From Mumia sp. Pv4-285 (lineage in GTDB: Bacteria > Actinomycetota > Actinomycetes > Propionibacteriales > Nocardioidaceae), in NCBI RefSeq assembly GCF_041320275.1, contig NZ_CP162023.1, positions 4,092,001 through 4,156,000 on the forward strand: a stretch of 64,000 bases of DNA, in the 5' to 3' direction. The position numbers were made by a program, and so were the translations under genes. How positions within the stretch are numbered: position 1 is the first letter of the stretch; every line of letters starts with the position of its first letter. Positions 1 through 64,000 of this stretch are shown piece after piece. Under the pieces are notes generated by a model. The model was not told where the DNA came from. It worked only from the letters and a program-made list of their open reading frames with translations, and made no database searches.

Positions 1-1
1 C

Positions 2-1557
<1,556 letters not shown>

Positions 1558-1588
1558 ACGCGCCAGAGCCTGCGCGCCGGCCGCCGGC

Positions 1589-3889
1589 TCAGGCGCGGAT
1601 CTCGAGAGCGGCGCCGGTCCGAGGGGCGAGCCCACGTCGTACGGCCCACCGCTCCGGGACGAGAGCGCGGTCGGGGCCGGCCAGCAGCTGGAGCGCCTCG
1701 CGCAGCCGCAGACCGTACGCCTCGACCTGCGCGAGAGCGTCGGAGACCTGGCCCGAGCCCCGCATCGCCGCCAGGTCGAGCACGAGGACGTCGACGTCGA
1801 ACGCGTCGAAGTCGAAGGCGTGCGCCTGGTAGGCGATCCGTCGCAGCTCGGTCGACCGGTCTGTGTCCGCCCCGAGGCGTACGGCAGCCGCCTCGATGAC
1901 GCCGAACCCGCTCGACCTGCGCAGTGCCTGCGTGTTCGGCGCCGCGAAGACACGTCCGCCGAGGTCGAGACCGGCGAGCGCGGCCAGGTCCTCGTGCACG
2001 ACGGCACCGGCCGGGAGGACGACCGCAAGGTCGACGTCGGGCAGCAGGTCGCCCAGGGTCAGGACGATGTCGACGGTCGATCCGTTCGTCTCGACCGTAC
2101 GCACCTCGACGGCAGGCTGTGCGGCGATCTCGACGTCACCGGCACCCGGGCCGACGAGCGTCACCCGGACCGGCTGGCGGCTGTGCGCGTCGAGCGACGC
2201 GAGCAGAGCGGTGAGCTGGTCGGTCACCGCGCCGCGGCCGACGACCACGACGACCTCGTGACCGTTCGCGGCCGGCTCTACCGCCGCGGGAGCCTGCCCT
2301 GCGCGAGACACGAGCACGCCGCGAGCACGGACGGCCGGCAGCGGGCGCGACCGGACCGGCGTCGCGGCAGGCGCCTCGTGACGGCTGCGCGCGTCTGCCA
2401 CCCGCTCGGCCGTCACCTCGCGCCACAACGCGTAGACCTCGTCGGGCGCTGCGCCGTCGAGGATGGAGTCGAGCACCTGCTCGAGCAGCCCCGTGATGCC
2501 GGTGCGGATGTCGGAGAGCCGCTGGTCGTCGAGGGGGATCAGACCGGCGAAGCGCGGGTCGGACGGCTTCGGCGGCACGAACTCGGCGTCCATGCCCAAG
2601 GAACGCGCCGGCAGGTAGGCGTGGAGGCGGCTGGTCACGAGACCGCTGTGCTGCGTCCGATAGGTCTCCAGCAGGGCGGCCGCGCGGAGGAGGTTGTCGA
2701 CGAACGGTGTGGTACGGATCCGGTCGTCGCCGTGGCGGTAGGTGACGCCGCCCTCGGGGACCTGGTCCGCGGGGACGTCGACGTACGCACGAGGGGCGTC
2801 CGCCGCCGGCACGTCGACGAGATCGGGGAAGACCGTGCTGACCGTCGTCGTCACGCATCCCGAGAAGAACGCCGGGACGTCCATCGAGAGGAGGAGGTCG
2901 ACCGTCGTCCAGTCGCGACAGCCGATCGGACCGTGCTCGCGCAGGTAGTCGACCACCTCGGGCGTCAGGAGGTCGCGCTTGCTGCAGTGGAAGCTCACGA
3001 AGACCGGGAGAAGGTTCGCGTGGAACGGCAGGCCGTACCGGCTCGTCCCGAACAGCGCGTGCATGTACCAGCCGAAGGCGATCGTCCACGTCTGCGGCGG
3101 CACCTCTGCGTACGCCGACGCGTCCCTGTCGACGGTGATGACGGAGACGTCGGCGGCCGGCCCGTCGTGCCTCAGGCGATCGGGGACCCGTCCCTGGAGC
3201 TCGGTCAGCGCGGTGGCGAGCCTCTCGTCGCCCTCGAACCGAACCTTGGTGCGGCGCACCAGGTGACCCAGCACCGCCAGGCTCTGGACGTGGTCGCCGA
3301 TGTTGGCCGACGCGCGACGCCGGCCCGGGTGGCCGTAGGCGAGCACCGCGAACGGCACCGTCCCCGGCGCGACCGCAGGCGCCGACGCGGAGACGGGGTC
3401 ACGCTCGACCCACGAGCGCATCCAGTCGCGCGACTCGCGGACGTGACGCTCCGTACGGTCACGCGACGTCACCGCGTCGTCGAGGCGGGCGTAGAGCGAC
3501 CGGGCGAGGTCGCTCTCGCGCTCGGCGAAGGCGAGACCGACGGCGACGTCCCACCCGCCGGGTGCCACGTCGGCGGTCGGGTCGGCGACGAGCTCGCGCA
3601 GGCTCGTGAGCACGCTTGCTCGGTCGTGGGCGAGACCCGACCGGAGGTACTCCTCCAGCGCCCAGCGACGCCAGTCGGCGGTGGGGACGTCCTGGAACCG
3701 GTCCCACGCCAGCGCCAGGTGGCCCGCCTCGTACGCCGCGACCGCCGAGGCGACCGCCGGCGGAGGCGTCGCACCGCGGCTCGACACCCGCGGTCGAGGC
3801 AGCAGCGCCCCGACGACGGGGACGCGGCGGAGCCGACCGGCCCATCGCCTCGCACGGCGGCGGATCCGACGGGGGGGCGTCGTGGTCAT
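1589..3889 (-). CDS. Polysaccharide pyruvyltransferase-family protein with degenerate GT8-like C-terminal domain
   Basis: A 766-residue composite protein. Residues about 1-175 are basic then helical. Residues about 178-480 resemble the polysaccharide pyruvyl transferase family (CsaB/WcaK type), with IGCRDWTT at about 322 and TSRLHAYLPA at about 419, both typical of that fold. Residues about 545-766 look like a GT8-type glycosyltransferase: a FDVDVLVLDLAAMR segment matches the usual FNxGVxxxDLxxWR, but the place where GT8 enzymes carry the DxD metal motif reads VVLPAGAVV, so sugar transfer by this half is doubtful. The ATG at 3889 has a TGGAGAA ribosome site; longer starts exist in the frame. 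It is convergent with rmlCD and divergent from the TagE-like glycosyltransferase, suggesting modification of a secreted glycan. The acceptor is unknown. Confidence 0.7.
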   Translation of the reverse strand: MTTTPPRRIRRRARRWAGRLRRVPVVGALLPRPRVSSRGATPPPAVASAVAAYEAGHLALAWDRFQDVPTADWRRWALEEYLRSGLAHDRASVLTSLRELVADPTADVAPGGWDVAVGLAFAERESDLARSLYARLDDAVTSRDRTERHVRESRDWMRSWVERDPVSASAPAVAPGTVPFAVLAYGHPGRRRASANIGDHVQSLAVLGHLVRRTKVRFEGDERLATALTELQGRVPDRLRHDGPAADVSVITVDRDASAYAEVPPQTWTIAFGWYMHALFGTSRYGLPFHANLLPVFVSFHCSKRDLLTPEVVDYLREHGPIGCRDWTTVDLLLSMDVPAFFSGCVTTTVSTVFPDLVDVPAADAPRAYVDVPADQVPEGGVTYRHGDDRIRTTPFVDNLLRAAALLETYRTQHSGLVTSRLHAYLPARSLGMDAEFVPPKPSDPRFAGLIPLDDQRLSDIRTGITGLLEQVLDSILDGAAPDEVYALWREVTAERVADARSRHEAPAATPVRSRPLPAVRARGVLVSRAGQAPAAVEPAANGHEVVVVVGRGAVTDQLTALLASLDAHSRQPVRVTLVGPGAGDVEIAAQPAVEVRTVETNGSTVDIVLTLGDLLPDVDLAVVLPAGAVVHEDLAALAGLDLGGRVFAAPNTQALRRSSGFGVIEAAAVRLGADTDRSTELRRIAYQAHAFDFDAFDVDVLVLDLAAMRGSGQVSDALAQVEAYGLRLREALQLLAGPDRALVPERWAVRRGLAPRTGAALEIRA

Positions 3890-3959
3890 GCGTTCTCCAG
3901 ACATCTGGCGTTTTCGTCCCATGTGCGAGCAAGAGTCGCAGATCGACCGCTGGCGCACC

Positions 3960-3965
3960 TACGCT
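3960..3965 (+). promoter_or_regulatory. -10 hexamer TACGCT for leaderless start at 3972
   Basis: TACGCT ends 6 bases before the GTG at 3972, the spacing expected if transcription begins at or next to the start codon. It supports GTG 3972 over the in-frame ATGs at 3888 and 3921 for the glycosyltransferase. Confidence 0.45.
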
Positions 3966-3971
3966 ATCGGC

Positions 3972-5759
3972 GTGGCGCGCACCAAGATCGTACGGGAACC
4001 CCTCGGGTCCGAGACCCACCTGCCCGAAGGCACCTATGTCGCCGCCGCACGAAGGGTTCGCCTGAACAAGGGCGGCCGGACCAGCGCGGTCCTCATGCGG
4101 ACCAAGATGTTGTCCGAGCTCGGCGGCCGGCGCTCGTTGCTCGCCACCTACGACGACTACCCCGAGTACGACCGGGTCCGTCGCACGCTGGTCGAGCAGG
4201 GGAAGCTCCGTGATCCCGCGGACCTCGTGAACCTCTTCGAGTTCTACCGCGAGCGTTCCCCTGCAGACCTGGGCCGTGGATCCCGACCCCTCCGCGGCAT
4301 CGCCCGGACGACGGCGCGTGACCGGCCGCGGTCCGACGGCACACCGGGCTCCCGGAAGCACGTCAGGTCCAACGGATCGGTCGTCGCGGTCGACCACCTA
4401 CGACCCGACGGGTCAGTGTTCCTGCGGGTTCCCTCCGGGACCTCCCGCACGCCGTACGCGCTCGTCGACCACGACGGTCGCGTCGTCCGGACGTGGCGGC
4501 GGCATCGTGCCCTGCTTCGTACGTGGCTGCTCGACCTGGTGCCCGACGGGGAGGTCTTCGTCACCGCGGACAACCGGTTCACCGGTCTGCTCCTGATGGG
4601 CATCCGGTCGCCCCGGGTTCGCCTCCTCGAGGTCGTTCACAACCCGCACACCCGTGGCGACCACCGGTGGGACCGGCCCGTCCTCGACACGTTCCGGCGC
4701 GTCTTCGACCATCTCGACCGGCTCGACGGTCTGGTGCTCCTCACCGACCGTCAGCGACAGGACGTCGCGAGACAGTTCGGGGCCACCAACAACCTGTTCA
4801 CGGTGCCCAATCCCATCCGCCCTGCCGATGACGCGGGTTCGGTGCCGCACGACCGCTCGGAGTTCGTCGTCCTTGCCCGGCTGGAGCGCCAGAAGCGCAT
4901 CGGCCAGGCCCTCCGAGCGTTCGCCCTGGTGCTCCCGTCGGTGCCCGACGCCACGCTGAGCGTCTACGGCGACGGGAGTCAGCGAGCCCGGCTCGAAGCC
5001 CTCGCGCACAAGCTCGGGCTCGCTGAGCGCGTCACCTTCTACGGGTTCGACCCGGGCGCACGCAAGAAGCTGCAGTCGGCGACGGCACTCGTGGTGACGA
5101 GCAGCCACGAGGGCTACCCGCTCGCCACGCTCGAGGCCATGAGCAGCGGTTGCCCGGTCGTCGGCTTCGACGTGAAGTACGGCATGCGCGAGCAGGTCAC
5201 CGACGGCGAGAACGGGTTCCTCGTCGAGGACGGTGACCTGGACGGCCTCGCCGCAAGGATGGTCGAGCTGGCCCGCGACCCGGAGCTGGTCGAGCGGATG
5301 GGACGCGCGGCTCGCCTCCGCGCCGACGAGCACACGCCCGAGAGCATCCTCCCGCGTTGGGCCGAGGTCTTCTCACGCGTCCACGACCAGGCACCCACGA
5401 GGACCCGGCTGAGGGCCAGCAGGCTCGTCCGCTCGACTCTCGGGCCCTCGCGTGGTCCGGCGTCGGCGGGCCTGCTCGTCAGCGCTGTCGTGGCCGTCCT
5501 CGGCTCCGGCCCACGACCGGGCCCGCAATCGGTCACCGCCTCGCTGGACCTCGTCGTCGACGAGACCGGTGAGATCGTGAGCACCCCGTTGCGGGTGTCG
5601 AGACGGGCCGGCCTGGTCCGCCTGAAAGGCGACGTGCCCGAGTCGCAGGTCGCTCCCCTCGGAGACGCCGTCGTCCGCGCCAGGCTCGTCCTGGTCTGGC
5701 AGAACTCGAGCCTCGAGTTCGACCTGGGGACGGGCACGGTCGACGCGCTGCGCGCCTGA
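3972..5759 (+). CDS. TagE-like glycosyltransferase (GT4 fold) with extra C-terminal domain
   Basis: The 595-residue product (from GTG 3972) begins with a region like that of poly(glycerol-phosphate) glucosyltransferases of the TagE/Gtf1 kind: a basic patch rich in GGRTSAVLMRTK followed by LATYDDYPEY. The GT-B core follows, with EFVVLARLERQKRI, a YGDGSQ turn, and the nucleotide-sugar motif SSHEGYPLATLEAMSSGCPV containing the EX7E glutamates. About 120 C-terminal residues are beta-rich and unlike the rest. It should act in the cytoplasm, adding sugar to a wall glycopolymer or protein. A 82-base spacer separates it from the divergent pyruvyltransferase gene. No teichoic-acid polymerase is nearby, so the acceptor cannot be named. 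Confidence 0.72.
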   Translation: MARTKIVREPLGSETHLPEGTYVAAARRVRLNKGGRTSAVLMRTKMLSELGGRRSLLATYDDYPEYDRVRRTLVEQGKLRDPADLVNLFEFYRERSPADLGRGSRPLRGIARTTARDRPRSDGTPGSRKHVRSNGSVVAVDHLRPDGSVFLRVPSGTSRTPYALVDHDGRVVRTWRRHRALLRTWLLDLVPDGEVFVTADNRFTGLLLMGIRSPRVRLLEVVHNPHTRGDHRWDRPVLDTFRRVFDHLDRLDGLVLLTDRQRQDVARQFGATNNLFTVPNPIRPADDAGSVPHDRSEFVVLARLERQKRIGQALRAFALVLPSVPDATLSVYGDGSQRARLEALAHKLGLAERVTFYGFDPGARKKLQSATALVVTSSHEGYPLATLEAMSSGCPVVGFDVKYGMREQVTDGENGFLVEDGDLDGLAARMVELARDPELVERMGRAARLRADEHTPESILPRWAEVFSRVHDQAPTRTRLRASRLVRSTLGPSRGPASAGLLVSAVVAVLGSGPRPGPQSVTASLDLVVDETGEIVSTPLRVSRRAGLVRLKGDVPESQVAPLGDAVVRARLVLVWQNSSLEFDLGTGTVDALRA

Positions 5760-5773
5760 CGGGCAGCGCTCGC

Positions 5774-6652
5774 CTACGGGCGACCCAGGGTCTCACGGAC
5801 GAGGTGGAGCTTCGCTCGCTCCTCGCGACGCCACCCGTCCCTGCCCTCGAAGTAGTCGTCGACGGCCTTGCGGCAGCCCGACCACGCGTAGTAGTCGTCG
5901 AGGATGATCCGCCCACCGGGCACGATCAGCGGAGCCAGCCGCTCCAGGCAGGTCATCGTCGACTCGTACCAGTCGCCGTCCAGGTGCGCGAGGACGACAG
6001 GCTCGTCCAGGTCGATCGTGTCGGCGAAGAGCCCCTTGACCAGCTCGACCGACGAGGAGTCGACGGTCACGCCGTGCCGCGCGAAGGAGTCCTGCACCTC
6101 GGTGTAGAGGTCGTCGCGGTACCCGTAGTAGGTCGACCCACCGATGCCCTTGGCGCCGCCGGCCGTGATCTTGTCGTAGCGACGGTGGACGTCGGCACCG
6201 TCGGACTCCGTGGGCGGCGGGATCATCCCGAACACGTCGTAGACGTACATCGGTCGGTCCGGGCTCTTCGCCGCCGCCATCACGATCGCCGAACCTCCGC
6301 GTGCCGTGCCTGCCTCGACGACCGCTCCCTCGAGCCCGGAGCGCTCCGCGTCGAGGACGGCGAGTGCCAGCGTGCGCAGGTACGTCGCGCTCAGGTAGCT
6401 CAGGTGCTCCTCGCGGACTCCTGCGACGACCTTCTCGACGTCGTCGCTCAGCACGAGCCCGCGGCGGGCGTCGGCGAGCTGCGCCTCGAGCTCCGCCAGG
6501 TCGCGTTGGGAGCGCCGCAGCGCCCGCCGGGCCTTCTTCAGCCTGGACCGGAGGTCTTCCTGGTCGTCCGTCTGGTCGGGCTGCTGGTCAGGGTGGCCGA
6601 ACCACCGGGACGCTCGGATTCGTCGTATACGCACGGAGTCATCGAACACCAC
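5774..6652 (-). CDS. TylF/MycF-family O-methyltransferase
   Basis: This 292-residue protein belongs to the macrocin O-methyltransferase (TylF) family of SAM-dependent, metal-assisted sugar methyltransferases. Visible motifs are VVEAGTARGGSAIVMA (SAM loop), VYDVFGMIPPP, VVLAHLDGDWYESTMTCLERL, and PGGRIILDDYYAWSGCRKAV, whose acidic residues bind the metal in the family. Residues about 30-75 form a charged coiled coil not found in the antibiotic enzymes. The first codon is GTG at 6652 with an AGGAG 9 bases upstream; a second GTG follows directly. It is convergent with the TagE-like gene and probably methylates a sugar on the glycan made by this locus rather than a macrolide, since no polyketide genes are present. 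Confidence 0.78.
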   Translation of the reverse strand: MVFDDSVRIRRIRASRWFGHPDQQPDQTDDQEDLRSRLKKARRALRRSQRDLAELEAQLADARRGLVLSDDVEKVVAGVREEHLSYLSATYLRTLALAVLDAERSGLEGAVVEAGTARGGSAIVMAAAKSPDRPMYVYDVFGMIPPPTESDGADVHRRYDKITAGGAKGIGGSTYYGYRDDLYTEVQDSFARHGVTVDSSSVELVKGLFADTIDLDEPVVLAHLDGDWYESTMTCLERLAPLIVPGGRIILDDYYAWSGCRKAVDDYFEGRDGWRREERAKLHLVRETLGRP

Positions 6653-6668
6653 GAAGGTGCGCTCCTGC

Positions 6669-6674
6669 TAGCGT
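6669..6674 (+). promoter_or_regulatory. -10 hexamer TAGCGT for leaderless methyltransferase gene
   Basis: TAGCGT ends 6 bases before the GTG at 6681. No Shine-Dalgarno is present, which fits a leaderless message. Confidence 0.45.
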
Positions 6675-6680
6675 CGCCGC

Positions 6681-7598
6681 GTGATGGACTGGCGGACGGC
6701 CTGGGAAGCGGCCCTCTACGGGGCGGACGGCTTCTACCGCCGCGAGTCGCCCGCCGAGCACTTCCGGACGTCCGTGCACGCTTCCGGCGGTTTCGCCGCT
6801 GCCGTCCTCGAGTACGCACGCCGCCACCGGCTGCGGTCGGTGGTGGACCTCGGCGCAGGACGGGGCGAGCTCCTCGGCGCGCTCGACGCGTTGGCACCGG
6901 GCGAGCTCGCGCTGCACGGCGTCGACGTCCGGCCACGTCCCCCGGAGCTGCACGAGCGGATCACCTGGAGCAGCGAGCTCCCTGATCGGATCGTCGGGCT
7001 GCTGTTCGCCAACGAGCTGCTCGACAACGTCCCCTGCGACGTCGTCGAGTGCGACGCCGACGGTGTCGTGCGCGGCGTGCTCGTCGACCCGGTCGGTGGT
7101 GACGAACAGCTCGGCGAGCCGGTGCGGGACCCGGACGTGCTGGAGTGGCTGGAGCGGTGGTGGCCGCTGACCGAGGCCGGGGCGCGAGCCGAGGTCGGCG
7201 TGACGCGCGAGGCGGTGTGGAGCGACGCCGTGGCACGCCTCGAGCAGGGCGTGGCCATCGCGATCGACTACGGGCACCTGCGTGCCGACCGACCGCCTTT
7301 CGGCAGCGTGCGCTCGTACCGTGACGGCCACGAGGTCACCGTCGCCCTCGACGGCTCGTGCGACGTGACCGCTCACGTCGCGGTGGATGCGTTGGCCCGT
7401 GCGGTGGACGGAGCACTGGTCCGTCAGCGGGACGCCCTGCGGGACCTGGGCACCGACGGTACGCGTCCGCCCATCGGGCTCGCGTCCACCGATCCACGCG
7501 CGTACGTCGCCGCCCTCTCGGCGGCCTCGGGCGCCGCCGAGCTCACCGCCGCGGGAGGGCTCGGCGACTTCTGGTGGGTCGTCAGCGAGGTCCGCTGA
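6681..7598 (+). CDS. MidA/NDUFAF7-like class I SAM-dependent methyltransferase
   Basis: The 305-residue protein has a FYRRESPAEHFRTSVHAS N-terminus and a SAM-binding VVDLGAGRGELLGAL loop, then FANELLDNVP, which is the pattern of the DUF185/MidA (NDUFAF7) family. In mitochondria that family methylates an arginine of complex I; bacterial members are mostly unassigned. IAIDYGHLR and the late GDFWWVV fit the family too. Translation could start at GTG 6681 or the adjacent ATG 6684. It is divergent from the TylF-like gene and its last 17 bases overlap the convergent methyltransferase gene at 7582-8421. Confidence 0.72.
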   Translation: MMDWRTAWEAALYGADGFYRRESPAEHFRTSVHASGGFAAAVLEYARRHRLRSVVDLGAGRGELLGALDALAPGELALHGVDVRPRPPELHERITWSSELPDRIVGLLFANELLDNVPCDVVECDADGVVRGVLVDPVGGDEQLGEPVRDPDVLEWLERWWPLTEAGARAEVGVTREAVWSDAVARLEQGVAIAIDYGHLRADRPPFGSVRSYRDGHEVTVALDGSCDVTAHVAVDALARAVDGALVRQRDALRDLGTDGTRPPIGLASTDPRAYVAALSAASGAAELTAAGGLGDFWWVVSEVR

Positions 7599-8421
7599 GG
7601 CGCTTCCGGAGCCGCCTGACCTGGCGTCGTACGTTGCGGCGGGCCGCTCGGACCGCGTCGCGCACCGGCAGCGGCACCATGGCCCTCACCCGACGCCGCA
7701 GAGGAGCGCCGGCCCTTGCCTGCTCCGCCTCCCACGCGGCGTGGTCGGCGGGGTTCCAGCTCGCGAGCCCGGTCTTCTGCGTCCTCGGGGCGCTGACAGG
7801 ACCGCGTTCGAACACGACGATGCTGTCGTAGAAGTGCATCGACCGCGTGGTGCGGGTGAAGTCGTCGACGACGAGTCCGGGTTCGACGCTGTGGAACGCG
7901 TTGAGCCGGTCGGTGAGCGCCTTCGCGTACTCCATGAAGGTCCCGTCGCGGCCGAGCCCGCCGTCGTACTTGGGTTTGTAGCTCGTGAGCAGGTCCTCGA
8001 TCAGGAACACTCCGTCGGGCGACATCCGCGGGTAGAGCTCCTCGAACGTGGCGATCTGCTGGGCCGGGTAGTGGCCGCCGTCCTCGATGATGACGTCGAT
8101 CGTGCCGGCGACCTCGGCGACCTCGGCGAGGAATCCGCGGTCGGCCTGGTCACCGATCATGATCGTCGTCCGATCGTCGGCCCACGCTCGGCAGCGCGGA
8201 TCGATGTCGACGCCGACGAACCGCGCGTCCGGCCCGAAGTAGTCCTGCCACATCTGCATGGACCCGCCGTACTGGACGCCGAACTCCACGACCGTGATCG
8301 GCTTGCCACGGAAGCGTTGGAAGTGGCGTTCGTACACGTCGAAGTAGTGGACCCACTTGTGGATCTGACGGCCCTGGTTGCGTTGGAAGTAGCGTTCGAG
8401 GTCGTTGTCGCTCCGGCTCAT
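7582..8421 (-). CDS. Class I SAM-dependent methyltransferase (CmcI/sugar O-methyltransferase-like)
   Basis: A 279-residue protein. ITVVEFGVQYGGSMQMW is a SAM-binding loop, FVGVDIDPRC the acidic end of strand 2, VIIEDGGHYPAQQ and VFLIEDLLTSY the later core strands. This arrangement, with a basic C-terminal tail of about 60 residues, is like cephalosporin hydroxylase-type and mycinose-type methyltransferases often seen in surface polysaccharide clusters. ATG 8421 is preceded by GGTGAGG; the frame could also begin at an upstream ATG 9 bases away. The start lies just inside the end of the acyl-CoA ligase gene, so the two may be cotranscribed. The substrate is unknown; a sugar is inferred from the locus. 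Confidence 0.7.
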   Translation of the reverse strand: MSRSDNDLERYFQRNQGRQIHKWVHYFDVYERHFQRFRGKPITVVEFGVQYGGSMQMWQDYFGPDARFVGVDIDPRCRAWADDRTTIMIGDQADRGFLAEVAEVAGTIDVIIEDGGHYPAQQIATFEELYPRMSPDGVFLIEDLLTSYKPKYDGGLGRDGTFMEYAKALTDRLNAFHSVEPGLVVDDFTRTTRSMHFYDSIVVFERGPVSAPRTQKTGLASWNPADHAAWEAEQARAGAPLRRRVRAMVPLPVRDAVRAARRNVRRQVRRLRKRLSGPR

Positions 8422-8426
8422 GGTCC

Positions 8427-10076
8427 TCACCCTGTCGTGTCTGCGCCACGCACCACGTCAAGCGCGCCGTCGGCGTAGGCGCTCCGAAGCACCTTCTTGT
8501 CGAACTTCCCGACCGAGGTGCGCGGCACCGCCTCGATGAACGTCCAGGCGTCGGGCAGCTGCCACTTCGCGAACGAGCCCGCCAGGTGCTCGCGCAGCGC
8601 CTCGGGCGTCACGTCGGCGCCGGGGCGCACCACCACGGTCGCGAGCGGTCGCTCCTGCCACTTCTCGTCCGGGATCCCGACGACGGCCGCCTCGACGACG
8701 TCGGGGTGCCCCATCAGCGCGTTCTCGAGCTCGACCGACGAGATCCACTCCCCACCCGACTTGATGACGTCCTTCGCGCGGTCGGTGAGCGTGATGAAGC
8801 CCTGTCGGTCGATCGTCCCGACGTCGCCCGTGCGCAGCCACCCGTCGCGGAACTTCTCCGGGTCGTCGTCGAGGTAGTAGGCGCCGGTGATCCAGGGTCC
8901 CCGTACCTCGACCTCTCCGACGGCCTCACCGTCGTGCGGGAGCACCTCCCCGTCGCCGCCGACGAGCCGCCCCTCGACACCGCCGAGCAGCCGCCCCTGG
9001 CCGATGCGGTACGGCCATGCCTCCTCGTCGGACAGCCCCACCGGCGGCTTGCCGGAGGTCGCGACCGGCGAGGTCTCGGTCATGCCCCACGCCTGCTGGA
9101 TGCGTACGCCGTGCCGGTCCCACAGCGCACGCTGGAGCGACTCGGGGACGGCGGAGCCGCCGCACAGCACCGCCCGGAGCGACGTGAGGTCGGCGGGATG
9201 CTCGTCGATCCAGCCGAGCACGTCGTTGAAGATGGTCGGCACCCCGCCGGCGATGGTCGGGCGCGTCTCCTCCATCAGCCGGACGAGCGGCTCGGCCTGG
9301 AGCCACCGGTCCGGCATGATCAACGACGCACCGACGAGCACCGCGGCGTACGGAAGGCCCCACGCGTTGGCGTGGAACATCGGCACGACCGGCAGCACGC
9401 GGTCGTCGGGGCCCATCCCGGCGTTGTCGCCCATCGCGATCGACATCGAGTGCAGGTACGCCGAGCGGTGGCTGTAGACGACGCCCTTGGGGTTGCCCGT
9501 GGTGCCGCTGGTGTAGCACATCGCGGCGGCGTCGCGCTCGTCCACCTCGGGCCACACGAAGTCCTCGGACGCCGCCTCGAGCACCTCCTCGTACCGCAGG
9601 ACCACCTTGCCGGCCGCCTCGAGCGGCGACAGGTCGGTCTGCTCCGTCTCCGGCCCCGAGACGAGGACGTGGGTGACGGTCTCCATCTGCGGCAGCATCG
9701 CGGCGAAAGGCGTCACCAGCGAGGCGTCGACGATGACGGCGCGGTCCTCCGCGTGGTTGACCACGTAGACGACCTGCTCCGGGAACAGCCGGATGTTGAT
9801 CGTGTGGAGCACGGCGCCCATCGACGGGATCGCGAGGTAGGCCTCGAGGTGCTCGGCGTTGTTCCACATGAACGTGCCGACCCGCTCGTCGCCGGTGATG
9901 CCGATGTCGCGCAGCGCGTTGGCGAGCCGCGCGGCGCGGCGCCCGACGTCGCCGTACGAGCGGCTTCGCGTGCCGTCGGCCGTCGCCGTGACGACGGTCG
10001 CATCGGCGTACGCCGTCGTCCCGTAGCGCAAGATCCGGCTGAGGCTGAGGGGGACGTCCTGCATGGTGCTGCGCAT
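8427..10076 (-). CDS. Fatty acyl-CoA ligase (medium/long chain, AMP-forming)
   Basis: The 549-residue enzyme belongs to the ANL superfamily and would activate a fatty acid with ATP and CoA in two steps through an acyl-AMP. Motifs include the phosphate loop YTSGTTGNPKGVVYSHRS, QQAWGMTETSP, YLDDDPEKFRDGWLRTGDVG and the C-terminal catalytic lysine region PRTSVGKFDKK. Overall it is closest in pattern to AlkK-type medium-chain ligases (HTINIRLFPEQ, MFHANAWG). ATG 10076 has a GGAGG six bases upstream; a longer frame upstream lacks a ribosome site. It precedes the methyltransferase gene by a small overlap zone. The physiological acid cannot be deduced. Confidence 0.88.
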   Translation of the reverse strand: MRSTMQDVPLSLSRILRYGTTAYADATVVTATADGTRSRSYGDVGRRAARLANALRDIGITGDERVGTFMWNNAEHLEAYLAIPSMGAVLHTINIRLFPEQVVYVVNHAEDRAVIVDASLVTPFAAMLPQMETVTHVLVSGPETEQTDLSPLEAAGKVVLRYEEVLEAASEDFVWPEVDERDAAAMCYTSGTTGNPKGVVYSHRSAYLHSMSIAMGDNAGMGPDDRVLPVVPMFHANAWGLPYAAVLVGASLIMPDRWLQAEPLVRLMEETRPTIAGGVPTIFNDVLGWIDEHPADLTSLRAVLCGGSAVPESLQRALWDRHGVRIQQAWGMTETSPVATSGKPPVGLSDEEAWPYRIGQGRLLGGVEGRLVGGDGEVLPHDGEAVGEVEVRGPWITGAYYLDDDPEKFRDGWLRTGDVGTIDRQGFITLTDRAKDVIKSGGEWISSVELENALMGHPDVVEAAVVGIPDEKWQERPLATVVVRPGADVTPEALREHLAGSFAKWQLPDAWTFIEAVPRTSVGKFDKKVLRSAYADGALDVVRGADTTG

Positions 10077-10169
10077 CGAGAACCTCCGAGGAGCATGGCC
10101 TGGGTCACACAGTGTGCCGGAGGTGCGCGCAGGGGACCACCCTCTGCGTCGCGCTTTGCAGCGGCGGCG

Positions 10170-10175
10170 CTTATA
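10170..10175 (-). promoter_or_regulatory. Possible -10 hexamer TATAAG for acyl-CoA ligase
   Basis: On the minus strand TATAAG lies about 95 bases before the ligase ATG in a locally less GC-rich stretch. No clear -35 was found at 17 bases. Confidence 0.35.
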
Positions 10176-10244
10176 CCACTGCAACCCGAGTTGTGTCTGG
10201 AAGTTTCACGGATCTCCAGTTGCATGAAGCGAACGCAGCCGGGA

Positions 10245-10264
10245 ACGTGAGGGAAATCTCACGT
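10245..10264. promoter_or_regulatory. 20-bp inverted repeat upstream of M14 carboxypeptidase
   Basis: ACGTGAG-N6-CTCACGT is a perfect 7-bp palindrome 61 bases before the TTG start. It could be an operator for the peptidase gene or a short hairpin in its leader; nothing else in the window repeats it. Confidence 0.4.
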
Positions 10265-10325
10265 GGTCGCCGCGGGGGCTCGAGCCATCGGCGAACGGTC
10301 GACCACCCGCGAAAGGAAAACGACC

Positions 10326-11705
10326 TTGCGCACGACACGACTCACACCCTGGTCAAAGGTCCTCGCGACCGCCGCAGGTGCGGCGCTCGCGGCCTCCGTC
10401 CTCGTCGGCAGCGGCACGACCGCAGGCGCCGACCAGCGCGACGACGCTCTCGAGAAGGCACTCGCCGCCGCCGCGGACGACGCACCCGCGGCCCTCCAGA
10501 CACCGTTCGAGACGTCCGGCGGCGCCAGCTGGACGACCCACCCGCAGTCCCTCCAGTTCTACCGTCAGCTCGACGCGGCCAGCGAGCGCGTCGCCGTCAG
10601 CAACGTCGGCCGTACGACGCAGGGTCGACCGATCCAGCTCATCTCGATCGGCGAACCGGCGCCCAAGTCGCAGACCGAGGCCGCCGACGGCTCGGTGGCG
10701 ATGTTCGTCTGCTCCGTCCACGGCAACGAGCCGTCCGGCCGCGAGGCGTGCATGAAGCTTGCCCGCGACCTGGCCACCAGCACGGACTCCACCGTGACGC
10801 GCTTCCTGTCGCGCACCACCGTGCTCGTGATCAACGCGAACCCCGACGGCTGGGTCGCCAACACCCGCGGCAACGCGAACGGCGTCGACGTCAACCGCGA
10901 CTACCTCGAGCTCGCGACACCCGAGGGCCGCGCGGTCACGAAGGTCATCCGTGACTGGAACCCCGACATCCTGAACGACCTCCACGAGTACGGCCCGAGC
11001 GAGTACTACCGGACCGACCTCCTCCACCTCTGGCCCCGCAACCGCAACGTCGACGACCAGGTCCACTCGCTCAGCCAGGAGATGAGTGAGGACTACGCGG
11101 CGGCCCAGGCCCGCAGCGAGGGCTTCACCGCCGGCATCTACGGCCACTACGTCAAGGACGGTGAGCCGTTCCTGCAGGTCGCCGGCGACGAGCAGGTCCG
11201 GATCCTGCGCAACTACGCCGGTCTCGTCAACGTCGTCGGCATGCTGAGCGAGACGGCCACACGTCCGCTGAACGACGAGGAGGCGGCGGACGTCCGCGTC
11301 CTCAACAACCGCCGCGTCGACACCAACTACGCGAGCGCCCTCGGGTCGACCCAGATGGTCGCAGAGAACCGCGAGACGCTGGCGCGGGAGACCGCCGCAG
11401 CGGCTGAGCGACAGACCGAGCTGGGTGCGTCGCAGGGTGGTGTCATCTACTTCGCGGGCCAGGACGACATGCTGCCGACCAGCGGGGACGAGGTCGAACC
11501 TGAGCCGATGTGCGCCTACCAGATCAGCGAGGAGACGTTCCAGCAGGTGCGCCAGGCTCTGCGCCTGCACGACCTGAAGTCGACCCGCAACGCTGCCGGG
11601 CGCGTGGTCAGCCTCGCGCAGCCGAACCGAGGGCTGGTCCCGCTGATGTTCGACGAGCGGCACGAGTTCCGCATCGCCGAGGGGACGCCGCTCCAGACCT
11701 GCTGA
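10326..11705 (+). CDS. Secreted M14-family zinc carboxypeptidase
   Basis: From TTG 10326 the protein has 459 residues and opens with a Sec signal peptide (basic start, then KVLATAAGAALAASVLVG, Ala-rich cleavage near residue 35). The M14 metallopeptidase core shows the zinc ligands in SVHGNEPSGREA, the substrate-binding NPDGW...RGNANGVDVNRDY, the third zinc histidine in LNDLHEYG, and a late LSETATRP that can supply the catalytic glutamate. TTG is chosen because AAAGGA lies 8 bases before it and it places the signal peptide at the N-terminus; an ATG/GTG further up would add about 20 residues without a ribosome site. It would trim extracellular peptides. It ends before a strong shared terminator. 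Confidence 0.85.
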   Translation: MRTTRLTPWSKVLATAAGAALAASVLVGSGTTAGADQRDDALEKALAAAADDAPAALQTPFETSGGASWTTHPQSLQFYRQLDAASERVAVSNVGRTTQGRPIQLISIGEPAPKSQTEAADGSVAMFVCSVHGNEPSGREACMKLARDLATSTDSTVTRFLSRTTVLVINANPDGWVANTRGNANGVDVNRDYLELATPEGRAVTKVIRDWNPDILNDLHEYGPSEYYRTDLLHLWPRNRNVDDQVHSLSQEMSEDYAAAQARSEGFTAGIYGHYVKDGEPFLQVAGDEQVRILRNYAGLVNVVGMLSETATRPLNDEEAADVRVLNNRRVDTNYASALGSTQMVAENRETLARETAAAAERQTELGASQGGVIYFAGQDDMLPTSGDEVEPEPMCAYQISEETFQQVRQALRLHDLKSTRNAAGRVVSLAQPNRGLVPLMFDERHEFRIAEGTPLQTC

Positions 11706-11724
11706 CCGACGCGGCAACACGCAG

Positions 11725-11765
11725 GACTCGCAGCTGCGACCAGGACGTGGTCGCAGCTGCGAGTC
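11725..11765. terminator. Bidirectional hairpin terminator
   Basis: A perfect 18-bp stem (arms 11725-11742 and 11748-11765) with a 5-base loop lies between the convergent M14 peptidase and Ig-like protein genes, 19 bases from each stop. No T-run follows, as is usual in high-GC actinobacteria. Confidence 0.8.
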
Positions 11766-11783
11766 ATGTCTGCAGGTGGTCGG

Positions 11784-13232
11784 TCAGCGCACTCGCAGGA
11801 CCACGCGCGTCGAGGAACCGCCGAACGCCCACGATCCGCTGTAGACGATCCGCAGGGTGTGCCTGCCACGCTTCTTCAGCTTCGGCAGCTTCACGGTCAC
11901 CTTCCCGCGCTTGCCGACCGTCAGCGTCGCCTTGCCGACGCGCTTCTTGCCGTCGTAGATCTTCACCGTGCCGGTCGGGCGGATCGTCGTCCCGCGTCCG
12001 GCGACGGTGGCGGTGACCTTCGCGCGCTGCTTGCGGGTGACCTTCTTCTTCGACAGCCTCGCCTTGGTCACCGTGCCGGCCTTGGTGATCCGGAGGCTGG
12101 TCCGCGCCACCGCCGTCGTCGGCGAGTAGTCGGCCCGGTACGTGGCGGTGATCGCGTGCGTACCGACGGCGATGCCCGCCGGGACGGTCATGGCGCCAGC
12201 ACCGCGGGAGAGGCGTACGGTGCCGAGGCCGCGGCTCCCGGCACGGAAGGCCACCGTGCCTGCGGCATAGGTTCCTGCGCGCGTGACCGACGCTGTCACC
12301 CGCGCTGCACGCCCGTACGACGTGCTGGTCGGGCTCACAATCACCCGAGCAGAGGCCGGCGAGGGGTTCAGCGCCAGCGCGACGCGCCACGTCATCGTGC
12401 CGAGGCTCGCCGCGGTGGACACGCCGAGGATCCGGGCGCCGGCGGCGGTGGCAGCGAGGTCGACGCTGCCCCTGAACCCCATGGGGTCCCCGCTCTGGCC
12501 GTAGATGACAGGCGCCGTGGCGATGACGACACCGCGCTCACTGCGAGTCGCCTGGCCCGGGTGCCGGTAGGTCGCGTCGGCGCGGAGCGAGCCGCCCTGC
12601 CCCGCGGTGACCCAGTGCAGGTCCGAGAGGGTGACGTCACGGTGCCTGCTGACGAACCGCGCCAGACCACCGGTCTCGTACCGGCCGCTGCCCTTCAGGT
12701 AGTCGGTCATCGGAAAGCTGACCTTCGCTGCGTCGGTCGTGTCCTTCACGGCGCCGGAGGACAGCGCCACCGAACCACCTTCGGCGAGCACCTTCGTCCG
12801 CAGCGGGTCGACTCCCCAGCTGAACGCCGAGCCGGGTGCGGCGTAGCGCAGCGCCGGAAGCACGGTCGCCGAACCGGTCGCGGTCACCGTGCCTGAGGTC
12901 GTGACGAGCTTGCCGGTCACGGTGTGCGTCCCGACCGGGAAGGGCCCGTTGATCGTGCCCATGTACTGGTGGGGATTCGGGTTGTCGTCGCTGCGCTCGA
13001 GCGTGACCGTCTTGCCCGCAAACGTTGCCGTCGCCGTGCCGACGGGCTCGTCGCCCGCAGCGGTGAACGAGATCCAGAGGTCTCCGTCCGCCCACGTCTC
13101 GGTCCAGCCGTTGTAGGTCAGCGTGGTCGCGGCACTGGCGGGCGGCGCTGCGGCGAGAAGGCCGACGGCGAGCAGCGCGGCCAGGACGCCCGCGAGCAGG
13201 CGGCGCGAAGCATTCGGGACAAAGGACAGCAC
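11784..13232 (-). CDS. Secreted protein with HtaA-like region and C-terminal Ig-like repeats
   Basis: A 482-residue exported protein: the signal peptide covers about residues 1-35 (RRLLAGVLAALLAVGLLAAAPPASA). Residues about 115-260 (FSWGVDPLRTKVLAEGG, later RHRDVTLSDLHWVTAGQGG and LRADATYR) resemble HtaA/heme-transport-associated domains, but this is a weak match by eye. Two bacterial Ig-like domains follow (about 285-385 and 390-482), the last very Lys/Arg rich (KKVTRKQRAKV, KLKKRGRHTLRIVYSG), typical of actinobacterial wall-exposed proteins. No LPXTG or transmembrane anchor ends it. GTG 13232 has AGGAGAG at correct spacing; a much longer upstream frame is antisense to nuoD. Function is unassigned; surface binding or heme capture are guesses. 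Confidence 0.6.
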   Translation of the reverse strand: MLSFVPNASRRLLAGVLAALLAVGLLAAAPPASAATTLTYNGWTETWADGDLWISFTAAGDEPVGTATATFAGKTVTLERSDDNPNPHQYMGTINGPFPVGTHTVTGKLVTTSGTVTATGSATVLPALRYAAPGSAFSWGVDPLRTKVLAEGGSVALSSGAVKDTTDAAKVSFPMTDYLKGSGRYETGGLARFVSRHRDVTLSDLHWVTAGQGGSLRADATYRHPGQATRSERGVVIATAPVIYGQSGDPMGFRGSVDLAATAAGARILGVSTAASLGTMTWRVALALNPSPASARVIVSPTSTSYGRAARVTASVTRAGTYAAGTVAFRAGSRGLGTVRLSRGAGAMTVPAGIAVGTHAITATYRADYSPTTAVARTSLRITKAGTVTKARLSKKKVTRKQRAKVTATVAGRGTTIRPTGTVKIYDGKKRVGKATLTVGKRGKVTVKLPKLKKRGRHTLRIVYSGSWAFGGSSTRVVLRVR

Positions 13233-13247
13233 GATCTCTCCTGACAG

Positions 13248-13253
13248 GTATAA
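13248..13253 (-). promoter_or_regulatory. -10-like TTATAC for the Ig-like protein gene
   Basis: TTATAC (minus strand) lies 15 bases before the GTG at 13232, upstream of the AGGAGAG site. Confidence 0.4.
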
Positions 13254-13333
13254 GGTGCGTCCCCCCGAACGCGCGACCATTGTGCCACGCGTTGGGTCAG
13301 TCCTTCCGCCGCCGTCCAGCGACTCCACGCCGC

Positions 13334-13339
13334 TAGGCT
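13334..13339 (+). promoter_or_regulatory. -10 hexamer TAGGCT for leaderless nuoD-like gene
   Basis: TAGGCT ends 7 bases before ATG 13347 and no Shine-Dalgarno is visible. Confidence 0.5.
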
Positions 13340-13346
13340 GAGCGAC

Positions 13347-14555
13347 ATGTCGAGCGACACTCCCACTCCCCGCAGGCTGACGGTCGGCGTGGGCGCCGGC
13401 TCGGCCGGGTTCGGCCACGAGCGCGGTGGCGGTGTCGACATCGACACGACCGACATGGTGCTGAACGTCGGCCCGCAGCACCCGGCGACGCACGGCGTCC
13501 TGCGGCTCCGGCTGACGCTCGACGGCGAGCGGATCGTGGAGTGCGAGCCGATCGTCGGCTACATGCACCGCGGCGTCGAGAAGCTGTTCGAGGTCCGCGA
13601 CTACCGCCAGATCATCGTGCTCGCGAATCGCCACGACTGGCTGTCGGCGTTCTCGTCGGAGGTCGGGGTGGTGCTCGCCGTGGAGCGGATGCTCGGACTC
13701 GAGGTTCCCGAGCGCGCGACCTGGGCACGGACCCTGCTCGCCGAGCTGAACCGCATCCTCAACCACCTGATGTTCCTCGGGTCGTACCCCCTCGAGATCG
13801 GTGCCATCACCCCGATCTTCTACGCGTTCCGGGAGCGGGAGACGATCCAGGAGGTCATGGAGGAGATCTCCGGCGGGCGGATGCACTACATGTTCAACCG
13901 CGTCGGCGGCCTCAAGGAGGATCTGCCGGCGGGATGGCTCGGCCGGGTCGGCGCAGCAACCACGGCGGTGCGGAGCCGTCTCGGGCAGATCGAGGACCTC
14001 CTGCTCGACAACGAGATCTTCATCGCCCGGACCCGCGGTGTGGGTGTGCTCTCGCCCGCGCTCGCCCAGGCGTACGGCGTGTCCGGGCCGATCGCGCGGG
14101 CGTCAGGGGTCGACTTCGACCTGCGCCGCGACGACCCTTACCTCGCGTACCGGGAGCTCGCAGCCGACAAGGTTCTTCGCGTGGTCACGCGGACCGAGGG
14201 CGACAGCTATGCCCGGTTCTCCTGCCTGCTCGACCAGGTGCGCGCGTCCCTGGACCTGGTTGACGCCTGTGTGGCGCGGATGCGCGACCTGCCGCAGGGG
14301 CCGGTCAACGTGAAGCTCCCGAAGATCGTCAAGGTGCCCGAGGGCTCGACGTACACCTGGACCGAGAACCCGCTCGGGATCAACGGTTACTACCTGGTGT
14401 CGCGCGGCGAGAAGACGCCGTGGCGGCTCAAGCTCCGTTCGGCGTCGTTCAACAACATCGCCGTCCTCCCCGAAGTGGTGCGCGGCGCCGTCGTGGCGGA
14501 CCTGATCTCGATCCTCGGTTCGATGTTCTTCGTCGTCGGGGACATCGACAAGTGA
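13347..14555 (+). CDS. nuoD: NADH-quinone oxidoreductase subunit D (isolated copy)
   Basis: The 402-residue product matches the 49-kDa NuoD/NuoH-hydrogenase-like subunit of complex [88 protein letters not shown], and the end [12 protein letters not shown]. Thus the quinone-site His of HPATHG is present. Length is normal for NuoD. It is not within a nuo operon here: neighbours are a secreted protein and a phosphoesterase, so this is probably a second, free-standing copy or one moved from the main operon. Its last 24 bases are the first part of an 83-bp tandem repeat that continues downstream. Confidence 0.9.
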
Positions 14556-14719
14556 GCGAAAGGGTCGACGAAGTCGCCCCTGCAGCGAACGGTCGATGCT
14601 CCCCGCGCCATCAAGTCGTCGGGGACATCGACAAGTGAGCGAAAGGGTCGACGAAGTCGCCCCTGCAGCGAACGGTCGATGCTCCCCGCGCCATCAAGTC
14701 GTCGGAGACATCGACAAGT
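14532..14719. repeat. 83-bp tandem repeat covering the 3' end of nuoD
   Basis: Units at 14532-14614 and 14615-14697 are identical; a third at 14698-14719 is partial (one mismatch, then decays). Each starts with the codons for VVGDIDK and the nuoD stop, followed by 59 noncoding bases. Only the first unit is translated. Confidence 0.92.
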
Positions 14720-14785
14720 AGCAGAGAGTCGATGACGCAGATATGCGGCGATCGACTTCGACGGGCCGAGTTGGGTCGTGCGCTC

Positions 14786-14791
14786 TAGTGT
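14786..14791 (+). promoter_or_regulatory. -10 hexamer TAGTGT for leaderless phosphoesterase gene
   Basis: TAGTGT ends 8 bases before GTG 14800; the open frame upstream of this GTG has no ribosome site. Confidence 0.45.
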
Positions 14792-14799
14792 TCACAAGC

Positions 14800-15597
14800 G
14801 TGGGCGACGTGTGGGCGGTCAGCGACATCCATGGGCATCGTGACGTCCTCGTCGCGGCCCTGACGAAGGCAGGGCTGGTCGACGAGCACGAGCACTGGTC
14901 GGGCGGCGAGGCGAGGCTGTGGTTCCTCGGGGACTACGTCGACCGCGGACCGGACGGCATCGGCGTGATCAGGCTGGCGAGACGCCTCGAGGAAGAGGCT
15001 GCAGCCGCCGGCGGTGCAGCGACCGCGCTGCTGGGCAACCACGAGATCCTGATGCTCGGGATGCACCGCTACGGGCCGATGCCGGTCCCGAGCGATCCTC
15101 GCTACGCGTTCGAGCCCAACTGGGTCGGCAACGGCGGAGTGGTGACCGACCTGGAAGGCCTCGACGAGGAGCTCCTCGACTGGCTGACGACCCGGACCGT
15201 GGTCGGGGTGGACGCGTCCCAGCTGCTGCTGCACTCCGACACGACCGCGTACCTCGAGTGGGGCAACACCATCGACGAGATCAACGCCGCGGTCAGGGCC
15301 GAGCTGCACATGCCCGACCTCGACACGTGGTGGGAGATCTGGCGGAGGCTGACGTCACGCTACGCGTTCGCACGCGAGGACGGGGTCGAGACTGCCCGAC
15401 AGGTGCTGGACACCCTGGGCGGCCGCCGGATCGTCCATGGACACACGATCGGCGCGCTCATCCGGGGCGGCTCCGTGACACCGGACGACGAACCCGTGGT
15501 GTACGCGGACGGGCTCGCTCTCGACATCGACGGCGGGGTCTTCGTCGGCGGGCCGTGCCACCTCGTCCGCCTGGACGAGGTGGCCGACCACCGCTGA
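14800..15597 (+). CDS. Calcineurin-like metallophosphoesterase
   Basis: The 265-residue protein has the full metallophosphoesterase signature in order: SDIHGHRD near the start, GDYVDRGPDG, LLGNHEIL, a mid-protein LLLHSDT, and VHGHT, whose Asp, His and Asn residues hold two metal ions. This spacing resembles the PPP-type serine/threonine phosphatase and ApaH-like subgroup, so phosphoprotein or dinucleotide hydrolysis are possible; the substrate is not shown by sequence. It is a soluble cytoplasmic protein. GTG 14800 is taken as the start from the promoter position; other GTGs lie within the next five codons. It is convergent with the transporter binding-protein gene, 21 bases away. Confidence 0.8.
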   Translation: MGDVWAVSDIHGHRDVLVAALTKAGLVDEHEHWSGGEARLWFLGDYVDRGPDGIGVIRLARRLEEEAAAAGGAATALLGNHEILMLGMHRYGPMPVPSDPRYAFEPNWVGNGGVVTDLEGLDEELLDWLTTRTVVGVDASQLLLHSDTTAYLEWGNTIDEINAAVRAELHMPDLDTWWEIWRRLTSRYAFAREDGVETARQVLDTLGGRRIVHGHTIGALIRGGSVTPDDEPVVYADGLALDIDGGVFVGGPCHLVRLDEVADHR

Positions 15598-15618
15598 CAG
15601 GTCGCCCGGGGGGGCGAG

Positions 15619-16584
15619 CTAACCGAGAAGGCCCTCGTCCTCGAGGAACTGCTTGGCCACGTCGGCCGGCTTCTCACGGTCGACGTCGACGGCGACGTTC
15701 ATCTCGGCGAGCTTGTCGGTCGTGAGCTTCGCGGAGAGCTCGTTGAGCGCATTGGCTGCGTCCTCGTTGTCGGCGAGCCACTCCGTGTTGACCGCGGGGA
15801 TGAGGTTCTGAGCGGGCTGCAGGCCCTTGTCGTCCTCGAGCAGCACGAGACCGTCGTCCTCGAGGGCGCCGTCGGTCGTCGCGACCTGCACCAGCTGCAC
15901 CTCGCCGCTGGTGGCGGCGTCCTTGCCCTCGCGGCTGCCGAACCCCAGCGGGAGGATCTCGGCCAGGTCGATCCCGTAGACCTCCTCGAGGCCCTTGCCG
16001 CAGTCCTGGCGGTCCTTGCAGTCCGGCGCCGCCGCGAGCTTGATGGGCGTGCCGAGTGCGCCGAGGTCGGAGAGGGTCGCCACGGAGTTCTCGTCGGCGA
16101 ACTCCTTGGTGACGGCGTACGCGTTCTGGTCGGTCGCCTCGGCCGGCTCGAGCAGGGTCACGCCCGCGGCCTCGGCGAGCTCGCTGACCGCGGCAACCGT
16201 CTCCTCGACGTTGTTGCTCGTCACCGGCGGCGCCGTGTCGCCGTTGGCCTGCTTGTTGAGGAAGTCACCGATGCCTGCGAGGTACTCGGGGACGACCTGC
16301 ACGTTGTTGTCGGTCAGCTGCGCCATGTAGATGTCGCGCGTGTCGACCAGCTTCTGGGTGACGTCGTAACCCGTGTCCTCGAGAACCTGGGTGTAGAGCT
16401 CGGCGAGGATCTGCATCTCGGTGAAGTTCTGGCCGGACAGCGTCACCGAGCCCTTGGACTCGCCACCCGAGCCGCCGTCACCGTCACCGTCGTCGCCGCC
16501 GCATGCCGGCAGCGCGATCAGCGCGACCGCGGCTGCGATCGAGGCGGCACCGCGGCGTACGCGGCGAAGTGTCGTGGAGTTCAT
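15619..16584 (-). CDS. Osmoprotectant/glycine betaine ABC transporter substrate-binding lipoprotein
   Basis: A 321-residue OpuAC/ProX-type binding protein. The signal peptide ends in a lipobox (ALPAC), so the mature protein would be lipid-anchored outside the membrane, followed by a flexible Asp/Gly linker. VTLSGQNFTEMQILAELYTQ, VPEYLAGIGDFL and the TDGALEDDGLVLLEDD segment are typical of the OpuC/OsmX quaternary-amine branch. ATG 16584 has GGAAGGGA upstream; the frame extends further but without support. It is the last gene of a minus-strand unit behind two permeases, 13 bases after the second one. Confidence 0.87.
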   Translation of the reverse strand: MNSTTLRRVRRGAASIAAAVALIALPACGGDDGDGDGGSGGESKGSVTLSGQNFTEMQILAELYTQVLEDTGYDVTQKLVDTRDIYMAQLTDNNVQVVPEYLAGIGDFLNKQANGDTAPPVTSNNVEETVAAVSELAEAAGVTLLEPAEATDQNAYAVTKEFADENSVATLSDLGALGTPIKLAAAPDCKDRQDCGKGLEEVYGIDLAEILPLGFGSREGKDAATSGEVQLVQVATTDGALEDDGLVLLEDDKGLQPAQNLIPAVNTEWLADNEDAANALNELSAKLTTDKLAEMNVAVDVDREKPADVAKQFLEDEGLLG

Positions 16585-16597
16585 CGGATCCCTTCCG

Positions 16598-17383
16598 TCA
16601 CGACCTTGTGGCCGCGGTGTCTGTCTTGGGTGCTGTGTCTGTCGGCGGTCGTGCTTCGATCTCCGGTGCCTGGACGATCCCATCATGGCCGCTACCCCTG
16701 ACACGACGCATGGGGTCGACACGCCGTTCGACGAGTGCGGCCAGGCCTTCCAGCGCCAGTGCACCGGCGGCGACGAGGATCGCGCCGCCGATCACGTACT
16801 GGTAGTCGCCGTTGCTGAACCCGTACGTGATCGTGTTGCCGAGGCCGGGCCCGGCGACCAGGGCCGCGATCGTGGCGGTCGCCCACAGCTGGACCACCGC
16901 CAGGCGCACGCCGTTCGCGACCAGCCCCGAGGCGAGGGGCAGCTCCACCCGCCGGAACACCTGCCACTCGCTCATCCCCGTCCCTCGGGCGGCCTCGACG
17001 ATCTCCGGGTCGACCTCGCGCACCCCGACGTACGCGTTGGTGACGACCGGTGGCAGCCCGAACAGGACGAGAGCGATGAGCGTCGCCATCCCGGCCCGAC
17101 CGTACGGCCCCAGCGTGGCCGTCCCGACCGGACCCAGCGACAGCAGCCCGAGGACGGCGAAGACCGGGATGGCACGCCCGATGTTGGAGAGGTTGATCGC
17201 GAAGGTCCCGCCACGACCGCGGTGGCCGAGCCACAGTCCTAGCGGGAGCCCGACCATGAGGACGACGACCAGCGCGGTCACCGTGAGGAGGACCTGCTGG
17301 ACGAGCTGGTCCCACAGTCCGTTCGTGCCCTCCCAGTTCGCGGGGTCGAGCAGGAACTCCAGCGCCTCGCGGAACTCGTTCAC
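16598..17383 (-). CDS. Osmoprotectant ABC transporter permease (second)
   Basis: The 261-residue membrane protein has about five to six hydrophobic segments and the permease EAA-type loop EIVEAARGTGMSEWQVFRRVELPLA, which contacts the ATPase. It is of the ProW/OpuCD type that forms the channel with its partner permease. The N-terminus (NEFREALEFLLDPANW) is short and precedes the first transmembrane span; about 40 polar residues at the C-terminus are extra. GTG 17383 overlaps the stop of the preceding permease (GTGA), so the two should be made in equal amounts. Confidence 0.87.
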   Translation of the reverse strand: MNEFREALEFLLDPANWEGTNGLWDQLVQQVLLTVTALVVVLMVGLPLGLWLGHRGRGGTFAINLSNIGRAIPVFAVLGLLSLGPVGTATLGPYGRAGMATLIALVLFGLPPVVTNAYVGVREVDPEIVEAARGTGMSEWQVFRRVELPLASGLVANGVRLAVVQLWATATIAALVAGPGLGNTITYGFSNGDYQYVIGGAILVAAGALALEGLAALVERRVDPMRRVRGSGHDGIVQAPEIEARPPTDTAPKTDTAATRS

Positions 17384-18066
17384 GTCGCCACCCCCCGCGT
17401 CCACGGGGTCACGAGCCGGGTGAAGGCGACGAGCAGCAGGTCCAGGGCGACGGCCAGCACGACGCACAGCACGCTGGTGGTCAGCACCTGTGCCTTGAAG
17501 CTGTCGTCGAGGCCGTTGGCCAGCATGTTGCCGAGGCCGCCGTACGCGACGATCGTGCCGAGCGTGACCAGCGCGACCGTCGAGACCGTGGCGATCCGCA
17601 GCCCGGCCATGACGACGGGCAGCGCGAGCGGGGCCTCGATGCGCAGGAGCAGGCGGACCCGCCCGTACCCGAGCCCGGTCGCCGCCTCGACGACCTCGTC
17701 CGGCACGCCGTCGAGCCCGGTCAGCACGTTGCGGACGAGGATCGACAGGGAGTAGAGGCCGAGACCGATGACCACCGTGGTGGCGCTCAGCCCGGTGGCC
17801 TGGGCGAGCAGCGAGAACATCGCCAGCGACGGGATCGTGTAGATCAGCGTCGTGCTGCCGAGCAGCAGCGAGCGCATCCGTGCGCGGCGTCGCGCCACGA
17901 GGGCGAGCGCCACGGCCAGCACGAAGCCGAGGACGACCGCCGACACGGTCAGCAGCACGTGCTGCACCGTCGCGTCCCAGAGCTCGGGCGCGTAGCGGGT
18001 CACGTACTCCGGGCACACCCACGCGTTGACGGCGCGCGAGTAGCAGGGCGGGTCAGCGGCGACCAC
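17380..18066 (-). CDS. Osmoprotectant ABC transporter permease (first)
   Basis: A 228-residue permease with several transmembrane spans and the coupling loop EVVEAATGLGYGRVRLLLRIEAPLA. The N-terminal CYSRAVNAWVCPEYVTRYAPEL matches actinobacterial OpuC-type permeases that begin with a short exported Cys-containing stretch. The start is uncertain: GTG 18066 is the first in-frame start before the conserved region and lacks a clear ribosome site, while the long frame upstream is antisense to the ATPase gene. It heads the permease-permease-binding protein operon and is divergent from the ATPase gene, with only 36 bases between starts. Confidence 0.82.
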   Translation of the reverse strand: MVAADPPCYSRAVNAWVCPEYVTRYAPELWDATVQHVLLTVSAVVLGFVLAVALALVARRRARMRSLLLGSTTLIYTIPSLAMFSLLAQATGLSATTVVIGLGLYSLSILVRNVLTGLDGVPDEVVEAATGLGYGRVRLLLRIEAPLALPVVMAGLRIATVSTVALVTLGTIVAYGGLGNMLANGLDDSFKAQVLTTSVLCVVLAVALDLLLVAFTRLVTPWTRGVAT

Positions 18067-18090
18067 TGCGTCTGGGACGACCCCGGCGGC

Positions 18091-18096
18091 TAGGCT
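18091..18096 (+). promoter_or_regulatory. -10 hexamer TAGGCT for leaderless ATPase gene
   Basis: TAGGCT ends 6 bases before ATG 18103 in the short spacer shared with the divergent permease gene. Confidence 0.5.
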
Positions 18097-18102
18097 CACG
18101 TC

Positions 18103-19236
18103 ATGCACCGTACCGAGGGCGCGATGATCGTGCTGGACGGCATCGGCAAGCAGTACGCCGACGGTTCCGTCGCAGTGCGCGACCTGTCCCTGTCCGTGCC
18201 GCGCGGCTCCCTGGTTGCCCTGGTCGGGCCGTCGGGATGCGGCAAGTCGACGACGCTCAAGATGATCAACCGGCTGATCGAGCCGACCACGGGCCGGATC
18301 CTGATCGACGGCGAGGACGTGACGAAGGCCGATCCCGTCGCGCTCCGGCGCGGCATTGGGTACGTCATCCAGCAGGTCGGCCTGTTCCCGCACCAGTCGA
18401 TCCGGCAGAACGTCACCACCGTGCCGAGCCTGCTGGGGTGGGACGGCGAGCGTGCGCGGGCCCGCGCCGACGAGCTCCTCGAGATGGTCGGCCTCGATCC
18501 GGCGACGTACGCCGACCGCTACCCGCACCAGCTCTCCGGTGGCCAGCGTCAGCGTGTCGGCGTCGCACGGGCGCTCGCCGCGGACCCGCCCGTGCTGCTG
18601 ATGGACGAGCCGTTCGGCGCGGTCGACCCGATCGTTCGCGAGCGGCTCCAGGACGAGTTCCTTCGCCTCCAGCACGAGCTCGGCAAGACGGTCGTCTTCG
18701 TCACCCACGACATCGACGAGGCCGTCCGGCTGGGCGACCGCGTGGCGGTGCTCGCCTCGGGCGGCGACCTGCGCCAGTACGACTCCCCCGCTGCCGTCCT
18801 CGGCTCCCCCGCAGACGACTTCGTGGCCGAGTTCGTGGGAGCCGACCGAGGCCTTCGCCGCCTCGCCGTCACCGCGATCGAGGTCCGTGACCTGGAGGAC
18901 GCTCCGGTCGTACGCCGTGACGCGTCGGCCGACGACGTCCGTCAGGCCGCGAGCGGCACGGACGTCCCGTGGGCCATCGTGCTGGACGACGACGGCCGCC
19001 TCGCCGGCTGGGCGCCCGCCGACCAGCCGGCCGGGTCGAGCAGCATGAGGGTGCGGCCGATGGAGGCCACCGTGCACCGCTCGGCCACGCTGAAGGACGC
19101 GTGGGCCGTGATGCTCCGCTACGACGCCGGTTGGGTGGCCGTGCTCGACGACGACCGGCGGCTGCTCGGTGTGCTGACCCCCGAGTCGCTCCACGCGGCA
19201 CTGCGCAGGTCCGTACGGATCACCGAGCCCGCCTGA
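18103..19236 (+). CDS. Osmoprotectant ABC transporter ATP-binding protein
   Basis: This 377-residue ATPase drives the adjacent quaternary-amine importer. Walker A is GPSGCGKST, the Q-loop IQQVGLFPHQS, the signature LSGGQRQRVGVARAL, Walker B VLLMDEPFGAVD and the H-loop VTHDIDEA. The C-terminal 130 residues resemble degenerate tandem CBS domains, which in OpuA-type importers sense ionic strength. Length is normal for the ProV/OpuCA group. It is transcribed away from its permease and binding-protein genes, an arrangement that allows separate control of the ATPase. An ATG at 18124 is a possible alternative start but the -10 position favours 18103. Confidence 0.9.
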   Translation: MHRTEGAMIVLDGIGKQYADGSVAVRDLSLSVPRGSLVALVGPSGCGKSTTLKMINRLIEPTTGRILIDGEDVTKADPVALRRGIGYVIQQVGLFPHQSIRQNVTTVPSLLGWDGERARARADELLEMVGLDPATYADRYPHQLSGGQRQRVGVARALAADPPVLLMDEPFGAVDPIVRERLQDEFLRLQHELGKTVVFVTHDIDEAVRLGDRVAVLASGGDLRQYDSPAAVLGSPADDFVAEFVGADRGLRRLAVTAIEVRDLEDAPVVRRDASADDVRQAASGTDVPWAIVLDDDGRLAGWAPADQPAGSSSMRVRPMEATVHRSATLKDAWAVMLRYDAGWVAVLDDDRRLLGVLTPESLHAALRRSVRITEPA

Positions 19237-19256
19237 GTCCGGCCACTCGGCCGGAC
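19237..19256. terminator. Bidirectional hairpin terminator
   Basis: GTCCGGCC-ACTC-GGCCGGAC, a perfect 8-bp stem with a 4-base loop, directly after the ATPase stop and 8 bases from the stop of the convergent gene. Confidence 0.7.
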
Positions 19257-19264
19257 CGCCGCTG

Positions 19265-19921
19265 TCAGGCCTCCTTGGCCTCGGGGAGATCGTCCTCGGC
19301 GGCGCTGTCGTCGCCCGACTTCTCGGCGTCGCCGGTCGAGGCGTCGGCGTCGTCGCCCTCGGAGGCGGCCTCGTCAGCAGCCTGCGCCCGGACCGCGGCC
19401 GCGGCCTCCCAGCTGAGCAGGTCGACGATCGTGGGCACGTCGGCGCCCTCCCACAGGCCCATCGCCGCGGCAGCGGGGGACTCTGAGGTCTCGCCTGCGG
19501 TGCGCAGCGACTCGACCTCGCTCGCGAGCACCTTGCGCAACGCGTCGGACTCCTCGGCCCGCGCCTCGGCGAGGCGCAGCGTGCCGTTCAGCTCGCCGAT
19601 GCGCTTCGTGGTGATCGACAGCGTCTCGTTGACCGCCTCGACGAACTGCATGTTCTCGCGGGTGCGGTCGACCGTCATGTCGCGGTAGGCCTGGGCCTGC
19701 TCAGCACGGTCCTTGTACCACTCGCGGCGAGTCGTCATGACCTCGTCCGCGACGATCCGCGCCGAGGCCGCTCCGGCGACCACCGCTGTGATCGCCGCAG
19801 CGATCAGAACGCCCTGCGAGGCCGCCACCACGGCTACGGCGACGAACACAGCAGAAGCCGCCAGCAAGAGGCTGGCGGCGAGGATGCGCGTGGAGCGCTG
19901 GCGGCGGCGAACGTTGGGCAT
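19265..19921 (-). CDS. Membrane protein with two N-terminal spans and cytoplasmic coiled coil
   Basis: Not recognised to a named family. The 218-residue protein has a basic start (NVRRRQRSTR), two closely spaced hydrophobic segments at about 13-32 and 38-58, a long charged helical region at about 65-145 likely to form a coiled coil, and an acidic, low-complexity C-terminus rich in Ala, Glu and Asp. Such proteins are common conserved hypotheticals in this part of actinobacterial genomes next to the fol genes. A TAGCGT hexamer lies 12 bases before ATG 19921. It follows DUF3180 by a 65-base gap on the same strand. A role in envelope organisation is only a guess. Confidence 0.65.
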   Translation of the reverse strand: MPNVRRRQRSTRILAASLLLAASAVFVAVAVVAASQGVLIAAAITAVVAGAASARIVADEVMTTRREWYKDRAEQAQAYRDMTVDRTRENMQFVEAVNETLSITTKRIGELNGTLRLAEARAEESDALRKVLASEVESLRTAGETSESPAAAAMGLWEGADVPTIVDLLSWEAAAAVRAQAADEAASEGDDADASTGDAEKSGDDSAAEDDLPEAKEA

Positions 19922-19986
19922 GGGCAGAACAGTACGCTACGGCTCGGCGCTCCTTCGTGACGGACACCACCTGATCCGGAGGTGCC

Positions 19987-20469
19987 TCAGGCCTTCGCCG
20001 GAGCGTCCTCGTCGTCGTCGTCCCGCGGCACCTCGCAGGCGCGTTCGAGGGCCAGCGCGGCCGCCAGCGCGAGCAGCGCGGCGATCGCCGCTGCCGCTGA
20101 TCGGACGACGCGCTCGCGGGGAAGCGAGAGCTCCGTGTCGCCGGCGAACGACAGCGCGAACCCGATGTAGTAGCCCGCGATCAGCGCGGTCACGATCGCC
20201 GACGCCTTCGCCAGCGCGAGCAGTCGCACGGCGCGTGCCGAGTGCATCGTGCGCCGCTCACGGTGCAGCGCCACGTACGTCGACCGCGCGAGGAACGCGA
20301 GGACACCGGCGAGGAACAGGAGCGTCCCTGCAGCGACCCAGGACACCGTCGGGACGACCGCGTCGCGCCACTCGAGGAACGGCCGGACCGACCGTCCGAC
20401 GGCGAGACCGACGACACCGAGGACCGCGAGCTGGGCTGCCGAAGAACGGCGCAGGGCAGGACGACCCAT
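19987..20469 (-). CDS. DUF3180 family membrane protein
   Basis: A 160-residue protein with four predicted transmembrane segments. RTMHSARAVRLLALAKASAIV followed by GYYIGFAL is the hallmark of DUF3180, an actinobacterial family almost always placed just after folK. The C-terminus is acidic (DDDDED). ATG 20469 lies 5 bases after the folK stop, making it the last gene of the fol operon. The biochemical role is unknown; the constant neighbourhood suggests a link to folate supply or the membrane protease FtsH, but this is inference. Confidence 0.8.
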   Translation of the reverse strand: MGRPALRRSSAAQLAVLGVVGLAVGRSVRPFLEWRDAVVPTVSWVAAGTLLFLAGVLAFLARSTYVALHRERRTMHSARAVRLLALAKASAIVTALIAGYYIGFALSFAGDTELSLPRERVVRSAAAAIAALLALAAALALERACEVPRDDDDEDAPAKA

Positions 20470-20474
20470 GGACG

Positions 20475-21038
20475 TCAGACGAGGATCTCGAGGTCCTCGC
20501 GCCGCGTCACACCGCTGGTGTCGACGCTCTGGGCCAGGTCGACGACGAACCCCTTGCCGGGGATCTCGCCCTCGAGGTCGAGCTCCAGCCACGGGATGAG
20601 GACGAAGGCGCGCTCGTGCGCCCGCGGGTGCGGGAGGGTCAGCCGCTCGTCGGAGGCGATGCGGTCGCCGACCACGATCAGGTCGACGTCGAGGGTGCGC
20701 GGAGCGTTGGGCTCACCACGCTCGCGTCCGAACGCGTCCTCGATGGCAAGGCAGCGATCGAGCAGCGTGTGCACGGTCAGCGTCGTGTCGATGAGGACGG
20801 CGGCGTTGAGGAAGTCGCGGGATCCAGCGGGCGCGCCCACGGGCACCGTCTCGTACACCGACGACACGGTCACGACCGTGACCTCAGGAGTGTCCGCGAG
20901 CGCGGCGACCGCGCCCTGGACGTTGTTGAGGCGCTCCCCCAGGTTGGAACCGATCGCGATCACTGCCTGCCGGATCGGGCGCATTCCCCCGGTCATCGTG
21001 TCGGCATCGGGCATGTGCGGGTTGGGCGTCTCGGTCAC
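20475..21038 (-). CDS. folK: 6-hydroxymethyl-7,8-dihydropterin pyrophosphokinase
   Basis: A 187-residue HPPK, which transfers pyrophosphate from ATP to hydroxymethyl-dihydropterin before FolP. Motifs: IAIGSNLGERL, VSSVYETVPVG, DFLNAAVLIDT, the RTLDVDLIVVGD metal/ATP segment and LPHPRAHERAFVL. GTG 21038 overlaps the folB stop (GTGA) and is preferred over internal ATGs, giving a short extra N-terminus. Confidence 0.92.
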   Translation of the reverse strand: MTETPNPHMPDADTMTGGMRPIRQAVIAIGSNLGERLNNVQGAVAALADTPEVTVVTVSSVYETVPVGAPAGSRDFLNAAVLIDTTLTVHTLLDRCLAIEDAFGRERGEPNAPRTLDVDLIVVGDRIASDERLTLPHPRAHERAFVLIPWLELDLEGEIPGKGFVVDLAQSVDTSGVTRREDLEILV

Positions 21039-21412
21039 GTACGGCTCCGCTCTATCGTCACGGCGACGTCCGAGAACGTCACCGGAATCGGTGCATGGGG
21101 CTTGTGAACCGTGACGCTCGCCCACTGCACCGGCTCGAAGCCGAAACAGATCCGGACGATCCGGAGGGCGAGCGTCTCGATCAGGTCTACGGGGTCCGAC
21201 GTGATGGCGTCCGCGACCCTCTCCGACAACGTACCGTAATGAACCGACGCGTCTAAGCCCCCAGTCTCGGCCGCAACCGTCAGGTCGAGCCCGAGGGCGA
21301 CGTCCACCACGAACGGCTGCCCTTGCTCGCGCTCGTGCGGGAGGAGGCCGTGATAGCCGTACGCCGTGATCCCTGTGACGGTGATCCGATCGAGGCCTTC
21401 GGGCACGCTCAT
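21035..21412 (-). CDS. folB: Dihydroneopterin aldolase
   Basis: A 125-residue FolB, which cleaves dihydroneopterin to hydroxymethyl-dihydropterin and glycolaldehyde. ITAYGYHGLLPHEREQGQPFVVDV with the conserved Tyr and Glu, VHYGTLSERV, IETLALRI and TVHKPHAPIP are diagnostic. Its ATG overlaps the preceding stop (ATGA) with GGAGG almost touching the start, and its own stop overlaps folK, so it sits mid-operon and is probably coupled on both sides. Confidence 0.93.
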   Translation of the reverse strand: MSVPEGLDRITVTGITAYGYHGLLPHEREQGQPFVVDVALGLDLTVAAETGGLDASVHYGTLSERVADAITSDPVDLIETLALRIVRICFGFEPVQWASVTVHKPHAPIPVTFSDVAVTIERSRT

Positions 21413-21813
21413 CCCTCCATCACCGGCCCTGAGTGGTGGGACCACAGCTTCCAGCCGGTCGCGGTCTCCACGAGGACGTCGGTCGCGGCGCCGCGGCCGC
21501 CGGCGAAGACCGTCGGCTCCTCGCCCTCGGCCTCGGAAAGGACGTTCTCCGTGCACGAGACGATCGCGATGCCACCGCGGTGCTGGACCGTCACGTCGGT
21601 GAGGATGAACTGGATGTAGCCGACGCTCGCCATCAGCATCGCGAAGGAGCGCATGATCGCCGACGTGCCCGTGATCGGGGCCGACCCGGGGTGCACGCAG
21701 ACGGTGTCGTCGCCGGGGAGCCACAGCGAGGTCATGAGGTCGAGGTCGCCGCGCTCGATCGCGTCGTAGAACGCCTCGTGGGTCCGGAGGACGCCTTTCG
21801 TCACGTCAGCCAT
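21409..21813 (-). CDS. NTF2/SnoaL-like protein between folP and folB
   Basis: A 134-residue single-domain protein of the SnoaL/NTF2-like fold: an initial helix (LRTHEAFYDAIERGDLDLMTSLW), then VCVHPGSAPITGTSAI, and beta strands ending in GWKLWSHHSGPV. The fold is used by ketosteroid isomerase-like enzymes and by non-catalytic proteins. It overlaps folP by 8 bases and folB by 4, so it is translated as part of the folate operon. Its position is seen in other actinobacteria, which suggests a supporting role in pterin metabolism, but no reaction can be assigned from sequence. Confidence 0.75.
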   Translation of the reverse strand: MADVTKGVLRTHEAFYDAIERGDLDLMTSLWLPGDDTVCVHPGSAPITGTSAIMRSFAMLMASVGYIQFILTDVTVQHRGGIAIVSCTENVLSEAEGEEPTVFAGGRGAATDVLVETATGWKLWSHHSGPVMEG

Positions 21814-22660
21814 GCCGCCACCGCTCCGCGACTCGGACGGCGTCGGCGTTGTCGGGGACCTCGTGGACCCGGATGGCCCAGGCACCGGCCGCAGCCGCCA
21901 GCGCGGTGATCGCGGCCGTCGCGGCCTCGCGGTGGAGCGGGTCGCGGAGTGACCCGTCCGACTCGGCGAGGAGCTCGCCGAGGAAACGCTTGCGGCTCGC
22001 CGCGACCAGGAGGGGGTAGCCGAGCTCGGCGAAGGCCTCGAGGTGAGCCAGGATCGACCAGTTCTGGGGTCCGCGCTTCGAGAACCCGATGCCGGGATCG
22101 ACGACGACCTGCTCAGGCCGCACACCGGCCGCCAGCGCGGCGTCGACGGAGCGCGACAGCTCGCGGACCACGTCGGGGACCAGGTCGTCGTAGCTCGTGG
22201 CGTCGGCGCCCTGCATCGCTTCGGAGTGCCCGCGCCAGTGCATGACGACGTACGGGACGCCCGCGCGCGCGGCGACGTCGAGGATGCCGGGATCGGCACG
22301 CCCGCCGGAGACGTCGTTGATGATGCGTGCGCCCGCGGCGACGGCGCGTTCGGCGACCTCCGCACGCATCGTGTCGACGGACACGACGACGCCACGCTCG
22401 GAGAGGGCACGCACGACCGGCTCGACACGGGCGAGCTCGGTCTCGGCATCGACCCGCTGGGCACCCGGGCGGGTGGACTCCCCGCCGACGTCGATGATGT
22501 CCGCACCTGACGCGACGAGGCTCAGCCCCCGGCGTACGGCGTCCTCTGGGTTGAGCCAGCGGCCACCGTCGGAGAACGAGTCGGGAGTGACGTTGACGAC
22601 GCCCATGACCTGGCACCGCCCGGCGTCCGGCAGTGCACGGACGACACGGCGCTCGAACAT
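21806..22660 (-). CDS. folP: Dihydropteroate synthase
   Basis: The 284-residue enzyme condenses hydroxymethyl-dihydropterin pyrophosphate with p-aminobenzoate and is the sulfonamide target. It has VMGVVNVTPDSFSDGG, DIIDVGGESTRPGA, ARIINDVSGG, VVMHWRGH, VVVDPGIGFSK and LLVAASRKRFLG, the pterin and pABA loops in normal order and length. The ATG overlaps the folE stop (ATGA). Confidence 0.95.
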   Translation of the reverse strand: MFERRVVRALPDAGRCQVMGVVNVTPDSFSDGGRWLNPEDAVRRGLSLVASGADIIDVGGESTRPGAQRVDAETELARVEPVVRALSERGVVVSVDTMRAEVAERAVAAGARIINDVSGGRADPGILDVAARAGVPYVVMHWRGHSEAMQGADATSYDDLVPDVVRELSRSVDAALAAGVRPEQVVVDPGIGFSKRGPQNWSILAHLEAFAELGYPLLVAASRKRFLGELLAESDGSLRDPLHREAATAAITALAAAAGAWAIRVHEVPDNADAVRVAERWRHG

Positions 22661-23259
22661 CAGCGCGCCTTGATCAGCGACATCGCCTCGGCCCGGGTCG
22701 CGGGGTCGCGGAGCTGGCCGCGCACCGCGCTGGTGATGGTCTTCGCGCCCGGCTTGCGGACTCCGCGCATCGTCATGCAGAGGTGCTCGGCCTCGAGCTG
22801 CACGATCACGCCGAGGGGCTTGAGGGTTTCGGTGAGCGCGTCGGCGATCTGGGTCGTGAGGCGCTCCTGCACCTGCGGCCGGCGGGCGTACGTGTCGACG
22901 AGCCGCGCGAGCTTGGAGAGTCCGACCACGCGACCGTTCTCAGCCGGGATGTAGCCGACGTGGGCGACACCGGTGAACGGCACCAGGTGGTGCTCGCACA
23001 TCGACCAGAGCTCGATGTCCTTCACCAGGATCAGCTCGTCGTGGTCGACCTCGAAGGTGCGCGACAGGGCGTCGGCGGGGTCTCGGCGCATGCCGGCGAA
23101 GATCTCCTCGTACGCCCGGGCCACCCGTGCCGGCGTGTCCTGGAGGCCGTCGCGCTCGGGATCCTCACCGATCGCGATCAGCAGCTCGCGGACAGCCGCC
23201 TCGGCGCGCGGGGTGTCGAACGAGGGCAGCGCGTGCCCCGACCGGTCGTACGCCGTCAC
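22660..23259 (-). CDS. folE: GTP cyclohydrolase I
   Basis: The 199-residue enzyme opens GTP to dihydroneopterin triphosphate, the first committed step of folate synthesis. The zinc Cys-His pair is in [19 protein letters not shown], the third ligand Cys in [11 protein letters not shown], and [19 protein letters not shown] and the [17 protein letters not shown] helix are canonical. GTG 23259 begins one base before the end of the ftsH stop region, so folE is transcribed with ftsH. The longer frame upstream is out-of-frame ftsH. Confidence 0.95.
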
Positions 23260-23260
23260 G

Positions 23261-25297
<2,037 letters not shown>

Positions 25298-25480
25298 GAT
25301 CCGAGGCCGCGCCTCGCTCCTCCTGCGTAGGAATGGGTACGGGAAACGACGGTACACGCCGCGCCGACACCGGCGGAGGCCGTTCCGTCCCCTGGTGCTT
25401 CAACGTCCGGCACCCCCGCCCATGTTCCCAGAATCGGCGAACTCGTACGCCAGCGGGGCTTCTCGGGTGCTGCGGCGCCT

Positions 25481-26038
25481 TCAGGAGTAGACGTGCGGGG
25501 CGAGCGTCGCGATGTCGCGGAGGTTGCGGTAGCGCTCGTCGAAGTCGAGCCCGTAGCCAACGACGAAGGCGTTCGGGATGTCGAACCCGACGTAGCGGAC
25601 GTCGACGGCCATCTTCAGCGCCTCGGGCTTGCGCAGCAGCGTGCAGATCTCGACCGACGCCGGCTTGCGCGAGCGGAGGTTCGAGGTGAGCCACGACAGG
25701 GTGAGCCCCGAGTCGATGATGTCCTCGACGATCAGCACGTGACGATCGGTGAGGTCGGCGTCGAGGTCCTTGAGGATCCGGACCACGCCCGACGAGGTCG
25801 TCCCCGACCCGTACGAGGAGACCGCCATCCAGTCCATCTCGACGTCGCGGTCGAGCGCGCGGGCGAGGTCGGCCATCACCATCACGGCGCCCTTGAGGAC
25901 GCCCACGAGAAGGAGGTCCTTGCCCTCGTAGTCCCGGGAGATGTCACCGGCGAGCTCACGGAGCCGCGCCTGGATCTCTGACTCGGGGATGTAGGTCTGG
26001 TCGAGCGCGAGGTCACCCTCGATCTGCTTCGCGTCCAC
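25481..26038 (-). CDS. hpt: Hypoxanthine-guanine phosphoribosyltransferase
   Basis: A 185-residue purine salvage enzyme that adds PRPP to hypoxanthine or guanine. The PRPP loop is [36 protein letters not shown] and [12 protein letters not shown] form the rest of the active site and the end [16 protein letters not shown] is typical. GTG 26038 gives the usual short start; the large upstream frame is antisense/shifted tilS. It lies between tilS and ftsH, an order kept in many Gram-positive genomes. Confidence 0.95.
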
Positions 26039-26061
26039 GGATCCAGACTGACACAGCGGGC

Positions 26062-27066
26062 CTAACGCCGCGTGCCCGCCCTGCCGAACGCGAGCACCGC
26101 GCCGTCGCGCACCGCCGTGATCCCTCCGGGGAGCGCGGGGCCTCCCTGACCGCGCCATCGCACGACGAGCCGCTCGAGGTCGGTGACGTGCGCGGCGGTG
26201 AGGTCCGTCGCGGGGCACCCCGCGGCGATCGCGGCCGCCCGGAGCACCCGGGTGCGCAGTGCGCGAGGAAGGGCCACCAGCTCGGCGACGTCGAGGGAGC
26301 CGTCGTCGCGGGCCGACTGCTCGTACGCCGCTGCGGCGAGGTCGTCGAGGAGGTCGGCGTCGTCTCGAAGGAGGTCCGCGGTACGCGCGAGGGAGGCGCC
26401 GACGCCGGGGCCCAGCGCGTCCTCGAGCCCGGGAAGGACGTCGAGGCGCACCCGCACCCGGGCGTACCGGCGGTCGAGGTTGTGCGGGTCGTCCCACCAC
26501 GACGCTCCGACGGCGCGGCAGACCTGCTCGGTGTCCGCACGCGTGAGACCGAGCAGCGGCCGGCGCCAGAGACCCGTCCGTGGAGACATCCCGGCGAGCG
26601 ATCGTGCGCCCGAGCCGCGCGCGAGTCCGAGGAGGACGGTCTCCGCCTGGTCGTCGCGGGTGTGGCCCAGGAGGACAGCGGCGCAGCCGTGCTCGTCGGC
26701 GTACGTCGCCAGCGCCGTCTGTCGTGCCGTACGTGCCGCAGCCTCCGGCCCGCCCGCCGACCCGACCTCGACGCGGACGACGTCGGCCTCCGTGCCGAGT
26801 CGGCGTACGGCGTCGGCCGCGGCCTGCGCGACCTGCGCGGACTCCGCCTGGAGCCCGTGGTCCACGACGATCGCCCGCACCCGGAGGTCGCGGCGCGTCC
26901 CGACGTACGCCGTCAGCACCGCCAGGGCGAGCGAGTCGGCGCCGCCGGAGACACCCACGACGACACCGGCGTCGGCGGGGAGGTCGAGCAGCGCGTCGGA
27001 CACGGCACGGCGGCCGCGCGACACCGCCGGGTCGGGTCGGCCGTCACCGGCAGCTGAGCCGTCCAC
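26062..27066 (-). CDS. tilS: tRNA(Ile)-lysidine synthase
   Basis: The 334-residue N-type ATP pyrophosphatase modifies the wobble cytidine of tRNA-Ile(CAU) to lysidine so that AUA is read as Ile. It has the P-loop [43 protein letters not shown], the [11 protein letters not shown] segment and the [16 protein letters not shown] helix. Length matches the shorter actinobacterial form. It begins with GTG 27066, nine bases after the preceding stop. Confidence 0.93.
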
Positions 27067-27075
27067 GGTCCGCGG

Positions 27076-28158
27076 TCACCCGTGCACGCGTGCGACCCAG
27101 AGGTCGGGCTTCTCGATCTCCGCTGCTGTCGGGAGGTTCACCGGCGAGGCCCAGACCGCGCTGAAGCCTTCGCGCCCGACCTGGCGCTCGACGGTACGGA
27201 CGAACGCGGCGCCGTCACGGTACTGACGCATCTTGGCCTCGAGTCCCAGCACCTGACGGAGGAGCCGGTCGAGGACCCCTCCTCCCTTGCGCCGCTTCTC
27301 GAACTTCTTGCGGATGTGCTTGACCGACGGGATCACCGAGGGCCCCACTCCGTCCATCACGACGTCCGCGTGGCCCTCGAGCAGGGACATCACGCCGGTG
27401 ACCTTCTCGATCACCTCGCGCTGCTCGTCGTTCTGGAGCACGTCCATCAAGGACACGGACTCGCCGCGGAGGAACCGGCCGGCGGTCTTCGAGGCCTCGC
27501 TGAGCGAGCGCGACAGACCGTCGGGGTCCATGTCCGTGGCGTCGACGAGCTGGTCGATCAGGCCCTGCATGTGGTCGCGCATCCACGGCACAGCCGTGAA
27601 CTGGACCCGGTGGGTCTCCTCGTGGAGGCAGACCCACAGCCGGAAGTCGTGCGGGTCGACGTCGAGCTCGCGCTCGACGTGGACGACGTTGGGCGCGACC
27701 AGCAGGAGCCGGCCGCCGGTCGGAAGGCCGTCCCCGACCGCGGGAGCGGTGAAGAACGGGTCGAACTGGCCGAGCACCTTCGTCGACATGAACGCCAGCG
27801 CCGTCCCGAGCTCAGCGCCCGTGATCCGCGGACCGACCGAGCGGGCGAAGCGGCCTGGAGTCTCGCCTCGGCTGTGCGCAGCCTTGGCCGCCTTCTCGAG
27901 CAGGGGCGCCAGCACGACCTCGAACGACGCGAGGTTGGCGGCGATCCAGCCCGGGCGGTCCACGACGAGGACGGGGGCGCTCGCGGCGGTGGCGGACAGC
28001 CCGGTGAACTCGCGGACCGGACCCTCCGACCGCGCCGCACCCTCGCGCAGCTCGGCGACCGCCTCCGCGGCCTGCCCCGTGTCGACCTCCGGACCGGGCC
28101 GCGTCATGCGCAGGGCGGTCGCGAGCGCGAAGTCCCAGTCGATCATGCTCTCGGTCAT
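27076..28158 (-). CDS. Zinc-dependent metalloprotease-like protein (DUF2342)
   Basis: A 360-residue protein of the DUF2342 family, sometimes labelled an F420-biosynthesis-associated protein. The HEETHRVQF motif is a zincin HExxH, and VPNVV-like and EGHADVVMDGVG segments fit the family pattern with a downstream Glu ligand. It is soluble and has no signal peptide. Its placement directly before tilS is characteristic of actinobacteria. The peptidase activity and target are not established by sequence. ATG 28158 is supported by a -10 hexamer 7 bases upstream. Confidence 0.82.
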   Translation of the reverse strand: MTESMIDWDFALATALRMTRPGPEVDTGQAAEAVAELREGAARSEGPVREFTGLSATAASAPVLVVDRPGWIAANLASFEVVLAPLLEKAAKAAHSRGETPGRFARSVGPRITGAELGTALAFMSTKVLGQFDPFFTAPAVGDGLPTGGRLLLVAPNVVHVERELDVDPHDFRLWVCLHEETHRVQFTAVPWMRDHMQGLIDQLVDATDMDPDGLSRSLSEASKTAGRFLRGESVSLMDVLQNDEQREVIEKVTGVMSLLEGHADVVMDGVGPSVIPSVKHIRKKFEKRRKGGGVLDRLLRQVLGLEAKMRQYRDGAAFVRTVERQVGREGFSAVWASPVNLPTAAEIEKPDLWVARVHG

Positions 28159-28165
28159 GTCGACG

Positions 28166-28171
28166 AGCCTA
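28166..28171 (-). promoter_or_regulatory. -10 hexamer TAGGCT for leaderless DUF2342 gene
   Basis: Minus-strand TAGGCT ends 7 bases before ATG 28158; this probably starts the transcript reading into tilS and hpt. Confidence 0.5.
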
Positions 28172-28274
28172 CGTGGCCTGCCCTCGCGATCGGACGCACC
28201 GCGGGTCGCGTGGTGTGATGCACATAACACGGTTGTTCAGACGCATGACGAGGCCGACCCCAGGGAGTGACGTC

Positions 28275-29888
28275 ATGAGCACGGTCGATCGAGATCCACG
28301 GCCGACCCCCACCGATGTCGACAAGGCGTTCCTCGGGACCGCCACGTACCGAAGTCTCGGCGAGCAGAAGCTGTCTCCTCACGAGGAGCGCTTCGAGAAG
28401 GCGAGACGCACGTCGGGTCTCGTCCTCGCACCGCTCGCGACGATCGTGATGCTGCTGATCCCGTTCGACCTGCCCGACCAGCAGCACAAGCTCGCAGCGG
28501 TCCTCGTCGGCGTCGTGATCCTGTGGATCACCGAGGCCGTCCCGATCCCGATCGGCGGCTTTCTCGGCATCGCCGCGATCGTGCTGATGGGGGTGGTCCC
28601 CGCCGACGACGCACTCGCCCCGTTCGGGTCGTCCACCGTCTTCACGTTCATCGGCGCGTTCATCCTCGCGCAGGCGATGCTGAAGCACGGCGTCGCGAAG
28701 CGGTTCGCCATGTTCGTGCTCAACCTCCCGGGTGTCGGCAAGTCCACGGCCCGCGTGATCATCGCGTTCGGCGCGATCACGGCGCTCCTCTCGGCGTTCG
28801 TCTCCAACACCGCCACCGTCGCCATGCTCCTCCCGACCGCGATCGGCATCCTCACGGTGATCGCGAAGCTCATGCAGTCGCAGGGCATCGTCGAGGAGGA
28901 CTTCGACCCCCTCCGCCTCCGTGTCGGGGCAGCGCTGATGCTCATGCTCGCGTACGGCGCCAGCGTCGGCGGCCTGCTCACGCCCGTGGGGTCGCCTCCG
29001 AACCTCATCGGCCGCGGCCTGATCGAGGAGGCGACCGGCGAGACCATCCCCTTCCTCGACTGGGTGCTGCTCGCGCTCCCGATCTGCGCCGCGATGTTCG
29101 TCGCGCTCGCTGTCGTCCTTCTCCTCGTCAACCGTCCGGAGATCAAGAAGCTGGAGGGTGTCGAGGAGTGGGTCGACGCCGAGAAGGCCGAGCTCGGACC
29201 GCTGTCACGCGCCGAGAAGAACACGCTGTTCGCGTTCACGGTGACCGTCACCCTGTGGATCCTCCCCGGCATCGTCGCCCTCGTCTCCGGTGCCGAGTCG
29301 AGCACCTACGAGTCCGTGTCCGGCCGGCTGGACGAGGGCGTCGTCGCAGTCCTCGGCGCCTCGCTGCTCTTCCTGTTGCCGACGAACTGGGACAAGCGCG
29401 AGTTCACCCTCCGCTGGAGCGACGCCGCGAAGATCGACTGGGGCACGATCGTCCTCTTCGGCACCGGCATCATCTTCGGCTCGCTGCTCGCCTCGACGGG
29501 GCTCGCCGAGACCATCGGCAACGGCGCCTACAACTGGCTCGGCCTGACCAGCACGCTGCTCCTCACCGCGTTCGCGGTGGTGCTGGCGATCGCGGTGTCG
29601 GAGACGACGAGCAACACCGCTTCGGCTGCGGTGGTGGTCCCGATCATCATCCCGATCGCGATGGCCGCCGACGTGAACCCGTTCGTCCCCGCCCTCGCGG
29701 CGACGTTCGCGGCGTCGTTCGGCTTCATGCTGCCGGTGTCGACTCCGCAGAACGCGATCGTCTACGGCTCCGGCGTCGTCCCGATCACCCGCATGATCCG
29801 CTCGGGCATCTCCTTCGACGTCCTCGGCGCGATCCTGATCCTCATCCTGCTGCCCGTGATGGTGTCGGTGCTCGGACTGGGCGGCTAG
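28275..29888 (+). CDS. DASS-family (SLC13) sodium/dicarboxylate symporter
   Basis: The 537-residue integral membrane protein has about 11-12 hydrophobic segments after a 55-residue cytoplasmic N-terminus. The two family signature motifs are visible: SNTATVAMLLPTAIGI with the first Na+/substrate SNT, and its repeat SETTSNTASAAVVVPI, plus ASVGGLLTPVGSPPN and LPVSTPQNAIVYGSG at the paired re-entrant loops. It would import succinate, malate or a related carboxylate with sodium ions. ATG 28275 has AGGGAG 7 bases upstream. It is convergent with the PBP4-type gene, 12 bases away. Confidence 0.9.
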   Translation: MSTVDRDPRPTPTDVDKAFLGTATYRSLGEQKLSPHEERFEKARRTSGLVLAPLATIVMLLIPFDLPDQQHKLAAVLVGVVILWITEAVPIPIGGFLGIAAIVLMGVVPADDALAPFGSSTVFTFIGAFILAQAMLKHGVAKRFAMFVLNLPGVGKSTARVIIAFGAITALLSAFVSNTATVAMLLPTAIGILTVIAKLMQSQGIVEEDFDPLRLRVGAALMLMLAYGASVGGLLTPVGSPPNLIGRGLIEEATGETIPFLDWVLLALPICAAMFVALAVVLLLVNRPEIKKLEGVEEWVDAEKAELGPLSRAEKNTLFAFTVTVTLWILPGIVALVSGAESSTYESVSGRLDEGVVAVLGASLLFLLPTNWDKREFTLRWSDAAKIDWGTIVLFGTGIIFGSLLASTGLAETIGNGAYNWLGLTSTLLLTAFAVVLAIAVSETTSNTASAAVVVPIIIPIAMAADVNPFVPALAATFAASFGFMLPVSTPQNAIVYGSGVVPITRMIRSGISFDVLGAILILILLPVMVSVLGLGG

Positions 29889-29900
29889 CGCCGGTCGACC

Positions 29901-31382
29901 TCAGCTGGTGCCGCAGGCGCAGGCCGTCAGGCGCGCCGCGATCCGGGAGAGGGTGTCCCGGGCGGCCGTGGTCCTGGCCACCGGGACCCGGTCGGTGAGC
30001 ACGGCGAAGCCCACCGGCGTGCCGTCGGCGGTGACGGTCGTGCCGGCCAACCCGTGGACACCGGTGAGGGTGCCGGTCTTCGCACGGACCGCGCCCAGCC
30101 CGGCCTCCGTCCCGGGCACCGCGAACCTCGTGACGAGGGACCCGCTGAACCCCGCGACCGGATAGCGGTCGAACAGCTCGGTCGCGGTCGACACGGCGGC
30201 GAGCATCGAGGTCAGCGTGACTCGGTTGCTGCGCGCAAGGCCGCTGCCGTCGTAGATGCGGTTGCCCTCCCACGGCACGCCCAGCCCGGTCAGGACCTTC
30301 TCGACCGCCGCGACTCCCCCGGCGAAGCTCGCAGGCTGTCCGTCGGCGAGCGCGACGTGGCGCAGGAGCACCTCCGCACCCTGGTTGTCGCTGTGCTCGA
30401 TGACCGACTGCACGATCTGCGCGACCGTGCCGCTGCTGACGGCGGCGATCTCCTCCGACGCCGTCGGCTTCGTGGCCGCGACGACGCCGTCCACCGTGAT
30501 CCCGCGCGCACGGAGCTGACGCGCGAACACCTGCGCCGCCTGCTTGTCCGGGGTCGCGCTGCGCCGCCAGCCGTCAGCGCCCTGGTCGACCCAGAGCGCG
30601 CTGACCGGTGTCGTGACGAACGACGAGATGTAGCCGGACTCCCACTGCGGGTTGACCGCGGGCCCGGTGAAGAGCGAGGCGTCATAGCCGAGCGAGACCG
30701 CGGTGACGCCGTCGGCGCGAAGAGCGGTCGCGGTCTGGCGCGCCAGCTGCGCGAGCGAGACGCGCCGGGGGTAGGCCGCGCGCGCCTCCTCGCCGGACGT
30801 GGCGGTGAGGTACGGGTCGCCGCCCCCGACGAGCACGATGCGTTGGGGGGAGGCGGCGGGAGCCGTCGTCGCCGTCGCCGTCGCGGACGGCGTACCGGTC
30901 GTGGACGGCGTACCGGTCGTGGACGTGTCACGGACGACCGTCGTACGGAACCGGTGCTCCGCGCCGATCGACGTCATCGCCGCCAGGGACGTGAAGATCT
31001 TGAGCGTCGACGCCGGGACGAAGGTGCCCGTGCCGCTCGACCACACCTGCTCGCCGCTCGTCAGGTCCGCCACCGCGAAGCCGACGTGTGCGCCGAGCGC
31101 CTTGCGCGACAGCAGCGGACCGACCGCCCGCTCCACCGCCGCCGCATCGAGACCGGCCGTGCCGGTGACGGCCTCGAGCGCCGGCCGAAGCACGGGTGCC
31201 GCCGGCGTGTCGGGGACCGCAGCCGCTTCCGGGTCCTGGGCGGCGCAGGTTCCGTCGTCACAGACCCAGCGGTCCAGGTAGCCGAGGCTGTAGGCGGCGA
31301 CACCGCTCCCGGTGAGGACGAGGACGATCGCCAGCAGCGCGAATGGCCAGGCTCGGCCGGACTCGGAGGCTCGCGATCGCAT
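29901..31382 (-). CDS. dacB: D-alanyl-D-alanine carboxypeptidase/endopeptidase (PBP4, S13)
   Basis: The 493-residue exported enzyme trims and cleaves peptidoglycan peptide cross-links. One N-terminal transmembrane/signal segment (about 12-32) anchors it outside the membrane. The penicillin-binding motifs are SxxK in PASTLKIF (Ser125), SxN in IEHSDNQGAE and KTG in VRAKTGTLTGV. Residues about 153-172 are a Thr/Ser/Pro/Ala-rich insertion made of a repeated TTGTPS unit. ATG 31382 sits 7 bases after a TAGGCT. It is divergent from ppa. Confidence 0.9.
   Translation of the reverse strand: MRSRASESGRAWPFALLAIVLVLTGSGVAAYSLGYLDRWVCDDGTCAAQDPEAAAVPDTPAAPVLRPALEAVTGTAGLDAAAVERAVGPLLSRKALGAHVGFAVADLTSGEQVWSSGTGTFVPASTLKIFTSLAAMTSIGAEHRFRTTVVRDTSTTGTPSTTGTPSATATATTAPAASPQRIVLVGGGDPYLTATSGEEARAAYPRRVSLAQLARQTATALRADGVTAVSLGYDASLFTGPAVNPQWESGYISSFVTTPVSALWVDQGADGWRRSATPDKQAAQVFARQLRARGITVDGVVAATKPTASEEIAAVSSGTVAQIVQSVIEHSDNQGAEVLLRHVALADGQPASFAGGVAAVEKVLTGLGVPWEGNRIYDGSGLARSNRVTLTSMLAAVSTATELFDRYPVAGFSGSLVTRFAVPGTEAGLGAVRAKTGTLTGVHGLAGTTVTADGTPVGFAVLTDRVPVARTTAARDTLSRIAARLTACACGTS
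30885..30920. repeat. 18-bp tandem repeat inside dacB
   Basis: Two identical 18-base units give the TGTPST-type repeat in the linker of the DD-peptidase. In frame, so coding is kept. Confidence 0.85.
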
Positions 31383-31389
31383 GCGGGCG

Positions 31390-31395
31390 AGCCTA
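31390..31395 (-). promoter_or_regulatory. -10 hexamer TAGGCT for leaderless dacB
   Basis: TAGGCT (minus strand) ends 7 bases before ATG 31382. Confidence 0.5.
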
Positions 31396-31493
31396 TCCGG
31401 CGACGCCGAGGGGCCAGACGGACCTACGATTCATCGCGATCCGGCCCTTATGTGCGACTCTCGTCCCGAGTCGTACGTTCTCGTGGCCGCAAG

Positions 31494-31511
31494 CGTAGGC
31501 TGTTACCTACG
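31494..31511. promoter_or_regulatory. CGTAGG-N6-CCTACG inverted repeat upstream of ppa
   Basis: A perfect 6-bp palindrome with a 6-base centre that includes a plus-strand TAGGCT (31496-31501), a candidate -10 for ppa with a leader of about 130 bases. The overlap of palindrome and -10 suggests an operator. The rest of the 257-base dacB-ppa spacer holds no gene. Confidence 0.4.
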
Positions 31512-31639
31512 TCACAGCCGGTCCCCCCGTGTCCTGCCACTCAGCCCAGGTAGGGGAGACTAGACAGGTCTCGCGCGTCGGATCGGACCGACCCGGACGA
31601 TGCCGCATCGAGCACTCGCACGAAACCAATGGAGGAACA

Positions 31640-32137
31640 GTGCTGGAATTCGACGTTACGGTCGAGATCCCCAAGGGCGTACGCAACAAGTACGAGGTCG
31701 ATCACAAGACCGGCCGGATCCGTCTTGACCGCACTCTGTTCACCTCCACCCAGTACCCGGCCGACTACGGCTTCATCGAGAACACCCTCGGCCAGGACAG
31801 CGACCCGCTCGACGCGCTCGTCCTGCTGTCGGAGCCGACGTTCCCCGGCTGCCTCATCCGCTGCCGCGCGATCGGCATGTTCCGCATGACGGACGAGGCC
31901 GGCGGCGACGACAAGGTCCTCTGCGTGCCGGTCGACGACCCGCGCCAGGAGCACCTCCAGGACATCCGCCACGTGCCGGAGTTCGACCGCCTCGAGATCC
32001 AGCACTTCTTCGAGGTCTACAAGGACCTCGAGCCCGGCAAGTCCGTCGAGGGTGCCGAGTGGGTCGGACGACGCGAGGCCGAGGACGAGGTCGAGGCGTC
32101 GTTCAAGCGCCACATCGATCTGGGCACCGAGCACTGA
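31640..32137 (+). CDS. ppa: Inorganic pyrophosphatase (family I)
   Basis: A 165-residue soluble Mg-dependent enzyme that hydrolyses pyrophosphate from biosynthetic reactions. The signature is [28 protein letters not shown], the metal cluster [12 protein letters not shown] and [15 protein letters not shown], with [13 protein letters not shown] near the end. GTG 31640 is preceded by GGAGGA. Length is standard for bacterial family I enzymes. A hairpin terminator follows. Confidence 0.95.
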
Positions 32138-32160
32138 GCTCGCCCCACCGCTGACACGCG

Positions 32161-32198
32161 CGAAGGCCGCCGATCCCCGCCCGGGTCGGCGGCCTTCG
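32161..32198. terminator. Bidirectional hairpin terminator after ppa
   Basis: A 13-bp perfect stem (32161-32173 with 32186-32198) and 12-base loop between convergent ppa and the NlpC/P60 gene. Confidence 0.75.
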
Positions 32199-32214
32199 TC
32201 GTCCTCGTACGAGG

Positions 32215-33489
32215 TCAGCGCACGCGGGCGGCGAGGTCCGGCGTGGTCGACGCGTACACCGAAACGACCTGGACGTTCTTGCCGGGTCGCGGCGCCTCGA
32301 TCATCCAGCCGTCGCCGAGGTAGAGCGCGACGTGGTAGATCGAGCCTGGACCGCCTCGGCTCCAGAACAGCAGGTCGCCGCGCTTCGCATCGGCCAGCGC
32401 GATCGGCACCGACGTGGCGTACTGGGCGCCGCTGAAGTGCGGGAGTCCCCTGCCGGCCGCGCCCCATGCCCGCATCGTGAGCCCCGAGCAGTCCCAGACG
32501 TCAGGTCCGGCTCCCGCCCACACGTACGGCTCACCGACCTGCTGCATCGCGAACCGGATGGCAGCCTCGACACCCTTCACCCGCTTCGGGGGGTTGGGAT
32601 CGATCGGCGCGGGCGCCGGTCCGGGAGCGGGCACCGGTGCGGGAGACGGCACGGGTGCCGGCGTGCTGGTGGACGGCGGGAGCTCCGACAGGTCGGCGGG
32701 AGGCCGGTTCGCCGACTCCTGCGCCGCCTGCGCGAGCTTCTCGAGCGCCTTCTGCCGCTTACGGGCGATCGTCACCGAGATGCCCTCGGCGTGGGCCAGC
32801 TCGCGGATGAGCTGGTCGCGGTCGCGCTGGAGCGCGGCGCGAGCGGCGCTGGCGGCGGCGACCGCCTTCTGTGCCTCCTGCTTCGCCGTCTTCGCGGCGG
32901 CGGTCGCCTTCTCCTGCTTGGCGACCGCGACCTCAGCGGCACGCTGCAGTGTCTTGGCGACGGACTCCTTCGACTCGTAGCGCGCGAGGGCGGCTCGGCT
33001 CGCGTCACCGACCGCGTCGTACGCGGCGATCTCGTTGAGGATCGCGCCGGGGCCACCGTCGTAGAAGAAGCTGCGGAGCCGGCTGTACGGCTCGCGGGCA
33101 GCGACGCCGCCGAGCGTCAACCGCTCGACCACGCGGCGCTCGACCTCGGCCTCCCCAGCGGCGACGCCGGCCTTGCCCTTCGCGGCAGTGACAGCCTTCT
33201 GGGCCAGCTGGAGCGCGTACTCGGCGCCGTTGTACTTCTCGGAGGCCGCGGCGGCCTGGGCTGCGAGGGTGTCGACGCGCGCGGTCGCGGCGGCGATGCG
33301 TGCGCGGACCGCGGTGACGTCGTCTGCCTTCGCGGCGGCGCGGGCCTGCGCCTGAGCCACGCTCTGAGCGCTGGGGATCTCGTCCGCGTGGGCAGCCGTC
33401 ACGCCCGTGAAGGTCAGGGCGCCGACAACGAGCAGCGGCGCGAGCGTACGCCGCAGCGCGCCCGTGCCTCCGTGCCGCCCGAGCCTCAC
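32215..33489 (-). CDS. Secreted NlpC/P60 peptidoglycan hydrolase (RipA-like)
   Basis: A 424-residue exported protein. A signal peptide (about 1-36, ending AAHA), a long Ala-rich coiled coil at about 40-260 and a Pro-rich linker (repeats of PAPVPSPAP) lead to a C-terminal NlpC/P60 domain. The catalytic Cys is in DVWDCSGLTMRAW and the His in IYHVALYLGDGWMIEAPRPG. The architecture matches RipA/Cgp-type DL-endopeptidases in which the coiled coil blocks the active site until an FtsEX-like complex or protease releases it. GTG 33489 has GAGGGGGA in front. It should cut septal peptidoglycan during cell separation. Confidence 0.9.
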   Translation of the reverse strand: MRLGRHGGTGALRRTLAPLLVVGALTFTGVTAAHADEIPSAQSVAQAQARAAAKADDVTAVRARIAAATARVDTLAAQAAAASEKYNGAEYALQLAQKAVTAAKGKAGVAAGEAEVERRVVERLTLGGVAAREPYSRLRSFFYDGGPGAILNEIAAYDAVGDASRAALARYESKESVAKTLQRAAEVAVAKQEKATAAAKTAKQEAQKAVAAASAARAALQRDRDQLIRELAHAEGISVTIARKRQKALEKLAQAAQESANRPPADLSELPPSTSTPAPVPSPAPVPAPGPAPAPIDPNPPKRVKGVEAAIRFAMQQVGEPYVWAGAGPDVWDCSGLTMRAWGAAGRGLPHFSGAQYATSVPIALADAKRGDLLFWSRGGPGSIYHVALYLGDGWMIEAPRPGKNVQVVSVYASTTPDLAARVR

Positions 33490-33547
33490 GTCGTCCCCCT
33501 CACTCGTCGTACCGGACCGGCAGAGCTCGACCCGGCAGATTTTGACT

Positions 33548-35176
33548 CTACGTCAGTGCCTCGGTCACCACAGCCCGTGCTGCAGATTGGACCTCGGCAA
33601 GATGTTCGGAACCCTTGAACGACTCAGCGTATATCTTATAGACGTCTTCTGTCCCGGAAGGTCGCGCAGCGAACCACGCGTGGTCCGTCTCGACCTTGAT
33701 CCCGCCGATCGCGGCGTCGTTGCCCGGCGCGTGCGAGAGCACCCGGGTGATCGGGTCGCCCGCCAGCTCCGTGGCACGGATCGCGGAGGGTTCGAGGGCG
33801 CCGAGCCGGGCCTTCTCGTCGCGGGTCGCCGGGGAGTCGACGCGGGCGTACGCCGGGTCACCGTGCCGCGCGGTGAGCCCGGCGTAGTGCTGGCTCGCGC
33901 TCCGTCCGGTGACCGCCACGATCTCCGCGGCGAGCAGTGCGAGCACGAGACCGTCCTTGTCGGTGGTCCAGACGCCGCCGTCCTTGCGGAGGAACGAGGC
34001 GCCTGCGCTCTCCTCACCGCCGAAGACGGCCGACCCCGACAGCAGCGGGTCGACGAACCACTTGAAACCGACGGGCACCTCGTACAGGGCACGCCCCGCA
34101 TCGGCGACGACGCGGTCGATCATGCTCGACGACACCACCGTCTTGCCGACGCCCGCAGCGGCGTCCCACTCCCGGTGCTCTGCCAGGTAGCCGATGGCGA
34201 CCGCGAGGAAGTGGTTCGGATTCATCAGCCCGGCGTCCGGAGTCACGATGCCGTGGCGGTCCGCGTCGGCGTCGTTGCCGGTCGCGACGTCGTAGCGCTC
34301 CCGCTGCGCGACCAGCGACGCCATCGCGTACGGCGAGGAGCAGTCCATCCGGATCTTGCCGTCGTGGTCGAGGGTCATGAAGCCCCACTGCGGGTCGACG
34401 GCGCTGTTGACGACGGTCAGGTCGAGGCCGTACTCCTCGCCGATCCTCCCCCAGTACGCGACGGACGCCCCGCCGAGCGGGTCGGCGCCGATGCGGATCC
34501 CGGCTCCCGCGATCGCCTCCAGGTCGATGATCGACCCCAGGTCGTTCACGTAGTGCGTGAGGAAGTCGTAGCTCTGGACCCGGTCGCGAGTCTCGTCCGT
34601 GGTCGCACGCTTCACCCCGCGGAGCCCGTCGCGGAGCAGGTCGTTGGCACGGTCCTGGATCCAGCCCGTGATGTCGGACCCGGCAGGGCCGCCGTGTGGC
34701 GGGTTGTACTTGAAGCCACCGTCGCGCGGCGGGTTGTGCGACGGCGTGACCACGATGCCGTCGACCTGCCCGTGCGCACCCAGACCGTTGAGCCGCAGGA
34801 TCGCGTGAGAGACCGCCGGCGTGGGCGTGAACCCGTCCTCGGCGTCGACGAGGGTGACGACGTCGTTGCCGATCAGGACCTCCAGCGCGGAGTGCCAGGC
34901 CGGCAACGAGAGCGCATGGGTGTCGCGGCCCATGAGGATCGGGCCGTCGATGCCTGCCTGGGCTCGGTACTCGACGATCGCCTGCGTGGTCGCCAGGATG
35001 TGCGCCTCGTTGAACGCACCGTCGAGGCTGGAGCCACGGTGCCCGCTCGTCCCGAACGCCACCTGCTGGGCGGGGTCGTCAGGGTCGGGGATGCGGTCGT
35101 AGTACGCCGTCGCCAGGGCGTCGAGATCGACGAGGTCCTTCGGCTCGGCCGGTTTGCCGGCCCGTGGATCCACCAT
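33548..35176 (-). CDS. pgm: Phosphoglucomutase (alpha-D-glucose-specific)
   Basis: The 542-residue enzyme interconverts glucose-1-phosphate and glucose-6-phosphate, linking glycolysis to nucleotide-sugar and glycogen synthesis. It has the phosphoserine loop [18 protein letters not shown], metal loop [11 protein letters not shown], the sugar loop [11 protein letters not shown] and the phosphate-binding [22 protein letters not shown] opens the first domain. ATG 35176 lies 6 bases after a TAGGCT whose TAG is also the stop codon of the neighbouring membrane-protein gene. Glucose-1-phosphate from it would feed the dTDP-rhamnose pathway. Confidence 0.95.
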
Positions 35177-35182
35177 GGCCTC

Positions 35183-35188
35183 AGCCTA
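35183..35188 (-). promoter_or_regulatory. -10 hexamer TAGGCT for leaderless pgm, overlapping upstream stop
   Basis: TAGGCT ends 6 bases before ATG 35176; its first three bases are the TAG stop of the gene at 35186-36010. Confidence 0.5.
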
Positions 35189-36010
35189 GGGCTGTACCGC
35201 CTCCGCGTCCGGCGCGCGCATTGGCCCGGCCGGCACGAGGTGGGCGTCGGCGGTCCAGGCGACGACCCAGCCACCCTCGCGGGGGTGGCCGACCAGGTGC
35301 AGCGTGCCGTCGATCCGTAGCGGGGCGTCGGAGGTGGTGCGAGCCGCCCACTGGTACGTCGAGTCGCCGATCGTCGCGGTGAGGAGCACCTCGCTCGGCT
35401 TGACCGGTCGCGCGTAGTCGACGAGCAGGGCAGTCGCGTGCTCGCGACGGCGCAGCAGCGACGGCAGGGCGAACGGCGAGAACCCGAGCACGAGCCACAC
35501 GGCGCCGTACGCGATGGAGAGGACGAGTGCGAAGAACAGCAGGCCGTCGAGCGCCAGCGACCCCAGCCAGTCGACGATGCGTTGCCACGCCGGGTACGTG
35601 GCGTCCGGCAGCTCGTCCGCGACGAACGCCCGGTCCTCGCCGGGGAAGACGACGACCTCGACGCTGTCGTCCAGGACGACGTCGGAAGCGGGGTACTCGG
35701 GGCGCCACAGGCGGAGCGTGCGCCCGCTCTCCAGGCGTACGTACTCGTCGTCCGAGAACGATAGGTGGATCCCGGCCCCATCGTGCTCGTCGCTGTCCCA
35801 CCCGAGGTAGCGCGCCGTGACGTGCGGCTCGCTCGCGGCCAGCCACTCCGCCCGCGCCTGCATCCACACGCTGTGATGGACGCCGACGGCGATCGCCGCG
35901 AGGACGAAGACCCCGGCCACGACCGCCGCGACGGTCCCGAGCACGACGCGGCGGCGCAGCGTGCCGGGGAGTGCAGGCGCCTCGCTGCTCACCACTGACC
36001 TGTCACCCAC
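35186..36010 (-). CDS. Membrane protein with two spans, unknown function
   Basis: Not recognised. The 274-residue product has a first transmembrane helix at about 20-43 (VVLGTVAAVVAGVFVLAAIAV), an extracytoplasmic region of about 100 residues with HVTARYLGWDSDEHDG and SFSDDEYVRLESGRTLRLWRPEY (a DUF3592-like beta pattern), a second hydrophobic region at about 148-185 and a cytoplasmic tail. Start is uncertain: GTG 36010 and two adjacent GTGs at 35995 and 35992 are possible and none has a clear ribosome site. Codon use is like its neighbours. It precedes pgm with no spacer, so readthrough into pgm is likely. Confidence 0.6.
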   Translation of the reverse strand: MGDRSVVSSEAPALPGTLRRRVVLGTVAAVVAGVFVLAAIAVGVHHSVWMQARAEWLAASEPHVTARYLGWDSDEHDGAGIHLSFSDDEYVRLESGRTLRLWRPEYPASDVVLDDSVEVVVFPGEDRAFVADELPDATYPAWQRIVDWLGSLALDGLLFFALVLSIAYGAVWLVLGFSPFALPSLLRRREHATALLVDYARPVKPSEVLLTATIGDSTYQWAARTTSDAPLRIDGTLHLVGHPREGGWVVAWTADAHLVPAGPMRAPDAEAVQP

Positions 36011-36172
36011 CGATCCGTTCCGACGAGCCGTGGGTACCGCGGCAGGGCGAGGGGCCGAGCACGGAGACGCATCACGGGAGATCCTTCATAGGGGGCAGCC
36101 GGATCGTACGGGGCCGCGAACCCCCTTGTCCCCAGAACCGCAGGCCCTGACCCCCGGCCGTACGGACGAGAA

Positions 36173-36210
36173 GCCGCGGTCCGGTGCCACTCGTGACACC
36201 GGACCACGGC
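36173..36210 (-). terminator. Hairpin terminator after the amino-sugar transporter operon
   Basis: An 18-bp stem with two mismatches (arms 36173-36190 and 36193-36210) lies 32 bases after the last permease stop. The remaining 231-base spacer shows no gene. Confidence 0.65.
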
Positions 36211-36241
36211 CGAACCCTCGCCCGGGGGCGACGAGGGTGGT

Positions 36242-37144
36242 CTACTTGCTCGCCCCCTGCGACACCGAGCCCTGCAGCTGCCGCTGGAAGATGACGTACA
36301 CGATCAGCACCGGCACGATCGTGATCACGACGGCCGCGAACAACCGGCCGTAGTCGGTGTTGTAGCCGGCCCTCGACGCGAACGCCGCCATCCCCTGCGA
36401 CAGCACGTAGTTCTCGCGCTTGGTGTTGAGCGCGACCGGGAGCAGGAACTGGTTCCACAGGCCCAGGAAGTTGAAGATCGCCACCGAGGCGATGCCCGGC
36501 TTCGCCATCGGCAGCATCACCTGGAAGAACTTCCGCCACTCGCCCGCGCCGTCGATCTCCGCCGCCTCCGAGACGTCCTGCGGCAGCACCTTGAAGAACG
36601 GGTACAGGAAGAAGACGGTGAACGGCAGCGCGAACGCCACGTACGTGACGATCAGACCCGGGAGCGTGTTGAGGATCCCGAAGCCCTTGAGCACGAAGAA
36701 CAGCGGGACGATCGCCAGGAAGATCGGGAACGTCAGACCCACGAGCATCAGGTAGTAGATGATCCGGTTGCCGGGGAACGCGAAGCGCGCCAGGACGTAC
36801 GCGCACATCGAACCCAGCAGCATGACCAGGACCAGCGCCGACCCCACCACCACGATGGTGTTGAGGAAGTAGCGTCCGATGCCCTCCGACGTCCACGCCG
36901 AGACGTAGTTGTCGAAGCTCCAGTGAGCGGGGAGCGTGAACGGCGACGAGAAGATCTCGCTGCTGGTCTTGAACGACGACAGGAGCGTCCACAGCAGCGG
37001 GATGATGACCAGCGCCGCCCAGATGCCGAGGATGACGTGCGCGGCCGTCGAGACCTTGCGGTCACCCTTCCGTCGCTGCCTCTTGCCCGGCGGAGGGGAC
37101 TCCTGCGCGGCGGGGGGCCGCGACGTGTCGGTGCCCGCGGTCAT
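36242..37144 (-). CDS. ngcG: NgcG-like amino-sugar ABC transporter permease
   Basis: A 300-residue MalG-type permease. After a polar 30-residue start it has six hydrophobic spans and the coupling loop EAAEIDGAGEWRKFFQVMLPMAKP. It would pair with the adjacent MalF-type subunit to import N-acetylglucosamine or chitobiose bound by the neighbouring lipoprotein. No ATPase gene is present; in actinobacteria such transporters share the general ATPase MsiK, which is probably encoded elsewhere. ATG 37144 overlaps the preceding stop (ATGA). Confidence 0.8.
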   Translation of the reverse strand: MTAGTDTSRPPAAQESPPPGKRQRRKGDRKVSTAAHVILGIWAALVIIPLLWTLLSSFKTSSEIFSSPFTLPAHWSFDNYVSAWTSEGIGRYFLNTIVVVGSALVLVMLLGSMCAYVLARFAFPGNRIIYYLMLVGLTFPIFLAIVPLFFVLKGFGILNTLPGLIVTYVAFALPFTVFFLYPFFKVLPQDVSEAAEIDGAGEWRKFFQVMLPMAKPGIASVAIFNFLGLWNQFLLPVALNTKRENYVLSQGMAAFASRAGYNTDYGRLFAAVVITIVPVLIVYVIFQRQLQGSVSQGASK

Positions 37145-38133
37145 TGGCGCACCCCTTCCTGTCGGCCGCCCAGCAGGCGGTTCAGCGAGAAGACGATCGC
37201 GGCGAAGATGAGCGTCGCGATGGCCATGACGACACCCATCGCGCTCGCGAGCCCGAACTGCCCCTTCTCGAACGCGGTCACGAGCAGACGCTGCGGCATG
37301 ACCAGCGTCGAGTTCTCGGGACCGCCGCCCGGGTTGAGAGCAGCCATGTAGACGAACGCGTCGAGCGCGAGGATGCCGAGGTAGATGTACGCCGTCTGGA
37401 CGTTGTCACGGATCAGCGGCAACGTCACCGAGAACGCCGTACGGAGCCGACCGGCGCCGTCGATCCGTGCCGCGTCGTACAGCTCCCCCGGCACGCTCTT
37501 GATCGCTGCGACGAACAGCACCATGTAGAACCCCACGAAGCCCCAGATGATGACGAACATCGACGCGGGCATCGCCGTTCTGGAGTCACCGAGCCACGGG
37601 AACGACTCGAACCGGTCCAACCCGATCCCGGTGAGGACACCGTTGAGCAGTCCGTTCGACGGGTCGAACATCTGCAACCAGATGAGCCCGATGACGATCG
37701 CGGGGATCGTGTACGGGAAGAACGAGATGACACGGTAGAAGCTCGAGCCCTTCAGTCCGCGGGTGGCGCCGTGCGACGAGCCGCCGACCGTGATCATCGT
37801 GGCCAGTGCGAACGCGAGCACGACGGTCACGAACGGCACGACGATCGCCAGGATGACGTTGTTGCGCAACGACGTCATGAAGATGTCGTCGTCGAGCAGC
37901 TTCTGGTAGTTCTCCAGCCCGATGAAGTTCATGTCGGGCGTGAAGCCGGACCAGTCCGTCAGCGAGTACCAGAACGCCTGGATGAAGGGCCACACCACGA
38001 ACACCGAGAAGAGCGCCAGCGGCAGGACGAGGAACACCAGCACGAAGCTGATGCGGTCGAACGTCCAGGGCTGCCGCGACTTCTTGCGCGGCTTCTCGGT
38101 GTCCGGGGCAGGGACCAGTGGGGATTCGATCAC
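37141..38133 (-). CDS. ngcF: NgcF-like amino-sugar ABC transporter permease
   Basis: A 330-residue MalF-type permease with six spans, a large periplasmic-side loop after the first (TDWSGFTPDMNFIGLENY) and the coupling loop ELYDAARIDGAGRLRTAFSVTLPLI. GTG 38133 overlaps the binding-protein stop (GTGA) and its own stop overlaps the next permease, so all three transporter genes are coupled. Specificity is inferred from the binding protein. Confidence 0.8.
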   Translation of the reverse strand: MIESPLVPAPDTEKPRKKSRQPWTFDRISFVLVFLVLPLALFSVFVVWPFIQAFWYSLTDWSGFTPDMNFIGLENYQKLLDDDIFMTSLRNNVILAIVVPFVTVVLAFALATMITVGGSSHGATRGLKGSSFYRVISFFPYTIPAIVIGLIWLQMFDPSNGLLNGVLTGIGLDRFESFPWLGDSRTAMPASMFVIIWGFVGFYMVLFVAAIKSVPGELYDAARIDGAGRLRTAFSVTLPLIRDNVQTAYIYLGILALDAFVYMAALNPGGGPENSTLVMPQRLLVTAFEKGQFGLASAMGVVMAIATLIFAAIVFSLNRLLGGRQEGVRQ

Positions 38134-39548
38134 GTGACGGGGATCTTCTTGATCGAGTCGTCTTCACGGATCTTGTCGGTGATGTCCTGCAGGCGCGTCG
38201 TCAGCTCCTTCACGCTGGACTTGCCGGCGAGGAAGCTGTTCCAGACGACCAGCTGGTCGACGTTCGTGCCGTAGAGGTCGACGAACGACCAGGTGAAGAC
38301 GTCGGTGCCCGCCGCGGTGAGCATCTCGCTCTGCGACACGAGCGCCGTCGAGCCGAATCCGTCGGCAGGGACGGTGTCCTTGACGATCGTCGGAGCCAGC
38401 TTGGTCTTGGCGAAGTTGGTCGCCGCCTCCTTGGAGAGCATCGTCCGCAGCAGCTCCTTGCCGCCGGGGACGTTCTTGCCCTGCGACGGGATCATGAACG
38501 GCTCACCCGCAGCGCTGTGCAGGGCGGTGTACGGCATCGCCGAGTCGGCGGTGACCGTCATCTCCGGGAAGCCCTTCATCTCGAACCCGGCCTTGGTCTG
38601 GTCCTTCATCTCGTTCTCGATCCAGGACCCGGACGGGTAGAGCAGCGCGTCCTGGTTGTTGCTCCACTGCGCCTGCGCGGCGGTGAACTGCGTGCCTGCG
38701 CCACCGGGCTTGACGTAGCCGGCGTCGATGATCTTGCCCATTCCCTCGAACACGGCCTGCACGGGCTCCATCGACCAGCAGTTGGCCTCGAGGTTCTCCA
38801 GCGCCAGCCGGACCTCGTCGCCGCCCTGCTTGATCGCCGACCCGATGGCCAGCGTCTGGTAGTAGGTGGCGGCCTCCTTGCCCCAGAGGAAGAGGTACTT
38901 CCCCTTCGCCTTGGCCTTGGCGCCGAGGTCGAGCGCCTCGTCCCAGGTCTTCGGCGGGGTCCAGCCGTTCTCCTCGAACAGGCTCGCGGAGTACCACACC
39001 GCGTAGACCGTCATCACGTAGTTCAGGGCCGCCAGCTTGCCGTCGAAGGTGCCGGGAGCCTCGACGCCGCCGAAGAGGGTGTCGCGGATCTTGGTGCCCT
39101 CGAGGTTGTTGGCGTCCAGGACGTCGGACAGGTCTTCGACCTGGTCGAGGATCGTGCTGAAGCCGATCGAGTTCTCACCGGAGTTGTCGATGAGGTCGGG
39201 CGGGTCGCCGGCGACGAAGCGCGGCTGCAGCTCCTGCGAGATCTCGGTCGTGGGCGACACCTTGACGGTCGAGCCCTCGTGGTTCTTCTGCATGATCGTC
39301 GCGGCGAAGGCGACGTAGTCGGTGCCGTAGCCGCCGTCGAAGATGACCGCGTCGGTGGTCGAGTCGGCCGCCATGCCGAACGGGTTGTCGGCGCTCTTCT
39401 CGCCACCCTTGGACGCGTTGTCGTCGTCGTTGTCGCTGTTGCTTCCCGCACAGGCAGCGAGCGCGCTGCTGAACGGGACGACGGCAGCTGCTGCGAGGGC
39501 GCCTCGAAGCAAGGTGCGTCGGTCGATCGTCTTCTTGTCGATAGTCAT
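38130..39548 (-). CDS. ngcE: NgcE-like N-acetylglucosamine/chitobiose-binding lipoprotein
   Basis: The 472-residue protein has a twin-arginine signal (IDRRTLLRGALAAAA) ending in the lipobox SALAACAG, so it would be folded before export and then lipid-anchored. The mature part matches Streptomyces NgcE, as I recall that family: SADNPFGM, VIFDGGYGTDY, LQPRFVAGDPPDLIDNSG, WTPPKTWDE and AGEPFMIPSQGKNVPGGKE. NgcE binds GlcNAc and N,N'-diacetylchitobiose released from chitin or cell wall. The operon order regulator, SIS enzyme, binding protein, two permeases supports an amino-sugar role. Confidence 0.82.
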   Translation of the reverse strand: MTIDKKTIDRRTLLRGALAAAAVVPFSSALAACAGSNSDNDDDNASKGGEKSADNPFGMAADSTTDAVIFDGGYGTDYVAFAATIMQKNHEGSTVKVSPTTEISQELQPRFVAGDPPDLIDNSGENSIGFSTILDQVEDLSDVLDANNLEGTKIRDTLFGGVEAPGTFDGKLAALNYVMTVYAVWYSASLFEENGWTPPKTWDEALDLGAKAKAKGKYLFLWGKEAATYYQTLAIGSAIKQGGDEVRLALENLEANCWSMEPVQAVFEGMGKIIDAGYVKPGGAGTQFTAAQAQWSNNQDALLYPSGSWIENEMKDQTKAGFEMKGFPEMTVTADSAMPYTALHSAAGEPFMIPSQGKNVPGGKELLRTMLSKEAATNFAKTKLAPTIVKDTVPADGFGSTALVSQSEMLTAAGTDVFTWSFVDLYGTNVDQLVVWNSFLAGKSSVKELTTRLQDITDKIREDDSIKKIPVT

Positions 39549-39577
39549 GTGAGTGCCTTCCCGGTGGTGGTGTGGTG

Positions 39578-40333
39578 TCAGGCGTGGCGGCGGAGCCGGT
39601 CGCCGTACTGGTCCTCGAGTCGGTGGTTGTGGTCGTCCCCGCCGGGGATGTTGGCGGAGAGATAGATCGGTGGCACGGAGCCGGCGCCCGCGAGGCGTTC
39701 GGCGACACCGATCGTGAGGAGCTGCGCGATGAACGCGGCCGTCAGGGAGGACACGGCGCCGATGCCGATGTCGCCGTCCAGCGCGAGGGTCGTGTCGCCG
39801 TACGGGGCGAGGTTGTCGATGACGACGTCGGCGACCTCACTGAGGCGCTTGCCGCTCGGGTGCTTCGGCGTGACGCGCGTCGTGTGCTCGAGGCTGGTGA
39901 CCGCGATGACAGGGTTGCCGTTCTCCTTCGCTTTGAGGGCCGTGCCGACGATGGACCCGTTGACCCCGGAGTTCGAGGCGATCACGAAGACGTCGTCGGG
40001 CCCCGGGCCGGAGATCTCCCAGAGCTCGTCGACGATGGAGGGATCGCGCTCGAGCGTCGGGTCGGTCAGGATCGCCACGTCCTGGCTGCCGAACAGCGCG
40101 ACGTCGCGCAGGGCGATGTTGTTGGTCGGGATCAGCCCTCCGGCGCGGCCGGCGATCTCCATCGCGAACGCCTGCGAGTGGCCGGTGCCGAACGCCTGGA
40201 CGATGCCCCCGGCCTGCAAGGACGCGGTGATCAGGTCGACCGCGGGGTCGAGCGCGCCCTCCTCGGCGAGCGTCGCGAGCCGGTCGAGCCGGCTGGTGGT
40301 CTCGCGCAGGAACTGGGTGGTGGTGTCAGACAT
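39578..40333 (-). CDS. SIS-domain phosphosugar enzyme (UPF0309 family)
   Basis: A 251-residue protein made of one SIS domain: VQAFGTGHSQAFAMEIAGRAGG binds phosphosugar, VFVIASNSGVNGSIVGTALKAKENG is the second loop, and EHTTRVTPKHPSGKRLSEVAD the third. It belongs to the UPF0309 family rather than MurQ, whose etherase signature is missing. From memory, Streptomyces NagS (SCO4393) is of this family and acts on GlcNAc-6-phosphate as a dehydratase; that function would fit the adjacent NgcEFG transporter and kinase, but is inference. ATG 40333 lies within the last codons of the regulator gene (8-base overlap). Confidence 0.75.
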   Translation of the reverse strand: MSDTTTQFLRETTSRLDRLATLAEEGALDPAVDLITASLQAGGIVQAFGTGHSQAFAMEIAGRAGGLIPTNNIALRDVALFGSQDVAILTDPTLERDPSIVDELWEISGPGPDDVFVIASNSGVNGSIVGTALKAKENGNPVIAVTSLEHTTRVTPKHPSGKRLSEVADVVIDNLAPYGDTTLALDGDIGIGAVSSLTAAFIAQLLTIGVAERLAGAGSVPPIYLSANIPGGDDHNHRLEDQYGDRLRRHA

Positions 40334-41297
40334 GCGGCTCGCTTCCTGAGCTGTCGGAGGGTGTGCCGAGGGTGGCGGGGCGGGGCCGCGAGCGTACGGA
40401 GCGGCGGTGCGGGAGGACGGCCATCGCGGAGGCGGCCAGCTTGGTCGTGGTGCGCGCGAAGTCCTGCTGCGCGATGAGCAGGTAGAGGAGGTCCAGCACG
40501 AAGAGCTGGGAGTGCTTCGCGGAGAGGTCGTCGGGCTGCAGGTACTGCTCCGGGGCAGCCGCGAGCACGTGCTCCCGGGAGACCGCGGCCAGCGGGGAGT
40601 CGGCGCTGTTGGTCAGCGCGACCGTGAATGCACCCGAGGAGCTGGCCTGCGCCAGCATCTGGATCGTCTCGCGGGTGCGACCCGTGTTGGAGATGCCGAT
40701 GGCGACGCTGCTCTCGTCCTGGATCGATGCGCTCGCCAGGCCGGCGTGGACCTCGGACCAGGCGTGGGCGTCGATGCCGATGCGGTACAGGCGGGACTGC
40801 AGCTCGTCCGCCATGAAGCCGCTGCCGCCGATGCCGTAGATGTCGAGGTGCCGGCAGGTCGCGACCGCGCTCGCGATGCGGTCGATCTGCTCGAGGTCGA
40901 CGGAGCTCGCGGTCGCCTGCACGGAGCGCGTGTGGGCGTGCAGCAGCGAGTGGAGGATGTCGTGGGAGGAGTCCTCCGGGTCGAACGCCCGACCGATGTC
41001 GGTGTGCCACGAGGCATGGACGTCGCCTCGGCCGACGTCGGCGGCGACCCCGACCCGCAGGGGGACGTAGCCGGAGTAGCCGATGAGCCGGCAGAACCGC
41101 GTGACCGTGGCGGGGGACGTGCCGGCGCGGGACGCGAGCTCGGTGATGGAGAGCTCGAGCGGTGCGGTCGGGTGCTCGAGCAGGAGTGCGGCGATCTTGC
41201 CCATGGCGCTCGACATCTGCGGGCGTCTAGCCTGGATCCGCTCGGCCACTCCCAGCGCGCTCGGAGTCGACGCCACGGCGTCGATCAGATCGTCCAT
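40326..41297 (-). CDS. RpiR/MurR-family transcriptional regulator
   Basis: A 323-residue regulator. Residues about 20-95 form the HTH_6 DNA-binding domain (SITELASRAGTSPATVTRFCRLIGYSGYVPLR), and residues about 125-270 a SIS domain (DIYGIGGSGFMADELQ, VAIGISNTGRTRETIQ) that would sense a phosphosugar. It should repress or activate its own operon and the divergent kinase gene. ATG 41297 has GGAG 7 bases upstream; a GTG two codons earlier is less likely. The C-terminal 40 residues are basic and Pro/Ser-rich. Confidence 0.87.
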   Translation of the reverse strand: MDDLIDAVASTPSALGVAERIQARRPQMSSAMGKIAALLLEHPTAPLELSITELASRAGTSPATVTRFCRLIGYSGYVPLRVGVAADVGRGDVHASWHTDIGRAFDPEDSSHDILHSLLHAHTRSVQATASSVDLEQIDRIASAVATCRHLDIYGIGGSGFMADELQSRLYRIGIDAHAWSEVHAGLASASIQDESSVAIGISNTGRTRETIQMLAQASSSGAFTVALTNSADSPLAAVSREHVLAAAPEQYLQPDDLSAKHSQLFVLDLLYLLIAQQDFARTTTKLAASAMAVLPHRRSVRSRPRPATLGTPSDSSGSEPHV

Positions 41298-41307
41298 GCG
41301 CACTCCG

Positions 41308-41345
41308 TGAAAATTGATCTCAGAGACTTGGAAATTCGTTGAAAA
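41308..41345. promoter_or_regulatory. Three helically phased TGAAAA-like half-sites (candidate MurR-type operator)
   Basis: TGAAAA at 41308-41313, TGGAAA at 41329-41334 and TGAAAA at 41340-41345 start 21 and 11 bases apart, close to two and one helical turns. They lie between the regulator start and overlap the -10 of its promoter, so a bound regulator would block transcription. Confidence 0.5.
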
Positions 41346-41372
41346 CTATTCCCATCACGTGCATGTGGTCAA
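41343..41372 (-). promoter_or_regulatory. Sigma70-like promoter for the amino-sugar operon
   Basis: Minus strand: -35 TTGACC (41367-41372), 18-base spacer, -10 TAGTTT (41343-41348). It drives the regulator, SIS and transporter genes. No equally clear promoter was found for the divergent kinase. Confidence 0.5.
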
Positions 41373-41400
41373 GATCACTCGCAGTATCGGATCGGTAACG

Positions 41401-42402
41401 ATGTCTGTCGTCCTCGCCGTCGATGCTGGAGGGACCTCGACCCGCGCCCTCGTGGTGGACCTGTCGGGCCGATCGTTGGGCTACGGCCGGGCCGGGGGCG
41501 GCAACCCGCTCTCGTCCGGACCGGCGACCGCCGCGGAGTCGCTCGGCACGGCGGTCCGCGGCGCGATCGGACAGGCGGGCACCGATCCCTCGACGATCGC
41601 GTCCACGACCATCGCCATGGCCGGGGCGTCGACCCACCTGGCCGCCGACGACCCTCGCAACCGTGTGATCGCGGACGCCCTCATCGGGTGCGGCGTCGAC
41701 GCGGCCTTCGGTCTCCGCTCCGACCTGCTCGCGATGTTCTGCGCCGGGACACCTGCGCTCGACGGCTACGCGATGGTCGCCGGGACCGGAGCTGCTGCCG
41801 TCCGGGTGCGTGCCGGCGAGGTCGAGCACGTCGTCGACGGCATGGGTTGGCTGCTCGGCGACGCCGGGTCAGGGTTCTGGATCGGCCACGCGGTCACCCG
41901 GGCCGTCGTCGCCGACATCGACGGCCGCGGCCCCGCGACGCCGATGACGCCGGCACTGCTCGAGATGCTCGACCTGTCCTCCGGCGCCACACCGCCGTCC
42001 GGTCCGCGACCGGAGGCCCTGCACCGGCTCGTGGAGGTCCTGTACGAGATGCGCCCCGTCCGTCTCGCGCAGTTCGCGCCGCTCGCCTTCGCGTACCCGG
42101 CGGACCCGGTCGCACGTGGCGTCGTCGACGCAGCGACGACCGCCCTGACCGCGACGATCAACGCCGCGATCGACCCTGACGTCGACGGCCCGCTCGTGCT
42201 GGGCGGGAGCGTGCTGCTCCGGCAGGAGGTCGCGTCCAGCGCCGTGGAGAGGGCCTGGCGCACGGGAGGGCGTACGGGTCCGGTGCGCCTGGTCGAGGAG
42301 GGAACCGCGGGCGCGGCCGTCCTCGCGCTCCGCGACGGCGGCACGACGGTCGACGACGAGGTCTTCGACCGGGTCGCGAGCAGCCTCGCCGCCCTACGCT
42401 GA
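41401..42402 (+). CDS. BadF/BadG-family N-acetylglucosamine kinase-like protein
   Basis: The 333-residue protein has the ASKHA fold: phosphate-1 loop LAVDAGGTSTRALVVD, VAGTGAAAVR as phosphate-2, MGWLLGDAGSGFWIG, and the adenosine loop VLGGSVLLRQE. This is the pattern of human-type GlcNAc kinase (BadF/BadG/BcrA/BcrD ATPase family). It would phosphorylate GlcNAc entering through the NgcEFG-like transporter to GlcNAc-6-phosphate, the substrate of the SIS enzyme and likely inducer of the regulator. ATG 41401 lacks a strong ribosome site. Its end overlaps the convergent GNAT gene by 9 bases. Confidence 0.82.
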   Translation: MSVVLAVDAGGTSTRALVVDLSGRSLGYGRAGGGNPLSSGPATAAESLGTAVRGAIGQAGTDPSTIASTTIAMAGASTHLAADDPRNRVIADALIGCGVDAAFGLRSDLLAMFCAGTPALDGYAMVAGTGAAAVRVRAGEVEHVVDGMGWLLGDAGSGFWIGHAVTRAVVADIDGRGPATPMTPALLEMLDLSSGATPPSGPRPEALHRLVEVLYEMRPVRLAQFAPLAFAYPADPVARGVVDAATTALTATINAAIDPDVDGPLVLGGSVLLRQEVASSAVERAWRTGGRTGPVRLVEEGTAGAAVLALRDGGTTVDDEVFDRVASSLAALR

Positions 42403-43308
42403 GGCGGCCCCTCCCGCTGGCAGCGGCTTGCGGAACGCGACAAAGGTCCGGCCCGGCTCAGCGCCGACGGTGCGGGCGTAGAAGTCGACCGGGCCGACCC
42501 AGGCGATCTCGCACGTGGTGCGCCCTGCATCGAGGTAGTCGGCCAGGCACGCACGCAGCAGCGCCGCGCCGACGCCACGACCTCTCGCCCCGGGAGAGGA
42601 TCCCATCGGCCCGAACCAGCCCGCGCGGTTGGTGTCGTACGCGGCGAAGCCGAGGTACTCGCCGTCCTCCCGCGAGACGAAGCAGCTGACCGGCTCGCGC
42701 TGCAGCGCCGTCCTCACCTCCGCGGCCCACGTCTCGCCCCAGGTGGACCGCATCCACGCCTCGAACGCCGGCCACTCCTCCGGCGTCAACCGGTGCATCG
42801 GCAGGCTCGGCGGGGCGGTGCGGCGTACGAGGTCCTGGTGGGCTACGAGGTCGACGTCGAGGTTGGGAGCGGGCTCCGTGCCCGGATCGGCGTACCCGCA
42901 GGCGGCGAAGAAGGCGAGAGTGTCGGCGTCGGCGGTGTCGACTCCCGGCCACCAGTACGCCGGCACGCTGCCGCCGGCCTGGATGGTGGTCGCCCCCCGG
43001 GCTGCCGTCGCAGCCTCGAGCGCAGCCAGGAGGTCACGCCCCAGGCCCGCGCGCCGGTGACCGTCGGCGACGACGACCGCCGTCACGTACGCCCGCTGTT
43101 CGCCGTCTCGCTCCGCGACCTTGCCGAAGGCAGCGCCGACGAGCCCGTCGTCCTCGGCGACGAACGCTGGGGCGTGCTCCTCCGGGTCGCCCCACAGGAC
43201 GTGGCGCAGTCCGTCGGCATCGTCGCCGGAGTCGTGGGGCAGCCCGCGGCGCAGCAGCTCGAGGACGTCGGCGCTGTCGTCCGGGGCGATCGGTCGGACG
43301 ACGGTCAT
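42394..43308 (-). CDS. Double-domain GNAT acetyltransferase
   Basis: A 304-residue protein with two GNAT folds. The first (about 1-160) has VTAVVVADGHRRAGLGRDLLAALE as its acetyl-CoA loop; the second (about 165-300) has SSPGARGRGVGAALLRACLADYLDAG, a better-preserved version. Such tandem forms include mycothiol synthase, but the residues here do not clearly match it, and the substrate is unknown. ATG 43308 overlaps the stop of the DUF885 gene (ATGA), so the two are an operon. Its end overlaps the kinase gene. Confidence 0.75.
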   Translation of the reverse strand: MTVVRPIAPDDSADVLELLRRGLPHDSGDDADGLRHVLWGDPEEHAPAFVAEDDGLVGAAFGKVAERDGEQRAYVTAVVVADGHRRAGLGRDLLAALEAATAARGATTIQAGGSVPAYWWPGVDTADADTLAFFAACGYADPGTEPAPNLDVDLVAHQDLVRRTAPPSLPMHRLTPEEWPAFEAWMRSTWGETWAAEVRTALQREPVSCFVSREDGEYLGFAAYDTNRAGWFGPMGSSPGARGRGVGAALLRACLADYLDAGRTTCEIAWVGPVDFYARTVGAEPGRTFVAFRKPLPAGGAASA

Positions 43309-44996
43309 GACAGTCGCCCCACCGCGGGAGCACCGAGCTGGTCGCGCAGCGACCGGCGCAGCGTCCCGAAGCCGACGCTCCCGATCGAGAGCGCCCGACG
43401 GTGGAACTCCTTGAGGTCTGCCTCGTCGCCCCCGTTCGCCCCGACCCAGTCGTCACGCAGCTGCTCCCACAGCCGCTGCCCGACCTTGTACGACGGCGCC
43501 TGGCCCGGCCAGCCGAGATAGCGGTCGACCTCGAAACGGGTGAACGCCTCGTCCATGTTGACGTGCTGGAGCATGAACGGCAGCGCGTCGTCACCGGTCC
43601 AGGGCCCGGAACCGTCGGGCTTCGGCAGGCCGAGATGCACACCGAGGTCAACGACGACCCGCGCCGCGCGCAGCCGCTGCCCGTCGAGCATCCCGAGCCG
43701 GTCCGCGGGGTCGTCGAGGTAGCCGAGATCCGCCATCAACCGCTCGGCGTACAGCGCCCAGCCCTCGCCGTGGCCCGAGTTCCAGGACAGTCGTCGCCAG
43801 CCGTTGAGGTGCGCGCTGTTGTACGTCGCGAGGCCGACCTGGAGGTGATGTCCGGGCACGCCCTCGTGGTAGACGGTCGTGAGCTCACGCCAGGTATCGA
43901 ACTCGGTGACGCCTTCGGGGACCGCCCACCACATGCGCCCCGGCCTGGAGAAGTCGTCGGTCGGTCCGGTGTAGTAGATGCCGCCGTCGTGCGTCGGCGC
44001 GATCATGCACTCCAGCGTCCGCACGGGTTCGGGGATGTCGAAGTGGGTCGCGCCGAGCTCGCGGACGACGCGGTCGCTCGCCGCCTGCATCCACTCGCGG
44101 AGCGCGTCGGTGCCGTGCAGGCGGCGCGACTCGTCGGCCTCGAGGTAGGCGACCGCCTCGGCGACGCTGGCGCCCGGGAACACCCGGTCAGCGACCGCCT
44201 CCTGCTCGGCGACCATCCGGGCCAGCTCCTCCAGGCCCCACGCGTACGTCTCGTCGAGGTCGATCTCCACGCCGACGAAGCCGCGTGACGCCAGCGCGTA
44301 CCGTTCACGGCCCACCCCGTCGGTGGTCGGTGCGACCGGGGTGAGCTCGGCGCTGAGGAAGAGGGCGAGCGCCTCGTACGCCGCTGCTGCCGCCTGCGCC
44401 CCGCGTTCGAGGTCTCCGCGCAGCGACTCCGGAGCCGACGGTGAGGCGGCCAGCCGGGCGAAGAACCCGTCGGCGGCCGCGTGCGCCCGCGCCTGACCTG
44501 CGACCTCGCGGGCCTGCCGCACCGCGGGCACGGTGCCGGCGGCCATCCCCGCGCGCAGCGACTCGACGTATCCGCCGACGGCGTCCGGCACGTTCGCCAA
44601 ACGCGCCGCGATGTGCGCCCAGTCGGTCTCGGACTCGTTCGGCATGAGGTCGAAGACGTCGCGGATGCTCTGCGCGGGGGACGCGATGACGTTGAGGTCG
44701 CGCGTCCACTCGCCGGCGTCGTACCGCTCCACCTCCAGCTCGAGGGTGCGGACGAGCTCGTCGCGGGTGATCATGTCGGTCGCGTCCGCCACGTCCGCCG
44801 TACGCACCCGCGCCAGCATCCGTCGTACGGCGTCGGCATGGGCCTGCGCCCCGTCGGGCGAGAAGTCGGTGTAGTCGCCCTCGCGTCCGGGGATCCCTCG
44901 TGAGACGTGCAGCTCGGGGTTGAGGTCCATGAGCTCGCCGAGCCACTCCTCGGCCAGGGCGTCGAGCGGGGTCGGGGTCCGAGAGGCATCGATCAT
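43305..44996 (-). CDS. DUF885 family metallopeptidase-like protein
   Basis: The 563-residue protein has the DUF885 motifs TVYHEGVPGHHLQVGL, an HExxxHH zinc-type signature, and SGHGEGWALYAERLMADLGY. Members are helical, soluble zinc proteins related to M32/M3 peptidases; a few are oligopeptidases. No signal peptide is present. ATG 44996 is preferred: a TAAGGT hexamer lies 7 bases upstream. It is followed by the overlapping GNAT gene. The natural substrate cannot be read from sequence. Confidence 0.82.
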   Translation of the reverse strand: MIDASRTPTPLDALAEEWLGELMDLNPELHVSRGIPGREGDYTDFSPDGAQAHADAVRRMLARVRTADVADATDMITRDELVRTLELEVERYDAGEWTRDLNVIASPAQSIRDVFDLMPNESETDWAHIAARLANVPDAVGGYVESLRAGMAAGTVPAVRQAREVAGQARAHAAADGFFARLAASPSAPESLRGDLERGAQAAAAAYEALALFLSAELTPVAPTTDGVGRERYALASRGFVGVEIDLDETYAWGLEELARMVAEQEAVADRVFPGASVAEAVAYLEADESRRLHGTDALREWMQAASDRVVRELGATHFDIPEPVRTLECMIAPTHDGGIYYTGPTDDFSRPGRMWWAVPEGVTEFDTWRELTTVYHEGVPGHHLQVGLATYNSAHLNGWRRLSWNSGHGEGWALYAERLMADLGYLDDPADRLGMLDGQRLRAARVVVDLGVHLGLPKPDGSGPWTGDDALPFMLQHVNMDEAFTRFEVDRYLGWPGQAPSYKVGQRLWEQLRDDWVGANGGDEADLKEFHRRALSIGSVGFGTLRRSLRDQLGAPAVGRLS

Positions 44997-45003
44997 GCGC
45001 ACG

Positions 45004-45009
45004 ACCTTA
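45004..45009 (-). promoter_or_regulatory. -10 hexamer TAAGGT for leaderless DUF885 gene
   Basis: Minus-strand TAAGGT ends 7 bases before ATG 44996. Confidence 0.45.
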
Positions 45010-45102
45010 CGACCGGTGATCACGAGCTCGTGGACCGATGTCCGCAGACCCCCTCAGAAGCGCCGGGGATGTGGGACGATCCCGCCCATGGAGGAGTGGC
45101 GG

Positions 45103-45696
45103 ATGGACCACGCGGGCCGGCTCTGGGCCGTCGGCGGCGTGGTGCTGATCGCTGTCCTGACGCTGATCGCCGTCGGCGACCCTGCTGTGGAGCGACCGCG
45201 CGGGCCCCGGGCGGACTCCGGACCTGTCAGTGCGGTGGCGTCGGTCAAGACGGCGATCCCTGCGCTCCAGGCAGCCGACGCCTCCCAGGGGCGGTTCCCC
45301 GACGTCTCCCCCGCACAGCGCCGTGCGCTTGCCCTGACGCGGATCGAGTCGGGCGCCCTGCGTGAGGAACTCGCCGACATCTGGATCGCGTCCGCGGTCG
45401 ACGAGAACGTCGAAGGGTGGGAGGACGGCCTCCGCACCTTCGTCGGCATGCCGGACGACAACCCGTACACCGACAACGCGTTCACGGTCACGCGTTGGCA
45501 GGGCGTCCACGTCCGTGGCGACCGGGCGACCGCGCTCTTCTGGGGCCACGCCGGCTACGAGGGCGTCAACGGCGAGTGGGCGTACGACCGGGACGCGCAG
45601 TACGAGGTCACGCTCCGGCGGGTCGAAGGCGACGGGTCGGCGTTCGACGGCTGGAGGCTGGACGAGGTCGCGGTGCCGTGGCAGCCGGCGCCCTGA
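45103..45696 (+). CDS. Small single-span exported protein, unknown
   Basis: Not recognised. The 197-residue protein begins with a single hydrophobic segment (RLWAVGGVVLIAVLTLIAV), probably a signal anchor, then a disordered stretch and a C-terminal alpha/beta domain from about 90 on with VDENVEGWEDGLRTFVG, ALFWGHAGYEG and a final LDEVAVPWQP. The overall pattern is like NTF2-type extracellular domains of actinobacterial lipoprotein relatives, without certainty. ATG 45103 has GGAGGAG 6 bases before it; an earlier in-frame ATG at 45088 overlaps that ribosome site. It lies between the DUF885 and fic genes. Confidence 0.6.
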   Translation: MDHAGRLWAVGGVVLIAVLTLIAVGDPAVERPRGPRADSGPVSAVASVKTAIPALQAADASQGRFPDVSPAQRRALALTRIESGALREELADIWIASAVDENVEGWEDGLRTFVGMPDDNPYTDNAFTVTRWQGVHVRGDRATALFWGHAGYEGVNGEWAYDRDAQYEVTLRRVEGDGSAFDGWRLDEVAVPWQPAP

Positions 45697-45702
45697 CAAC
45701 CG

Positions 45703-45749
45703 AAACTATGCGATCCATAGTTTCACTTATTGCACTATCCGATAGCATG
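45703..45749. promoter_or_regulatory. Two related palindromic sites upstream of fic
   Basis: Site 1 is the perfect inverted repeat AAACTATG-N5-CATAGTTT (45703-45723). Site 2 (45734-45749) repeats the ACTATNCGAT core 29 bases away and holds CTATC-C-GATAG. The -10-like TAGCAT at 45743-45748 (with TTTCAC 16 bases upstream) overlaps site 2. This looks like an autoregulatory operator for the Fic gene. Confidence 0.55.
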
Positions 45750-45781
45750 GGGAGATGCTGGTTTCGGATGAAGGAGTCGAC

Positions 45782-47032
45782 GTGACGGTCCAGCGCGACG
45801 CCGGCGAGTCGACGTGGCCCGGCGCTCGCCACGAGCAACGAGCCTGGACGACGAACCCCGATCTGCACGGCCCCTCGGGCCGGCGGCCCGGGCACGCCGA
45901 CCGTGTCCTCACCGAGATCACGGTCGAGGTCCCTCCGCACATCGCCGACCACGCCGTCCGTCTGTCGGCCGACACCCGGGCAGTCTGCGAGGAGGCCGCC
46001 CAGCAGATCATCGCCCTCGACGCCGGCCCCGGCCGCTACCTCTCCTCGCTGGCCGAGTTCCTCACACGCAGCGAGTCGGTCGCCTCGTCACGGATCGAGC
46101 GCGTCTACGCCGACATGGACGACCTCGCTCGAGCCAGCGTCGGCGACGACGCCTCCGACGCCGCCGTCCGTACGATCGCCGCGACCCGAGCGCTGCGGGA
46201 GCTGACCGACGGGTCCGACGGTGGCGCCCCGCTCACCGAGGCAGCGATCCTGGAGGCCCACTCGGTGCTGCTCGCCGGAGACCTGCTCGAGGGACGCTCG
46301 GCGGGGTCGTACCGGACCCAGCAGAACTGGATCGGCGGCAGCGACTTCTCGCCGCGTGACGCCGTGCACGTCCCGCCACCGCCGGGTCTGGTCGGCGCAC
46401 TCATGGGCGACCTCGTCCGCCTCGCGAACCGCGAGGACGTCCCGGCGGTCGCCCTCGCCGCGATCGTCCACGGCCAGTTCGAGGCGATCCACCCGTTCAA
46501 CGACGGCAACGGCAGGATCGGCCGCGGGCTGATCAGCGCCGTGCTCCGTCGCCGGGGCACGACGCGGAGGGTCGTGATCCCGGTGGCAGCCGTGATGCTC
46601 GCCGACGTCGACACCTACTTCGGCCGCCTCGCCGACTACCGGGCCGGAGACGCGGACGCGCTGGTCGACTACGTCGCACGGTCCGCGATCACCGCCGCCG
46701 AAGCAGCCGAGGAGTCGGCGACGCGTCTCGCGGAGCTCTCGGCGCGTTGGGACGCGCAGGTGTCGGCGCGGCGAGGGTCCGCGGCTCGTACGCTGCTCGC
46801 TGGACTGCTCGACCAGCCGATCCTCGACATCGCTGCCATCGAGGCTGTCACCGGAGTCTCGCGGCCCCGGGCATACGACGCGATCGCCGCGCTGACGGAC
46901 GCCGACGTCGTCCACGAGATCACCGGGCACGGCCGCAACCGGATCTGGGTCGTGAGCGACGTGATGGACGAGCTCAGCGCGCTTGAGGGACGGATCGGCT
47001 CACGGGCCAGGCCGTCGTCACGCTGGCGGTGA
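45782..47032 (+). CDS. Fic-domain AMP-transferase with C-terminal winged helix
   Basis: The 416-residue protein has the Fic catalytic motif HPFNDGNGRIGR at about 237-248 (complete HPFxxGNGRxxR), so it should transfer AMP or a similar group to Tyr/Thr of a target. An N-terminal SSRIER at about 101-107 resembles the inhibitory helix motif of class II Fic proteins, with Arg where Gly or Asn is usual. The final 80 residues (LDIAAIEAVTGVSRPRAYDAIAALTDADVV) form a winged helix-turn-helix likely to bind DNA. GTG 45782 has AAGGAG at 45771; an ATG 27 bases earlier is possible. The paired palindromes upstream suggest autoregulation. Its end overlaps cobF by 15 bases. Confidence 0.88.
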   Translation: MTVQRDAGESTWPGARHEQRAWTTNPDLHGPSGRRPGHADRVLTEITVEVPPHIADHAVRLSADTRAVCEEAAQQIIALDAGPGRYLSSLAEFLTRSESVASSRIERVYADMDDLARASVGDDASDAAVRTIAATRALRELTDGSDGGAPLTEAAILEAHSVLLAGDLLEGRSAGSYRTQQNWIGGSDFSPRDAVHVPPPPGLVGALMGDLVRLANREDVPAVALAAIVHGQFEAIHPFNDGNGRIGRGLISAVLRRRGTTRRVVIPVAAVMLADVDTYFGRLADYRAGDADALVDYVARSAITAAEAAEESATRLAELSARWDAQVSARRGSAARTLLAGLLDQPILDIAAIEAVTGVSRPRAYDAIAALTDADVVHEITGHGRNRIWVVSDVMDELSALEGRIGSRARPSSRWR

Positions 47033-47857
47033 CGCGTCTGTGGCCTGCGCGTCGCCACGGCGCAGGAGGTAGACGTCCATGACCCAGCCGGCCGCAGTGC
47101 GTGCCGACGCGCGGGCGTGCTCGATCGCGGACAGCACCGCGCCGAGCCTGCCCTCGACCAGCGCCTCGTAGGGCGTGCCGAGGTTCGCACCCCACCAGAT
47201 GTGCCACGCGTCGCCGTCGAGCTCGCGCAGGTCGTCGAGCGAGCGGTTGAGCATGACCACGACATTCTTCTGACCCTGCGCGACTGCCTCGCGCAGGCGG
47301 CGTCCGGTCGTGACGTGGATCGGCTGCCCGACCTCGTGGAGCACGATCGCGTGCCGGGCGGCGAGGAGCTGGATGCTCGAGACGCCCGGGACCACCCGGA
47401 GCTCGAACCGGAGGATCTCCCCGACTCGACGCAGGATCCGGACCAACGAGTCGTAGAACGCCGGGTCGCCCCACACGAGGAACCCGACGTCGCCAGGGTT
47501 CTCGCGGAGGACGTCGGCGTACGCCCCCGCGCGCGCCTCGTGCCAGTCGGCGACGACGCCCTCGTACCCGGCGGTCGTCGCCGTTCTGTCGGGCGACCGG
47601 TCGCGCTCGGGGTCCTCCACGAGCACCAGCCGCGGCTCGCCGTCGACGTGCTGCGCGAGGATCGCCTCTCGAGTGCGGACGAGCGGGTCGTCCTCGCCGC
47701 CGCTGCTCTTCTCGGAGACGACGAAGTAGTCCACGGCGTTCATCGCCCGGACCGCCTCGATCGTCACCTGGTCAGGATCGCCCGGCCCGACGCCGATGAG
47801 GACGACCTGCCGGGTTTCGACTCGCTGCGCTCGCTCAACCACCGAGGGTTCGCTCAT
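47018..47857 (-). CDS. cobF: Precorrin-6A synthase (deacetylating)
   Basis: A 279-residue SAM-dependent methyltransferase that methylates C1 of precorrin-5 with loss of acetate, a step only of the aerobic pathway. It has the tetrapyrrole methylase GVGPGDPDQVTIEAVRAMN loop, VVSEKSSGGEDDPL, GDVGFLVWGDPAFYDS and VVPGVSSIQLLAARH, and an HIWWGANLGTPYEAL segment typical of CobF. ATG 47857 overlaps the cobN stop (ATGA), so it is cotranscribed with cobN under the same riboswitch. It is convergent with fic. Confidence 0.92.
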   Translation of the reverse strand: MSEPSVVERAQRVETRQVVLIGVGPGDPDQVTIEAVRAMNAVDYFVVSEKSSGGEDDPLVRTREAILAQHVDGEPRLVLVEDPERDRSPDRTATTAGYEGVVADWHEARAGAYADVLRENPGDVGFLVWGDPAFYDSLVRILRRVGEILRFELRVVPGVSSIQLLAARHAIVLHEVGQPIHVTTGRRLREAVAQGQKNVVVMLNRSLDDLRELDGDAWHIWWGANLGTPYEALVEGRLGAVLSAIEHARASARTAAGWVMDVYLLRRGDAQATDASPPA

Positions 47858-50800
47858 GCGTCGTCCTCCAGGTCTCCCTCGACCTCGAGGTAGACGTCCC
47901 GCATCGCGTCCAGGACCTCCGCGTCCGGCTCGGTCCACAGCCCGCGCTCGACGGCCTCGTGGAGACGCTCGACGATCCCGCGCAGCGCCCACGGGTTCGC
48001 CTCGCGCATGAACGCCTGGTTCTGCTCGTCGAGGACGTACTCCTTGGCCAACCGGTCGTACATCCAGTCGTGCACCACACCCGTGGTGGCGTCGAAGCCG
48101 AACAGGTAGTCGACGGTCGCCGCGAGCTCGAACGCGCCCTTGTAGCCGTGGCGCTGCATCGCCCCGATCCAGCGCGGGTTGACCACGCGGGAGCGGAACA
48201 CGCGGTTCGTCTCCTCCTGCAGCGTGCGGGTGCGCACGGCGTCGGGACTGGTGGAGTCGCCGACGTACGCCAACGGGGCGGCGCCGGTCAGCGCACGGAC
48301 CGTCGCGACCATGCCGCCGTGGTACTGGAAGTAGTCGTCGGAGTCCGCGATGTCGTGCTCGCGGGTGTCGACGTTCTTGGCGGCGACCTTGATGCGCCGG
48401 TAGTTCGTACGCATGTCGTCCGCCGCCGAGACGCCGTCGAGCCCTCGCCCGTACGCGAAGCCGCCCCACGCCGTGTAGACCTCGGCGAGGTCGGCGTCGT
48501 CGCGCCACGTCCCGGACTCCACGACCTGGAGGATCCCTGCGCCGTACGACCCCGGCTTGCTGCCGAAGATGCGAGTCGTGGCGCGCCGCTCGTCGCCGTG
48601 CTCGGCGAGATCCGCCTGCGCGTGGGCCCGGACGTAGTTGCGGTCGGCGGGCTCGTCGAGCGCGGCCACCATCCGTACGGCGTCGTCGAGCATCGCCACC
48701 ACGTGCGGGAAGGCGTCACGGAAGAAGCCCGAGATGCGTACGGTCACGTCGATGCGCGGGCGGCCGAGCTCCTCGAGCGGGACGACCGCCAGCTCGCGCA
48801 CGCGGCGCGACGCCTCGTCCCACTCGGGGCGGACGCCGAGCAGCGCGAGCACTTCCGCGACGTCGTCGCCGGACGTGCGCATCGCCGACGTGCCCCAGAC
48901 CGACAGACCGACGGACTGCGGGTAGGCGCCGGTGTCGTCCAGGTAGCGGGCCAGCAGGGAGTCCGCCATGGCCAGCCCCGTGTCGTACGCGAACCGGCTC
49001 GGAACCGCCTTGGGGTCGACGGTGTAGAAGTTGCGTCCGGTCGGGAGGACGTTGACGAGGCCGCGCAGCGGCGAGCCCGACGGTCCGGCCGGGACGTACC
49101 CGCCGTCGAGCGCGTGCAGGATCGCGCCGAGCTCGTCGGTGGTGCGGGCGAGCCGGGGCACGACCTGCGTCGCCGCGAACTCCAGGACGCGGACGACGTC
49201 GGGCTCAAGGTGGAGCCGCGCAGCCGCTGCCGGGTCCCAGCCCGCCGCCTCCATCGCCTCGACCAGCGACCGTGCCTGCTGCTCGATCTCGTCGACGGCC
49301 GCGAGGTCGGACGCGTCCTCCTTCAACCCGAGCGCCGCCCGCAGTCCGGGCACCGATGCGGCCTCGCCGCCCCACACCTGGCTCGCCCGCAGGATCGCGA
49401 GCACGAGGTCCACCCGCACCTGGCCCTCCGGCGCCTGACCGAGGACGTGCAGCCCGTCACGGATCTGCACGTCCTTGATCTCGCAGAGCCACCCGTCGAC
49501 GTGCAGGAGGAAGTCGTCGAACTCCTCGTCGTCGGGCCGGTCGTCAAGCCCGAGGTCGCGGTGCATCTCGGCGGCGTGCATCAGCGTCCAGATCTCGGCG
49601 CGGACTGCGGGCAGCTTCGCCGGGTCCATCGCTGCGATGTTGGCGTGCTCGTCGAGGAGCTGCTCGAGCCGGGCGATGTCGCCGTACGACTCGGCGCGCG
49701 CCATCGGCGGGATCAGGTGGTCGACGATCGTCGCGTGCGCCCGCCGCTTCGCCTGCGCACCCTCGCCGGGGTCGTTCACGAGGAACGGGTAGATCAGCGG
49801 CATGCTCCCGATCGCGGCGTCGCTGCCGCAGGCCGCGGAGAGAGCGGCGTTCTTGCCGGGCAGCCACTCCATCGAGCCGTGCTTGCCGAGGTGGACGACC
49901 GCATGGGCACCGAACCCGCCGACGTCCTGCTGAGCCTCGAGCCACCGGTAGGCGGCGAGGTAGTGGTGCGACGGCGCGAGGTCGGGGTCGTGGTAGATCG
50001 CGACCGGGTTCTCGCCGAAGCCGCGCGGCGGCTGGATGAGGAGGACGACGTTGCCGGCCTGGAGCGTCGCGAGCACGATCTCGTCGTCACCGTTGACGAA
50101 CAGCGTCCCTGGCGCCGGGCCCCACGCCTCGGTCACGCCGGCACGCAGCGCGGGGTCGAGAGCGGCGAACCACTCCGCGTACCGCGCTGCCGGGATCCGG
50201 ACGTGGCTCTCGGTGAGCTGCGCCTCGGTGAGCCACTCCTCGTCCTGGCCGCCCGCGGCGATGAGGGCGTGGATGAGGGCGTTGCCGGCGGCGGTGTCAT
50301 CAGGTTGATCAGCGTCAGGTTGATCAGCGTCAGCGAGGTCGAGCCCCGGGATGGCACCCGGCGCGCCCAGGTCGTACCCCGCGTCCCGCATCCGGCGCAG
50401 AAGCCGGATCGTCGAGACCGGGGTGTCGAGGCCGACGGCGTTGCCGACGCGGCTGTGCTTGGTCGGGTACGCGGAGAGCATCAGCGCGACCTTCTTCTGC
50501 GCGTTCGGGATCCGCCGCAGGCGTGCGTGGGCGACCGCGATGCCGGCGACCCGGGCGCACCGCTCGGGGTCGGCGGCGTACCTCGGCAGGCCGTCCCGGT
50601 CGATCTCCTTGAACGAGAACGGGACCGTGATGATCCGGCCGTCGAACTCGGGGATCGCGATCTGGTTCGCCGAGTCGAGCGGAGTGACGCCGTCGTCGCT
50701 CGCCTCCCAGTCCTCACGGCTGGAGGTCAGGCAGAGGCCCTGCAGGATCGGGATGTCGAGGGCGGACATGCGCGCCACGTCCCACGCCTCGTCGTCGCCG

Positions 50801-51495
50801 CCCGCGCTCGCCGTACCCGGCTTCGTGCCGCCTGCCGCGAGGACGGTGACGATCAGCGCGTCGAGGGTGCCGAGGGCCTCGTACAGGGTGTCCGGCGCCG
50901 AGCGCAGCGAGCTGCTGAAGATCGGGACCCCGACGGCCTCGCCGGTGGCGTCGATCGCGTCGGCGAGCGCGTGCGCGAAGCCGCTGTTGCCGCTCGCCTC
51001 GTGCGCGCGGTAGAACAACACGCCCACCTTGAGGTGGCTGCCTTCGGCTCTGGCTTGGCGGGGGCCTCTCGATCCGCGCTCGGCGAACCCCCACGCCGGC
51101 ACCTCCACCGGCGCGTCGAACCCCTCCCCCGTCAGCAGCACCGTGTCCGAGAGGAACGCGTGCAGCTGCGCGAGGTTCACCGGGCCGCCCTCGGCGAGGT
51201 AGCGGTGCGCCTCCGCCGCCGTACCCATCGGCACGGTCGAGAGCTCCATCAGCTCGGCGCTCGGCTGCTGCTCGCCACCGAGGACGATGAGCGGCAGGTC
51301 GCTGGCACGGTACGGCGCGAGCCACGTGTCGAGCTCCAGAGGCGATCCGAGGAACCTCACGACGACGAGGTCGGCGCCGTCGAGCGGCAGCGGATAGCTG
51401 AGCCGCGTCGGGTTGGCGTACGCGTAGTCGGCTCCGCTGGCGCGCGCGGACAGGAGGTCGGTGTCTGAGGTGGACAGCAGGACGATGCGCGGCAT
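47854..51495 (-). CDS. cobN: Cobaltochelatase subunit CobN
   Basis: The 1213-residue large subunit binds hydrogenobyrinate a,c-diamide and inserts cobalt with ATP hydrolysis by partner AAA+ subunits. Visible family blocks include SAYPTKHSRVGNAVGLDTP, HLGKHGSMEWLPGKNAALSAACG, YPFLVNDPGEGAQAKRR, and a late TRIFGSKPGSYGAGILQ and RVVNPRWIGAMQRHGYKGAFE. ATG 51495 follows an AGGAGG that can pair with the CCTCC just before the start. Residues near 385-394 repeat DADQP twice from a 15-bp duplication. The partner here is probably the ChlI-ChlD fusion at 61.1 kb rather than CobS/CobT. Confidence 0.95.
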   Translation of the reverse strand: MPRIVLLSTSDTDLLSARASGADYAYANPTRLSYPLPLDGADLVVVRFLGSPLELDTWLAPYRASDLPLIVLGGEQQPSAELMELSTVPMGTAAEAHRYLAEGGPVNLAQLHAFLSDTVLLTGEGFDAPVEVPAWGFAERGSRGPRQARAEGSHLKVGVLFYRAHEASGNSGFAHALADAIDATGEAVGVPIFSSSLRSAPDTLYEALGTLDALIVTVLAAGGTKPGTASAGGDDEAWDVARMSALDIPILQGLCLTSSREDWEASDDGVTPLDSANQIAIPEFDGRIITVPFSFKEIDRDGLPRYAADPERCARVAGIAVAHARLRRIPNAQKKVALMLSAYPTKHSRVGNAVGLDTPVSTIRLLRRMRDAGYDLGAPGAIPGLDLADADQPDADQPDDTAAGNALIHALIAAGGQDEEWLTEAQLTESHVRIPAARYAEWFAALDPALRAGVTEAWGPAPGTLFVNGDDEIVLATLQAGNVVLLIQPPRGFGENPVAIYHDPDLAPSHHYLAAYRWLEAQQDVGGFGAHAVVHLGKHGSMEWLPGKNAALSAACGSDAAIGSMPLIYPFLVNDPGEGAQAKRRAHATIVDHLIPPMARAESYGDIARLEQLLDEHANIAAMDPAKLPAVRAEIWTLMHAAEMHRDLGLDDRPDDEEFDDFLLHVDGWLCEIKDVQIRDGLHVLGQAPEGQVRVDLVLAILRASQVWGGEAASVPGLRAALGLKEDASDLAAVDEIEQQARSLVEAMEAAGWDPAAAARLHLEPDVVRVLEFAATQVVPRLARTTDELGAILHALDGGYVPAGPSGSPLRGLVNVLPTGRNFYTVDPKAVPSRFAYDTGLAMADSLLARYLDDTGAYPQSVGLSVWGTSAMRTSGDDVAEVLALLGVRPEWDEASRRVRELAVVPLEELGRPRIDVTVRISGFFRDAFPHVVAMLDDAVRMVAALDEPADRNYVRAHAQADLAEHGDERRATTRIFGSKPGSYGAGILQVVESGTWRDDADLAEVYTAWGGFAYGRGLDGVSAADDMRTNYRRIKVAAKNVDTREHDIADSDDYFQYHGGMVATVRALTGAAPLAYVGDSTSPDAVRTRTLQEETNRVFRSRVVNPRWIGAMQRHGYKGAFELAATVDYLFGFDATTGVVHDWMYDRLAKEYVLDEQNQAFMREANPWALRGIVERLHEAVERGLWTEPDAEVLDAMRDVYLEVEGDLEDDA
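50301..50330. repeat. 15-bp tandem repeat inside cobN
   Basis: Two identical 15-base units encode the repeated DADQP, an in-frame insertion in a surface loop. Confidence 0.85.
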
Positions 51496-51533
51496 CGGAG
51501 GCTCCTCCTCGGGGTTCTCGCCCCGTCGGGTCG

Positions 51534-51648
51534 GACCTGCCGCGGTCAGTGTCTGGCTGTGCCGAGCACGTCGGCGTCACAGTGGCGGAACCGCCCCGGA
51601 TTCGCACCGGGTTCCTGGAGCCGCAGCAGGATGTGTGGCACGAGCGTA
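51534..51648 (-). promoter_or_regulatory. Cobalamin riboswitch for cobN-cobF
   Basis: On the minus strand GGAACCCGGTGCGAATCC, then GGGCGGTTCCGCCACTGT, is the conserved core of the cobalamin riboswitch, with a divergent B12 box (AGCCAGACACTGACCG) downstream. A TACGCT hexamer at 51643-51648 could be the -10. Adenosylcobalamin binding would turn cobN down; the CCTCC near the start may pair with the ribosome site. Confidence 0.88.
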
Positions 51649-51686
51649 CGGGACGGCCGGCCGCGTCCACCAAGCGCGCCGTGCCA

Positions 51687-51736
51687 GTGGTGAGCGCATG
51701 TCGTACGGCGGGCTCACCACCGGGTACGGGGCTCAC
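51687..51736. repeat. Hairpin repeat copy A flanking DUF559 gene
   Basis: GTGGTGAGC-N16-GCTCACCAC followed by CGG and GTACGGGGCTCAC. Copy B lies after the gene. In the 350-base interval 51496-51845 there is otherwise the cobN riboswitch and a GGGTTGT-CC-ACAACCC palindrome (51740-51755) holding an actinobacterial DnaA-box-like TTGTCCACA; no gene. Confidence 0.75.
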
Positions 51737-51845
51737 GGGGGTTGTCCACAACCCTTCCGACGCCTGTCTCCCGAACCGGGCAAGGTTGTCGCTCATGCAT
51801 CGGTGAGAGAGACGTGCACGGATCAAAGGGGGCTTCGTCACGCGT

Positions 51846-52820
51846 GTGGACGCCCTCGAGTGCGGCTATGGCGACCACGACCTGCGCGACGCGCTCAGGT
51901 CCGGCAGCTGGGTGTCGGTCCGCCGCGGGGTCTACGCACCCCGCGAGACGTACGCCCGTTTGACACCGCGCGAACGACATCTGCTGCTCTTGCGTACGGT
52001 CCTCGCCGAGAAGGGGCCAGGCTGGTTCGCTACGCATGACTCTGCTGTCGTCGCGCACGAGCTCGGCGACTACGGGCTCGGGACGTACGAGCTCGACCTC
52101 ACCGTCGCCCACGTCGCTCGCACCGGCGGCGCCACGAGCCGCCGCACCGCGTCGTTCCAGACCCACCGCGCCGCCGTTGATCCTGCTACGACGACAAACG
52201 CTGCAGGGCTGCCATCTGTCGAGGCCGCCCGTGCGGTTGTGGCAACCATGACGAAGCTCTCCCTCGACGCTGCAACGGTCCTCGCATCGACCTGGCTTGC
52301 CCGGCAACGTCGCACAGCACGCGAGTCCGGGCGGTCGGAGGAGTTCGACGAGGAGGACGCGCGGGCACGTCTGCGAGCGTTGCTCGACGACGGCGGCGCA
52401 CGACCGGGCACGCGCGTCGCGCGGGATGCCATCGACGTCGCGGACGCTCGATGCGAGAGCGTCGGCGAGGTCCGGTTCCTCGTCCTGTGCTGGGAGCACG
52501 GCCTGCCGCGCCCGGAGACGCAGATCGAGGTCGCGATCCCGGGTGGGCGCGCGGAGGTGGACTTCATGTGGCGCAACGTCGGCATGATCGTCGAGTTCGA
52601 CGGGATGCTGAAGTACGAGGACGACACCGGGCCGGAGGGTCGCAAGGCCAAGGACAATGTCATCGCCGAGAAGCGGCGCGAGCGAGCCCTGCGCGAACTC
52701 GGCTGGCACGTGGTGCGGGTGACGTGGGCGGACCTCGCTCCGGCGAATCGTGAGCGGACCGCCGCATACCTGCGCCGCGAGCTCGAGCGGGCGGCGAAGA
52801 TGCGGGCGCGACAACGGTGA
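51846..52820 (+). CDS. AbiEi-like N-terminus plus DUF559/Vsr-like endonuclease-fold protein
   Basis: The 324-residue protein has an N-terminal helix-turn-helix region like AbiEi-family antitoxins (GDHDLRDALRSGSWVSVRRGVYAP), a middle helical part, and a C-terminal DUF559/very-short-patch-repair-like nuclease fold: VGEVRFLVLCWEHGLPRPETQIEV, AEVDFMWRNVGMIVEFDG and LGWHVVRVTWADL, keeping the E...D...E-x-K-like acidic residues. Families of such genes are repeated in actinobacterial genomes. GTG 51846 is the first usable start after an in-frame stop; AAAGGGGG is 13 bases upstream. No partner toxin gene is adjacent. It is bounded by matched hairpin repeats and interrupts the cob region. Function is unknown. 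Confidence 0.7.
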   Translation: MDALECGYGDHDLRDALRSGSWVSVRRGVYAPRETYARLTPRERHLLLLRTVLAEKGPGWFATHDSAVVAHELGDYGLGTYELDLTVAHVARTGGATSRRTASFQTHRAAVDPATTTNAAGLPSVEAARAVVATMTKLSLDAATVLASTWLARQRRTARESGRSEEFDEEDARARLRALLDDGGARPGTRVARDAIDVADARCESVGEVRFLVLCWEHGLPRPETQIEVAIPGGRAEVDFMWRNVGMIVEFDGMLKYEDDTGPEGRKAKDNVIAEKRRERALRELGWHVVRVTWADLAPANRERTAAYLRRELERAAKMRARQR

Positions 52821-52833
52821 GCGCGCACCACCG

Positions 52834-52884
52834 GTGGTGAGCCCGCTCCACAACACGCGCTCACCACCGGCGTACGGGGCTCAC
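52834..52884. repeat. Hairpin repeat copy B flanking DUF559 gene
   Basis: GTGGTGAGC-N16-GCTCACCAC then CGGC and GTACGGGGCTCAC, matching copy A in stem, loop length and tail; only the loop sequence differs. It may also terminate the DUF559 transcript. Confidence 0.75.
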
Positions 52885-52892
52885 CTGTCGGG

Positions 52893-53579
52893 TCAGCGGG
52901 TCGCGGGCTCGAGTACGCAGTCACCGCAGTAGCCGCCGCCCGGCACGCGGTAGTAGAGGCAGCACGACCGCCGTACGAACCGACCTCGTACGACGTCGCC
53001 AGTGCCGTCGAACGGCGCGCGGGCGAGCGCGGCGACGGCGTACGAGGCGGCGGCCGGCACGAGGTCGGGGCGCGTCGTACGAAGGGCAGCGACCGCACCG
53101 AACAGCGCCGACGTCGCGTTTCCCCACAGGACGGTCTCCGAGAGAGCGAAACCAGCGGCGAACCGGTCGACGAGCGCGGTGAGCGTCTGGAAGGACGACT
53201 CTCGCTCGGGTCCAGGACGAGCGATCGAGGCTCCGCCGTCGACCGCGAGCGGCCAGGGTCCCGTCTCGAACGGGTGCCACCACGTCGTGTCGAGCGTCAG
53301 CGGCGGCAACCGTACGCCGAGCGACGCCGCCCCGACGACCGGCGAGAGCAGCCGCGCGAACAGTCCCAACGACACCGTCGAGGCCGCGACCCGTTCTTCG
53401 ACGTCAGCACCGGCGAGCCGGGACAGGAAATCCCGCGTGTATGCGACGCGCTCCTCCAGCGGCCCCGGCTCCACCAGGTCCGCGAGCGGACGCCACCCTG
53501 CACCAGCGGCGCCGTCGGGCAGTGTGTCGAGCGCGAAGTACGGCCCGAGGACGGACAACGCATCGTACGGACCGCTCAC
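52893..53579 (-). CDS. FhuF-like [2Fe-2S] ferric reductase family protein
   Basis: A 228-residue protein whose C-terminus carries RRSCCLYYRVPGGGYCGDCVL, the CC-x10-CxxC four-cysteine cluster of FhuF-type siderophore-iron reductases. The rest is a helical, Leu/Ala-rich domain with DTTWWHPFETGPWP. FhuF proteins reduce ferric hydroxamate siderophores in the cytoplasm; here it may instead supply electrons for corrin chemistry because of the cob neighbourhood, which is speculation. GTG 53579 overlaps the DUF2809 stop (GTGA). Confidence 0.75.
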   Translation of the reverse strand: MSGPYDALSVLGPYFALDTLPDGAAGAGWRPLADLVEPGPLEERVAYTRDFLSRLAGADVEERVAASTVSLGLFARLLSPVVGAASLGVRLPPLTLDTTWWHPFETGPWPLAVDGGASIARPGPERESSFQTLTALVDRFAAGFALSETVLWGNATSALFGAVAALRTTRPDLVPAAASYAVAALARAPFDGTGDVVRGRFVRRSCCLYYRVPGGGYCGDCVLEPATR

Positions 53580-53980
53580 CCGAACGCCTCCACGCTCGCC
53601 TCGGCATCAGCGGTGCCTGCCCGCGCGACGATTGCGCACAGCAAGCCTCCGAGCGCCGCCCCGATCGCGTAGCGCAGCAGGTCGGGCGCCCAGAACGTCG
53701 TCCCCAGCACGAGGCGTACGGCCGGCACACGTTCCGCCAGCGCAACCGGAACTCCAGTGAGCTGGAACAGCTCGATGACCACGCACACCGCAAAGCCGAC
53801 GACGCCGGCGGCAGGAGGGGACGTACGCGGGCGGACGGCCACGACGAGCAGGACGACGAGCGTCGCGTAGAGCGCATCCCCGACCGGCCCGGCGACCGGG
53901 GCGGGGAGAGCGGCCCGTGCCCCAAGGCCCGCGACGACCACACCGGCAGCGCCGAGGACAGTCAGGGTTCGAGGGCTCAT
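53576..53980 (-). CDS. DUF2809 family membrane protein
   Basis: A 134-residue protein with four hydrophobic segments. VIELFQLTGVPVALAERVPAVRLVLGTTFWAPDLLRYAIGAALGG is the pattern of DUF2809, a small unassigned integral membrane family. It opens the two-gene unit with the FhuF-like protein. ATG 53980 lies 9 bases after TAACAT. Confidence 0.72.
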   Translation of the reverse strand: MSPRTLTVLGAAGVVVAGLGARAALPAPVAGPVGDALYATLVVLLVVAVRPRTSPPAAGVVGFAVCVVIELFQLTGVPVALAERVPAVRLVLGTTFWAPDLLRYAIGAALGGLLCAIVARAGTADAEASVEAFG

Positions 53981-53989
53981 CGAGACGAG

Positions 53990-53999
53990 ATGTTAGGTT
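53990..53999. promoter_or_regulatory. Overlapping divergent -10 hexamers
   Basis: Minus-strand TAACAT (53990-53995) for DUF2809 and plus-strand TAGGTT (53994-53999) for the cobG riboswitch RNA share bases, so the two units compete for polymerase at one point. Confidence 0.4.
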
Positions 54000-54003
54000 C
54001 TCC

Positions 54004-54168
54004 GTGCCAGTCGTACCCACCTTGGGTCAGGGAATCCGGTGTGAATCCGGAGCTGACGCGCAGCGGTGAGGGTGACGGGCGCGGCACGTTGCCACTGGGG
54101 CCCCTCCTGCGGATGGGTCCTGGGAAGGCGCCGCGTCCGGAGGATCCCGAGTCCGAAGACCTGCTGGC
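54004..54168 (+). promoter_or_regulatory. Cobalamin riboswitch for cobG-cobH-cobIJ
   Basis: Core GGGAATCCGGTGTGAATCCG, then GCAGCGG, and the B12 box GAGTCCGAAGACCTGCTGGC form a canonical cobalamin riboswitch; GTGCCAG at its 5' end can pair with CTGGC at its 3' end as P1. It ends 70 bases before cobG. Confidence 0.92.
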
Positions 54169-54237
54169 CCTCCCGGCGATCGCCGAGAGGTCACCGCCGG
54201 ATCCCGCGCCATGGGTCCCTGACCTCGAGAGACACCC

Positions 54238-55128
54238 GTGACGACCTCCCGCTCCACAGGCCCTCGTTCGTACGGCGACCGGTGCCCCGGCGTCCTCCGG
54301 CCGTGGCTCGCCGACGACGGCGCGATCGTCCGGGTCCGGGTGCCCGGCGGCACGGTCCGTACGGCGTCGCTGAACGCCCTGCTCGACGTGGCCGAGCGAT
54401 GGGGTGATGGAACGGTCCTCCTGACCTCGCGCGCCAACCTCCAGCTGCGCGGGCTGCCGTCCCGCGACGGAGAAGTCGCCGCCGAGGTCGTGGCGGCGAT
54501 CGAAGCCGCCGGTCTGCTGCCGAGCTGGACCCACGAGCGCGTCCGCAACGTGGTGGCGTCGCCGTTGACGGGTCGGCTCGGTGGGCTGGCCGACCTACGG
54601 CCGGTGGTCCGTGCCCTCGACGCCGCGCTCCTCGGCGATCCCGCGCTCGCTGCGCTGCCCGGCAGGTTCCTCTTCGTGCTCGACGACGGGCGCGGGGACG
54701 TCGACGACCGCCCGCTCGACCTCGGTCTGCGCGCGGTCGACGCGGACCGCGGGCAGCTCAGGGCCGGCTCCGACGTCTGGGGCCCGCTCGTCGAGCTGGA
54801 CGAGGCCGCCGACGCGATCGCCGCCCTCGCGCACACCTTCCTCGAGCGCCGCGGCGAGGGTGACTCCGCGTGGTGGCACGTCGACGAGCTGCACCGCGCC
54901 GGAGGGCAGCTCCTCGAACCGTGGCCGCGCGAGGCGGCGCACGGGACGACCAAACCACCTCCGCACGGGCTCCTCGCACAGGACGACGGACGGTCCGCGC
55001 AGCACGTGGAGGTCCCGGACGGACTGCTGTCCCGCGACCTGCTCCGGACGCTCGGAGCCACCGGTGCGCACTCGCTCGTGGTCACCCCGTGGCGCAGCAT
55101 CCTCGCCGTCGACCTGGAGGAACGATGA
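54238..55128 (+). CDS. cobG: CobG-like precorrin-3B synthase lacking C-terminal Fe-S cysteines
   Basis: A 296-residue protein of the sulfite/nitrite reductase ferredoxin-like family: CPGVLRPWLADDGAIVRVRVPGG, GDGTVLLTSRANLQLRGLP and NVVASPLTGRLGG match CobG. CobG of the aerobic pathway is usually over 400 residues and binds a 4Fe-4S cluster through C-terminal cysteines. Here the protein ends right after VVTPWRSILAVDLEER, where the cysteine part normally begins, and only one Cys (residue 16) is present. The stop overlaps cobH (ATGA) so no remnant follows. It may be inactive, or act with another protein. GTG 54238 is the first start after the riboswitch. Confidence 0.8.
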   Translation: MTTSRSTGPRSYGDRCPGVLRPWLADDGAIVRVRVPGGTVRTASLNALLDVAERWGDGTVLLTSRANLQLRGLPSRDGEVAAEVVAAIEAAGLLPSWTHERVRNVVASPLTGRLGGLADLRPVVRALDAALLGDPALAALPGRFLFVLDDGRGDVDDRPLDLGLRAVDADRGQLRAGSDVWGPLVELDEAADAIAALAHTFLERRGEGDSAWWHVDELHRAGGQLLEPWPREAAHGTTKPPPHGLLAQDDGRSAQHVEVPDGLLSRDLLRTLGATGAHSLVVTPWRSILAVDLEER

Positions 55129-55787
55129 CTGTCTCCCCACCGACCCGCCGCTACCCGTACGAGGGCACCGGCGCCGCGATCTACGCCGACTCGTTCGCGA
55201 CGATCCGCAGCGAGAGCGACCTCACGCACCTGACGGCGGACGCGGAGAAGGTGGCCGTGCGCATGATCCACGCGTGCGGCCAGACCGATCTCGCGCGCGA
55301 CCTCGCGATCCATCCCGACCTCGTGGCGGCAGCCCGTACCGCGTTGGAGTCCGGAGCGCCGATCCTCGTCGACGCCCACATGGTCGCGTCGGGCGTCACG
55401 CGTGCGCGGCTGCGATGCGACAACGACGTGCTCTGCACGCTGCGCGATCCGGGGGTGCCGGAGCTCGCGGCTGCGTGGGGTACGACGCGGTCGGCAGCGG
55501 CGGTGTCGCTGTGGGGCGACCGGCTCGAGGGCGCCGTCGTCGCGATCGGCAACGCGCCCACCGCGCTGTTCCACCTGCTCGAGATGCTCGTCGACGGCGC
55601 GCCGCGCCCCGCCGCGATCGTCGGCGTCCCGGTCGGGTTCGTGGGAGCGGCCGAGTCGAAGGAGGCGCTGGTCGCGTTCGCGGAGGACCACGGCATCGAC
55701 GTGCCGTACCTCGTCGTGCGTGGGCGCCGCGGCGGCTCCGCGATGGCCGCGTCGGCGATCAACGCCCTGGCCCAGGAGCGCGAGTGA
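55125..55787 (+). CDS. cobH: Precorrin-8X methylmutase
   Basis: The 220-residue enzyme moves a methyl from C11 to C12 to give hydrogenobyrinate. VAVRMIHACGQTDLARDL carries the catalytic His and ILVDAHMVASGV, LEGAVVAIGNAPTALFHLLE and VGVPVGFVGAAESKEAL are diagnostic. ATG 55125 has GGAGG and overlaps cobG; the stop overlaps cobIJ (GTGA). Confidence 0.95.
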   Translation: MTVSPPTRRYPYEGTGAAIYADSFATIRSESDLTHLTADAEKVAVRMIHACGQTDLARDLAIHPDLVAAARTALESGAPILVDAHMVASGVTRARLRCDNDVLCTLRDPGVPELAAAWGTTRSAAAVSLWGDRLEGAVVAIGNAPTALFHLLEMLVDGAPRPAAIVGVPVGFVGAAESKEALVAFAEDHGIDVPYLVVRGRRGGSAMAASAINALAQERE

Positions 55788-57295
55788 GCGCGCCAGGCGG
55801 TCGGCTGTACGGCGTCGGGCTCGGACCAGGCGACCCGGAGCTGGTGACGCTCAAGGCAGCGCGTCTCGTCGGCGCCGCGGACGTGGTCGCCTACCACCAG
55901 GGCGTCGGGAAGCGCTCGAACGCGCGCCGGATCGCCGACGGGCTCATCACGCCCGGCACGGTCGAGGAGGTCCTTCAGTATCCGGTGACGACCGGCACGA
56001 CAGACCATCCCGGCGGGTACGCGGGCGCGATGGCCGACTTCTACGCCGACTGCGCCGCGCGGGTCGCCACGCACCTCGACGCGGGGCGGGACGTCGTCGT
56101 GCTGGCCGAGGGCGACCCGCTCTTCTACGGCTCCTTCATGTACCTGCACGACCGGCTGTCCGGCGCGTACGAGACCGAGATCGTCCCAGGGGTGCCGGCG
56201 TTCGCGGCGGCGAGCGCGGCGGCGGCGACCCCTCTCGTACGCCAGACCGACGTGCTCACCGTCCTGCCCGGCACGCTCCCCGAGGCCGAGCTCGCGCGAC
56301 GCCTCGCCGACACCGACGGCGCGATCATCATGAAGCTCGGGCGCCGGTTCCCTGCGGTGCGCTCGGCGCTCGCGCAGGCGGGGCGGCTCGACGGTGCCGT
56401 GTACGTCGAGCGGGCGTCGATGACCGAGCAGCGGTGGCTGCCGGTCGCTGACGTCGACGCGACCACCGTCCCGTACTTCTCGCTGATCGTGGTGCCCGGT
56501 GACACGCGCGACGGTGTGCGGCGCTACGAAGCGTCAACCACCCCGGAGCCACCTGCCGCGGGCGCGGCGGAGCTGCTCGTCATCGGGCTCGGACCCGGAC
56601 CCGACGCGTGGCTGACCTCCGAGGTGTCGGCGGCGCTGGCCGAGGTCGACCACGTCGTCGGGTACGCGCCGTACGTCAACCGCGTCCCGCAGCGCGAGGG
56701 CCTGCGGAGACACGCATCCGGCAACACCGTCGAGGTGGACCGCGCCCGGTTCGCGCTCGACCTCGCGGTGAAGGGTGAGCGGGTGGCGGTCGTCTCGGGC
56801 GGCGATGCGGGCGTGTTCGGGATGGCGTCGGCGGTGTTCGAGGCGGCCGAGGACCCCGTGTACGACGAGGTGCGGGTCCGAGTCCTGCCCGGCGTGAGCG
56901 CGGTCCAGGCCGTGGCTGCCCGCGCGGGTGCGCCGGTGGGTGCCGACTTCGCGGTGATGAGCCTGTCCGACCGGCTCAAGCCCTGGTCCGTGGTCGAGCA
57001 ACGGCTGCGCGCCGTCGCACAGGCGGATCTGGTGCTCGCCGTCTACAACCCGGCGTCGCGGTCACGGCGCGAGCAGGTGGCACGGATGCGCGAGGTGCTG
57101 CTGGAGCACAAGGACGCCGCGACCGTGGTCGTCGTCGGGCGCGACGTCGGCCGTTCCGAGGAGTCGCTGACCGTCACCACGCTCGGCGCGCTCGACCCGG
57201 GCACGATCGACATGAAGTGCCTGCTGATCGTCGGCGCGACCTCGACCCGGGTCACCCGCGGGCGCGCGTGGACACCGCGGTACGTCGAGGGCTGA
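55784..57295 (+). CDS. cobIJ: Fused CobI-CobJ precorrin methyltransferase
   Basis: A 503-residue fusion of two SAM methylases. Residues about 1-250 are CobI (precorrin-2 C20-methyltransferase): LYGVGLGPGDPELVTLKAARL, VVLAEGDPLFYGSFMYLHDRL, IVPGVPAFAAASA. Residues about 258-503 are CobJ (precorrin-3B C17-methyltransferase): LLVIGLGPGPDAWLTSE, VGYAPYVNRVP, VVSGGDAGVFGMASAVFE, LPGVSAVQAVAARAGAP and VYNPASRSRREQ. CobI-CobJ fusions occur in actinobacteria. CobJ contracts the ring of precorrin-3B, the product CobG should make, so the short CobG is directly upstream in the same operon. GTG 55784 overlaps cobH. Confidence 0.94.
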   Translation: MSAPGGRLYGVGLGPGDPELVTLKAARLVGAADVVAYHQGVGKRSNARRIADGLITPGTVEEVLQYPVTTGTTDHPGGYAGAMADFYADCAARVATHLDAGRDVVVLAEGDPLFYGSFMYLHDRLSGAYETEIVPGVPAFAAASAAAATPLVRQTDVLTVLPGTLPEAELARRLADTDGAIIMKLGRRFPAVRSALAQAGRLDGAVYVERASMTEQRWLPVADVDATTVPYFSLIVVPGDTRDGVRRYEASTTPEPPAAGAAELLVIGLGPGPDAWLTSEVSAALAEVDHVVGYAPYVNRVPQREGLRRHASGNTVEVDRARFALDLAVKGERVAVVSGGDAGVFGMASAVFEAAEDPVYDEVRVRVLPGVSAVQAVAARAGAPVGADFAVMSLSDRLKPWSVVEQRLRAVAQADLVLAVYNPASRSRREQVARMREVLLEHKDAATVVVVGRDVGRSEESLTVTTLGALDPGTIDMKCLLIVGATSTRVTRGRAWTPRYVEG

Positions 57296-57298
57296 GCG

Positions 57299-57889
57299 TC
57301 ACTCGGGCACGCGCAGCAGCGTGACCGCGAAGTCGGCCGAGTCGTCGTACGGCACCAGGTCCCACGTCGCGAAGCGCTGTTCGAGCACGAGTCCGACCGC
57401 GGCCACGTCCGCGTCGAGGGCAGCCACCCTGTACGCCCAGTCGGTGCGGAAGCCGAGCACGATCCGCCCACCGGGCCGCACGTGCACACGGAGGCGCTCC
57501 AGCACGGCTCGCTCGGACCCGGGCGCGAGGAACACCATGACGTTCCCGGCGGAGACGGCGAGGTCGAACGGCTCGCCTGGGAGGTCGAGTGCGGCGAGAT
57601 CACCCACCGTCCACGACGGGCCAGGGTGATCCTCCTCGGCGGCGGCGATCAGCTCCGGATCGACGTCGACGCCGACCACCTCGTGCCCAGCAGCGTGCAG
57701 GCGCGCGCCCACCCGACCGGGACCGCAACCGGCGTCGAGGATCCGTGAGCCCGGCGGGACCAACGCGTCCACGAGCCGGGCCTCACCCCCGAGGTCGGCG
57801 CCCTCGCGCTCCATCGTCCGGAAGCGCTCGACGTACCACTGCGAGTGCCCGTCGGAGGTGTCGGTGAACCAGCGCGGCGTGGAGGTCAT
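57299..57889 (-). CDS. Class I SAM-dependent methyltransferase (small, unassigned)
   Basis: A 196-residue single-domain methyltransferase with the SAM loop ILDAGCGPGRVGARLHAAGH, VVGVDVDPELIAAA, LAVSAGNVMVFLAPGSE and VRPGGRIVLGF. No specificity-determining domain is visible and it is not one of the corrin methylases. It is convergent with cobIJ, only 3 bases apart. ATG 57889 gives the conserved-length start; a longer frame exists upstream. Confidence 0.78.
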   Translation of the reverse strand: MTSTPRWFTDTSDGHSQWYVERFRTMEREGADLGGEARLVDALVPPGSRILDAGCGPGRVGARLHAAGHEVVGVDVDPELIAAAEEDHPGPSWTVGDLAALDLPGEPFDLAVSAGNVMVFLAPGSERAVLERLRVHVRPGGRIVLGFRTDWAYRVAALDADVAAVGLVLEQRFATWDLVPYDDSADFAVTLLRVPE

Positions 57890-57976
57890 GCGTCCATCCT
57901 GCCTCGCCCGCGCCGGGCACCGGTACGCTGCCGGCACACGTCACCACCAGGGCGACGCCGTACGACGAGGGTCGCT

Positions 57977-58219
57977 GTGCTCGAACAGATGGGGCAGTCG
58001 GAGGCGACGTTGATCCTGGGTGTGCTCGCGCCGTGGTTCCTCGCGATCGTGCTCGCCGCGCGTCTGCTGGTCGACCGCGTCACCGCAGTGCGCGTGCTCC
58101 TGATGATCGTCGTGGTTCTCGGCGGGTTCTGGATCGGGCTCGTCTATCTCGGGGGGTACGCGATCGTCCGCCCGCGGCGACGCCCGGCGGACCGTCCTTC
58201 CGACACGCAGAGGCGCTGA
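57977..58219 (+). CDS. Small two-span membrane protein
   Basis: Not recognised. 80 residues with two transmembrane segments (ATLILGVLAPWFLAIVLAARLL and VLLMIVVVLGGFWIGLVYLGGY) and a basic tail (RPRRRPADRPSD). GTG 57977 has GAGGG 5 bases upstream; ATG 57989 is an alternative. Its TGA directly abuts the cobM stop on the other strand (TGATCA). Confidence 0.55.
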   Translation: MLEQMGQSEATLILGVLAPWFLAIVLAARLLVDRVTAVRVLLMIVVVLGGFWIGLVYLGGYAIVRPRRRPADRPSDTQRR

Positions 58220-58981
58220 TCACCCACGAAGCTTCGCGCTGCGGTCGCGCGCGGCGTCGTACAGGTACGACTCGCTCCCCCGCACGCCCTCCGCGAGCGC
58301 ACGTCCGACGAGGATGATCGCGGCCTGGCGCAACCCGGCGGCCTCGACCTGGTCGGCGATGTCGCCGAGCGTCCCGCGCAGCACGACCTCGCGGGGCTGC
58401 GACGCGTTCGCGACGACCGCGACCGGGCAGTCGTCCCCGTACGAGGCGGCGAGCTCGGCGGCCAGCTCGCGCGTCCGCGTGATCGCGAGGTGCAGCGCGA
58501 GCGTGGCTCCCGTCGCGGCGAACGCTCCGAGCGACTCGCCCGCAGGCATCGCCGTCGACCGCGCCCGCGTCCGCGTGAGGACCACCGACTGCACCACCTC
58601 CGGCACGGTCAGCTCCGCGCCGAGGACCGCGGCCGCGGCGGCGTACGCGGGCACGCCCGGCGTCACGTCCCACGGCACCCCGTGCGCGTCGAGACGGCGC
58701 GTCTGCTCGTGGACCGCGGAGAAGAGCGACGGGTCGCCGGAGCAGAGGCGTACGACCTCCAGCCCGGCCGTGTGCGCGTCGACGAGCTCGGCGGTGATCC
58801 GGTCGAGGTCCAGGTCCTGGGTGTCGACGAGCCGAGCGCCGTCGCGGCAGCACGACAGCACCTCCGCGTCGAGGTACGTGCCTGCGTACACGCACACGTC
58901 GGCCCGCTCGAGCAGCCGGACCGCGCGCACCGTGAGCAGGTCCGCAGCGCCCGGTCCGGCGCCGACGAAGTGGACGGTCAC
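58220..58981 (-). CDS. cobM: Precorrin-4 C11-methyltransferase
   Basis: A 253-residue SAM methylase that methylates C11 of precorrin-4. FVGAGPGAADLLTVRAVRLLERAD, VCVYAGTYLDAEVL, VVRLCSGDPSLFSAVHEQ and VTPGVPAYAAAAAVLGAEL are the tetrapyrrole methylase motifs, with the YAG(S/T) of CobM. GTG 58981 overlaps the cobL stop (GTGA). Confidence 0.94.
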   Translation of the reverse strand: MTVHFVGAGPGAADLLTVRAVRLLERADVCVYAGTYLDAEVLSCCRDGARLVDTQDLDLDRITAELVDAHTAGLEVVRLCSGDPSLFSAVHEQTRRLDAHGVPWDVTPGVPAYAAAAAVLGAELTVPEVVQSVVLTRTRARSTAMPAGESLGAFAATGATLALHLAITRTRELAAELAASYGDDCPVAVVANASQPREVVLRGTLGDIADQVEAAGLRQAAIILVGRALAEGVRGSESYLYDAARDRSAKLRG

Positions 58982-60309
58982 GACCCCTCCTCGATCTGCA
59001 GTCCCTTGGTCACGGCCCACTGCACGACGGCGCGGGAGGGCGTCCACCCGGTGAATCCGCCGATCGGCTCGGCGTGCTCGACCTGCAGGCGCGTGAGCTC
59101 GCCGCCGCGCTCGGCGTACCAGCGCGTGAGCACGTTCTCCGTCTCGAGCGTCACCCCGTGCGCGACGAGCCGGCCGCCGATCCGCAGCGCGTCCCAGCAC
59201 GCCTCCAGCACGCCGGGACGCGTCGCGCCCCCGCCCACGAACACCGCATCCGGTCGCAGCAGCTCACCGAGGACCTCGGGTGCGGAGCCTTCGACGACGT
59301 CGAGCCCGGGTACGCCGAGCCGCGCCGCGCCCCCGCCCACGAACACCGCATCCGGTCGCAGCAGCTCACCGAGGACCTCGGGTGCGGAGCCTTCGACGAC
59401 GTCGAGCCCGGGTACGCCGAGCCGCGCCGCGTTGCGCCGGACCCGCGCGGCCCGGTCGGGGTCCCGCTCGACCGCGACGGCCCGCGCGGAGGGGTGCACC
59501 CGCAGCCACTCGATGCCGACCGAGCCGGCACCGGCACCGACGTCCCACAGCAGCGCGCCCGGGAGCGGCACCAGTCGAGCCAGCGCCGAGGCGCGCAGGT
59601 CGCGCTTGGTGAGCTGGCCGTCGTGCTCGAACGCGTCGTCGGGCAGCCCTCCGACGAGAGGGAGCGGCGCGAGCTCGTACGGCGCGGCGCAGGTGATCGC
59701 GACGACGTTCAGCCGCGGCGACTGCTGCCCGCCCCACGTCTCGGCGGCGCCGTCGATCCGGGTCTCCTCCGCGCCACCGAGGTCGCCGAGCACCGTCATC
59801 GCCGACGCGCTGTAGCCGGCGTCGACCAGCAACGACGCGACCACACCGGGCGTCGTCTCGTCCGACGACAGCACGAGGAGGCGGCGTCCGGGCGCGAGCC
59901 AGCGCAGCACCAGGTGAGGGTCCCGCCCGACGAGGGAGACGACGTCGACACTCTCGGCCGCCCAGTGCATGCGCGCGCGGGCGAGAGCGACCGACGACAC
60001 GGCAGGGAGCACCTCGACCGCGTCGGCACCGAGCAGCGCCACCAGCGTCGTCCCGATCCCCGACACCATCGGGTCGCCCGACGCCAGCGCGACGACAGAC
60101 CCGCCCGCGAGCTCGTCCAGCAGCGGTACGAGCCCGTCACGCATCGGTGACGGCCACGTCCGTCGTACCTGGCCCTCGACCTCCGGCAGCAGCGCCAGGT
60201 GTCGCGAGCCACCCAGCACCACGTCGGCGGCGTGCACCCGCTCGCGGACGGGCTCCGACAAGCCGGCCCACCCGTCGGCGCCGATGCCGACCACGCACAC
60301 CCTGGTCAT
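58978..60309 (-). CDS. cobL: Precorrin-6Y C5,15-methyltransferase (decarboxylating) with internal duplication
   Basis: The 443-residue enzyme has a CbiE half (about 1-205: VCVVGIGADGWAGLSEPV, VVALASGDPMVSGIGTTL, LPAVSSVALARARM) and a CbiT half (about 210-443: LLWDVGAGAGSVGIEWLRV). It methylates C5 and C15 and removes the acetate carboxyl. Residues about 295-328 (ARLGVPGLDVV to VFVGGGA) are repeated exactly at 329-362 because of a 102-bp duplication, inserting 34 residues into the Rossmann core at the strand bearing the SAM/substrate VFVGGGA loop. The protein would otherwise be about 409 residues. ATG 60309 follows TAGCGT by 8 bases; no riboswitch precedes it. The stop overlaps cobM. Confidence 0.88.
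   Translation of the reverse strand: MTRVCVVGIGADGWAGLSEPVRERVHAADVVLGGSRHLALLPEVEGQVRRTWPSPMRDGLVPLLDELAGGSVVALASGDPMVSGIGTTLVALLGADAVEVLPAVSSVALARARMHWAAESVDVVSLVGRDPHLVLRWLAPGRRLLVLSSDETTPGVVASLLVDAGYSASAMTVLGDLGGAEETRIDGAAETWGGQQSPRLNVVAITCAAPYELAPLPLVGGLPDDAFEHDGQLTKRDLRASALARLVPLPGALLWDVGAGAGSVGIEWLRVHPSARAVAVERDPDRAARVRRNAARLGVPGLDVVEGSAPEVLGELLRPDAVFVGGGAARLGVPGLDVVEGSAPEVLGELLRPDAVFVGGGATRPGVLEACWDALRIGGRLVAHGVTLETENVLTRWYAERGGELTRLQVEHAEPIGGFTGWTPSRAVVQWAVTKGLQIEEGS
59224..59427. repeat. 102-bp perfect tandem duplication within cobL
   Basis: Two identical 102-base units (59224-59325 and 59326-59427), identity running a few bases beyond. Reading frame preserved. Confidence 0.92.
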
Positions 60310-60317
60310 GGCTGGCC

Positions 60318-60323
60318 ACGCTA
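60318..60323 (-). promoter_or_regulatory. -10 hexamer TAGCGT for leaderless cobL-cobM
   Basis: Minus-strand TAGCGT ends 8 bases before ATG 60309. The 62-base spacer to the GNAT gene has no room for a riboswitch. Confidence 0.45.
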
Positions 60324-60371
60324 CGTCACGGCCGGCACTCCACCACCGGTGACTCGGCCTGTGGACCGAGG

Positions 60372-60866
60372 TCAGGGAGCGACGTCCTTGACGTACCTCC
60401 GGCACGGCACTCCGAACCGTCCTCCGGCCACCTCCGCCTCGTAGACGAAGCCGCCACCGTCGACCCACCCGGACCGCTCGTAGAAGCGGCGTGCACGTCC
60501 GTTCCCCGGCGCGACCGCGAGCCACGCCTGCGCGTGACCGCCCGCAGCGACCCGCCGCTCGGCCTCCGCGAGCAGCATCGGCGCGACAGCTCCACCGCGG
60601 AATCCCCGCTCGACGTACACCTGCTCGACCTCGTCGTCGAGGACGATGACGAAGCCCGCCACGGCGCCGTCGACCTCCGCCACGGTCGTGTCCGCGACGC
60701 GCGCCAGCGCCCGTTCCTCGAAGGACGGGCGCGAACGCGCGGCCACGAGCGCATCCGGGACCTGACCGAGGTGGCCGTCTCCCCAGCCCTCGTGCCAGAT
60801 CGCCGCGACCACCGCCGCGTCGTCCGGGTGGGCAGGGCGCAGGTCCGGACGTGCAGGGCTGCTCAT
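60372..60866 (-). CDS. GNAT-family N-acetyltransferase
   Basis: A 164-residue single-domain GNAT protein. VEQVYVERGFRGGAVAPMLLAEAERRV is the acetyl-CoA loop region and NGRARRFYERSGWVDGG the C-terminal core. The first residues RPAHPDDAAVVAAIWHEGW are a typical GNAT start. Substrate unknown. ATG 60866 lies 7 bases after TAGCCT. It precedes cobL on the same strand. Confidence 0.78.
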   Translation of the reverse strand: MSSPARPDLRPAHPDDAAVVAAIWHEGWGDGHLGQVPDALVAARSRPSFEERALARVADTTVAEVDGAVAGFVIVLDDEVEQVYVERGFRGGAVAPMLLAEAERRVAAGGHAQAWLAVAPGNGRARRFYERSGWVDGGGFVYEAEVAGGRFGVPCRRYVKDVAP

Positions 60867-60873
60867 GCACGTC

Positions 60874-60879
60874 AGGCTA
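60874..60879 (-). promoter_or_regulatory. -10 hexamer TAGCCT for leaderless GNAT gene
   Basis: Minus-strand TAGCCT ends 7 bases before ATG 60866. Confidence 0.4.
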
Positions 60880-60913
60880 AGTCACCCGTGACGGCAGGCC
60901 CACCGTCCTCGGT

Positions 60914-60919
60914 TAGGCT
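60914..60919 (+). promoter_or_regulatory. -10 hexamer TAGGCT for riboswitch RNA of chlID operon
   Basis: TAGGCT lies 9 bases before the first paired base of the cobalamin riboswitch, so transcription would begin at its P1 stem. Confidence 0.5.
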
Positions 60920-60928
60920 GACGAACCC

Positions 60929-61043
60929 AGGCTCGAGGTGCCCCTCACGGGGAGAATCGGGAAGCCGGTGAGAATCCGGCACAGGGCCCGCTGCGGTGAC
61001 CGAGGCGTACGACCTCGGAAGTCCGAAGACCGGCCTCGCGCCT
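60929..61043 (+). promoter_or_regulatory. Cobalamin riboswitch for chlID-cobO-cobB
   Basis: Core GGGAAGCCGGTGAGAATCCG, GCCCGCTGCGGTGACCGAGG and B12 box AAGTCCGAAGACCGGCC are canonical. P1 is AGGC-N-CGAGG with CCTCG-N-GCCT. It ends 58 bases before the ATG. Confidence 0.95.
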
Positions 61044-61101
61044 AGCGGTGGCCGCAATCCCGTGGTCGCCGAGACGTTGGCAAAGAGCGCGGGAGCCCCG
61101 A

Positions 61102-63183
61102 ATGCCACAGCAGTTCCCTTTCAGTGCCGTCGTCGGTTCCGACACCACGTCCGACTTCGACGCTGCGCCCGACTTCGACGCTGCGCCCGACTTCGACGCT
61201 GCGCCCGACTTCGACGACATGGCCCTCGCCCTGGTCCTCACCACCATCTCCCCCGGCGTGGGCGGCGTGCTCGTCCGCGGCGAGAAGGGCACGGCGAAGT
61301 CGACGGCCGTACGCGCCCTCGCCGCCGTCCTGCCTCCCATCGACGTGATCGCCGGTGACCGGTTCTCGTCGGACCCCGCCGAGGCCGATCCCCTCTCGCC
61401 GGACGGGCCGTTCGGCCCGGACGCCGCGGTCGAGACCCGCCCCGTACGCCTCGTCGAGCTGCCGGTCGGCGCGACCGAGGACCGGGTGCTCGGCTCGATC
61501 GACCTCCAGAAGGCGCTCGGTGAGAGCACCGCCGCGTACGAGCCGGGGCTGCTCGCCCGTGCGCACCGAGGCATCCTCTACGTCGACGAGGTCAACCTCC
61601 TGCACGACCACCTGGTCGACGTGCTCCTCGACGCCGCCGCGATGGGCCGAGTGACCGTCGAGCGGGACGGCATCTCGGTCGAGCACGCCGCGCGGTTCGT
61701 CCTCGTCGGCACCATGAATCCCGAGGAGGGCGAGCTCCGCCCGCAGCTGCTCGACCGGTTCGGTCTGACCGTCGAGGTGAGCGCGCCGCGCGATCCCGCG
61801 GTCCGCGTCGAGGTCGTACGGCGTCGGCTGGCGTTCGACGCGGATCCCGCCGGCTTCGCCGCCTCGTACGCCGACGCCGAGGCCGCCCTGACCGCACGGA
61901 TCCGCGCCGCACAGGGACGGGTCGACGACGTCGCCCTCGACGACGCCGCACTGCTCACCATCGCCGAGGTGTGCGCCGCGTTCGACGTGGACGGGATGCG
62001 CGCCGACATCGTCACAGCCCGTACGGCGGTGGCGCACGCCGCGTGGGAGGGGCGCGACCGCGTGACCTCCGCCGACATCCGCGTCGCCGCCCGGCTCGCG
62101 CTGCCGCACCGGCGGCGACGCAACCCGTTCGACGCCCCCGGGATCGACGAGGACGTGCTGGACGAGGTGCTGCGAGATGCAGAGCCGGAGGACCCGGGGC
62201 CGGACGGGGACGGGGACGGCCCGGGCGGTGGCGGGGGTCTCGATACGCCCTCGCCCAGCGAGGAGGCGCGCAACTCGGTCGACTCGGCCGCCCGAGACGG
62301 CCACGAATCGGACGACTCGACCGACGGCGCCCCGCCCGCACCCGGCGTCCCCGCCCCGACCACCGTCGGCGCGGGCACCCCGTACCGTGCCCGGCTCTTC
62401 TCCGTCGCCGGCACCGGCACCGGTGACGCCGGCCGCCGCTCACGCGCGATCACGCGAACCGGCCGCCAGATCGGGTCCCGCACCCCCGACGGCGAACCCG
62501 GCAGCATCCACCTGCCCGACACGATCCGTGCCGCTGCGCCGCGCCAGGGCGGGCGCGCACGCCGGGGCGCCGCGCTCGCGCTCGCGCCGGCCGACCTCCG
62601 CCTCGCGGTGAAGGAGGGACGCGAGTCCAACCTCGTGCTCCTGTGCGTCGACGCGTCGGGGTCGATGGCGGCGAGGCGTCGCATGGAGCAGGTGAAGACG
62701 GCGGTGCTCTCGCTGCTGCTCGACGCCTACCAGCGCCGGGACAAGGTCGGACTCGTCACGTTCCGCGGCCACGCGGCGACCGTCGCGCTGCCTCCCACGT
62801 CCTCGGTCGAGGTCGCCGCGCGTCGGCTCGAGGAGCTGCCGGCCGGCGGGCGCACGCCGCTCGCCGAAGGCCTGCTCCAGGCGGCGGAGGTGCTGCGCGT
62901 CGAGCGCCTACGCGACCCGCGGCGGCGAGCCCTGCTGGTCGTGGTCACCGACGGGCGCGCCACCGCCGGTGCCTCCGCGCGAAGCCGCGCCGCTCAGGCG
63001 GCTGCCTCCCTGGCAGGTTCCGGCGTCACCAGCATCGTCGTCGACTGCGAGACGGGACGCTTCACCATGGGCCTCGCCCGGGAGCTGGCCGCTGACCTCG
63101 GGGCGGAGTACGTGCCGCTGGGCGAGATCACCGCGGACGGCCTCACCGCCGTCGTGCGCGCACCCCGTACGGCGGTGGCCTGA
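61102..63183 (+). CDS. Fused ChlI-ChlD-type AAA+/VWA chelatase subunit (cobalt insertion)
   Basis: A 693-residue fusion of the two small magnesium-chelatase-type subunits. The AAA+ part (about 20-370) has Walker [54 protein letters not shown] as Walker B region, and [21 protein letters not shown]. An acidic Pro/Gly-rich linker leads to a VWA domain with the metal-site VDASGSM (about 530) and VVTDGRAT. It should supply the motor for CobN in cobalt insertion. The N-terminus has DFDAAP repeated three times from an 18-bp tandem repeat. ATG 61102 has GGGAG; an upstream ATG lies in the leader. Confidence 0.88.
61153..61206. repeat. 18-bp triplicate tandem repeat at the chlID start
   Basis: Three identical units encode DFDAAP three times near residue 17-35, followed by a partial fourth. 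Confidence 0.88.
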
Positions 63184-63797
63184 TGCCTCAGGGCCAGCCG
63201 GCCGCCGTGCCCGAGGACGGCCTCACCACGCGCCAGCGCCGCAACCGCCCCGTCCTCGCCGTCCACACGGGCGACGGCAAGGGCAAGTCGACGGCTGCCT
63301 TCGGCCTCGCGATGCGTGGCTGGAACCAGGGCTGGGACATCGGGGTGTTCCAGTTCGTGAAGTCCGCGAAGTGGCGCATCGGCGAGCAGACCGTCCTCGA
63401 GACGCTCGGCGAGCTGCACGCGTCGACGGGCAAGGGCGGGCCCGTCGAGTGGCACAAGATGGGCGCCGGATGGTCGTGGACGCGCAAGGCGGGCAGCGAG
63501 GACGACCACGCGCTGGCCGCCGCCGACGGCTGGGCGGAGATCAAGCGTCGCCTGTCCGAGGAGCGTCACGACCTGTACGTGCTCGACGAGTTCACGTACC
63601 CGATGGCCTGGGGCTGGGTCGACGTCGACGACGTCGTCGAGACGCTGACGGCCCGTCCGGGTCGACAGCACGTCGTGATCACCGGTCGGCGCGCCGACCC
63701 GCGCCTGCTCGACGCCGCGGACCTCGTCACGGAGATGGCGAAGGTGAAGCACCCGATGGACGCCGGCCAGAAGGGGCAGCGGGGGATCGAGTGGTGA
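63183..63797 (+). CDS. cobO: Cob(I)yrinic acid a,c-diamide adenosyltransferase
   Basis: A 204-residue CobO/BtuR-type enzyme that transfers the adenosyl group of ATP to Co(I) corrinoid. The P-loop is [41 protein letters not shown] and [16 protein letters not shown] follow in family order, and [21 protein letters not shown] ends it. ATG 63183 overlaps the chlID stop by one base. Confidence 0.95.
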
Positions 63798-64000
63798 CCG
63801 TGCTGCCGCGGGTGATGATCGCGGCACCGGCCTCGGGTCACGGCAAGACGACCGTCGCGACCGGGCTGATGGCCGCGCTGTCTCGCGCGGGCACCGAGGT
63901 CAGCGGGCACAAGGTCGGGCCCGACTACATCGATCCCGGCTACCACGCGCTCGCCACCGGACGGCCTGGTCGCAACCTCGACCCCTACCTCGTCGGCGAG
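63794..64000 (+). CDS. cobB: Cobyrinate a,c-diamide synthase, N-terminal part (partial)
   Basis: The first 69 codons are in the window and run off the end. [23 protein letters not shown] is the dethiobiotin-synthetase-like P-loop and [18 protein letters not shown] the substrate segment of CobB, the glutamine-dependent ATP ligase that amidates the a and c side chains. GTG 63794 overlaps the cobO stop. Confidence 0.92.

Follow-up and report, generated by a model that had tools for sequence, protein, structure and literature searches.

Nuclease genes boxed by cognate hairpin repeats in Actinobacteria: a possible counterpart of REP/RAYT systems

Described enzyme/repeat systems and the locus studied here

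REP/RAYT systems are the textbook case of a domesticated enzyme that sustains a population of palindromic repeats in bacterial genomes. Their unit is a single gene with flanking cognate palindromes, which is inherited vertically and absent from plasmids. The repeats are commoner where the enzyme is present, lie mostly between convergent or unidirectional genes, and need a short tag for recognition (PMC8049555, PMC3733652, PMC8266576). Inverted repeats also serve proteins of another kind: both the S. agalactiae AbiEi protein and M. tuberculosis Rv2827c control their own expression by binding such repeats in their promoters (PMC7319586).

We analysed a stretch of 64,000 nucleotides of Mumia sp. 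Pv4-285 (hereafter the window), in which a pair of hairpins boxes a single ORF with cobN and an fhuF-like gene as neighbours (Table 1). Like REPtrons (RAYT/TnpA-REP with REP/REPIN) and TIRtrons, the system has a single gene boxed by cognate palindromes (in 70 of the 83 homologs studied below), dispersed gene-less copies that are commoner where the gene is present, a placement mostly between convergent or unidirectional genes, vertical inheritance, no match on plasmids, and a short tag that would matter for recognition. Unlike them, it has a protein with an AbiEi-like N-terminus and a Vsr/DUF559-type nuclease in place of a Y1 HUH tyrosine transposase, a tag that is gene-specific instead of the universal GTAG or CGTC tetranucleotide, hairpins of 50-110 bp with multiple tag copies, and hosts among Actinobacteria. 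Its copy numbers are modest (about 4-20 among the matches listed), far lower than those of REPs. Because there is no HUH transposase and the tags are neither GTAG nor CGTC, the nuclease/hairpin system is not a REPtron, though it may work alike.

The boxed gene, its protein and its hairpins

Table 1. Features of the boxed gene and its cognate hairpins, in window coordinates.
Feature	Coordinates	Strand	Details
Boxed gene, AbiEi-like DNA-binding N-terminus and Vsr/DUF559-type PD-(D/E)XK nuclease domain (predicted)	51846..52820	+	324 aa from GTG 51846
Nuclease domain (predicted)	52460..52730	+	E208 (52467-52469), D239 (52560-52562), E250 (52593-52595)
Left (upstream) cognate hairpin	51670..51736, core 51687-51720	-	GGGGCTCAC = intact right outer tag
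Right (downstream) cognate hairpin	52816..52885	+	four tags intact; overlaps the gene's stop codon (52818-52820)

The preliminary description of the locus called the product DUF559/AbiEi-like. The AbiEi half of this label is backed by PADLOC (E 4e-12), but DUF559 is sub-threshold in Pfam (E 0.016), where the 15.5 bits of the window protein miss the gathering cut-off of 20.6. The protein also stays under the cut-off for AbiEi_4 (E 0.002), and its match to the nuclease family MTES_1575 is weak. The Pfam families found in 74 homologs were only AbiEi_4, DUF559, MTES_1575, AbiEi_1, and AbiEi_3_N, with AbiEi_4 in 52 homologs and DUF559 matched by 4 at E 0.001. In the alignment of these homologs, E208, D239, E250, and G253 are invariant (74/74), D252 is kept in 72, and K256 in 70. 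This arrangement of acidic residues and lysine is the one expected of an intact PD-(D/E)XK/Vsr-type nuclease. An AlphaFold model, built on two sequences only, is poor at the N-terminus (mean pLDDT 50.7) and fairly confident across much of residues 206-324. Its top PDB neighbours in Foldseek, ranked by probability, are the homing endonuclease I-Bth0305I (catalytic domain) and then Vsr; probabilities are 0.97-1.00 for 1vsr, 1cw0, and 3r3p, with E values (0.09-0.35) that are non-significant alone. The C-terminal domain has the conserved residues and the predicted fold of the Vsr/DUF559 type.

The combination of domains sets the protein apart from both of its relatives. Vsr/EDxHD endonucleases (E. 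coli Vsr, I-Bth0305I) share the predicted C-terminal fold and the conserved acidic residues; unlike them, the protein is fused to an AbiEi-like domain, its gene is boxed by cognate hairpins, and neither a methyltransferase partner nor an intron was seen. The AbiE type IV toxin-antitoxin systems share the AbiEi_4-family N-terminal domain, and AbiEi proteins bind inverted repeats (PMC7319586), but here a nuclease domain replaces the C-terminal domain of the antitoxin. No AbiEii (DUF1814) toxin gene lies in the box or beside it at the window locus, where membership in AbiE therefore fails.

Orthologs of the gene occur in two of the five sister species that we compared (G001 to G005; the window genome is G000). 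In G001 the ortholog lies between cobN and fhuF and is 63% identical; in G005 it lies beside fhuF, without cobN, and is 60% identical. In G002, G003, and G004, fhuF is present without it. Not all relatives thus have the gene at this place, in line with the mobile or multicopy unit proposed earlier, but its presence beside fhuF in two sister species indicates that it is not a recent insertion. The homologous start of the window gene, ATG 51795, gives MHR and a stop: a TGA stands at codon 4 (51804-51806), where the G001 and G005 orthologs have leucine, after which the frame continues into the conserved N-terminus. Hence, the window copy is either translated from GTG 51846 or on its way to decay, and it may be partly decayed. 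The surrounding region is prone to rearrangement: cobN adjoins the fhuF-like gene in G000 and G001 only, and in the fhuF region of the five sister species (L170-L174) the fhuF-like gene and the small orf 53576-53980 next to it do not always come in the same order.

The stems and tails of the two flanking hairpins are present in the window letter for letter as first described. On the left, 51687-51720 reads GTGGTGAGC-N16-GCTCACCAC and is followed by CGGGTACGGGGCTCAC up to 51736; on the right, the core (52834-52867) is followed by CGGCGTACGGGGCTCAC. What had been taken for a 50-bp repeat has a real core and tail, but the full element is longer. It reads GGTGAGC-N11-GTGGTGAGC-N16-GCTCACCAC-N11-GCTCACC and makes a single long hairpin of about 70 bp, which carries four copies of the GGTGAGC-type tag, two on each arm, and whose outer stems base-pair despite sequence variation from copy to copy. 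Nor are the loops unrelated, as the differences between the two flanks had suggested: in most copies, read in one orientation, the loop is CCGNNCNACAACANGC. Five of six copies fold at -42 to -65 kcal/mol, which none of 200 shuffles equals. The left copy of the window, in which the left outer arm has decayed, folds at -32.5 kcal/mol, equalled by 4 of 200 shuffles. This hairpin lies just past a cobalamin riboswitch upstream of cobN (minus strand, 51527-51640; RF00174, 38.3 bits), which was the only element above threshold in an Rfam scan.

We searched the 4.65-Mb genome with the pattern GTGGTGAGC-N(12-20)-GCTCACCAC and found the 34-bp core at six places; the reversed pattern, used as a control, gave no match. 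Besides the two at the window gene, copies lie at 96.9 kb, 1225.5 kb, 4160.4 kb, and 4190.8 kb. The further hairpins that the preliminary description proposed to look for thus exist, and none of the four accompanies an intact gene. The copy at 1225.5 kb belongs to a 347-bp duplicate (L034:5346-5692; genome 1225.35-1225.69 kb) with 90% identity to window 52676-53017. Besides the hairpin, this duplicate contains the final 49 codons of the boxed gene and the terminal part of the fhuF-like gene; it lies downstream of an unrelated GTPase-like gene. We rejected segmental duplication as the entire explanation of the dispersed hairpins because it accounts for this one of the four extra copies only.

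Private hairpins across the family and their gene-less copies

Several paralogs of the gene in the same genome are boxed as well, each by a different hairpin. For each of 83 homologs, we scored the best ungapped alignment of the upstream flank (450 bp) with the downstream flank (250 bp). All but one were taken from the genus, family, and order of the window genome; the other is a distant homolog in a metagenome-assembled Actinomycetota genome (L051). The mean score was 36.5 for a gene's own flanks and 11.0 for mismatched pairs (n=2490), and 70 of the 83 homologs were boxed, i.e. their own pair scored above a value that 1.1% of mismatched pairs exceed. The other 13 were unboxed by this flank-match test; some are decayed and some full-length. 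As a control, 100 ordinary ORFs of the window genome were scored; apart from the family's own members, a SIR2-like gene and a marginal ORF were the only ones to pass. Taken together, the scores of own and mismatched pairs and the ORF control make boxing by private hairpins a property of the family. Even the distant homolog, the one member that a scan of genome contigs gave, is boxed, by a 51-nt repeat with 90% identity. The upstream hairpins start mostly 150-300 bp ahead of the match start, and each hairpin has several copies of a tag that differs by gene (GGTG, ACGA, and others). Phages, plasmids, and viral contigs gave no matches.

Some loci show further arrangements. Hairpins of its own ACTCAGCG type remain on both sides of a broken paralog of the boxed gene (L038:4928-5718; genome 3902.9-3903.7 kb). 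A 31-bp unit, GCGGTGAGCCTGGTCCCACCGGCGACGCCTC, repeated three times in tandem, runs into the upstream hairpin of a second boxed gene (L031:4633-4746). Another long hairpin repeat of the genus, of the type GGTCTCGATNCGC...GGTCGAGG, occurs upstream of the SIR2-like gene 5408-6226 in L036 and at L241:250-430. It may represent one more repeat family of this kind; no cognate gene was identified for it.

We then searched the six species for whole elements and counted the gene-less copies; all counts are tallies among 40 scored candidates per genome and hence lower bounds. The L039-type gene and its box are present in G000 (at least 14 gene-less hairpins), G003 (at least 15), and G005 (at least 8), and absent from G001, G002, and G004, which have 1, 0, and 0 such copies among the matches listed. 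The L031-type gene is found in five species, with gene-less copies numbering at least about 5 in G000, 20 in G001, 4 in G003, 5 in G004, and 12 in G005; G002 lacks it and has about one copy among the matches listed. Whereas the hairpins of the window gene have GGTGAGC tags, ACGAAGCC tags are found in both hairpins of its G001 ortholog and in the one hairpin, downstream, of the G005 ortholog. Gene-less copies of this ACGA type among the matches listed number 8 in G001, 2 in G000, 2 (weak) in G005, and none in G002-G004. Gene-less copies are thus commoner where the cognate gene is present for three hairpin types in six species. Most of those tested are present/absent polymorphic between species: every one of the four L039-type copies of G000 that we examined is absent from at least two and at most four relatives, and two also occur in other gene-bearing species.

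The gene-less copies sit at the 3' ends of genes, mostly between convergent genes. Out of 33 L039-type copies, 21 lie between convergent genes and 1 between divergent ones, against 11 and 15 of 66 gaps in an admittedly crude baseline. An alignment of these 33 copies, which come from three species, spans about 90 bp and shows 22 doubly changed cells where 9.7 were expected (covariation score 0.127 vs 0.064, reached in 0 of 500 shuffles, a control that relatedness of the sequences can inflate). To judge from this alignment, pairing in the L039-type hairpins is maintained by covariation. Being strong, rich in GC, and placed at stop codons, for the most part in convergent gaps, the hairpins might simply be ordinary bidirectional terminators with a chance resemblance to each other. 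We strongly disfavour this explanation, to the point of giving it hardly any credence: the T-run motif was not found, the stem sequence itself is conserved and gene-specific beyond what pairing requires, and ordinary genes are unboxed. The lack of T-runs, the tags, and the dependence of the copies on a cognate gene led us to reject plain terminators. The copies also recall solo-LTR or MITE remnants, since the terminal sequences of a gene-bearing unit occur alone as well, but here each terminal unit is a tagged hairpin with covarying pairing, no target duplication was seen, and the copies are constrained instead of simply decaying.

Empty sites occur in species that lack the genes. That of the L039-type gene is clean in G002, with flanks 7 bp apart, and holds an unrelated spacer in G001; that of the L031-type gene in G002 has a gap of 56 bp. 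We recognised no target-site duplication or precise junction at the empty sites, whose boundaries are blurred. Such sites would be in keeping with a homing-type selfish gene, which would cut a gene-less hairpin or an empty site and be installed by hairpin-guided repair, with the gene-less hairpins left by loss of the gene between two hairpins. The boxed layout is the one that insertion into a hairpin would leave, the best fold match is to the catalytic domain of I-Bth0305I and then to Vsr, and the 1225.5-kb hairpin has a gene remnant of 49 residues. Yet the empty sites examined contain no residual hairpin, the gene-less copies far exceed the genes and mostly lack any gene remnant, and orthologs keep the same locus within the genus. 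We therefore regard homing as improbable.

Comparison of orthologous hairpins suggests that the tags follow the gene. At the 96.9-kb site, which in G000 follows an acyl-CoA dehydrogenase gene, the tags are of the GGTGAGC type in G003, G005, and G000. In G001 the same stem carries AAGCC/ACGAAGCC tags (ACCA/ACGA-AGCC and GCTTCGT), which match the tag of the gene in that species, and the non-tag bases of the stem are kept between G001 and G003 at 15 of 16 and 13 of 15 positions. No such hairpin was found at this site in G002. The tags thus appear to have switched in place from GGTG to ACGA type, a reading that depends on one orthologous site. Plain copying of hairpins would be insufficient to cause such a switch, which suggests host selection or short-patch conversion; if it is general, the hairpins would be kept to the current specificity of the gene in place. 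The two boxing copies also change together, since both hairpins of the L031-type ortholog of G004 have GGTTCCC and those of other species GGTCCC. The substitutions specific to the window protein affect 5 of 32 N-terminal positions and 6 of 98 in the nuclease domain, a concentration that would be expected of a switch in specificity and is suggestive only.

Selection for continued binding, which the in-place switch suggests, is what one would also expect of an autoregulatory DNA-binding protein. The hairpins would then be its operator and terminator and the scattered copies a small regulon; the nuclease domain would serve something else, and nothing would be mobilised. The AbiEi_4 matches in 52 of 74 homologs agree with this, as do the position of the upstream hairpins, mostly 150-300 bp ahead of the match start, and the binding of known AbiEi proteins to inverted repeats in their own promoters (PMC7319586). 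However, the scattered copies are located 3' of genes instead of in promoters, the second boxing copy lies at the stop codon, the copies are insertions that some species have and others lack, and the catalytic residues are invariant, all of which makes autoregulation unlikely. A concerted change of tags, together with copies that track the cognate gene, could also reflect self-marking or addiction, in which the hairpins titrate or license the nuclease and protect the host, and hairpin loss or incoming hairpin-free DNA leads to cutting. PADLOC does group the N-terminus with AbiEi abortive-infection proteins. But the window shows no partner toxin or defence neighbours, the box fits one ORF, and the hairpins are too few, and too concentrated at the ends of genes, to serve as marks of a genome, so we consider this very improbable.

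A candidate mechanism and its significance

On balance, we lean towards the view that the window is one locus of a chromosomal actinobacterial system of a nuclease plus cognate hairpins, in which the nuclease recognises the tag and the hairpins spread at a low rate. What genome comparison gives us directly is the boxing, its gene-specificity, the invariant active site, the gene-dependent copies, the empty sites, and the tag switch at one site. The parallel with REP/RAYT systems, which holds point by point, makes binding, cutting, and low-rate dispersal of its own hairpin the most likely activities of the nuclease. In this scheme, a DNA-binding Vsr-type endonuclease would recognise a short tag present about four times per long hairpin. 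It would bind its own hairpin, as a single-strand hairpin or a cruciform, and might nick or cut it; replication and repair of the cut could then copy hairpins to new intergenic places at a low rate. The whole boxed gene would be moved or homed only rarely and be mostly inherited vertically, as RAYT is, while the repeats would form a small population co-evolving with the specificity of the gene. A PD-(D/E)XK nuclease belongs to another superfamily than RAYT and acts without a covalent tyrosine step, so that the reaction has to be a different one. The earlier suggestion of a nuclease-fold protein that travels with its own repeats, in the manner of REP-associated systems, is thus supported; that the protein moves them is how we read their distribution.

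More tentatively, and with somewhat less confidence than even odds would warrant, we propose that such loci form a widespread class of non-HUH hairpin repeats in Actinobacteria, in which a Vsr-type nuclease both disperses and polices gene-specific tagged hairpins, and tags are rewritten in place when specificity changes, by selection or by nuclease-directed short-patch conversion. We found no description of DUF559/AbiEi genes linked to hairpin repeats in the open-licence PubMed Central literature, and within that scope we rate the nuclease/hairpin system as new in kind, its layout being analogous to a known one and its components unrelated. It looks like an independently evolved counterpart of REP/RAYT systems. 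If this is true, finding the layout again in a non-homologous system would make the enzyme/repeat partnership a recurrent evolutionary solution. It would also provide a function for a large and unassigned set of genes for AbiEi-plus-nuclease proteins, account for many of the hairpin repeats at the ends of actinobacterial genes, and offer dozens of natural nuclease/tag pairs for tests of recognition. Finally, tag switching at orthologous sites would make the causes of repeat persistence, host benefit or selfish spread, directly testable.
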